Assembly (NCBI GenBank): GCA_015486135.1
Contig: WFSE01000026.1
Coordinates: 1 to 38,814, forward strand
Source: Lentisphaeria bacterium
GTDB lineage: Bacteria > Verrucomicrobiota > Lentisphaeria > Victivallales > JAADHT01
Direction: 5' to 3'
DNA: 38,814 bases
Shown here: piece by piece, positions 1-38,814 of the stretch
Numbering within the stretch: position 1 is the first letter of the stretch
How the letters are laid out: every line of letters begins with the position of its first letter
Notes under the pieces: model-generated
Databases searched by the model: none
What the model saw: only the letters and a program-made list of their open reading frames with translations
Told to the model about the DNA's origin: nothing
Position numbers and translations under genes: made by a program

Positions 1-120
1 CCCAAGAGCAAAGAGGAGCTGAAGCGCAATTTGATTAGTCACATGAGGAAATTGCAAAAGCTCCCAAAGCGTGTCGCCAGCTATTTCAATCATAAAAAAA
101 TCCAATATGCGAAAGCCTAG
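1..120 (+). pseudogene. C-terminal fragment of a transposase (IS630-like DDE type), truncated by the window edge
   Basis: Open frame from base 1: PKSKEELKRNLISHMRKLQKLPKRVASYFNHKKIQYAKA*, resembling the C-terminal tail of IS630-type transposases. Absent from the ORF track because it has no start codon. Confidence 0.6.
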
Positions 121-460
121 GTGTCAAATAATTAGCTGTCGGGTTAATAATCAGTGTGAATGGATGAGGTTGTCGCATGTGAATATCGGTGCATTTCTCA
201 ATGTCAATTTCGAAATGTAATGGTTTGATTTCTCTATGACTTTGGGTCTCGTTAATCTTATTTAGTGTGTACCCGACAAGCTCTATGCAAGCGACCAATT
301 CTTTATCTTGATTGAAAACGAAAGCATCTGGGATACCAGTATCATCATTGCCAAGCATTATATTAAATCCTTCGCCAAATTTCTTCCCAACGTAATCTTG
401 GGCAATCAATAATTCCCTGAGTCGACCATTATTCATTTTATTTATTATTGGATATTTCAT
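86..460 (-). CDS. hypothetical protein (start trimmed to MKYPIINK...)
   Basis: The ORF 86..586 begins inside a repeat that is also translated at the start of ORF 1376..2023; the internal Met at 460 is the likelier start. Confidence 0.55.
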   Translation of the reverse strand: MKYPIINKMNNGRLRELLIAQDYVGKKFGEGFNIMLGNDDTGIPDAFVFNQDKELVACIELVGYTLNKINETQSHREIKPLHFEIDIEKCTDIHMRQPHPFTLIINPTANYLTPRLSHIGFFYD

Positions 461-466
461 AATCAC

Positions 467-572
467 AACAATTATTGGACAACATACTGCGCTTTGCCGG
501 GGATTAACATTTACTCCCCGCCCCGTCTCGAATGGAAATGTAACGTGTTGCGGGGGAAAGGTCAAGCGGGGC
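467..572 (-). repeat. ~106-bp leader repeat, copy A, with sigma70-like promoter
   Basis: About 90% identical by eye to 1925..2030. On the minus strand TTGACC (565..560), 17-nt spacer, TACATT (542..537). Confidence 0.75.
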
Positions 573-604
573 ACATATCTCGCCAAACTCCATCACCATT
601 TTTA

Positions 605-687
605 GGGCTGTAAGCCCGTAATTCCAAAGCCCGGGGTGGAGCCCCGGGGACTACGATTTCCCACAACGGACAAAGGGCTGCAAGCCC
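605..687. repeat. cluster of three short GC-rich hairpins
   Basis: GGGCT-gta-AGCCC (605..617), CCCGGGG-tggag-CCCCGGG (630..648), GGGCT-gca-AGCCC (675..687). Confidence 0.7.
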
Positions 688-716
688 GACATAAAACACG
701 CATTCCGAGGAAATCA

Positions 717-1010
717 CTAGTGCAATCTATTTCGCCATGAATTTGGCTCTGAGTGAAGATGCATAATCGCTATGATCAAAATTAAATCAGGGTGTGTTTT
801 GTATATAATGCCATATGGAAATCTATTAGTCTGGCAACGTCTTGTATGTTCGGATAAGGGGTGCCACGCATCAGGAAATTTTTTAATGTGGGATAAGGCA
901 ATCGCCACTTCATCAGCAAACTCAAATCCGAGTCCTACTTGTTTCCCGTTGTAATTATTGATGGCTTCCCATAAATCTAATTCCGCTTGTATTAAAAAAT
1001 CGACTTTCAT
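717..1010 (-). CDS. ParE/RelE-family toxin
   Basis: 97 aa, MKVDFLIQAELDLWEAINNYN...FPYGIIYKTHPDLILIIAIMHLHSEPNSWRNR, typical ParE/RelE layout; overlaps the upstream antitoxin ORF by 4 bp. Confidence 0.85.
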   Translation of the reverse strand: MKVDFLIQAELDLWEAINNYNGKQVGLGFEFADEVAIALSHIKKFPDAWHPLSEHTRRCQTNRFPYGIIYKTHPDLILIIAIMHLHSEPNSWRNRLH

Positions 1011-1240
1011 TGTCTCGATTGCTTGACTTTGTCGAAAACTTCCGAGGCAGAAATTGCCTCTATTTCTCCAGATTCATACGCGGACAATCGGTCTTCCGCC
1101 TCTTCAGCCCATAATGTGTCGATTCTACTTCGCTCATCAGGAGCTTCAAGGCTAAAAAAAAGATTTTCAATAAGCTCTATACGTTCGTACGGGGATAATT
1201 CCATAGCCTCATTGCATACTCGCATTACTTGTGGAGACAT
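1007..1240 (-). CDS. addiction-module antitoxin (ParD-like, addiction module component family)
   Basis: 77 aa, MSPQVMRVCNEAMELSPYERIELIENLFFSLE...LWAEEAEDRLSAYESGEIEAISASEVFDKVK, typical of the addiction module component family. Confidence 0.85.
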   Translation of the reverse strand: MSPQVMRVCNEAMELSPYERIELIENLFFSLEAPDERSRIDTLWAEEAEDRLSAYESGEIEAISASEVFDKVKQSRQ

Positions 1241-1375
1241 TTCTACTCCTCCTGCTACTGATTCTTTAGCCTAAAAAACAATATAACCCATCTTCAATTT
1301 TTTCCAATTGGCAGCTCCGAGTTCTCCTACGCTTAAAAGGCTCAGCCGTCAGGGGGAAACGCTCTCGTTACACTT

Positions 1376-1918
1376 TTATTCTAATATTAATCCCTTATCC
1401 TCGTCAACCTTAGGGGGAGCTTCTATATTCCAAGACGCGCTAGAAAGCTTTTTGTAAAATTTGTTGTATACAAGTAATAAATCTAAAAATATCCTTTTTT
1501 CTTCGTTTTTCAAAGATACTGACAATCGATTATGCTCCACAGAGCAATTGATTGTTTCTCCTAAAACAACCATATTATTCTTATTATCATAAAGTATGCA
1601 TAACCTTCTAGTGGCATCTCCAAAAAAACCTTTGGACTTAGGAGGTATAATGTCATAGACATGAGTAGTATACAGATTTTCTAGACCGTAGCCCCCCATG
1701 AATCTTTTTCCTTTAAATATCCTATCAGGTTTTCCAAAAACTTTTAAAACTTCTGATTGTTTTGTGCCTTTAGGCGGAATTACAGCCTTTCCTAATATTT
1801 TATTCAGTAATTCAAAATCTTGAATATGATCAATGAATTTATCAATATCCCTCGCTTTAGTTTGCGCAAACAATCCTGCAGCAAAGAACAGAACATATAT
1901 TATCAGGTATTTTTTCAT
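1376..1918 (-). CDS. secreted hypothetical protein (signal peptide MKKYLIIYVLFFAAGLFAQ)
   Basis: Internal Met at 1918 is followed by a signal peptide; the ORF upstream of it is repeat-derived. Confidence 0.6.
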   Translation of the reverse strand: MKKYLIIYVLFFAAGLFAQTKARDIDKFIDHIQDFELLNKILGKAVIPPKGTKQSEVLKVFGKPDRIFKGKRFMGGYGLENLYTTHVYDIIPPKSKGFFGDATRRLCILYDNKNNMVVLGETINCSVEHNRLSVSLKNEEKRIFLDLLLVYNKFYKKLSSASWNIEAPPKVDEDKGLILE

Positions 1919-1924
1919 GGGCTT

Positions 1925-2030
1925 AACAATCATCGAGCAACATACTGCGCTTTGCCGGGGATTAACATTTACTCCCCGCTCCGCCTTGAATAGGAATGTA
2001 ACGTGTGGCGGGGGAAAGGTCAAGCGGGGC
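1925..2030 (-). repeat. ~106-bp leader repeat, copy B, with sigma70-like promoter
   Basis: Second copy of 467..572. Minus strand TTGACC (2023..2018), 17-nt spacer, TACATT (2000..1995). Its outer end contributes the asnB stop codon. Confidence 0.75.
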
Positions 2031-3912
2031 GGCCGGCTAGGGATTCAAGGAAGGCGTCTAGGCAATAGAGTCTGAACATGGATGTCGCGTCGAAGCGTCC
2101 GGCCTGGAGGGTTTCCGCGATTTCCGCGAATGGCGTGTCGATATATTCGGACACGGGATGTTTTTTCCGTTCGGCCCAAGTGGCTAGGGCTTCGTGGAAC
2201 GGGCCTTTCCGCGACCACCGCGCCTGCGGGGTCTCGAATCCCCGTTTGTCGCGCCGCCAAACTATCCGTTTGGGCAACGTGTCGTCGACCGCCTTCCGGA
2301 AAAGGTATTTTGTCCAGCCACGACGCGTGTTGGCGTCGCACGGGAAGGAAAGGATTTTCTCGACGAGATTGATGTCCAGGAAAGGGACTCTCGACTCGAT
2401 GGAGAACGCCATGGAGTTCCGGTCCTCCCATTTCAGCAGGCGCGGAAGTCGCAACTCCATGAGTTCGAATATCCGGTATTCCTCGGGCGCCATGGAGCGG
2501 TGTTTCGCATAGACAGAGGAGCTTTCCGCGAAATCCGCGGATTTGCGCCGGTTGATGGAGTAGGGGTATTGGAGATTGGAGCGTTTGCGGTATTCGCGCA
2601 TGGTGGCGACGGCCTCTTTGAAGAGTTCCGGGTTTCCTCCCGGCGCCAACGCTCCCAGGCAATCCCCCAGAATCGTCAGGTATTTACCCCGCTTCCGCAA
2701 TCCGTCGAGCCAAAGGAAGTAGGTGGGCCAGTAGCCGGAGAATAGCTCGTCGCCGCCCTGTCCGTCGAGCAGCACCGGAACATCCGCCGCCCTAGCCGCC
2801 TTCATCACCCTGTATTGGGCGTACATACTGGCGCTGCCGACCGGCTCGTCGTGTTTCTCCAGGAAATCCGCGAAGTCCGCGGTCAGATCCTCGGGCTGCG
2901 GGAAGACTTTCACATGGTCCGCGTTTGTCGCGGAGACGACCATTTCCATGAAAAGCCTTTCGTCGGCGTACGGGTCGTCGAAGCAGGCGCTGAAAGCGGA
3001 GAATGTTTTATTCGGCTCCAGCGAGGACATCGCCGCGAAAATCGCGGAGGAGTCGAGCCCTCCCGAGAGGCAGCTTCCCACTGGGACATCGGAGCGGAGT
3101 CTGAGCCGCACGGAATCGCGGAAAATCTCCGCCACTTCCCTGGCGGCGTCCCGCGGATCGACGTTCCGGAGCGTCTCCACGTCTTCCGGCCTCCAATAGC
3201 GTTCCGGCTTTATCGCGAGATCGGGGTTTGAGAGATCGATCACGGCGGTGGAGGCCGACGGGAACAGTTTAACGCCTTTCAGGAAGGTGTCCGGGGAAAT
3301 TTCATATCCGTTGACCAAATACGCCACGCACGCCTCGTCGTTGGGCTCCGGGGAGAACCAAGGCAACTCCCGGAACTGCTTCATCTCCGAGGCGATGGCT
3401 AGAACGCCCCCGGAGTGTAGATGGTAGAGAGGTTTGATGCCGAAGCGGTCACGGGAAAGGACGACGACATTCCGATTGAGGTCCAGTATCGCCAACGCCC
3501 ACATCCCGTTGAAGCGCCGGAAACAGTCCACGCCCCATTTCGCGTAAGCGGCGAGAACAACCTCGGTATCGCAACGCGACTTGAAGGAATAGCCATCCCG
3601 CTCAAGCTCCGCCCTAAGCTCGACATGGTTGTAAACCTCGCCGTTGTAAACAATCCGCACCGCGCCGTCCGGCGACGACATGGGTTGCGCCCCGGCATTG
3701 GTTAGGTCGAGGATGGAAAGGCGTCTATGCCCCAGCCCCACTTCCGCGGGACCGCCGCTCTCGGAAAGCGCCAAACGCCCGCCAGCCTTGGCGAAAAGCT
3801 CGGTTCCGCGTCCGTCGGGGCCCCGGTGCGCCACGGCGTCGGTGAACGCGTCGAGGATTTTCGGATCGACCATTTTATCGCCAGCGCTTATCAAACAGGC
3901 TATTCCGCACAT
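2020..3912 (-). CDS. asnB: asparagine synthase (glutamine-hydrolysing)
   Basis: MCGIACLISAG N-terminal class II glutaminase and C-terminal synthetase motif SCLSGGLDSSAI; 630 aa. Confidence 0.95.
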   Translation of the reverse strand: MCGIACLISAGDKMVDPKILDAFTDAVAHRGPDGRGTELFAKAGGRLALSESGGPAEVGLGHRRLSILDLTNAGAQPMSSPDGAVRIVYNGEVYNHVELRAELERDGYSFKSRCDTEVVLAAYAKWGVDCFRRFNGMWALAILDLNRNVVVLSRDRFGIKPLYHLHSGGVLAIASEMKQFRELPWFSPEPNDEACVAYLVNGYEISPDTFLKGVKLFPSASTAVIDLSNPDLAIKPERYWRPEDVETLRNVDPRDAAREVAEIFRDSVRLRLRSDVPVGSCLSGGLDSSAIFAAMSSLEPNKTFSAFSACFDDPYADERLFMEMVVSATNADHVKVFPQPEDLTADFADFLEKHDEPVGSASMYAQYRVMKAARAADVPVLLDGQGGDELFSGYWPTYFLWLDGLRKRGKYLTILGDCLGALAPGGNPELFKEAVATMREYRKRSNLQYPYSINRRKSADFAESSSVYAKHRSMAPEEYRIFELMELRLPRLLKWEDRNSMAFSIESRVPFLDINLVEKILSFPCDANTRRGWTKYLFRKAVDDTLPKRIVWRRDKRGFETPQARWSRKGPFHEALATWAERKKHPVSEYIDTPFAEIAETLQAGRFDATSMFRLYCLDAFLESLAGRPA

Positions 3913-4003
3913 GACTTCGGGGTGTCCTTTCGCTATTTCTCATTACTGTTTGCCCCGATTATCGGAGGGGCACACTTGGAGAATAAGCGGAGAGGGAGCT
4001 TTT

Positions 4004-4723
4004 TCAAGGCGCGCGGAGGTTCTTGGAAAGAGCGGACTCCGCGAATTCCGCGAAGGAGTCGACCGTTAAATCGGACCGCAGCCCCTTGTCGTGGCCGAAC
4101 CCGTATTTGGCGAAACACGTTCTCATTCCCGCCGCCTGCCCCGAGGCTATGTCGGTGTGGTTGTCGCCGACCACCCATCCGAGCGACGGGTCCACGGAGC
4201 GCTCCTCAGCCACCGCCAGCAACATGTCCGGAGCAGGTTTCAATGGCAATCCATCGCACCCGCCGCCCTTGATCGAGGAGAAAAACTCCGCCACACCGAG
4301 GGCGTCGAGGATGGTGTGGCAATATTCGTGCGCCTTGTTGGAGACGACCGCCAATTCGGCTCCGGCGGCCGCTAGAATCTCTAGTCCCTCCACGACGGTT
4401 GGATACAAAACCGTCGAGTCCAACATCACATCCCGGTAATGGCGTTTCATAGCCGCCAGCGCGGCGTCGATATCGCACTCCGTCCCGCGGAAAGCGCGTT
4501 CGATAAGCTTCCTGACGCCATCGCCCACGAAAGAGGTAACCACATCGACATCCAGCGGATCGAGTCCGCAGTCCGCGCGGGCCCGGTTCACGGCAGCGGC
4601 CAGGTCGGCCCTCGTGTCGGCCAACGTGCCGTCCAGATCGCATATCACAAGTATACTATTACTCATACTCATAGCCCCCGACATTAATCCGGAAACCGCC
4701 ACGGCGCAAGCAAGGGCGACCAT
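4004..4723 (-). CDS. HAD-superfamily phosphoglycolate phosphatase-like hydrolase
   Basis: ICDLDGTLADTRADL, VVSNK, WVVGDNHTDIASGQAAGM. Likely internal start at MSNSILVICDLDG. Confidence 0.88.
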   Translation of the reverse strand: MVALACAVAVSGLMSGAMSMSNSILVICDLDGTLADTRADLAAAVNRARADCGLDPLDVDVVTSFVGDGVRKLIERAFRGTECDIDAALAAMKRHYRDVMLDSTVLYPTVVEGLEILAAAGAELAVVSNKAHEYCHTILDALGVAEFFSSIKGGGCDGLPLKPAPDMLLAVAEERSVDPSLGWVVGDNHTDIASGQAAGMRTCFAKYGFGHDKGLRSDLTVDSFAEFAESALSKNLRAP

Positions 4724-4754
4724 GCCCTAGCTTAGGGACAGGTTAATAATGGTT

Positions 4755-5050
4755 TTCAGCCCTGGGATGCATTGGAATCATGGGAGATATGGGAAGGAAT
4801 GGGAGTTATGGAAAAATCCGGGAACGCCACAACATGCCAGTTCCGCATGCGGAAGCGGCATCTTCGTGGGCTCTGTGAGCTTCGTGATGAGAGAAATTTT
4901 GAAATACCTTCCACCGTCTGGCGCATTGGCTTTGCGCTACTCCAGTTTCTGTGTGTGCAAATGCATCTTTTAAAGACTTTTTTAACCACAGAGAGCACGA
5001 AGCTCACGAAGTTTTTCCATCTCCGCGGACGGAGATGAAAAAGGCTTGCA
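4755..5050. repeat. dispersed intergenic repeat ending in 'CCACAGAGAGCACGAAGCTCACGAAG' plus hairpin
   Basis: Similar to 35780..36020 and 38560..38814; terminal hairpin CATCTCCG-cgga-CGGAGATG at 5018..5037. Confidence 0.75.
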
Positions 5051-5297
5051 CGGAAGAAAATCAACGCCATCTCTAGCCTTCCCCATTCGTGTTAATCCGT
5101 GTCCATCCGTGATTCTTCTTCCTAGCTACAAACCCTACATTCCCTACATGGTAAGAACCTCCCCTCTTCTTTCTCCAATCAAAGCCGTCGGGTGAATTTG
5201 GCAGGCCGGATGCGGCATGACCAATTCACACGACCTTCGTGTTCTGACTTTCTCCGAGCCTCCGTGCCTCCAGCGAAGCGGGTGGGGAATTCTTTCC

Positions 5298-5545
5298 CTC
5301 TTTCTCCGCGTCTTCGCGAGGCAACATCTTCTTCTTTTCCTCGCAGAGACGCAAAGCACGCAGAGATAGCAAATCCGAAACCCTAAATCCGAAATCCTAA
5401 ACAAATTCAAAAATTCAAATGCTCGAAACCTTTCCGAGCACCGCCTACCTACAATTTCTACATTTCCTACATGGTAGAAACCTCTTTCCCTTTTCTTGCT
5501 CCGCGTTCTCCGCGTCTTTGCGAGGCAATCTTCGCATTTTGAATT
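5298..5545. repeat. ~250-bp intergenic repeat, inverted relative to 21400..21650
   Basis: Shares CAAATCCGAAACCCTAAAtCCGAAATCCTAAACAAATTCAAAAATTCAAATGCTCGAAACCTTTCCGAGCACCGCCTA(C/T)CTACAATTTCTACATTTCCTACATGG with the reverse complement of 21400..21650. Confidence 0.88.
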
Positions 5546-5573
5546 TGTTTGGATTTTAGGATTTCACCTATAG

Positions 5574-5634
5574 GGGGTCAGTTCCGCACTTTGACTTTCC
5601 TAGCGGAGAAGTCAGAAGTGCTGGTCCCGACCCC
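5574..5634. repeat. REP-like imperfect inverted repeat
   Basis: GGGGTCAGTTCCGCACTTTGACTT...AAGTCAGAAGTGCTGGTCCCGACCCC. Core GACTTTCCTAGCGGAGAAGTC (5593..5613) recurs inverted at 23689..23709. Confidence 0.7.
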
Positions 5635-5733
5635 GTCCCACCGATTACCGATTACCGACAACTGACTACCACCGTCCGTGGCAAGCGCACCCAATCGTGA
5701 TACATTCACGGCCGGGATGCGAAAGGAGCCTCG

Positions 5734-6753
5734 ATGGAAAATTTTTCCAAAAACCGGGAGATGGAATGCGTCGTCAGCGATGACGGTAACGGCGTCCGGC
5801 TGGACATCTGGCTGGCGGGACGTTTTTCCTACCGATCCCGAACGGCTTGGAGCGGCACCGTGAAGGCTGGCGAAATACTTCTCAACGGTCGGGCGGCGCG
5901 TCCGTCGTCGTCGTTGTCGACCGGAGACATCGTGCGGTTTATTCCGACCGAACTAGAGGAGCCACCTGTCGACACCGCGGTGGAAATCATCTACGAGGAC
6001 GACGATATACTCGTCGTGGACAAGCCGGGGAATCTTCCGTGCCATCCGGGCGGCGCGTATTTCGCGCACACGCTATGGGCGATTCTGCGGGAAAAATACG
6101 GAGAGGTCCACATAGCCACCCGACTGGACCGGGAGACATCGGGGCTTGTCGTGGCGGGGAAAAACCCGAAAGCCGCCGCTGCGTTGGCGAAAGGGGAAGG
6201 CGCGTTTTCCAGGAAGATTTACAACGTAGTCGTTCACGGGAGGTTTCCGGATGGCGAAACTGTGGCTGAGGGTTTTATTCGGGGGCGGAGGCCCGACGAG
6301 ATCAACGATAAAAATCCAATCCGCAAAAAACGTATTTTTGAAACGCACCCTACGACTCCGGAGAGCCAATCCGCCAAGACTATATTCGGGCTTTTGTCCC
6401 GCGGAAAGCTGGAGGACGGCGGGGAGTTATCGTTGCTGGAGGCGGAGCTCGAGACGGGACGGACGCATCAAATCAGGGCGACGGCGCTCCATCTCGGCTA
6501 CCCGGTTCTAGGCGACAAAATCTATGGGTTGAACGAGGGCTTTTTCGCGAGATTCGCGGACGGCGTGTTGACCGACGAGGATAAACGCCTCCTGGTTCTC
6601 GATCGGCAAGCGTTGCATTGCCGCGAGGTGGAGCTCCGCCATCCCGCCACGGGCGAGCGGATGACCTTCGAATCCCGCGTCCCCCGGCAATTATCGGTGT
6701 TTTTTCCGCTGTTGCTCCCCGCGGATTCCGCGGAGTCGCAAATACTCCGTTGA
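5734..6753 (+). CDS. RluA-family RNA pseudouridine synthase with S4-like N-terminus
   Basis: ATRLDRETSGLVVAGKN and ETGRTHQIRATALHLGYPVLGDKIYG motifs. Confidence 0.92.
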   Translation: MENFSKNREMECVVSDDGNGVRLDIWLAGRFSYRSRTAWSGTVKAGEILLNGRAARPSSSLSTGDIVRFIPTELEEPPVDTAVEIIYEDDDILVVDKPGNLPCHPGGAYFAHTLWAILREKYGEVHIATRLDRETSGLVVAGKNPKAAAALAKGEGAFSRKIYNVVVHGRFPDGETVAEGFIRGRRPDEINDKNPIRKKRIFETHPTTPESQSAKTIFGLLSRGKLEDGGELSLLEAELETGRTHQIRATALHLGYPVLGDKIYGLNEGFFARFADGVLTDEDKRLLVLDRQALHCREVELRHPATGERMTFESRVPRQLSVFFPLLLPADSAESQILR

Positions 6754-6841
6754 TTTTGAGAAATATCCATACATATTACAGACGAGGCCCAATTTTCGTT
6801 TTTACGTTGTAAGGTAAGGATCCACAGAAAGGAGGCCTGGA

Positions 6842-7345
6842 ATGAAGAGAATTCTCATGTCGTTGGCTGGGGTGGCTTTGGTTGCCCATTTGGTTGGTTG
6901 CGCCACTGGTAACTCGCTCAGCGTGTCCGCTAATGGGGGGCAAGCATTTCAAATGACGTTGCCGGACGGATGGAAGTCTAAGCAGTGGAAGTACAAGACT
7001 ATACTGGTTCCCCCTACGGAGTATCCGCACATTCAGCTATGGTGTTTGGGGGGTGGGGTTCCTTTGAAGAAAGCCGAAGCCGATATCGCCAAGCTGGTCA
7101 AGTCAGAAGTCATCAAGTTCAAGACCATCAAGTCGCGGGATATCAAAATTGCCGGCGCTCCCGGCAAACTGCTAACGGGGAGGGGGCTGGAGGCGGACGA
7201 CCAGGATCCGTCCCGCGCCAAGATTTTCTTGTTCACGGTAAAGGGCAAGCTTTTCATCCTGTGCATTCATGGCGAGGGTGACGAGGCCGCCAAGATGGAA
7301 GCTCCCGTCAGCAAGATTTTGGAGACGATAGAAGTTGCGGACTGA
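6842..7345 (+). CDS. hypothetical lipoprotein
   Basis: 167 aa; signal/lipobox LVGCATGN; AGGAGG-like RBS upstream (aaaggaggcctggaatg). Confidence 0.75.
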   Translation: MKRILMSLAGVALVAHLVGCATGNSLSVSANGGQAFQMTLPDGWKSKQWKYKTILVPPTEYPHIQLWCLGGGVPLKKAEADIAKLVKSEVIKFKTIKSRDIKIAGAPGKLLTGRGLEADDQDPSRAKIFLFTVKGKLFILCIHGEGDEAAKMEAPVSKILETIEVAD

Positions 7346-7514
7346 CGGCTTGCAATCGTTGGAGCTCCCCTGGTCAACGCGTAATTGCGCTGCGGGGAGT
7401 TTCAGCTGATGTCCGGGAATCGATTAGAGTTCAACGAGTGGAGGGAGAATATCTTCTCATTCCGCTTTCAACCACCGCCTGGAATCGACGCAGTCATTGG
7501 GCGTTAGGAGTAAA

Positions 7515-8684
7515 AAAATGAGAATATTGATCCAGACCATCATGGCCGTTCTAGCGGTTACTTTCGCCACGGCGCCGACCTTGTCCGCAGAAGACAAGCC
7601 AGTTCCGGACGAGTTGGCTAAAAAGGCGCGTGAAGCCATTCAAAAGGGAGTGGACTATCTGACGGACACGCAGGAGAAGGATGGGTCTTGGGGGCATCAT
7701 CCCGCCGTGACATCCCTGTGCGCTATAGCGCTCCACAACAGCGGCACAACTAGAAACAAGGTAATCCGCGAAGCGGCGGTGGAGCAAGCTAGGAAGTTCA
7801 TACTTAAATTTGTCCAAAAAGACGGTTCGATATGGATGGCTGGAGAAGAGCGTGAGTATCCAAACTACACTACGGCATGTGCGTTATGCGCGTTGGCGGT
7901 AATAAACAATCCTGCCGACGTGAAGGTGATGAGAGCGGCCAGGAAGTATCTTATCGGCTCCCAAGTCACCGACCCCAAAAACCCCGCTTTAGGGGGAATC
8001 GGTTACGGCAAGGCTGGCCCGGGGCATCCCGACCTTTCCAACACCCAATGGGCCTTGGAGGCGCTTTATCTAACCGATTATTTGGACAAGGAGCCTAACG
8101 TCAAAAGTCCCGAGGACGCTAAAAAATCGGATTTGGCTTGGAAAAACGCCGTCAAATTCCTCTCCGCCTTGCAAAATGTCCCTGAAAGCAACGACGCCAC
8201 TTGGGTGGTTAAGGACAAGAAAGATCCCAACTACGGTAGTTTTGTGTACCAGGACGGTTACAGCAAAGCGGGAAAAGAAGGCCAAACGCTGAGGGGTTAT
8301 GGAAGCATGACCTACGCGGGTCTTAAGAGCATGGTGTACGCTCGTCTCAAAAAAGACGATCCGCGGGTTAAAGCGGCTGTGGAATGGGGAGCAAAGCATT
8401 ACACGCTGAGCGAGAACCCGGGACTGGGGCCAGCTGGTTGGTATTACTATCTGCACACGTTCGCCAAAGCGCATGCCGTTTTAGGCGATGATTATGTTGT
8501 CACGCCGGACGGGAAAAAGCACTCCTGGCGCGCCGATTTAATCAGCGAACTGCTTAAGTTGCAAAAGAGCAAGGGCGAATGGTACAACGACAAGAGCGGA
8601 CGCTGGTGGGAAACGATGCCGCAGCTGGTCACCGCTTACGCGTTGATGTCTATCGAGGCGGCCTTGGGACATGGCCTGAAATAA
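7515..8684 (+). CDS. secreted prenyltransferase/squalene-oxidase-repeat (alpha/alpha toroid) protein
   Basis: Signal peptide MRILIQTIMAVLAVTFATAPTLSA; repeats such as GVDYLTDTQEKDGSWGHHPAVTSLCAIAL and LSNTQWALEAL. Confidence 0.8.
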   Translation, partial: KMRILIQTIMAVLAVTFATAPTLSAEDKPVPDELAKKAREAIQKGVDYLTDTQEKDGSWGHHPAVTSLCAIALHNSGTTRNKVIREAAVEQARKFILKFVQKDGSIWMAGEEREYPNYTTACALCALAVINNPADVKVMRAARKYLIGSQVTDPKNPALGGIGYGKAGPGHPDLSNTQWALEALYLTDYLDKEPNVKSPEDAKKSDLAWKNAVKFLSALQNVPESNDATWVVKDKKDPNYGSFVYQDGYSKAGKEGQTLRGYGSMTYAGLKSMVYARLKKDDPRVKAAVEWGAKHYTLSENPGLGPAGWYYYLHTFAKAHAVLGDDYVVTPDGKKHSWRADLISELLKLQKSKGEWYNDKSGRWWETMPQLVTAYALMSIEAALGHGLK

Positions 8685-8699
8685 GCACCCGCTGAATAA

Positions 8700-8731
8700 C
8701 TAGGGCTTGCCGAATAACTGGCAAGCCCTAG
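8700..8731. terminator. perfect 12-bp inverted repeat, 8-nt loop; MITE-terminus-like, possible terminator
   Basis: CTAGGGCTTGCC-gaataact-GGCAAGCCCTAG just downstream of the 7515..8684 stop. Confidence 0.65.
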
Positions 8732-8903
8732 CTATTTCCACCTCATGCCTCCCATCGTTCCCATAACTCCCACGGGGAGTAGAGGGGAGCTGTTTGGTTT
8801 TCGCCGCCATTGAAAAACCCCGCCTTTCGTTTATAATCAAGCCAACTGGTGTCTCCATTTTCGGAGTTGGCGACACCGTCGGACCCGGGGTTTTGGAGCA
8901 AGC

Positions 8904-9551
8904 ATGATATTGAACAGGGGATTATTCATAACGTTCGAGGGGCCAGAATGCGCTGGCAAAACGACCCATATCCAGCTTTTGGAGCGCTACTTGGCGAAAC
9001 AGGGAAAACGCGTTCTCCTTACTCGGGAGCCTGGTGGGACGGAGATTGGAGAGCAATTGCGCCATATCGTGAAGCACCATGTAGGCGGAATGGCGGACGA
9101 GACGGAAGTATTGCTGTTCGCCGCCAGCCGGGCGCAACATGTGGTGTCGGTGATACGTCCAGCCATCCAGTCGGGTATGGTTGTGCTATGCGACCGTTTT
9201 ATGGATTCGACGACCGCTTATCAAGGGCACGCCCGAGGGCTGGATATGGACTTTATAAATCGCCTCAACCGGTTTGCCGTCGCTGGCTGCGTGCCGGACC
9301 TGACTATACTTATGGATCTCTCCCCGAAGGAGAGCGTCAGACGTTCCAAAGAGCGCGAGACGCCTCTGGGGCTGGACGACAGGATAGAGTCCGAAACGCT
9401 GGACTTCCACGAGAGGGTGCGGGAAGGGTTTTTGGAGGTCATGCGCTCCGAACCCGACCGGGTCAAGTTAATCGACGCCTCGAAATCTATCGAGGAGGTC
9501 CATTCCGCTATTGTTGCGGCGATTGACGCGGTTGCAGCGGTCAAGCAATAA
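8904..9551 (+). CDS. tmk: thymidylate kinase
   Basis: FITFEGPECAGKTTHIQLLERYL, LTREPGGTEIGEQLR, CDRFMDSTTAYQGHARG. Confidence 0.97.
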   Translation: MILNRGLFITFEGPECAGKTTHIQLLERYLAKQGKRVLLTREPGGTEIGEQLRHIVKHHVGGMADETEVLLFAASRAQHVVSVIRPAIQSGMVVLCDRFMDSTTAYQGHARGLDMDFINRLNRFAVAGCVPDLTILMDLSPKESVRRSKERETPLGLDDRIESETLDFHERVREGFLEVMRSEPDRVKLIDASKSIEEVHSAIVAAIDAVAAVKQ

Positions 9552-9591
9552 TTCCGGGGCAGTGGGCGAAGCCCTGGATTTCGAGGAAAAC

Positions 9592-10719
9592 ATGTCGGAA
9601 TTATTCGAAGAAAAGGCTGGAGATTTCAAGCGCCAAGCGGATGCGGTCAGGATGGCGTCCGCCGCTGACAGGCTTGCCCACGCTTATTTGTTGCACGGCG
9701 ACGGCGACGCGGAATATGCGAATTTCGCCGCGCTTCTAGCGGCGACGGCTGCATGTCCAAATCCCGATAGCGACGGAACGCCATGTCTGCGGTGCTCCGT
9801 TTGCTGTCAAATAGACGATGGTTCCTACCCGGAGATGTTTGTGCTGGCTCCGCACTCAAAATCGCGCAAGATATTGATTGGAAAGGGATCAGATGATTTC
9901 GGCACGATGCGCTGGTTCCTCGAGCAACTTCATTTGACCAGTATTGCGCCTGGGAGACGGAAAATCGGTGTGATATTGGATGCGGATCGTCTCGGCGCCC
10001 AAGCGCAGAACGCTTTTCTCAAGACACTGGAGGAGCCGCCGGACAAAACCATTCTTATTTTGGCTTCCGAGCACCCGTCATCCCTCCTTCCGACAATTAT
10101 ATCTCGTTGCCACCTGATCTCGATATTGAAAAACCGCATGGATTACAATTTTCCCGGGCTCGATCTTGCCGCGGAGGCGCTGGCCCGACTAGGAAGCTGC
10201 GCCACGGGCGGAGGTTTGGCGGCTGCCATGGAGAGTGCTAACGAATTGCTCGAGCTGATATCCTCGCTGGAGGTTGATGCGGCGGAGTCCGTTTCTCCGA
10301 AGTGGGATGCGAAAATCGCGCGTGTCGAGGAATTCATGGCAACCATTCCCCAAGAGGTGAAGGCGGCCAAAAGGGAATACAAGGCGATGGGAAAGGACCT
10401 CAAGGCCTCCCGCGACGCGGCGGTGGCGTCGGAACACGTCAAAAAAGTCTCCGTGTTGCTCAGCTTCATACATACTTGGTTTGCGCAACTCCACCATGTC
10501 GCCCTCGGTGTTGGGAGTGATTCCCTGCCGAATCCAGAGATATACCGTCACTTTGATATCGCGCGGTTAGCAGCATCCGGAGTGGCAAATTCGTTTGTGA
10601 ATCTTGAGCGGGCGGAGAAGCTTGTGGCCGATCTCAGATGGAATGTGGACCGCAGATTGGCGATTACCGCGTTTTGCTGTTCGTTTGTGGAAAAACCTGG
10701 GACCCGACATCGTGGTTAG
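9592..10719 (+). CDS. holB: DNA polymerase III delta' subunit-like ATPase
   Basis: AYLLHGDGDAEYANFAALLAATAACPNP..CLRCSVCCQI, IGVILDADRLGAQAQNAFLKTLEEPPDKTILIL; directly after tmk. Confidence 0.88.
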   Translation: MSELFEEKAGDFKRQADAVRMASAADRLAHAYLLHGDGDAEYANFAALLAATAACPNPDSDGTPCLRCSVCCQIDDGSYPEMFVLAPHSKSRKILIGKGSDDFGTMRWFLEQLHLTSIAPGRRKIGVILDADRLGAQAQNAFLKTLEEPPDKTILILASEHPSSLLPTIISRCHLISILKNRMDYNFPGLDLAAEALARLGSCATGGGLAAAMESANELLELISSLEVDAAESVSPKWDAKIARVEEFMATIPQEVKAAKREYKAMGKDLKASRDAAVASEHVKKVSVLLSFIHTWFAQLHHVALGVGSDSLPNPEIYRHFDIARLAASGVANSFVNLERAEKLVADLRWNVDRRLAITAFCCSFVEKPGTRHRG

Positions 10720-11371
10720 GGATATTCTCGAGTTCGAACGCCGCGTCCGCGCCAGGGGCTTCCAGAACATTGCCGGGGTGGACGAGGCTGGGCGCGGTCC
10801 ACTGGCTGGCCCGGTGGTCGTAGCGGCGGTAAGCTTCGCCGAAGACACCCCGATCCCCCCGGTGGACGATTCGAAGAAACTCTCCGAAAAACGCCGTCTG
10901 GAACTACGGGAAATGATTTTAAGCACCCCTGGAGTGGGCACGGCCGTGGTTGTGATTTCCGCGGAAAGGATAGACGAGATAAACATCCTGAAGGCTACCT
11001 GGGAAGGGATGAGGTTGGCGCTGGAACAACTCGACGCCGTCGATTTCGCATTGATTGACGGCCTTCCGGTGCCAAACCTCCCGGTGCCAAGCGAGGCGAT
11101 CGTGAAAGGTGACTCGAAATCCGCCAGCATTGCTGCGGCGAGTGTTTTGGCCAAGACTCGCCGCGATGAGATAATGAAGGAATACGACACCGTATATCCG
11201 GGATACGGCTTTGCCGCTCATAAAGGATACGGCACGAGGGAGCACATGGAAGCGCTGGCGAGGCTTGGCCCGTCTCCTATACATAGACGCTCTTTCAAAC
11301 CTGTGCGGGACGCGCTGTCGCCCCCTCCGGAGCAACTCGACTTCGACTCCCTATGGGGGGGAAGACGGTGA
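10712..11371 (+). CDS. rnhB: ribonuclease HII (probable GTG start overlapping the holB stop)
   Basis: IAGVDEAGRGPLAGPVVVAAVSF, DDSKKLSEKRR, KGDSKSASIAAASVLAKTRRDEIM. The track ORF starts at 10604; GTG at 10712 is in frame and overlaps the holB TAG. Confidence 0.93.
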   Translation: MVRDILEFERRVRARGFQNIAGVDEAGRGPLAGPVVVAAVSFAEDTPIPPVDDSKKLSEKRRLELREMILSTPGVGTAVVVISAERIDEINILKATWEGMRLALEQLDAVDFALIDGLPVPNLPVPSEAIVKGDSKSASIAAASVLAKTRRDEIMKEYDTVYPGYGFAAHKGYGTREHMEALARLGPSPIHRRSFKPVRDALSPPPEQLDFDSLWGGRR

Positions 11372-11419
11372 TCCGTGAGTCCGTGAATCCGTGAATCCGT
11401 GAATCCGTGAATCCGTGAG
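11372..11419. repeat. 8-bp tandem repeat TCCGTGAA/G, ~6 copies
   Basis: tccgtgag-tccgtgaa-tccgtgaa-tccgtgaa-tccgtgaa-tccgtgag. Confidence 0.95.
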
Positions 11420-11562
11420 TCGGTAGGGCGGAGGAGGAGACGAGGGGACAGGTGTTTGCCCCGTTTTCAAGCGATGAAGGCGCGAGATTCTTGCCTCGCA
11501 AAGACGCGGAGGTCGCGGAGAAAGAGAGGTAGCCACGAATCTTCACGAATCCTCACTAATAA

Positions 11563-11588
11563 CTTGTTCTTTGCGCACAAAGAACAAG
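11563..11588. terminator. perfect 11-bp hairpin between convergent rnhB and mutS
   Basis: CTTGTTCTTTG-cgca-CAAAGAACAAG. Confidence 0.55.
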
Positions 11589-11589
11589 C

Positions 11590-11772
11590 TAGGGCTCATT
11601 GAATAATGCAGGAATTCCCCCCCCTCGCGGAAATCGCGGACGTTCGTCTAGCTCTAAGGATAAATCGATACCATCGATAGTATCGACATTATCGGTAATA
11701 TCGAGTTTTTCCTAGAAAAAACGACTTAACCCAATGACAATAAAGCACTTGCCAGTTATTCAGCGGACCCTA
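11590..11772. repeat. MITE-like element with L-type termini at both ends
   Basis: TAGGGCTCATTGAATAATGC ... CACTTGCCAGTTATTCAGCGGACCCTA, adjoining the mutS stop codon. Confidence 0.65.
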
Positions 11773-11773
11773 G

Positions 11774-14323
11774 CTACTCCGCCAAATTGTCGAACAGCGA
11801 AGGCTGGATTATTGCAGGTTGCGGTGGGCCATCGCCGTTGTCCTTGTTGCTCGCAGGGGGTTTCCGGCGTTTCGCCAGCGCTGGCTCTCCAGCGTCGGCC
11901 AAAGCGTTGGTTTCCAGATTCTCGAGAATCTCGTTTGCTCTGTCGACCACCGGTTGTGGCAGTCCCGCCAATTTCGCGACGTGAATCCCGTAGCTTTTAT
12001 CGGAGGCTCCGGGAATAATCTGTCTTAGGAATATTATCTGGTCGCCGTATTCCCTTACGGCGACGTTGTAGTTTTTGACCCCTTTCCGAGTCAGGGCGAG
12101 TTCGGTGAGTTCGTGGTAGTGCGTTGCGAAAAGCGCGCGCGCCTTGGATTGCGGGTGGTCGTGGAGGCGTTCGGCCACGGCCCAAGCGATGCTCACCCCG
12201 TCGAAAGTGCTAGTACCCCTTCCAATCTCGTCGAGCACCACCAAGCTCCGCGGAGTGACGTTGTTCAGGATGGTGGCCATCTCGATCATCTCCACCATAA
12301 ACGTGCTGCGGCCACGTGAGATGTCGTCGGAGGCTCCAACCCGGGTGAACACGCGGTCCACTCCTCCTATTTTGGCGCTGTCGGCTGGAATAAAAGATCC
12401 CATGTGGGCCATGATGGTCAGGAGGGCGACCTGTCTTATGTAGGTGGACTTACCAGCCATGTTCGGTCCGGTTATTATCATGAGGCTGCCAGTGTCGGCA
12501 TCCAAGCTAGTGTCATTTGGGACGAATCTCTCCTCGCCCATGGTTGCATCCAGGACGGGATGGCGTCCCCCTTTGATTTCCAGCACCGGGGCATCGGTTA
12601 TTCTTGGACGGTTGTAGCGGAGTTTCGCCGCCCTGTCCGCCAAGCAAGTTATGACATCGAATGCTGCTATCGCCGAAGCTGTGCGTTGTATCGCATCGGT
12701 GCGTTTAGCCGCCATCTCCCTCAACTCCTGGAATAATTTCGCCTCCAGCGCCTTGGACTTGTCCTCCGCGCCGAGAATCTTGTTCTCCATCTCTTTCAGT
12801 TCCGGCGTGATAAACCGCTCCCCGTTGGCGATGGTCTGCTTGCGGATATAGTCGTCTGGAACCAAGTGGAGGTTGGCCTTGCTCACCTCTATATGGTATC
12901 CGAAAACCTTGTTATATTTAACTTTAAGGTTCTTTATCCCGGTTCGTTCCTGCTCCGAGGCCTGCAGCGCCGCTATCCAGCCCTTTCCCTCGGTGGCCGC
13001 CGCGCGGAGTTCGTCCAAATCCGCGGAAACCCCCTCCCTTATGACTCCGCCGTCCGTGGCGGAAGCTGGCGGGTTCTCCACCAGACACCGCTCTATTTCC
13101 TCGACCAAATCCTCGCACCCGTCAAGCCGGATTCTCGTGTCGGCCAGTAACGGAATGTCGGTTTCATCAAGCAACGTCCGCAATCCCGGTACGGCCGCCA
13201 GCCCATTAGCCAGTGCCAGCATATCCCTAGGAGTCGCCGACCCTATGTTCACTCTCGCTATTATCCTCTCCAAATCGCGGACGGGGGCCAGCGCCTCGCG
13301 CGTCTCCGCCAAAGTCAACGGGTCGTCTTTGAAAAAATCCACCGCGTCAAGCCTGGCGTTGACGATGTCCACGCCTCTCGGGGGCTGCAAAATCCATTCC
13401 CGAATCAATCGTCCGCCCATTGGCGTGAGCGTATCGTCCAAAACCCCTAGCAACGTGGAGTCCCTGCCCCCGCCGGGCATAGGCTCGACAAGCTCCAAAT
13501 TCCTCCTGGTCGCGGCATCCAGCACCACATGCGTGCCTGTGTCGTACGGCTTCAGGGTCCGGACGTGCGACGCGTCCCGTCTCAAATTGTCCGACGCATA
13601 ACGTAACACGGCGGCGGCGGCGGTTACCCCGGCAGTCATCCCGGCGCAACCAAACCCGTCAAGCGATGCGACTCCGAAATGGCGGGTCAAAAACTCAACG
13701 GCAACATCCAAATCGAACATCCAGTCATCAATGGGAGTCCAGCATCCCGTTCCGGACGAAGGAGGAGAGTTTCCACTCCACTCCATATCCGATGGCATGG
13801 AGACTGGAAACAGGTGCTCGGAAGGCGCCGCTTTCTGGACCTCCATCTCCAATTCGTCCCAGGAGCCAAGCTCCGTCACCCGAAAATCGCCGGTACTGAT
13901 ATCCAATAGAGCTAAGCCGAATATTTTGCCGATCTTGGCCACCGCGGCGAGGAAGTTATTCGCTGTCGGCGCCAACGCATTGGCCTCCACCACCGTCCCG
14001 GGGGTGATTATCTTTGTTATCTCGCGTTTTACGATTCCCTTCGCCTGTTTCGGATCCTCCATCTGCTCGGCTATGGCCACTTTCACCCCGGCTTCGAGCA
14101 AACGAGGCAAATACGTGTCCACCGCATGATACGGTATTCCGCACATCGGAACGCCCCCGCGGTTAGTCAGGACCACTTCCAAAACCGGAGCCGCGCGCTT
14201 GGCATCCTCGAAGAACATCTCATAGAAATCTCCCAGCCGGAAAAAGAGCACGGAGTCCGGAGGAGCCTCCGCCTTGACCCGCCGGTATTGCTTCATCATT
14301 GGTGTGAGTTTCGCCTCTGCCAT
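11774..14323 (-). CDS. mutS: DNA mismatch repair protein MutS
   Basis: MIITGPNMAGKSTYIRQVALLTIMAHMGSFIPA, VLDEIGRGTSTFDGVSIAWAVAE, FATHYHELTEL. Confidence 0.98.
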   Translation of the reverse strand: MAEAKLTPMMKQYRRVKAEAPPDSVLFFRLGDFYEMFFEDAKRAAPVLEVVLTNRGGVPMCGIPYHAVDTYLPRLLEAGVKVAIAEQMEDPKQAKGIVKREITKIITPGTVVEANALAPTANNFLAAVAKIGKIFGLALLDISTGDFRVTELGSWDELEMEVQKAAPSEHLFPVSMPSDMEWSGNSPPSSGTGCWTPIDDWMFDLDVAVEFLTRHFGVASLDGFGCAGMTAGVTAAAAVLRYASDNLRRDASHVRTLKPYDTGTHVVLDAATRRNLELVEPMPGGGRDSTLLGVLDDTLTPMGGRLIREWILQPPRGVDIVNARLDAVDFFKDDPLTLAETREALAPVRDLERIIARVNIGSATPRDMLALANGLAAVPGLRTLLDETDIPLLADTRIRLDGCEDLVEEIERCLVENPPASATDGGVIREGVSADLDELRAAATEGKGWIAALQASEQERTGIKNLKVKYNKVFGYHIEVSKANLHLVPDDYIRKQTIANGERFITPELKEMENKILGAEDKSKALEAKLFQELREMAAKRTDAIQRTASAIAAFDVITCLADRAAKLRYNRPRITDAPVLEIKGGRHPVLDATMGEERFVPNDTSLDADTGSLMIITGPNMAGKSTYIRQVALLTIMAHMGSFIPADSAKIGGVDRVFTRVGASDDISRGRSTFMVEMIEMATILNNVTPRSLVVLDEIGRGTSTFDGVSIAWAVAERLHDHPQSKARALFATHYHELTELALTRKGVKNYNVAVREYGDQIIFLRQIIPGASDKSYGIHVAKLAGLPQPVVDRANEILENLETNALADAGEPALAKRRKPPASNKDNGDGPPQPAIIQPSLFDNLAE

Positions 14324-14490
14324 ACCACAATTATCGCACTGCTATCGGCGATTTCAACGTTAGGTATCTACCCTTTTAAAACCTCTTCCGAAAAGTCGCG
14401 CTTGCATTTTTCAAAATACACGTTAGATTTGCAGCGAGTCGGTTTCTTTGAAACCATTTAACACGCAACACCGTATAGCGGGGTGGAGCT

Positions 14491-16008
14491 ATGGCAAACT
14501 ATGAAGAAAAAAATATTCCGGCATCCAATGTCGATGCGGAAGAGGACCAGACTGTAAAAATCGTGAGGCCCAAAAAGCCTCGGGACGCCAAGGTTGTTCT
14601 CGAGACCGGAACCGATTCGGCCGTGAGGCCTTCCGACTCGACAACCATGGAGCCTTCGCCTTTGGCTTCGTCGGATGGCGCTCCGAAACTCGTGGCGGTT
14701 TCCCAGCCCACTAGCGTGGATGAAACTGTTGACGACCAAACGACTAAAATTCCGAGCATGAAACCACCGCCGAAGCCGCAAGGGGTCCAGCTCAGAACCG
14801 CGAGCGACGCGCCAGTTCCTCCACCACCAGCGGATGAATCCGCCGAGGAGACCATTGAAATGGATAGAGGCGACGTGGATCTCCCTCCGATCACGGCGGA
14901 ATCAGGATTGGCGAAACCCAAGCCTCAGGCCGCACCGGCCGTGCCACCAGCAGCTCCAGCAGCTCCAGCAGCTCCAGCCGTACAGGCGGGCGATGCTGGA
15001 ACACCGAAAAAAGCGAAAACTATAAAATTGACTCCTTTGGGAACAGGCTCCGAAGAGGACGACAGCGTGGAGGAGACTCTTTCGCTCGACCGTTCCGTTA
15101 TGGAGGAAGGAATGCCTTCTGCTCTAGGTGGCGCTTCCAAACCACCGGCTGCGCCAGCTACGCCTCCTCCCACTCCAGCAGCACCGGCCGCTCCTCCGTC
15201 GGCGGCGGCTCCTGCGGCTCCTCCAGCGGCACCCAAGCCCCCAGCCAAGGAAGAAGAGTCCACGGTGAAGCTTGCGAAAACCCCCAAAGCTCCACCCAAG
15301 GCTATTGCCCCCAAGAAGGAGGGGGCGGTCAAGGTCGGCGGGGCGCCGAAGGCTCCTGCGGCTCCCAAACCTCCAGCTTCGGAACAGACCACGCCCAGCG
15401 TGCCAGGAGCCAAAGAAACAATCAACCTGCGTCCGTCGGCGGCGACTCCTCCTCCCTCTCCCCAAAAGGCGCCGGCGAAACCAGCTGCGGCTTCAACTAT
15501 AAAAGTTCAGCCTCCTCCGAAACCAGAGGCCACGGCGAAACCGCCTGGCGCCGTTTCCAAGAATACTATTCGTCTAGCGCCAAAACCCAAGAGCGAAGCG
15601 GCTTCGAGTGCGAAACCGGCACCCGTGAAACCGTCCTCTCCCACGGTGAAATTGCCAGACGAATCTGAAGACACTGGCAAGAACTCGAAGAAGACACTGA
15701 AGCTAAGTCGAGCTGGTACGGGTGCTCCGCCATCGTCTCCGTCACCGTCTCCTGGCAAGACTGATTCCGCCGCTAGCACTCCCGCTAGCACTCCCGCTAG
15801 CACCGCCGCGGAGCCCGAGGAAGACAAATCCTCCGAGCCTGGTGTCGTTTTGACTCTCGTAGCCTGTGTGACGTTCCTGTTGCTAGTCTACTTGGGGCTT
15901 CTTATCGGAGGTCAGTGGGCGCATAACGAGCAGGACGCTCAATTCGACTACCAGTATATATTTCTTAAGGATGTTGTGCTGAAACCGGGGCAAGCACCTC
16001 CGCGGTAA
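14491..16008 (+). CDS. Pro/Ala-rich low-complexity protein with one C-terminal TM helix
   Basis: 505 aa; repeated T(V/I)(K/R)L/I motifs; TM GVVLTLVACVTFLLLVYLGLLIGG followed by a ~38-aa tail. Confidence 0.85.
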   Translation: MANYEEKNIPASNVDAEEDQTVKIVRPKKPRDAKVVLETGTDSAVRPSDSTTMEPSPLASSDGAPKLVAVSQPTSVDETVDDQTTKIPSMKPPPKPQGVQLRTASDAPVPPPPADESAEETIEMDRGDVDLPPITAESGLAKPKPQAAPAVPPAAPAAPAAPAVQAGDAGTPKKAKTIKLTPLGTGSEEDDSVEETLSLDRSVMEEGMPSALGGASKPPAAPATPPPTPAAPAAPPSAAAPAAPPAAPKPPAKEEESTVKLAKTPKAPPKAIAPKKEGAVKVGGAPKAPAAPKPPASEQTTPSVPGAKETINLRPSAATPPPSPQKAPAKPAAASTIKVQPPPKPEATAKPPGAVSKNTIRLAPKPKSEAASSAKPAPVKPSSPTVKLPDESEDTGKNSKKTLKLSRAGTGAPPSSPSPSPGKTDSAASTPASTPASTAAEPEEDKSSEPGVVLTLVACVTFLLLVYLGLLIGGQWAHNEQDAQFDYQYIFLKDVVLKPGQAPPR

Positions 16009-16037
16009 ACGGCAACTTGGGAAATAGATTGAACGTT

Positions 16038-16075
16038 AAAAGGTTATCCGGTCTAAACACCGGATAGCCTTTTTA
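16038..16075 (+). terminator. Rho-independent terminator
   Basis: AAAAGGTTATCCGGT-ctaaac-ACCGGATAGCCTTTTT. Confidence 0.9.
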
Positions 16076-16148
16076 GTTTCCGTTTGGAGCCAAATTTTAC
16101 TCCCGGACTGGTTCAGCGACATTTTTCCCGCCAATCGGAGTCCTGGCG

Positions 16149-17642
16149 ATGCCCGAAAGATATGACAGCATTATAATCGGCGCTGGGGCTGGGGGGCTTT
16201 CCATGGCCTCGATTCTTTCCTTGGCGGGACGTGGTAAAATCCTTTTGGTGGATAAAGCGCCACGCCCTGGAGGAGCGCTGGGGGGATTCACCACCAACGG
16301 TATCGCTTTCGATGCGGGCTTTCATTTCACTGGAGCTCTCAACGACGGTGGCCTTTTCGACAGGCTACTGCGTCTTTGCGGAGTCCGCGATCGAATAACC
16401 CCTAAATTTCTGGATCCGGATCGCGCGAACATCTTCCATTTCGAAAACTCTTCGGCAACCATCGAATTTCCTTACGGGTTAAAACGCCTACAATCCTCTC
16501 TTAAATCACAGTTTCCGGGAGAATCCAATGCGGTGGAACGTTATTTCGAAGACATCTCCCGCGTAATCGAGGCCACTCCCGCATTGAACCTCGCGACTGC
16601 CCACCTTCCACCAAAACCACTAAAAGAAGAGAATATAACCCTGAAGACCTATTTGAATGGCCTTACCGATAATCGACTCCTGAGGGAGACTCTGTCGGCG
16701 CTAATAATGTGTCACGGCAGCGCTCCATCTGAAATTTCGATGGCCGACAATGCTCGACTGTGCTTCGGATTCTACGAAAGCGTCGCAACGTTGCAAGGCG
16801 GAGGCGAGGCGCTTGTGAACGCATTTCTTGCGGAACTCGCAGAGCGAGGTGTCGAAATAGCGTGCGGCGAGGAACTCGTAGAGATAGGAACAGTCTCGGA
16901 ACGGAAAGCGGAACGGTTCGTTCTTAAATCCGGCCGCGAACTCGAAACCGACGAGCTGATATTCACATTGTCACCAACGACGGTGGCGTCCATTCTCCCA
17001 AAACAACATTTCCCGCCCGCATTCTTCCATCGGATAGAGTCTTTCGAGCCGACTCCGGGGTTCTTCACGGTCTTCGCCACCCTACCGGAAGATGTCGACC
17101 CCATGGACGCGGATTCGATAACCTCCATCTATCCAGTGGATGACATCGACGCCCTCTCGTTGCCAGGCTGGAAAGGGCCTGGAGCCTTGGCTATAATACA
17201 TTCCGAATCCACTGGCGGGAAAACCGTTGTCACGGCGTTTGAGCCGCTATACTGGGATGTGGTGGAAAGTTGGGCCAATTCTACTCGATTGAACAGACCA
17301 CAGGAATATCTCGAATGGAAAAAAAGCAAAACGGAGGAGATTCTCAGGCGCATTATTTCGCAATTTCCCGCGTATTCAGGGAAACTCGAATGGGAAACGT
17401 CCTGCTCTCCACTTACATACAGAGACTACCTATACCACGACCAGGGCGCAGCTTATGGGATTAAACACAAAATCGGACAGATGAATCTCGTCGGACAGGC
17501 CCGCCTGCGTAATATCTTCTTCGCCGGGCAAAGCGCCATCCTGCCAGGTGTCCTAGGCACAATGACCGCATCACTACTAATAGCTCGAATCATCCTCGGA
17601 AACGCGGAATTCGCCAATCTGATAGCCCAACACTCCCGATGA
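16149..17642 (+). CDS. FAD-dependent phytoene desaturase/CrtI-like oxidoreductase
   Basis: YDSIIIGAGAGGLSMASILSLAGRGKILLVDKAPRPGGALGGF (dinucleotide fold); C-terminal NIFFAGQSAILPGVLGTMTASLLIAR. Confidence 0.88.
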   Translation: MPERYDSIIIGAGAGGLSMASILSLAGRGKILLVDKAPRPGGALGGFTTNGIAFDAGFHFTGALNDGGLFDRLLRLCGVRDRITPKFLDPDRANIFHFENSSATIEFPYGLKRLQSSLKSQFPGESNAVERYFEDISRVIEATPALNLATAHLPPKPLKEENITLKTYLNGLTDNRLLRETLSALIMCHGSAPSEISMADNARLCFGFYESVATLQGGGEALVNAFLAELAERGVEIACGEELVEIGTVSERKAERFVLKSGRELETDELIFTLSPTTVASILPKQHFPPAFFHRIESFEPTPGFFTVFATLPEDVDPMDADSITSIYPVDDIDALSLPGWKGPGALAIIHSESTGGKTVVTAFEPLYWDVVESWANSTRLNRPQEYLEWKKSKTEEILRRIISQFPAYSGKLEWETSCSPLTYRDYLYHDQGAAYGIKHKIGQMNLVGQARLRNIFFAGQSAILPGVLGTMTASLLIARIILGNAEFANLIAQHSR

Positions 17643-17821
17643 GGCAACTCCCGCGTCCCTGCTGTGCGAGGAATAGGAAAAAACATTGCCTCGCAGTGAA
17701 CCCTAATTTGTATTGGAGCAGTTTTCGTTTTATATTCGGGGTTTTGCGTAATACCGCGCCACCGCTGGCAAAATCCGCGTTTTGGCGCTGGTTGTTAACA
17801 ACGTTAAGGAGATAGGAAAAA

Positions 17822-19033
17822 ATGAGTAAAATCCATTCGGAACACGTCTTCACCTCGGAATCCGTGTCGGAAGGACACCCCGACAAGGTCTGCGACCAAA
17901 TATCGGACGCTATTCTCGACGCGTGTCTGGCAAACGACCCCAACAGCAGAGTCGCATGCGAAACCCTCGTCACCACCGACCTAATCGTGATTTCCGGTGA
18001 GGTAACCACCAAATCCAACGTCCATTGGGAGAAAATCGCCAGACAGGTCGTCGCGGATATCGGATACAACGACAGAAGCGTCGGCTTCTCCGCCGAGGAC
18101 TGCAAGGTCATGCTCTGTGTCCACGGACAGTCCCCGGACATCTCCCAAGGAGTCACGAGCGGACAAGGCCTCCACAAGGAACAGGGCGCCGGCGACCAGG
18201 GAATGATGTTCGGATACGCCACGAACGAGACGAAAGAGCTGATGCCGGCCCCCATCATTTTCGCGCATAAAATCGTGGAGGAACTCGCTAGGCTTAGAAA
18301 AGCCTTCCCGAGAAAATACTCCTACCTCAGGCCCGACTCCAAAAGCCAGGTCTCGGTCCGCTACAAAGAGGGAAAACCCGTCAAGGTCGAAACCATCGTG
18401 GTATCCCACCAGCACACCCCGGATATGAAAAAGGCCGACTTGAACGCGCTCGTGCGCAAGGTGGCGAAAAAAGTCATCCCGGCGAAATTCATGAAGGGAC
18501 GCGTCAAATACCACATTAACCCGACCGGGGCCTTCGAAGTAGGCGGTCCCCACGGCGACACCGGTCTTACCGGGCGTAAAATCATAGTCGACACCTACGG
18601 TGGCGTCGGTTCCCATGGCGGTGGCGCTTTCTCCGGCAAAGACCCCTCCAAAGTCGACCGCTCCGCCGCGTACATGTGCCGCTACATCGCTAAAAATATC
18701 GTCGCCGCCAAGCTGGCGGAAAAATGCGAGGTGCAACTGGCGTACGCCATCGGCGTGGCCGAACCCCTCAGCGTCAACGTCGATACCTACGGCACCGGAG
18801 CGATAGAAGACGACGCCAAATTGGAAAATGTCATACGCAAGGTCTTCCCCTTGACCCCGTCCGGCATCATCAGAACCCTTAAACTCAAATACCCAAAAAT
18901 CAACGGATGGAGCTACAGGGAAACCGCCGCGTACGGGCATTTCGGAAAAGATATGTTCCCTTGGGAAAGAACCGATAAAGCGGGAAAACTCCGCGATGCC
19001 GCCAAGCGCCACTTGAAGAAGAGGGGGAAATGA
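17822..19033 (+). CDS. metK: S-adenosylmethionine synthetase
   Basis: [72 protein letters not shown]. Confidence 0.98.
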
Positions 19034-20013
19034 GCCCTGTCAAGGTTCTTGGTGTTGGCTCGCCGATCCTGGACCTTCTCGTCAGGGTAGACGATGCCTT
19101 TATCGACGCCATCCCCGGCGATAAAGGGGGGATGGCGCTGGTTTCCGCCGCCGAACTAGACGATATCCTCGCCAAGTCGGGCGTTGCGCCGGAACGCGCC
19201 CCGGGAGGCTCCGCCGCCAACACGATATTCGGATTGGCGAATCTGGGCGCCCCGACGGCGTTGCTGGGAAAGGTCGGCGTCGATGACGCGGCCCGTTTCT
19301 ACAAAGGCCGTTACGAGACGATGGGAGGCGATATCTCCCGCATAAAGACATCCCCGGGAACACCGACCGGACGATGTTTGAGTCTTGTGACGCCCGATTC
19401 GGAACGCACTATGCGCACCGACTTGGGCGCCGCCGCGGAACTCGCGCCGGACGACTTGACTCCCGCGGATTTCGCGGACGCCACCCATGTTCATCTGGAA
19501 GGATATCTCCTCTTCAATCAGCCTTTGGCGATGTGCGCCCTCGCTCTCGCGAAAGACGCGGGAGCGTCGGTAAGTTTCGATCTGGCGTCCTTCGAGGTGG
19601 TAAAAGCCGCTGGCGACGCCCTTCCCGAAATATTGGATGAATTCGTGGATATCGTCTTCGCCAACGAAATGGAGGCGGAGGCCTTTTCCGGCTCCTCCGA
19701 CCCCGGCGTGGCGCTGGACGCGCTCGCGGAACATTGCTCCGTTGCGGCGGTCAAACTTGGTCCCGACGGCGCGTTGGTCAAAAAAGGCGCGGAAACCGCG
19801 GAAATTGACGCGATTTCCGCGGAGGCGGTCGATACCACTGGCGCCGGCGACCTTTGGGCCGCGGGATTCCTCCACGAATTTCTTTTGGGAAGCGGAGAGA
19901 TCGCCGCGGCGGGACGCCTAGGCGCGGTGCTGGGAGCGGAAGTCGTCCAAATCATGGGCGCGGCCATTCCCGAGGACGCTTGGGCCCGCATTAAACAAAC
20001 GATGATGTCCTAG
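19030..20013 (+). CDS. PfkB-family carbohydrate/adenosine kinase
   Basis: [52 protein letters not shown]; overlaps the metK stop by 4 bp. Confidence 0.9.
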
Positions 20014-20048
20014 CGGCAACCGCGGATTCCGCGGATTAGGCTGACGAC

Positions 20049-20849
20049 ATGAAAACGACGCTTGGAAAAATCGTCTTGCTGTCCGTAATGCCACTTTTCA
20101 TGGCGGCATGCGCGACGGTTCCCTATACGGGGCGCACCCAAGTGATGTTCACTTCCGAAAGCGAAGAAACCCAAATGGGAATGCAGGCGTGGGACGAGGT
20201 GCTGTCCAAATACAAAATCTGCAAGAACAAAAAAACAAACGCCCTAGTCAACAGGGTTGGGCGCGCCATCGCCGCCGTCGCCGATAAACCGGAATACCAG
20301 TGGGAGTTCAAGGTCTTCGAAACCAACCAGGCGAACGCGTTCTGCCTCCCGGGAGGCAAAGTAGCGGTATTCACGGGCATCCTCAAATACATGGACTGCG
20401 AGGCCGAACTGGCGGCGGTGGTGGGACACGAGGTAGGGCACGCCATAGCGCGGCATGGGGGCGAGAGGGTCTCCCAAGGCATGCTCCAACAGGCCGGGGC
20501 GGCTATTGTCGCCGCCTCCGTGGATTCCCCTACCGAGCAGCAACTCGCCCTCCTCATATACGGGGGGGCCACCAATCTCGGCGCCATCCTCCCATACAGC
20601 CGGACACATGAGTATGAGGCCGACCACATAGGGATGATACTCATGGCCAAAGCCGGATACGACCCGCGCTACGCTATCAAATTTTGGGAGAAATTCTCCA
20701 AAGTCTCCAGCGAAAGCGAATTGGGAGAATGGTTCTCCACGCACCCTATCGGAAAACATAGAGTCGAGGAACTTAAGAAACTCCTCCCCGAAGCGATGAA
20801 ATACTACAACAAGGCCAAGGTCAAACGCGGCGGAGGGGCGAAATTGTGA
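20049..20849 (+). CDS. M48-family zinc metallopeptidase lipoprotein
   Basis: Lipobox FMAACATV; VVGHEVGHAIARHGGERVSQ; YSRTHEYEADHIGMILMAKAGYDP. Confidence 0.93.
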   Translation: MKTTLGKIVLLSVMPLFMAACATVPYTGRTQVMFTSESEETQMGMQAWDEVLSKYKICKNKKTNALVNRVGRAIAAVADKPEYQWEFKVFETNQANAFCLPGGKVAVFTGILKYMDCEAELAAVVGHEVGHAIARHGGERVSQGMLQQAGAAIVAASVDSPTEQQLALLIYGGATNLGAILPYSRTHEYEADHIGMILMAKAGYDPRYAIKFWEKFSKVSSESELGEWFSTHPIGKHRVEELKKLLPEAMKYYNKAKVKRGGGAKL

Positions 20850-21388
20850 GCATGCTCCCTCCCGGCGTAACACTGTCGCCAAAACCACTTATCGACTCGA
20901 ACACGTTGAAGCATCGGGTTGAAGAACTAGGCAAGGAAATATCCGCCGATCACGCCGGGCAAACCCTCACCATCGTCTCGATATCCAACGGCGCCACCAT
21001 CTTCGTCGCGGACCTCGCGCGGCATATCGACCTCCCGGTCCGAATGGACTCCCTCCCAGCCCGCTCCTACCACGGAACCACAAGCTCCGGAACAGTCGAT
21101 CTCCCAAGGGATTTGAAACTGGACCTCGAAGGGGAACACGTCCTCGTTGTGGACGACATCCTCGACACCGGCAGAACCCTGAAACGCGTCGTTGAACATA
21201 TCCGCTCGATGCGTCCGCTCTCATTGGAAACATGCGTCCTCCTCGACAAGCCGGCCCGCAGGGTCGTGGACATCAAAGCCGACCGCGTCGGATTCGAAAT
21301 CCCCGACGCCTTCGTCGTCGGATACGGACTGGACTACAACGAGTTCCTCCGGAACCTCCCCTATATCGCGGAACTCGCGGAAGATTAG
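20846..21388 (+). CDS. hpt: hypoxanthine/purine phosphoribosyltransferase
   Basis: VLVVDDILDTGRTLKRVVEHI PRPP loop; DRVGFEIPDAFVVGYGLDYNEFLRNLPYIAEL. Confidence 0.93.
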   Translation: MSMLPPGVTLSPKPLIDSNTLKHRVEELGKEISADHAGQTLTIVSISNGATIFVADLARHIDLPVRMDSLPARSYHGTTSSGTVDLPRDLKLDLEGEHVLVVDDILDTGRTLKRVVEHIRSMRPLSLETCVLLDKPARRVVDIKADRVGFEIPDAFVVGYGLDYNEFLRNLPYIAELAED

Positions 21389-21399
21389 CACGAATAGTT

Positions 21400-21650
21400 T
21401 TTGCCTCGCAAAGACGCGGAGATCGCGAAGCAAAAGGGAAAGAGGTTTCTTCCATGTAGGAAATGTAGAAATTGTAGATAGGCGGTGCTCGGAAAGGTTT
21501 CGAGCATTTGAATTTTTGAATTTGTTTAGGATTTCGGGTTTAGGGTTTCGGATTTGCTATCTCTGCGTGCTTTGCTTCCCGCGAGGAAAAGAAGAAGATT
21601 TCGCCTCGCAAAGACGCAAAGAAAGCAGAGAAAGAGAGGGAAGAGGGGAG
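21400..21650. repeat. ~250-bp intergenic repeat, inverted copy of 5298..5545
   Basis: See 5298..5545. Confidence 0.88.
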
Positions 21651-21684
21651 GGTAGCCACGAATCTTCACTAACAAGGGCAGGCC

Positions 21685-22026
21685 TTAGCCTATCGCGCCG
21701 TTACCCTCTTCCCCAGTGCGTATTCTCACGCACTGATTCAGGTCGGTAACGAGAATTTTACCGTCTCCGATATTGCCGGTTCGGGCTCCTTTGATGATGG
21801 CGTTGATCGCCGGTTTCACGAACTCCTCGTTGACGGCGATCTCGAGTTTCACCTTCTCGAGCAAATTCACCTGATATATTTTTCCGCGGTACGACTCGGA
21901 GTAACCCCGTTGTTGCCCGCACCCCCTAACCCGATGCACGGTCATCTTGTAAATATCTGCATCGAATAGCGCCTCTTTCACCTTTTCCAACGCCTCCGGC
22001 TGTATCACCGCTTCTATCTTTTTCAT
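21685..22026 (-). CDS. glnK: nitrogen regulatory protein P-II
   Basis: [66 protein letters not shown]; 14 bp downstream of amt. Confidence 0.94.
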
Positions 22027-22039
22027 GGTATTTCCCTCC

Positions 22040-23380
22040 TTACAGCACGTCTTCCGGATATGCTTCGATGTTGTGGATAGCCCTGTCGGCTCCGATTATC
22101 TCATCGTGTTCCGAAAGCCTAATACCCATAACGAATTTCGCCAATCCGAAAATCACGAACCCCGACACCAGGGCCAAGGCAATGGCGAAAACGGTCCCTG
22201 CCAGCTGAACGAAAAAATTAAGGTCTTTGGTGGCTCCAAACAACTTCACGTTGCCAAAAATTCCGGCGGCTATTCCTCCCCAGCTACCAGCGACACCATG
22301 CAGGGGCCATACACCAAGGACATCGTCTATCTTGAACCGTTCAGTTTCGATAGTGAACATGAAGAAGAATATCAAACCGGCTATCGCACCTATGGCAAAC
22401 GCCGCCAGCGGATGGACCACGGCGCTCCCCGCGCAAATCGCGATAAGCCCTGCCAACGCGCCGTTATGGGTAAATCCGGGGTCGTTTTTGGATACGATAA
22501 CGCTGGCCAAAATCCCTCCCACCATCGCCATCAAACTGTTAACTGCGACAAGCCCGGAAACACCTTCCACGGATGCCGCGCTCACTACATTGAAACCATA
22601 CCAACCCACGCACAATATCCAGCTGCCCAACGCTAGAAATGGAATGTTCGACACGGACGGGGCGCCATCGGAATAGCGCCTGCGACGCGGTCCCAAGAGC
22701 AATATCGCGGGAAGCGCTAGCCAGCCACCAAACGAGTGGACGACTACCGATCCGGCGAAATCGGTGAAGGGAACGCCTCCCCCTAAACTAGCTATCGCCT
22801 TCCCGACCCCCATGAAGTCGGGATCCCACCAAAGACAACGCTCTAAAACCGGATAGGCGACACCAACCAGGCACGCGTTGGCTATCATTATCGGACCGAA
22901 TTTCGCGCGTTCGGCTATCCCTCCACTGATTATGGCTGGAATGCAGGCGGCAAAGGTAAGATAGAAAAAGAATCTAATGAGCTCTATTCCATCCATGCTG
23001 CCAAGCTGTCCGGCTTTGCACATGAATCCATCCATACCCCTGGCTATGGGATACCCTATCACAAAGTAAATCACCGTGCTGACCGCCCAGTCTACGAGAA
23101 TCTTCTGCAACGCGTTGACCTGGTTCTTCTTCCTTACCGTGCCCAACTCCAGAAAAGCGAACCCTGCGTGCATACTAAAAACCAACACCGCCCCGATAAA
23201 CAAAAACAACACGTCGCCAGCAACGCAAGAAACCGATTTGTCCACGGTTCCGGCCCCAACCCCGTCCGCCGCGTTCGCCGCCACCGCTATCATTGGTAGC
23301 AAGATTATCGAGCATAGCGCTTTCAAGGCCAACCTACCATTTAGGGCTCGCTGAATAATTGGCAAACGCTTTATTTTCAT
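22040..23380 (-). CDS. amt: ammonium transporter (start trimmed to [15 protein letters not shown]...)
   Basis: [75 protein letters not shown]. Start at 23380 lies inside a MITE copy. Confidence 0.94.
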
Positions 23381-23638
23381 GATGTTAAATCCCTTTTTAG
23401 CGGTGTCATCTCCAAGGTTTTGAGAGCAAGCCTCCCAAAAACCTTGGAGACAACTAATATTTTCCACTCAATTTGAGGCACTTGCCAATTCCGCGAAAGC
23501 CGATTCTTCTGTTCGCTATGCGAACCCTCCGGGCTTTGCGGAAGGATTGGCGGTGTTAATTTCACCTCGGAGTGCAAAGCACACCGTCGGCTTAGTGCCT
23601 AGCCGCTGACCCGTTCTCGACTTTTTCAACAAGCCCTA
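23342..23638. repeat. 297-bp MITE-like element, copy 1
   Basis: Ends TAGGGCTCGCTGAATAATTGGC / TTTTTCAACAAGCCCTA; inverted relative to 32709..33005 with shared internal hairpins. Confidence 0.88.
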
Positions 23639-23688
23639 TTTAGCCTTATTTATTTCCGTTCTTTCGGGGGGGCGGGATTAGCATTTTT

Positions 23689-23709
23689 GACTTCTCCTCT
23701 AGGAAAGTC
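23689..23709. repeat. REP-like core, inverted match to 5593..5613
   Basis: GACTTCTCCTCTAGGAAAGTC versus reverse complement GACTTCTCCGCTAGGAAAGTC (20/21). Confidence 0.6.
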
Positions 23710-23916
23710 TATGTGCAAAACCGACCCACCTCCAGGAAACGGCGGCCGAGCCGCCTGGAAAACGCTAACGACTATATCTCCTGCGACGACAATCAAGACG
23801 AATCTTTCGTTTTTAACAAAATCCTAACGAAGAGAGGAGGAGATAAACCACTACCTAAACGTAATCCGGGTTGAATCTTGGGAAATCTTGGGGGCAAACC
23901 TGCACTGTTGACCACT

Positions 23917-23946
23917 TAGGGCCTGCCAATTATTCAGTGAACCCTA
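23917..23946. repeat. solo MITE-terminus hairpin
   Basis: TAGGGCCTGCCAATTATTCAGTGAACCCTA. Confidence 0.65.
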
Positions 23947-23999
23947 GGTACAGGTTAATAGTAGCGTTTTCTCGTAGACTCTGCTCCAATTTCGTTAAT

Positions 24000-26267
24000 T
24001 CAGCGTTCGCACTCGATGATGTCGAGTTCTAGATTGCTGGAATTAGTGAGGGACAGTGTCTTCCGACATCTTTCTCGCTGGGAGAATTGAACGGAACCAG
24101 TCCCAAGGGGGGATGCCGAGACTTTGAGGTCGACATTCCAACCAGGTCTCTGAATAGCCAGCCGCCAAGAGCCTTTTTCGACATACAATCCGCGATTTCC
24201 GCGGAAGGTGGCGGTGAAATCGTCAACGAATGTTGCGACCCCCGAGCGGAACGCGGCGCATAGGGCGGTCCGAGCGTACCGGCTTCTGCCAGTTCCGCGG
24301 GGGAACACTGCCTCGGCGGTTCTAGCACCAGCGAATAAAATCCACGCCCCATCGCAACATCCTTTGACAGAACGTGTGAAATAGACTCTTTCCACCGTGT
24401 CAACCCCGCGTAACCGCATGAATTCCAATATTGCTTGCGTGCGCCTGCTGGATCCCGCATTCACTACAATTGCTCCTCCGGTCCTCCCGAGAGGCAACGC
24501 CACCACAGAGACTTCCTGGCTGACACCTCCGTGGAAAACCGCCACGATTCCAGGCCTGGACATGTCGTGCCAAACCCATGTTGCGACACATGCTCCCAGC
24601 ACCGTCGCGGAAATGAAGAATGTACGCCCAGAGCGCGCTAGAACGACTCCAAGCAACGCTGCGAAAAAAAAAGCCAACGATAATGGAGAAGGAGCGGTCA
24701 GGGTCGTCCAACCACATGTCTCCGCCCCAACACCTCCTACCGTGGAAATGACCGACAACACTGCATTTAAAAGCACTGACATTATCCCGAAATGAACCGC
24801 CGAAAGTGGAAGCGCCACCGCGGCAAAAACGAATAACATCCAAACGAGAGGCACTATTAAAAGATTCGCAAAAACCGCGCCGGGAACGACAATTCCTCCA
24901 TGGACAAGATTCAAACCCGTGGCGGCAAGCCATGCTACCACGCTCGTGGAGAGGGCGTTCACCATCCATCTGAAGACCACCAAGCGAAATCTATATCCCA
25001 AACGCGTGGCGCTAGCTGGCGTGAAAAGAAATTTGACCGACCCGGCGGCAAGCCATTCCGAACTGGAACGCCACGATAAAACCAAAAAACCAGCTATGAT
25101 GAAAGAATACTGGAAGCCAGCTCCCAACACGCTCAATGGCTGGCACACCATTATCGCCGCAGCCGCTAACGCAACGGCGTTCAATGCCGACGCCCTCCTG
25201 AACGCCCCTTTGTTAATAGACCAGATCGATATCATTAGGAACGCCCTCTCGGCGGAGGGCTGCCAGCCCGTAGTGGCAACGTACACCAAAAGAAAAAACG
25301 GAACCAGCCAGTACCGAAGACGAAACGGAATCCAACGAAATAGTAAAAACAATACTGCGGCCAACATTCCCACATGCAACCCAGAAATAGCGAAAATATG
25401 CGCAACTCCGCTACGGATATATTCCATCCGCGTCCCCCTGCCCACCGCCTGACGACAGCCAAACATCAATGCCGCTAGCATTTTGCGGTTGGGATTCGAC
25501 AAGCCCTCGGCGAGACCCGACAGGCACTTGTCGCGAAATATCAACGCCGTGCGGGTGAGGCGAACGCCCAATGGCATCCCGGAGTCCCCCGTCAATTCCA
25601 GTTCCGAGGCCTGGAATATCCGGCGCACCCCTTTGGACAGCAAATGTTGCCGGTAATCGAATCCTCCCGGAACGAGCGGGCCGTGCGGCAAACCCAGCGC
25701 TCCCCGGCCGGTAAATCCCTCCCCATAAATCGACCGGGACGCATGCTTGGGAATCCTAACTAAGGCGATATCGTCCACTCGCCTCCACTTGCCTCCAGAA
25801 ATGAGCCTAACCCGGGTTATCTTCGCCAAGGCTTGCCCGGGGGATGGTAGCCAGGACAAGGCCTTGCCGCCAACCCTGGCATCTATAAAACGCCCCTCCA
25901 CGTCAACGCCGCAATCCGTCGCGGGCAACGCGACATCCAAGCTTCCAGGGCCAGGCTCCAACGCCCCCCGCGCCAAGACAAATCCCAGCGCGGTGAAAAA
26001 CGCGAACTTCGCGGCACGTCTCAACGCAGTGCCCCTGTCACCGCCCAACACCGCCGGACGCAACACCGCTACAATCCAAAACAACGTTACGGGAGCTAGC
26101 GCTAGCGCAATGTCGACGGCGGCTACTCCTCCCGCGAAATCCGCGCCGCGCCTAGCCAATGGAATGATTCCAGCAAACAATCCCCCGGACACCAATAACG
26201 CCGGATTCAAGGTTAAAACATTGGAGAGTCCTTTGGAAATTTCATTGTCTTTGAGCATAGGGAACAT
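24000..26267 (-). CDS. comEC: ComEC/Rec2-family DNA internalisation protein with degenerate C-terminal MBL-like region
   Basis: SGVAHIFAISGLHVGMLAAVLFLLFRWIPFRLRYW, TGWQPSAERAFLMISI; no HxHxDH in the C-terminal region. Confidence 0.88.
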   Translation of the reverse strand: MFPMLKDNEISKGLSNVLTLNPALLVSGGLFAGIIPLARRGADFAGGVAAVDIALALAPVTLFWIVAVLRPAVLGGDRGTALRRAAKFAFFTALGFVLARGALEPGPGSLDVALPATDCGVDVEGRFIDARVGGKALSWLPSPGQALAKITRVRLISGGKWRRVDDIALVRIPKHASRSIYGEGFTGRGALGLPHGPLVPGGFDYRQHLLSKGVRRIFQASELELTGDSGMPLGVRLTRTALIFRDKCLSGLAEGLSNPNRKMLAALMFGCRQAVGRGTRMEYIRSGVAHIFAISGLHVGMLAAVLFLLFRWIPFRLRYWLVPFFLLVYVATTGWQPSAERAFLMISIWSINKGAFRRASALNAVALAAAAIMVCQPLSVLGAGFQYSFIIAGFLVLSWRSSSEWLAAGSVKFLFTPASATRLGYRFRLVVFRWMVNALSTSVVAWLAATGLNLVHGGIVVPGAVFANLLIVPLVWMLFVFAAVALPLSAVHFGIMSVLLNAVLSVISTVGGVGAETCGWTTLTAPSPLSLAFFFAALLGVVLARSGRTFFISATVLGACVATWVWHDMSRPGIVAVFHGGVSQEVSVVALPLGRTGGAIVVNAGSSRRTQAILEFMRLRGVDTVERVYFTRSVKGCCDGAWILFAGARTAEAVFPRGTGRSRYARTALCAAFRSGVATFVDDFTATFRGNRGLYVEKGSWRLAIQRPGWNVDLKVSASPLGTGSVQFSQRERCRKTLSLTNSSNLELDIIECER

Positions 26268-26719
26268 CCAATGGTTTTAGCAATACCCGGCTCGGAATTA
26301 CTCCAAAATAGTCGTTCCAAGCTCCGTTGGCAACAGCTGAACCAAATAGGACCTGATGAAAAAGTCGTAAATGCGCCGATCTTACGTCGCTAATGAGCCA
26401 AGGCTACGGCGGGACAAGAGCTTAGCGAGCTTAGGGACAGGTTAATAATGGTCTTAGGAAGGCCGGGGGGGCGAAGCCGCCCGCGAGGCGCTCTCGGACA
26501 TCGAGGTTTTTTTATACCGAAAAAGCCGGAACGCTCTGCGGTGCCCTTCGGGACGGCCCTCCCTTCACGGAGGAGGGGGATGGACGGGGGGGGCGACTCG
26601 CCTTGTCTTGGTTGAAATATTGACGGAGGAGGTTAATTAAGTATTAGCATGGTAGCGTTGGGAGCCATCGATTTTTAACGATTTTTGGTAAATTCCCGAA
26701 AAAATATGAGGAAAATTCA

Positions 26720-27145
26720 ATGAACAATACAAAATTAAACAGCTTGTTAATATTACTAGTATTTTCCTCTGGATGTGCGTTATCACTTGACAATTCAAAG
26801 AAGATACAAGAAGAAGAAATCAATAAGCTAAAACAGGTTGGAGTAGGTTGTTTTCTGTTTGCTGACGACCATAAAGGAATGTTGCCAACTAAAACGAAGC
26901 AATTAAAAACCTATATGGGAAATGAGTTTGATTTTTCATATGTGAAACTTATTACAAAAAACATAAAATGTCGGAATATTCTTCAGCCAAGTATTACCAT
27001 ATTGGCGGTTTCGACAAATCCTCAACAAGGAGCTATGCAAGCCGTGCTTTTTACCGATGGACATTGCGAACTTAAAGCAAAAAAAGACACAGTCAACAAA
27101 TTGGTTTATCAAACTGAAAACAGCTCCGCTTTTTTCAGCAGATGA
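26720..27145 (+). CDS. small lipoprotein resembling a prepilin/H-X9-DG-type globular domain
   Basis: MNNTKLNSLLILLVFSSGCAL lipobox; LKQVGVGCFLFADDHKGMLPT; AVLFTDGHCELK. Confidence 0.6.
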   Translation: MNNTKLNSLLILLVFSSGCALSLDNSKKIQEEEINKLKQVGVGCFLFADDHKGMLPTKTKQLKTYMGNEFDFSYVKLITKNIKCRNILQPSITILAVSTNPQQGAMQAVLFTDGHCELKAKKDTVNKLVYQTENSSAFFSR

Positions 27146-27232
27146 CCTTAGCGATAGAGAGAGGGATAATTCAATTCCAAGAAGATTGACGCACACCAAA
27201 AGTGGCACCAATAGAGCAACGAAAAACATATC

Positions 27233-27271
27233 TTAGGGCTTGCTGAATAATTGGGGCTTACTGAAAAAGAC
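27233..27271. repeat. two adjacent MITE termini (L-type then R-type)
   Basis: TTAGGGCTTGCTGAATAATTGGGGCTTACTGAAAAAGA. Confidence 0.65.
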
Positions 27272-27442
27272 CATATTGTTGAAAATCATTGGAAAGGCAG
27301 TAATGTTGATGTTGTCGTGTTTTTTCAAGCAATTCTAATCGGAGATATATTATGCCTGCATTTTATCGAAATAAACGAAACCTGAATCATGGAGGCCATC
27401 AACGATTTAAGCAAGATAAAAAAGAATTTGTAAAAGCTTTTT

Positions 27443-28372
27443 ATGCACTATAAAACTCGAACAAATCATTTTTATGGACGGCTAACCGCCACCGAAAACT
27501 TTTGTTTTAGTTTGAAAGAGCTTTGGAGTAGGTTAATAGCGGTTTTTAAGCTGATCTACAATCCGATTCCATCCGTTTTTTCCGGAATCTCTTTCATCGT
27601 TATCTCGCTTTTTCTCGCCGGTTGTTCGGGCGAGGTGAAGACCGACATCGGGATACACCGTTATTTCTGCTCCTCCGGGAGGATACATGTCGATGGCTTG
27701 GTGAACTCCTCCGGGATGACGTTCAATCCCGACACCGGCACGTTGTTCATCATACAGAACGCACCCACCACGCTTCAGGAGGTGTCGGTCGATGGCAAGT
27801 TGTTGCGGTCGGTGGATGTGGAGAATGCCGACGACCTAGAAGGGATTGCCTACCTCGGAAAGGGGCGTTTCCTGGTTGCCGAGGAGTCGTCCGGGCGACT
27901 CTGCTTTTTCACGTTGGGACCCAATGACAAATCTGTTGAATTCGACTCTACCATCCAAGCCGCTCCCCCTACGCCTGACAACACCGGGCTTGAAGGGGTC
28001 TGTGTCGATCCGGAAAGCGGTGTCCTTTACTCTGTGGAGGAGAAACGTCCTATCGCTTTGCACGTTGTCAACATGAAAACTGGAAAAAGCGATATCCCTT
28101 GGGACTTGTCCGCCATTGGAGTTAGCGACGTTTCGGGCATCTGCGTGGATCCCCGCACCGAACATCTACTCGTGCTCAGCCAAGAATCGCTCCGAATAGT
28201 GGAGTGCGCAAAAGACGGCAGGATCATCGCCACCTTGTCTTTAGACAAAAAACGCAACGGATTGAAAAAAAGCGCTGGGAAACCAGAGGGAATCGCTTTT
28301 GACCCCGCCACTGGACGCGTCTATGTTTGCGGCGAGCCCGATATGTTGTACGTGTTCGAGAAAGCGGAATGA
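27443..28372 (+). CDS. lipoprotein with SdiA-regulated-like beta-propeller domain
   Basis: Lipobox LFLAGCSG; GLVNSSGMTFNPDTGTLFIIQNAPTTLQEVSVDGKLLRSVDVENADDLEGIAYLGKGRFLVAEE; start codon uncertain. Confidence 0.75.
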   Translation: MHYKTRTNHFYGRLTATENFCFSLKELWSRLIAVFKLIYNPIPSVFSGISFIVISLFLAGCSGEVKTDIGIHRYFCSSGRIHVDGLVNSSGMTFNPDTGTLFIIQNAPTTLQEVSVDGKLLRSVDVENADDLEGIAYLGKGRFLVAEESSGRLCFFTLGPNDKSVEFDSTIQAAPPTPDNTGLEGVCVDPESGVLYSVEEKRPIALHVVNMKTGKSDIPWDLSAIGVSDVSGICVDPRTEHLLVLSQESLRIVECAKDGRIIATLSLDKKRNGLKKSAGKPEGIAFDPATGRVYVCGEPDMLYVFEKAE

Positions 28373-28863
28373 AGTTTACTGGGAAAAAAGTGGTTGTTAC
28401 ACGCTCCGAGGAGGAAACCGCGGAATTCGCGGCGAAGTTGGCGCGCACCATTGGACCAGGAGTTGTTTTGGCTCTCCGAGGCGATCTTGGAGCGGGGAAA
28501 ACCGTCTTCGCCCGAGGTTTTGCGAGGGGCCTTGGCTGGGAAGGTCCAGTTCCAAGCCCTACTTTCACCATCGTTCAAGAATACGAATTTAACAATGAAT
28601 CTTCGGGAATACGCCGCCTACACCATGTTGACTTGTACCGTATAGACGGTGCGGATACCGCATTGGCGTTTGGTCTGGACGAACGGTTGCCCGACCCGGA
28701 GGGGGTGTCGTTGGTGGAATGGCCGGAACGGGCCGAGTCGCTTTTCCCCCCCTCGGTGGTGGAGGTCAGTATCCGTCACTTGGAAGGCGATTCCAGGGAA
28801 TTGACGGTGTCGTCCCATTCCCTTCTCGATCGTATGGAGCGCCAATTGTTCAGTGAGCCCTAA
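28369..28863 (+). CDS. tsaE: tRNA threonylcarbamoyladenosine biosynthesis protein TsaE
   Basis: LRGDLGAGKTVFARGFARGLGWEGPVPSPTFTIVQEYE, HHVDLYRI; ATGA overlap with the previous stop. Confidence 0.95.
   Translation: MKFTGKKVVVTRSEEETAEFAAKLARTIGPGVVLALRGDLGAGKTVFARGFARGLGWEGPVPSPTFTIVQEYEFNNESSGIRRLHHVDLYRIDGADTALAFGLDERLPDPEGVSLVEWPERAESLFPPSVVEVSIRHLEGDSRELTVSSHSLLDRMERQLFSEP
28842..28862. repeat. MITE terminus forming the 3' end of tsaE
   Basis: CCAATTGTTCAGTGAGCCCTA; the TAA stop is the element end. Confidence 0.7.
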
Positions 28864-28894
28864 ATCACACGAACATATGTCTTCAATCCAGTCT

Positions 28895-28957
28895 TTTTTA
28901 ACCACGGAGTTCACGAAGTCCACGAAGGTTTGCGCTTTTGCGGGCAAAAGCGCAAAC
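28895..28957. repeat. 'CCACGGAG..CACGAAG..CACGAAG' repeat with 14-bp perfect hairpin
   Basis: GTTTGCGCTTTTGC (28928..28941) - gg - GCAAAAGCGCAAAC (28944..28957). Confidence 0.85.
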
Positions 28958-29116
28958 GGAGGGCACTTGCTTTTTTTCCCAGCTTTGGCACCAGCCGTAT
29001 TTTCTCTTCAATCAAACATGGATTCTCCATTGGGCGAAAGCGGCATTTCAGGATGACAAGGAGGATGAGTCAACGCCAAAACCACGCTTACGGGATTAAC
29101 ACGTTTTTTCCATACA

Positions 29117-29182
29117 AGCCTTTTTCATCTCCGTGCGGAGATGGAAAAACTTCGTGAGCTTCGTGCTCTCTGTGGTGGGAAA
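29117..29182. repeat. inverted copy of the CACGAAG-hairpin repeat
   Basis: CTTTTTCATCTCCGTGCGGAGATGGAAAAACTTCGTGAGCTTCGTGCTCTCTGTGGTGGG. Confidence 0.8.
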
Positions 29183-29330
29183 AAGTTTCCACGAGAAGCC
29201 ACCACGCTTACAAAGGATTCTTGCATAAACCAAGGCCGTAGACAACAGTCCATATCCCGTAGTTCTGGGAGAATCCGCTCCATAGCGCCCAAGCTGAGCA
29301 AGAGGTACCTTCAAGTCACACAAACGCATA

Positions 29331-29355
29331 CTTGCCAATTATTCAGCAGGTCCTA
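29331..29355. repeat. MITE terminus forming the 3' end of ORF 29343..30296
   Basis: CTTGCCAATTATTCAGCAGGTCCTA. Confidence 0.7.
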
Positions 29356-30296
29356 TTTGCCCGGAACCGGTGCGATATCACTTTCCACCGCACCTCCGTC
29401 TCCGCTTTTTCGTCGAGCCATTTCGCCAAGCCGTCCGCATCGCCCGCTAAACCCGCGATTTCATCTATTTCCGCCGCCGTGGAGCGGAACAGGACGGCCA
29501 TGGGCGCCGCGACCGATGCGGCGCGCAATGCGCGCTCAGCCTTGAAAAGCCTTCGTCGGGTAAAATGGTTTCTTAGGAAAAGAAACACGGGATATGCACA
29601 TGCCGCCGCCCACGCCAAGGACATCGGAATCCACTCCAAACCAAAATAGAGATTCGCCGTTTGAATCGCCAATAGGACGAGGAAGCCCGCAAGGAACAAC
29701 ACTGCGTCGTACATCCTGACAAAACATCCTCCCGCATACCGTCTAAATGCGCTATGCGATGGTAGATAGGCGAAAGTCTCCTCGTATTTCCTGTCTCCCA
29801 AAGGTGTCCTGGCGACATGGCACAACTCGTGCGCCAGAAGCTCGTCGCGGCGGTAGAAAAGCCATTTCCGACGCTCTGCGAACACCGCTCGAATAAGAAA
29901 CACCGGAAGGGGATTGTCCTGAAAAGATACTGCACAGCCCCCCCACAGCAACCCCAGACCCTTTGAGATGAAAAAGCCCGGCACCCAATCCACGGCGAAA
30001 CCGTAATGCCTCCGAGTCGTCTCGGCGGCCTCATCCATAATATCGCCAATTTTCATCTCGCCGCTTAGTGTGGCGAATCCGGATATGACAATTTCACCTT
30101 TTTCTTCTAATTCCGCACCAAACTCCCTGGAACGCTCCATAATCTCCTTGACACGGGACACATAAGCCTCGGAGGTTTCCCCCGGTGCCACAAGAAACCC
30201 CCTGGTGTCTAGAGCGCTGGCGGCGTTCACATCTCCAACGGCGGCTTTTAGCAACAGTTCCGCACCGGAAGAAGAGGCACTCCCACGGGAATTCAT
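29343..30296 (-). CDS. putative membrane-anchored zinc metallopeptidase (HELCH)
   Basis: FYRRDELLAHELCHVARTPLGDRKYEETFAYLPSHSAFRRYAGG followed by two hydrophobic segments. Confidence 0.7.
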   Translation of the reverse strand: MNSRGSASSSGAELLLKAAVGDVNAASALDTRGFLVAPGETSEAYVSRVKEIMERSREFGAELEEKGEIVISGFATLSGEMKIGDIMDEAAETTRRHYGFAVDWVPGFFISKGLGLLWGGCAVSFQDNPLPVFLIRAVFAERRKWLFYRRDELLAHELCHVARTPLGDRKYEETFAYLPSHSAFRRYAGGCFVRMYDAVLFLAGFLVLLAIQTANLYFGLEWIPMSLAWAAACAYPVFLFLRNHFTRRRLFKAERALRAASVAAPMAVLFRSTAAEIDEIAGLAGDADGLAKWLDEKAETEVRWKVISHRFRANRTC

Positions 30297-31216
30297 GAAG
30301 CCTCCAGCATTCGCTCTATCGGCGATTTCGCTTTTATTCTCGTTTTCTCGGGGATTTCCACCACATGCTTTTTCCCTTCCAGAGCGGCCAGCACATCCTC
30401 CAATCTATGCATTTTCATCATTGGACATATCGCTTGCTCTGATGCTGGAATAAACTGTTTTTCGGGATTTTCCTGGGACAATCGATGAATCAATCCCATT
30501 TCCGTTGCCACTATAAACCGCATGGCTTTGGAGACAGCGACATACCGCAACATCCCACCAGTACTAAGCACCGTATCCGCCAAGTCTATAACGTCAAGAG
30601 AACATTCTGGATGAACTAGCACTTCCGCGTCGGGAAACTCCTTCTTGCGAGCTTTTACCGTAGTGGCGGTTATCCGCAGATGCGTCGGGCAATAGCCGGG
30701 CCACAGCGTTATGTTATCCCTGCCGGTCTCCCTCCGCACGTATGCGCCCAGATTACGGTCGGGAACGAAGATGATAGGCTTGTTCTTGGGGAGCGACTCC
30801 ACGATCTTGACCGCGTTAGCGGACGTGACGCAGATATCGCTTTCGGCCTTCACCTCGGCGGAGCTGTTGACGTATGTTACCACCAACGCATCGGGCTGCT
30901 CCCGTTTCATGTCGCGGAGCTCGTCCGCCTCCGCCATGTCAGCCATAGGGCAACCCGATTCCAACCTAGGAAGAAGCACCATCTTGTCCGGAGAGAGAAT
31001 ATACGCAGTCTCAGCCATGAACCGGACACCGCAAAATAGTATTACATCGGCGGACGTGTCCGACGCTTTTACGCTCAATTCCAAGGAATCTCCTGTGAAA
31101 TCGGCGATCTCCTGAACCTCCGCCAGCTGATAGTTGTGCGCTAGAATAACCGCGTTCAAATCCTCCCGGAGCCCAGCTATTCTAGCCGAAATGTCCTGTT
31201 CCGCCGACAACACCAT
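30293..31216 (-). CDS. nadA: quinolinate synthase
   Basis: VILAHNYQLAEVQEIADFTGDSLELS, PDRNLGAYVRRETGRDNITLWPGYCPTHLRIT, VHPECSLDVIDLADTVLSTGGM. Confidence 0.97.
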   Translation of the reverse strand: MVLSAEQDISARIAGLREDLNAVILAHNYQLAEVQEIADFTGDSLELSVKASDTSADVILFCGVRFMAETAYILSPDKMVLLPRLESGCPMADMAEADELRDMKREQPDALVVTYVNSSAEVKAESDICVTSANAVKIVESLPKNKPIIFVPDRNLGAYVRRETGRDNITLWPGYCPTHLRITATTVKARKKEFPDAEVLVHPECSLDVIDLADTVLSTGGMLRYVAVSKAMRFIVATEMGLIHRLSQENPEKQFIPASEQAICPMMKMHRLEDVLAALEGKKHVVEIPEKTRIKAKSPIERMLEAS

Positions 31217-31260
31217 GATACCCTCCTTTCATTGAAACCGTCGTGAAACATTACAATCTA

Positions 31261-32337
31261 CTAGCTTCCAAAGCAAGAGCCGTGGAACGGGTATGGAATA
31301 ACCGCGCCGTCGAGAGCCTCGAACGCTCCGTCCCCCCTCGAGTAATCCGGCAGCAATGGCACTTTGCCTCCACCGCCCGGCAGGTCTATGGCGAACACGG
31401 GAGTTGCAACTGACGACAACCTCCCGCGCAAGGCTTTCATTATCTCAAGCCCGCGCTCAACTCCAGTCGCGAAACGCGCGCACCCACGCGCTGGATCAAC
31501 GTGGAAAAGATAATGGGGCTTCACTCGGTGTGCCGCGAGTTCCGCAAATAGACGTTCCAGCGTATCGGGAGCATCATTAACCCCTTTCAAAAGCACCGTC
31601 TGGTTCAACACTGGCACGCCCCTCGACACCAAAGCGCGGCAAGCGCCCAACGCCTCTTTTGTGAGCTCGCGGGGATGATTGAAATGGGTCGCTAGCCACA
31701 GGCCTGGGAAAGAAGCGAGGCAATCGACGAGTTCCGCGTCCACACGCGATGGCAAAACCACTGGCACCCTACTGCCAACGCGAATGACACGGATATTGGG
31801 AAGCCGCGATATCCGCGTGATAATCCTTCTCAAATCGGACGTTTCCAGCACCAGCGGATCGCCTCCGGAAATCAACACCTCGCGAATTCTGCGGCGTTTC
31901 TCCAAATACTTGGCGATGTCGTCCAATTCCGACTCGGACACCATCCAACTGGAAACGTCACCACCACCACGCCATATTCTGCCGCGAAGGCAGAAGGCGC
32001 AACGAACGGCACAACGGTTCGTCGCCAGTAGCAACGCCCTGTCGCTATAGCGATGGACCAACCTCGGAACGGGAGATTGCTCATCTTCACCCAAGGGATC
32101 GCTTGACTCTTTTTCGGAGCCAAGAGCGGTACCATCTCCGGACATTTTCAGCTGTGCCAATATGGGATCGCCATCCAAATTCATATTGGCAAGCGACAAA
32201 TAATATGGCGTGGCCGCAAGCCCTCCCGCATTGGCGTTCCGGCGCATCCAATCCAATTGCCCACGCCAGTCCTTGATCCCTGTCCCTTTGATATCTTTGA
32301 TGCCCAACGACAACCTCCATTCAACTATTCCCGACAC
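31261..32337 (-). CDS. KamA-family radical SAM (lysine 2,3-aminomutase-like)
   Basis: TNRCAVRCAFCLRGRIW, VLISGGDPLVL, THFNHPRELT, FAIDLPGGGGKVPLLPDY. Confidence 0.88.
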   Translation of the reverse strand: MSGIVEWRLSLGIKDIKGTGIKDWRGQLDWMRRNANAGGLAATPYYLSLANMNLDGDPILAQLKMSGDGTALGSEKESSDPLGEDEQSPVPRLVHRYSDRALLLATNRCAVRCAFCLRGRIWRGGGDVSSWMVSESELDDIAKYLEKRRRIREVLISGGDPLVLETSDLRRIITRISRLPNIRVIRVGSRVPVVLPSRVDAELVDCLASFPGLWLATHFNHPRELTKEALGACRALVSRGVPVLNQTVLLKGVNDAPDTLERLFAELAAHRVKPHYLFHVDPARGCARFATGVERGLEIMKALRGRLSSVATPVFAIDLPGGGGKVPLLPDYSRGDGAFEALDGAVIPYPFHGSCFGS

Positions 32338-32708
32338 ACATCACGCCAATCATATCCCGACACCTCTGCAAATCAAGGCTGGCGAATCCATGTCCCGACC
32401 GGAATTCGCCATGCCAGAACCATTCTAAATGGGGCTTGCTGAAAAAGGCGAGAACGGGTCAGTGGCTCCGCCTTCACATAAAGCTTATTCCTTCGTTACA
32501 GCTACGGCGAGTAATCAATAATTTGTAGCGTTTTGGACACGATGGCAGAGTGTCCTGGCGAAGTGAAAGGCTCCTTTAAGTCATGCGAACGTGTGTCGCG
32601 GAATTGACAAGTGCCGAAACGCAACTTAACCTGATAGAAGCGGATAGGGTTCGCTGGACAACTTGGCGGTTATTCTGGATAGCTTGTGCAAATAATCGGG
32701 GAAATAAG

Positions 32709-33005
32709 TAGGGCCTACTGAAAAAGTCGAGAATGGGTTAGTGGCCGGGCAATAAGCCGACGGTGTATAGGCATACTCCGAGGCGAATTTAACGCCGCTA
32801 ATCCTTCTGCAAAGCCTGGAGGGTTCGCAAGTGAACGGAAGGATCGGCTTTCCTGGAATTGGCAAGCGCCTCAAATTGAGTGGAAAACATTCGTCGTCTC
32901 CAAGGGGGTTGGGAGGTTTGCTCCCAAAACCTTGGAGACAACACCATTAAAAAGAAATTTAACCCAATGGAAATTAGGCACTTGTCAATTATTCAGTGAG
33001 ACTTA
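32709..33005. repeat. 297-bp MITE-like element, copy 2
   Basis: TAGGGCCTACTGAAAAAGTCGAGAATGGG ... GGCACTTGTCAATTATTCAGTGAGACTTA; reverse-complement match to 23342..23638. Confidence 0.88.
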
Positions 33006-33008
33006 AGT

Positions 33009-33779
33009 ATGTCCGGATTGAACGACATCAACGAACAAGTCAAGCGGGCCAACCGCGAGGTTTATAACGCCAAGACGGTTGAAGGCTACAACCAAAACGA
33101 AAGCATTTTTAACGAAAAAAGGCGATTGGACTGCGAAACTAAACTCTCGGAATGCGCCGCGCTAGCGGGAAATGATATGTATTTGGATGTCGGAGCCGGC
33201 ACTGGCAACCTGCTCAGAATAGCGTTGCCTATCTTCAAACGATGCCACGCTATCGATATTGGCGATGAGTTGCTGGCGCGCGTCAAACCCTCATTCCCCG
33301 AAGTCCATCTCGTTGCCGCCGACGGAGAGTTCCTCCCTTTCGCCTCGAACTCTTTCAACGTGGTCTCTTGCTACGCCATGCTACACCACTTGTTCCGTCA
33401 CGACAAGCTCTTTGAGGAATGCCTCCGGGTCTTGAGGAAGGGAGGGGTTCTATATACGGACCATGACCCCAACTACTTCCTAAACCGTTTTTACCGAATC
33501 ATTTATAAACTGCGGTTCGCGGGTAAATGTGGATTTGGAAGCGAAGTGGAGGATTTGGCGGAATACTACAACGCAAAAGCACCTGGAATTAATCCCAGCA
33601 AATTAAAACGCCAATTGCTAGAGGCAGGTTTTAAAACGGTGGAGATATCTTATAGGATAACCGATAAACCAAACCAAAGCCACGCAATGTCCGTGGCCAC
33701 CGCTATCCTCAAGGCCACTAGTGCCATAGTGCCTCTCAAAAGCTTCTTCACTCATTTTTCCATCAAGGCAATAAAGTAA
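33009..33779 (+). CDS. class I SAM-dependent methyltransferase
   Basis: MYLDVGAGTGNLLRIALPIFKRCHAIDIGDELLARVK, NSFNVVSCYAMLHHL, VLRKGGVLYTDHDP. Confidence 0.9.
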   Translation: MSGLNDINEQVKRANREVYNAKTVEGYNQNESIFNEKRRLDCETKLSECAALAGNDMYLDVGAGTGNLLRIALPIFKRCHAIDIGDELLARVKPSFPEVHLVAADGEFLPFASNSFNVVSCYAMLHHLFRHDKLFEECLRVLRKGGVLYTDHDPNYFLNRFYRIIYKLRFAGKCGFGSEVEDLAEYYNAKAPGINPSKLKRQLLEAGFKTVEISYRITDKPNQSHAMSVATAILKATSAIVPLKSFFTHFSIKAIK

Positions 33780-33991
33780 GGCTTGCTGAAAAGTCGGAAA
33801 CGTGCCGATGATTCCGCCTTCGCATAAAGCCGCGGCGGGACATGTCGGGCCTTGCGGAAGGACAGGCCCAAGGGGTTTTGGAGGTTTGCTCCCAAAACCT
33901 TGGAGACGACACCGCCAAAGATAGATTTAACACTATCATAATCAGGCATTTGCCAATTATTCAGCAGACCCTAATTGTTCAGCGGTCCCTA
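33777..33991. repeat. MITE-like element, copy 3, plus an extra terminus
   Basis: TAAGGCTTGCTGAAAAGTCGGAAACG ... TTTGCCAATTATTCAGCAGACCCTA (33973), then ATTGTTCAGCGGTCCCTA. Confidence 0.82.
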
Positions 33992-35134
33992 GGTGCCACC
34001 GTAGAACTTTGCCATAAAAAGGGGGTTCCCCTCGCTGTAGAGGGTGTTGGCGACGCGGTCGGCCGTTTCCATCGCCGTTTTCTCGTGTAGACAGAAGACA
34101 GGATTGATGCCGGAGTCCGTCTCCACGTCGAGCGCGATTCTCGCGCATACGCACCATTTGGCGCAGCGGTCCGAAACAGGACACACCGAGCACGCTGGGG
34201 TTTCAGAAAGCCGCCGCTTGAAGTCGTCGATCCGTTTCATAGCGCTGGAGGAGACTCCATCGAACACGTCCCCCATGAGGAAATCATCGTTTCCAACCAT
34301 TTGCTCGCAAGGATATATTTTCCCGTTGGGCGCCACGGCTATTTCCCCATCGCCGAATCGACATTTGGCGGACTCGAGACATCCGGGATGCAAATGGGCG
34401 GTTATTTTTGAATCGATAAGATCGAGCCGCAAATACTCGCCTCTCCGAAACAAGTCGATGTATATATCGCCCAGGCGGCTGTACGATTCCGCGAATTTCG
34501 CGGCGTATTCGGGCGCGAGACCGGCCGGGTCGTCCCGCACCGGATTCACAGCGATATTGCGCGCGCCCATATTTTTCACCAGCCACTCAATCGAGTCCGC
34601 CAAAAACGCGACATTGTCCGGCGAGACGGTGACGATTATCTCGGCGCTTCCCGGGTCGGGGAAGAAGCGCAAGGTTTCAATACAGCGAGAATGGGACGGA
34701 GCGCCGTTCGGGAACCGTCGGCAGGAATCATGCATCTTCTGGTCGCCGTCGATAGAAAGCCCCATGTAGAATCCGTTTTTCTTGAGCCAATTGGCCTTTC
34801 CCTCGTTCAGGTGGAGGGTGTTGGTCGTAAGGGTTTTTTCAAGAGCGACCCGTCCGTCTGGCCCGCCGCCGCGGATTTCGCGCAGACATCGCTCGAAATA
34901 ACGCGTCGCCTCGACGATGGTGTCCCATTCCATAAGAGGCTCGCCGCCAAAGAACCCCAAGGTGGCTTTGTCACAGCCGCGTTTCGCGATTTTCGCGGCC
35001 GCCATTTCCAACGCCCGCACCGCGACATCCCAAGGCATGACCGTTGGATGGGTGCGTCTCTCCTTTATTCGGCAATAGGAACACGCCAAATCGCAGTCGT
35101 ATGTTAGGAACAGAAGAATATTCATGGACACCAA
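33989..35134 (-). CDS. radical SAM/SPASM protein (peptide maturase-like)
   Basis: LTYDCDLACSYCRIKERR, LGFFGGEPLMEW; SPASM Cys: CRFGDGEIAVAPNGKIYPCEQMVG..CSVCPVSDRCAKWCVCAR..FCLHEK. Start may be MNILLF at 35125. Confidence 0.9.
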   Translation of the reverse strand: MVSMNILLFLTYDCDLACSYCRIKERRTHPTVMPWDVAVRALEMAAAKIAKRGCDKATLGFFGGEPLMEWDTIVEATRYFERCLREIRGGGPDGRVALEKTLTTNTLHLNEGKANWLKKNGFYMGLSIDGDQKMHDSCRRFPNGAPSHSRCIETLRFFPDPGSAEIIVTVSPDNVAFLADSIEWLVKNMGARNIAVNPVRDDPAGLAPEYAAKFAESYSRLGDIYIDLFRRGEYLRLDLIDSKITAHLHPGCLESAKCRFGDGEIAVAPNGKIYPCEQMVGNDDFLMGDVFDGVSSSAMKRIDDFKRRLSETPACSVCPVSDRCAKWCVCARIALDVETDSGINPVFCLHEKTAMETADRVANTLYSEGNPLFMAKFYGGT

Positions 35135-35175
35135 TTACCGCATATGTTGACGGGGATGAATTGCCGCTTTGGATT

Positions 35176-35691
35176 TTACCGTTTCGGGGGATTCACCACC
35201 TGGATTTTTCCCATAATAATTGGCGGCGCATGTCTCGGCGGCGGAGCTGGTGGTGCCAACGCCGCGAGTATTTCCTTGGCCCTAGTTTTAACTTCCGGGT
35301 CTTGGGACGCCTTGGCGTCGGCTAATTGTTTGTCGTAGAAATCGCGCAACGCCGTCACTTCGTCGGAATGATCCGTCTTTTCCAGCGTCTTGAGCTTTTT
35401 TCCCAAAGCTATCAGCGCCTCGGTCGCCTTTTTACGACGGTCGAATTTGTCGTGTCCCAAATCAGCGATCAACGTCTCGATTAGTTTCTTTGTCTTTTTG
35501 AAGTCGGTTTTCCCGACATCCTGCGTTTTTTCTTTTTCCCCTTTGGCGGGAGCGGGCTGGTCCGCCCCCATGGCGGGCGTGGCGGAAGCCGCTAGAACAA
35601 GTCCCACGCCCACGGTGGCGAACCTTTTGGCGTTCTCGTAATGTTCCCTGAACGTCGGATATTCAGGGTTGACGCATTTTTCCGGAGCCAT
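35176..35691 (-). CDS. small secreted/exported protein with helical-repeat-like core and Pro-rich C-terminus; candidate partner of the adjacent rSAM
   Basis: MAPEKCVNPEYPTFREHYENAKRFATVGVGLVLAASATPAMGA...LAPPAPPPRHAPPIIMGKIQVVNPPKR*; strong RBS TTGGAGGTGGATA before ATG at 35691; 41 bp upstream of the rSAM ORF. Confidence 0.75.
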   Translation of the reverse strand: MAPEKCVNPEYPTFREHYENAKRFATVGVGLVLAASATPAMGADQPAPAKGEKEKTQDVGKTDFKKTKKLIETLIADLGHDKFDRRKKATEALIALGKKLKTLEKTDHSDEVTALRDFYDKQLADAKASQDPEVKTRAKEILAALAPPAPPPRHAPPIIMGKIQVVNPPKR

Positions 35692-35716
35692 TATCCACCT
35701 CCAATAGGACATACTC

Positions 35717-36136
35717 TAGGGCCCGCCGAGGAATTCGCAAGCTTCCGGGAAGTCTATCCGCAGATGGGACTTCGGGGATTTTCAGCCCTAGGGGCTATGG
35801 GAATTATGAGAGTTATGGGAAAAACCCCTTGGCTTCAACGTGCTGGTTCCGCACGCGGAAGCGGTGTCTTCGTGGGCTTTGTGCTCTCCATGGTGGGATA
35901 ACTCTTAAAAACACGGATCTGCAGCCTACAACATTGGCATTGTGCGCCAAGCTATTTTTATGTGTGTTTCTGAAGGCTTTTTCTAAGACTTTTTTAACCA
36001 CAGAGATTACGAAGCTCATCCCTCCGCAAAGCCCGACATGTCCCGCCGTCTTGTCCCGCCGCGGCTTTATGCGGAGGCGGAACCCTAGGCGAAGGCGGAA
36101 TCATCGGCACGTTTCCGACTTTTTCAGCAAGCCCTA
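35717..36136. repeat. composite: MITE-like ends enclosing a copy of the 4755..5050 repeat family
   Basis: TAGGGCCCGCCGAGGAATTCGCAAG ... CGTTTCCGACTTTTTCAGCAAGCCCTA; interior matches 4755..5000. Confidence 0.7.
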
Positions 36137-36176
36137 TTTTGGATGAGAAGAATGCAGAGAAAAACCCATTCGTGCA

Positions 36177-36824
36177 TTATTCAGTGAACACTATTTCCCC
36201 CGCGTATGGCGCGAACGACATGTCGAATTCCGCTTCGAAGGCCTTTTCAAGAGCGGCCGCCAGTTCGTTCCAACCGCGGCCAACGCGGTCCAAGGCCACG
36301 CTTCCTTGATGGAGTATGCCGTCGCGGGTTCTGCGTTGCGCCGCTCCCGCGACCTTCAATCCCGATTCGGCGAGCACCACGTCGTATTTCGTTGGAGTGG
36401 CGAAGCACCGCATTGTGGCCCGGTCGATCCTGCTCGGGGAGTCCCCCGCCAGAACGCAACTCAATCCGAACGTCTCCAACGCCCTGACCAAGGCCTTGTG
36501 TATGACGTGATAGCTCTCGACACGGTCCAATGCGGAGATCCAGTGCTCGGGGGGCGTAACAACGGTATATGTCAGGTCGTTATCGTGAAACACCACGCCG
36601 CCGCCGGTGGGGCGTTTCACAATGACGCGGTTTCCGCGGTCCGGCACCGCCGATTCCTTCTGCGTGTATCCAATGGATACCGCGGGACGATCCCATTTGT
36701 ATAGTCTCAGCAAGGGATGCCCGTCCAGTTCCGCGGAACGCGCTAAAAGAAGGCTATCCAGCTCCATGTTCTCGTCCGGAGAACGACTTTCATCCCGCCA
36801 TAGATGCCATCCGGACTCGCTCAT
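36177..36824 (-). CDS. lipoate-protein ligase A-family protein
   Basis: LYKWDRPAVSIGYTQKESAV, VKRPTGGGVVFHDNDLTYTVVTP, GAAQRRTRDGILHQGSVALD. Confidence 0.9.
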   Translation of the reverse strand: MSESGWHLWRDESRSPDENMELDSLLLARSAELDGHPLLRLYKWDRPAVSIGYTQKESAVPDRGNRVIVKRPTGGGVVFHDNDLTYTVVTPPEHWISALDRVESYHVIHKALVRALETFGLSCVLAGDSPSRIDRATMRCFATPTKYDVVLAESGLKVAGAAQRRTRDGILHQGSVALDRVGRGWNELAAALEKAFEAEFDMSFAPYAGEIVFTE

Positions 36825-37510
36825 TTCTTGGACAGGCGCTCAACGCAGTCCATAACGTTCGGAACCAATGGCGCCACGAGTTTCTTTATAGCTTTGGCGT
36901 ATTCCCTTATCTCCCATTGAGCGTGTTCGCTGTCGCGCAAGTCAAAAAAATGGATTAGATTCGAAAGATCGACAGTAGCCCAAAATGTCACCATCATATT
37001 CTGGGGCAAAACCCCCCTAGCCTGCTCGCGGCACACCCCGGCGTCCAACAGCTCGTTGTAAATTTCAAGGGAATCTTCGTTGTGGCGTTTGATCTTCGCG
37101 ATTTCCGCGGAATGGTCGGCAGCGCTTTCCACCGACGCCTGACGGTTCACCTCGGCCTGCTCCCGAATTTCAGGAGGAGTGTAGAATTCCAAATCCACCT
37201 CGGTGTACCTGCGGGATATCTCGTTGTAGGACCAAGTCCGATGGCGATGCCATTGTCCCCGCACGAACAAAGGACAATGCACGCTGAACGTGAACACCAC
37301 ATGCTCCAAAGGGCTTGTGTGGCGGTTTTCTATAAGATAGTTGAGCAAGCCGACATCCCGATCATCCATTTCGTCCTTCATTTTGCCGAAAGAGACCCGG
37401 GCGGCGTTGACCACAGTGGATTCCGAACCGAGATGGTCGATCAAACCGATCCATCCCTGACCCCCCAGCACCTTGACGTGGTTGTCCGGCGGAACGTTGA
37501 TATGACGCAT
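36821..37510 (-). CDS. thyX: FAD-dependent thymidylate synthase
   Basis: RHRTWSYNEISRRY (ThyX motif), NRHTSPLEHVVFTF; trimmed to MRHINVPP. Confidence 0.96.
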   Translation of the reverse strand: MRHINVPPDNHVKVLGGQGWIGLIDHLGSESTVVNAARVSFGKMKDEMDDRDVGLLNYLIENRHTSPLEHVVFTFSVHCPLFVRGQWHRHRTWSYNEISRRYTEVDLEFYTPPEIREQAEVNRQASVESAADHSAEIAKIKRHNEDSLEIYNELLDAGVCREQARGVLPQNMMVTFWATVDLSNLIHFFDLRDSEHAQWEIREYAKAIKKLVAPLVPNVMDCVERLSKK

Positions 37511-37627
37511 GAGGCAACCTCCAAAAATTTTAAACGTCCCGCCAAATGCGGAACCCCGTGACAATATACTTGATTCCAACGCCTTTCAAGACAATCCGGA
37601 ACCCTAGTTTTCACATGAACGATAAAC

Positions 37628-38173
37628 TTAACGCTTTTGTTTTTGCATCTCTATTCTAGCATAATCGATGTAATCGTCATAAATTTTATTGCCCTCGGCA
37701 AGTGAACGTAAATTGCCCCATTGCTCTTGCGGAGAAGCGCTGTCAAATCCAATTATGAAATCCCGGACTGGGGGAGATGGTTTTTTGTCTTTACCTAAAT
37801 AAATGGCGAAAGGAATTAGTATTTCCTTATTATTTTCCTTGACGACAGTCAAGCCACAAATATAATCTCTCGGAGAAACGCCTTTCCCTTCGTCGAATAC
37901 CAAGCAGTTTTTTTCTTTTAATAGCATAATGATTTGACGCGAATTGTCTAAATGGCTCTTTGCCGTATTTCGACTGTATAATTCTTCAGATCCATATTCA
38001 ATAAGCCGCGCATAACCAGAAACAATATTTTTTGCCATATGCCGTTGTAATAGAAAATCCTTATTGGAGATAGAAGTAGTCCTATATATCATCACGCTTG
38101 ACAAAAGGACAACAGTGACAAATAGAAATAATACGATGGGGAAAGCTACCTTTATAATTGGTCGTTTTATCAT
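37628..38173 (-). CDS. hypothetical single-pass membrane protein
   Basis: MIKRPIIKVAFPIVLFLFVTVVLLSSVMIYR N-terminal TM; ATGA overlap with the upstream fragment. Confidence 0.65.
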   Translation of the reverse strand: MIKRPIIKVAFPIVLFLFVTVVLLSSVMIYRTTSISNKDFLLQRHMAKNIVSGYARLIEYGSEELYSRNTAKSHLDNSRQIIMLLKEKNCLVFDEGKGVSPRDYICGLTVVKENNKEILIPFAIYLGKDKKPSPPVRDFIIGFDSASPQEQWGNLRSLAEGNKIYDDYIDYARIEMQKQKR

Positions 38174-38313
38174 TTCAAAGCATTTTCTAAAATTTTAGTA
38201 TATTCATCCGAAAATCCACCTCCAATAGAAGAAACACCGTCTTTTATCAATCCTTCTGTAGCATGATCAGGACGATCTCCCGCACATCCCACTTCATGAA
38301 GCTCAGGCCCCAT
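38170..38313 (-). pseudogene. C-terminal fragment, possibly of an Rhs/polymorphic-toxin-like gene
   Basis: MGPELHEVGCAGDRPDHATEGLIKDGVSSIGGGFSDEYTKILENALK*; an in-frame stop lies just upstream; missing from the ORF track. Confidence 0.4.
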
Positions 38314-38559
38314 CACATCCCAAGGTAATTATCAAACTACTATTTTTCAACCTCCTCTAGGGGCACTATTAGCCTGTCCCTAATTTTGTGCTAATTTTGC
38401 TAATTTTTCTAAGAATCACCACCCGCTTCGCTAGAGACACGGAGTCACAGAGAAGAGTAGGATGAGATCAATGGAACGAAATCCAGTCTTCGACTGCCTC
38501 CCGCTCCATCGATGTTCTATTTGGAAGAAAAATCGGAGTTTTTTCCCTCTTCAACGCAA

Positions 38560-38814
38560 ATATGCCGGGTCCGCAACGCGGAAACGACATCCCCAGGCCT
38601 GTCCTTCCGCAAAGCCCGCCAAGGTTCGCGGAGCGAACGGAAGGATGCTCTCTGTGGTTGAATAAATCTTAAAATACGGACCTGAAGTCTACAACGTTGG
38701 CATTGTGCGCAGCCTGTTTCCGTGCCCACCTGGCCGTCTATTTAAAGACTTCTTTTTACCACCGAGAACACGAAGCTCACGAAGTTCCGCATCTCCGTCA
38801 GCGGAGATGCGAAA
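38560..38814. repeat. dispersed CACGAAG-hairpin repeat, truncated by the window end
   Basis: Matches 35840..36020; hairpin CGCATCTCCG-tcag-CGGAGATGCG at 38788..38811. Confidence 0.8.

What the first reader, a model, noticed from the sequence alone, without database searches (positions are those of the whole stretch)
23342..23380. MITE copy provides the RBS, start codon and first ~13 codons of amt
Seen: amt reads [23 protein letters not shown]...; [13 protein letters not shown] is encoded by the MITE end (CCTTTTTAG..ATGAAAATAAAGCGTTTGCCAATTATTCAGCGAGCCCTA on the minus strand), with AAGGGA upstream as a plausible RBS. The same frame appears elsewhere without a gene (MTIKHLPVIQRTL at 11734; IIIRHLPIIQQTL near 33940). 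Inference: the element replaced the n-region of the Amt signal peptide and its translation initiation site.
Basis: partly seen in the sequence, partly recalled or inferred. Interest (0 to 1): 0.7.

Follow-up and report, generated by a model that had tools for sequence, protein, structure and literature searches.

The report
Mobile repeat supplies gene start sites
In one uncultured Lentisphaerota-related bacterium a short mobile DNA repeat, present in about 270 places and in none of 60 relatives examined, carries its own 'start translation here' signal; in the ammonium-transporter gene it adds only an optional upstream start, but in at least four other genes it has replaced the original start.

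Summary
Window 23342-23638 is a ~297-bp MITE-like element with terminal inverted repeats and TA..TA ends. On the minus strand one end reads RBS-like AAGGGA, then ATG and 13 codons ([13 protein letters not shown]), open into amt. The 24-nt end occurs 273 times in this genome (reversed control 0) and in none of 60 relatives.

For amt the inference is only partly supported. Orthologues without the element start at the residue matching codon 19 (TTG, 23326-23324), five codons past the element. The native signal peptide and a TTG site with Shine-Dalgarno pairing are intact, and orthologues in G004 and G023 also seem to start with TTG. So the n-region was not replaced. At most the element adds an 18-residue extension, though its ATG is predicted to be far more accessible than the TTG.

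The mechanism is better shown elsewhere in the genome. In a PseC-type aminotransferase, two NAD-sugar enzymes and a zinc-ribbon protein, plus probably two lipoproteins, the frame begins inside the element. Element ends mutated to a perfect GGAGG are enriched just before gene starts (6/13 v 25/324, p=0.0004).

New variant of a known kind: Yersinia RU-2 forming part of a signal peptide is a precedent.

The parts
23342..23638 (-). MITE-like element copy, TAGGGC...GCCCTA on the + strand, lying between amt and the comEC-like gene; its ATG-bearing end faces amt
   Evidence: 82% complementary copy at 32705-33006; 60 BLAST matches in the own genome; 273 end motifs; absent from 60 relatives
23342..23380 (-). 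element end: ATG plus 13 codons, [13 protein letters not shown], in frame with amt
   Evidence: sequence; family consensus ATGAAAATTAAGCACTTGCCAATTATTCAGCGAGCCCTA
23390..23395 (-). AAGGGA, Shine-Dalgarno-like, about 10 nt from the element ATG; inside the element
   Evidence: duplex energy -5.1 kcal/mol, family consensus -5.6
23405..23454 (-). strong hairpin inside the element, just upstream of the Shine-Dalgarno-like site
   Evidence: fold of 23290-23460 minus: -51.5 kcal/mol, z -2.98
23324..23326 (-). TTG codon 19, the likely native amt start; downstream of the element
   Evidence: aligns with the start Met of orthologues in G003 and G015; SD pairing -6.7 kcal/mol
22040..23326 (-). amt, ammonium transporter (native extent proposed)
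   Evidence: PF00909 E 2.2e-86, TIGR00836
21685..22026 (-). P-II nitrogen regulator downstream of amt
   Evidence: PF00543 E 1.5e-27

Best explanation
A lineage-specific MITE family has expanded in this genome. One end of the element carries an outward-facing Shine-Dalgarno-like site, ATG and a short open frame (MKIKHLPIIQ.AL). Shown: at amt a copy sits 15 nt upstream of the in-frame TTG that orthologue alignment marks as the native start, leaving the signal peptide intact and adding an in-frame upstream ATG. Inferred: amt is made from the native TTG, from the element ATG (18 extra residues on the n-region), or from both. Shown at sequence level elsewhere: several conserved genes have lost their native start to the element, so translation of them must begin within element sequence or in a neighbouring repeat. 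Inferred: selection kept or tuned these element-derived start sites.
For: Element and copy number. Restricted to this genome among 61 searched. Native amt start at codon 19. Start takeovers: orthologues MKKILITGGAGFVGSN, MKI(L/M)LTGASGLLG and M(L/I)PYGKQSIS against IQRAL-VTGGAGFVGSH, IQRAL-VTGASGMLGSE and GTL-PYGRQSIS, the SDR alignments to solved structures starting at element-encoded residues; zinc-ribbon protein MSDRHLPVVQRAL-CQECLTPYTPG; lipoprotein-like MSIKHLAIIQRAL-YAHCFLLVLLTIGCSS. Frame: no excess overall (22, 24, 16 downstream open frames, p 0.43), yet the genes without a start of their own are all in the ATG frame. Selection: GGAGG-type ends 6 of 13 followed by an ATG gene within 14 nt against 25 of 324, p 0.0004; synonymous share of codon changes 7:8 in fused copies against 79:301 in unfused, p 0.026.
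Against: No transcript, ribosome or peptide data. At amt the native TTG is intact, so its element start may be idle. The synonymous test rests on few changes and both selection tests were devised after seeing the data. Some fused genes (L120, L118) carry only the last ~50 nt of the element, preceded by a different repeat, so simple insertion is not shown there. The genome is a draft in 195 contigs and only 55% of it was read in full. No autonomous partner was found.
Confidence: 0.75

Rival explanations
1. One reading: the element ATG is the sole or main start of amt and the element now supplies the n-region.
For: Element ATG with SD -5.1 kcal/mol lies in unstructured RNA, opening 4.4-6.2 kcal/mol; the TTG costs 11.3-14.8. 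ATG is in general a stronger start than TTG (general knowledge). Frame open throughout.
Against: Orthologues start at codon 19; the TTG costs about as much to open in the reconstructed empty site (11.4-12.9), where it must have worked; a sigma-70-like match at 23409-23382 would start the transcript past the element ATG.
Confidence: 0.35
2. The element only interrupts the leader of amt; the in-frame ATG is an accident and never used.
For: Insertions that leave native starts intact show no frame preference; chance of an open in-frame link is roughly 10-15% per well-placed copy; native TTG intact with SD.
Against: The element site is accessible and resembles sites that must be used in other genes.
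Confidence: 0.3
3. Fusions are assembly artefacts of a repeat-rich draft genome.
For: 195 contigs, some ending in element copies.
Against: Junctions keep frame in every gene without its own start, and the orthologue match begins exactly at the element end; copies are diverged (about 75-93% identical), which helps assembly.
Confidence: 0.07

Closest known systems
RU-1/RU-2/RU-3 (ERIC-type) enterobacterial MITEs, Delihas 2007, PMC2759123
   Same: Element-encoded open frames fused to genes; RU-2 gives residues 1-30 of YPO1552 and forms part of its predicted signal peptide
   Different: No statement in the passages read of a conserved outward RBS plus ATG at an element end, nor of native starts of conserved enzymes being replaced repeatedly in one genome; sequences unrelated in what was compared here (not aligned)
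QMITE1/QMITE2 of Coxiella burnetii, PMC5896051
   Same: High-copy MITEs with open frames altering gene ends
   Different: That paper reports no QMITE affecting the 5' end of genes of known function; here 5' ends are affected
Rickettsia palindromic elements, as described in the review PMC10969869
   Same: In-frame fusion of a repeat-encoded peptide to genes
   Different: RPEs are inserted within genes; here the element supplies or precedes the start
IS630/Tc1-mariner-related MITEs (from general knowledge)
   Same: Element ends bounded by TA, palindromic A+T-rich flanks
   Different: No transposase with these ends found, so the affiliation is only a lead

Membership tests
MITE | short element with terminal inverted repeats | tested here: met
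   TAGGGCTTGCTGAAAAAGTC against AATTATTCAGCRAGCCCTA ends; 78 full-length copies of about 130-380 bp
MITE | no transposase of its own | tested here: met
   copies of ~250-330 bp, longest internal frames short
MITE | high copy number, dispersed | tested here: met
   273 end motifs over many contigs
MITE | target-site duplication | tested here: inconclusive
   copies end in TA at both sides and flanks are palindromic, compatible with a TA duplication; exact 2-3 bp matches outside TA in 42 of 78
MITE | autonomous partner with the same ends | tested here: inconclusive
   none found with PF13358, PF01609 or end pairs 0.7-2.6 kb apart; genome 91% complete, 55% read in full
RU-2-like element providing a signal-peptide n-region (amt) | native start or n-region replaced by the element | tested here: not met
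   native start aligns to codon 19, beyond the element
RU-2-like element providing the gene start (other genes) | native start absent, frame begins in the element | tested here: met
   L094:3542-4702, L120:4416-5498, L168:2705-3607 by orthologue alignment; L197 by reading and Zn-ribbon domain
any of these | translation from the element start | not testable with these tools
   needs peptides or ribosome profiling

The most novel reading that the evidence does not exclude
The element behaves as a mobile translation-initiation module: one end keeps an outward Shine-Dalgarno plus ATG, and insertions at gene starts survive because the element restarts translation, so that many genes of this genome, amt possibly among them, now begin in element DNA tuned by selection.
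Probability: 0.35. Interest if true: 0.75.

Novelty: new variant of a known kind. Interest (0 to 1): 0.55.

Why it matters
Bacterial repeats are usually thought to damage genes when they land in a 5' end, and the Coxiella study read here found none there in genes of known function. A repeat that brings its own start can land on a start codon and leave a working gene with a new N-terminus, which gives a simple, testable route for mobile DNA to reshape protein starts and translation rates. It also warns that automatic start calling can go wrong next to such repeats, as amt shows.

Tried and rejected
A general excess of in-frame copies was looked for and not found: 22, 24, 16 by frame. An autonomous transposon was sought by end pairs and by PF13358 and PF01609 without success. 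A closely related species with amt but without the insertion was sought in genome contigs; the nearest was 75-76% identical, the same family as G003. Paper searches for MITEs that provide start codons gave nothing closer than Delihas 2007. Considered and set aside as takeovers: L100 (own ATG right after the element), L106+14518 (own ATG at the junction), L196 miaA (GTG at the junction), L118 NifA-like (TTG two codons past the junction), L126 apgM (ATG further in), L102 TlyA (ATG inside the end by mutation). L191, L118-4157 and similar frames have no domain or were not scanned, and look like chance frames.

Full report
Observation. The minus strand from 23380 to 23342 encodes [13 protein letters not shown] and continues open into a clear ammonium transporter, PF00909 at E 2.2e-86, followed by a P-II gene. 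The 39 bases are the end of an element of about 297 bp, 23342-23638, with a second copy in the window at 32705-33006 in the other orientation. In the own genome (2.98 Mb, 195 contigs, 91% complete) there are 60 BLAST matches and 273 places with the 24-nt end at up to 3 mismatches, none for the reversed pattern. The end was found in none of 60 relatives, three of them in the same family. By its nearest Amt relatives (Kiritimatiellota/Victivallales/Lentisphaerae MAGs) the host is a Lentisphaerota-related bacterium; that is an inference, the genome itself is unnamed.

Anatomy of the element. From 78 full-length copies the consensus is TAGGGCTTGCTGAAAAAGTC...CTTGGAGATGACACCGCTAAAAAGAGATTTAACCCAATGAAAATTAAGCACTTGCCAATTATTCAGCGAGCCCTA, sizes about 130-380 bp. 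The ends are TA on both sides and the flanks are palindromic and A+T-rich, which fits a TA target; this is compatible with, not proof of, an IS630/Tc1-type partner, and no partner was found. One end carries an outward AAGRGA/AAGGAA, ATG and a short frame. Of 157 ATG-type ends in the 1.63 Mb read, 101 have ATG, 32 ATA; the codon after CAG is TGA in 55 and mostly open in the rest.

amt. Orthologues without the element start at the residue that matches codon 19: G003 MKTVATLLLLLGVVSAGLAAE, G015 MKKVVTLCTLAAMCAAASAQE, window (L)[20 protein letters not shown]. Orthologues in G004 and G023 have no in-frame ATG at their signal peptide and appear to start with TTG. Joining the flanks at TA gives GGCTAAATAAATGGTAGGTTGGCCTTGAAAGCG, in which a TAA lies just upstream and only TTG codons can start the frame (reading by eye). 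So the gene probably started with TTG before the insertion and that site is still there, with Shine-Dalgarno pairing of -6.7 kcal/mol against -5.6 to -8.7 in orthologues. The element did not replace the n-region. It does add an upstream ATG with pairing of -5.1 in open RNA: opening the site costs 4.4-6.2 kcal/mol against 11.3-14.8 for the TTG, because the element end pairs with the native start region. The long form would have an n-region of about 21 residues before the same hydrophobic core. Which start is used cannot be told here. Four sigma-70-like matches in 23250-24000, against 1.0 expected, include one at 23409-23382 that would make a transcript too short for the element ATG; these are consensus matches only.

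The same element elsewhere. Three genes in other contigs have lost their native starts to the element by orthologue alignment: an epimerase-family enzyme (L120:4416-5498, IQRAL-VTGGAGFVGSH against MKKILITGGAGFVGSN, 58-66% identical), an RmlD-family enzyme (L168:2705-3607 minus, IQRAL-VTGASGMLGSE against MKILVTGSSGLLGSD and the like), and a PseC-type aminotransferase (L094:3542-4702, TIGR03588 466 bits, GTL-PYGRQSIS against M-LPYGKQSIS, 72% identical). In the first two, sequence alignments to solved structures begin at element-encoded residues, R-A-L being the start of the first strand of the nucleotide-binding fold. A zinc-ribbon protein starts MSDRHLPVVQRAL-CQECLTPYTPGTHFCPKC (L197). Two lipoprotein-like proteins start MSIKHLAIIQRAL-YAHCFLLVLLTIGCSS (L203) and MKTKQFAIIHRAL-KTRFFAHEGPLAAAIVVCALLASSC (L147); their lipobox reading is by eye and L147 can also be read from an ATG further upstream. 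In L120 and L118 only the last ~50 nt of the element is present, after a different repeat.

Is it more than chance? Overall, copies followed by a long open frame show no frame preference: 22, 24, 16, p 0.43. Genes that keep a start of their own after the element are found in all three frames. Genes whose conserved sequence begins at the junction without a start of their own (L094, L120, L168, L203, L197) are all in the ATG frame, (1/3)^5 = 0.004; among the late-start frames scanned in the other two frames the only domain touching the junction was a truncated one, L180, missing its first 75 profile positions. A second sign is independent of frame: element ends in which one base change makes CAGGAGG, a perfect Shine-Dalgarno core, are followed by an ATG gene within 14 nt in 6 of 13 cases against 25 of 324 for other ends, p 0.0004; two are an ispF-type gene and a GHMP kinase gene whose ATG shares the last A of the element. 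A third: codon changes in fused copies are synonymous more often (7 of 15) than in unfused copies (79 of 380), p 0.026. All three tests were chosen after looking at the data; the third is small.

Known precedents. Delihas 2007 (PMC2759123) described RU-2 forming residues 1-30, part of the signal peptide, of YPO1552. The 2024 review (PMC10969869) describes Rickettsia elements in frame within genes. The Coxiella paper (PMC5896051) found no element at the 5' end of genes of known function. The case here is the same kind with a difference: a conserved outward start signal and repeated takeover of native starts in one genome.

Verdict. The sequence observation is confirmed. For amt the takeover is not supported and the use of the element start is open. 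For the genome the idea is well supported at sequence level and untested at the protein level.

Noticed in passing
window 33005-33779 (+): Another element copy ends 4 nt before the ATG of a methyltransferase gene (PF08241 E 2.8e-21), so its leader and any Shine-Dalgarno are element DNA.
   Followed up: partly
window 27229-27251 (-): An element end lies 3 nt upstream of the ATG of a 97-aa frame without a Pfam match.
   Followed up: partly
window 11716-11772 (+): A solo element end abuts the 3' end of mutS (11774-14323 minus); its ATG frame runs 94 aa antisense to mutS.
   Followed up: partly
L175:12463 and L178:17277: GHMP kinase and ispF-type genes whose ATG shares the last A of the element, with CAGGAGG made by the element 4-5 nt before.
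   Followed up: yes
L094:15124-15996 (+): Aldo/keto reductase gene starting MVEKPIIQQTL-ILGCAQLGLAYG: the ATG comes from a different repeat joined to a short piece of the element end.
   Followed up: partly
window 5348-5494 and 21432-21578: A 147-nt inverted pair, 97% alike, of another repeat family; several more repeat families crowd the intergenic stretches.
   Followed up: no
window 4968-5006, 28884-28922, 35980-36018, 38741-38779: Repeat TTTTTTAACCACAGAGAGCACGAAGCTCACGAAG in several copies.
   Followed up: no
window 11371-11426: Tandem 8-bp units ATCCGTGA.
   Followed up: no
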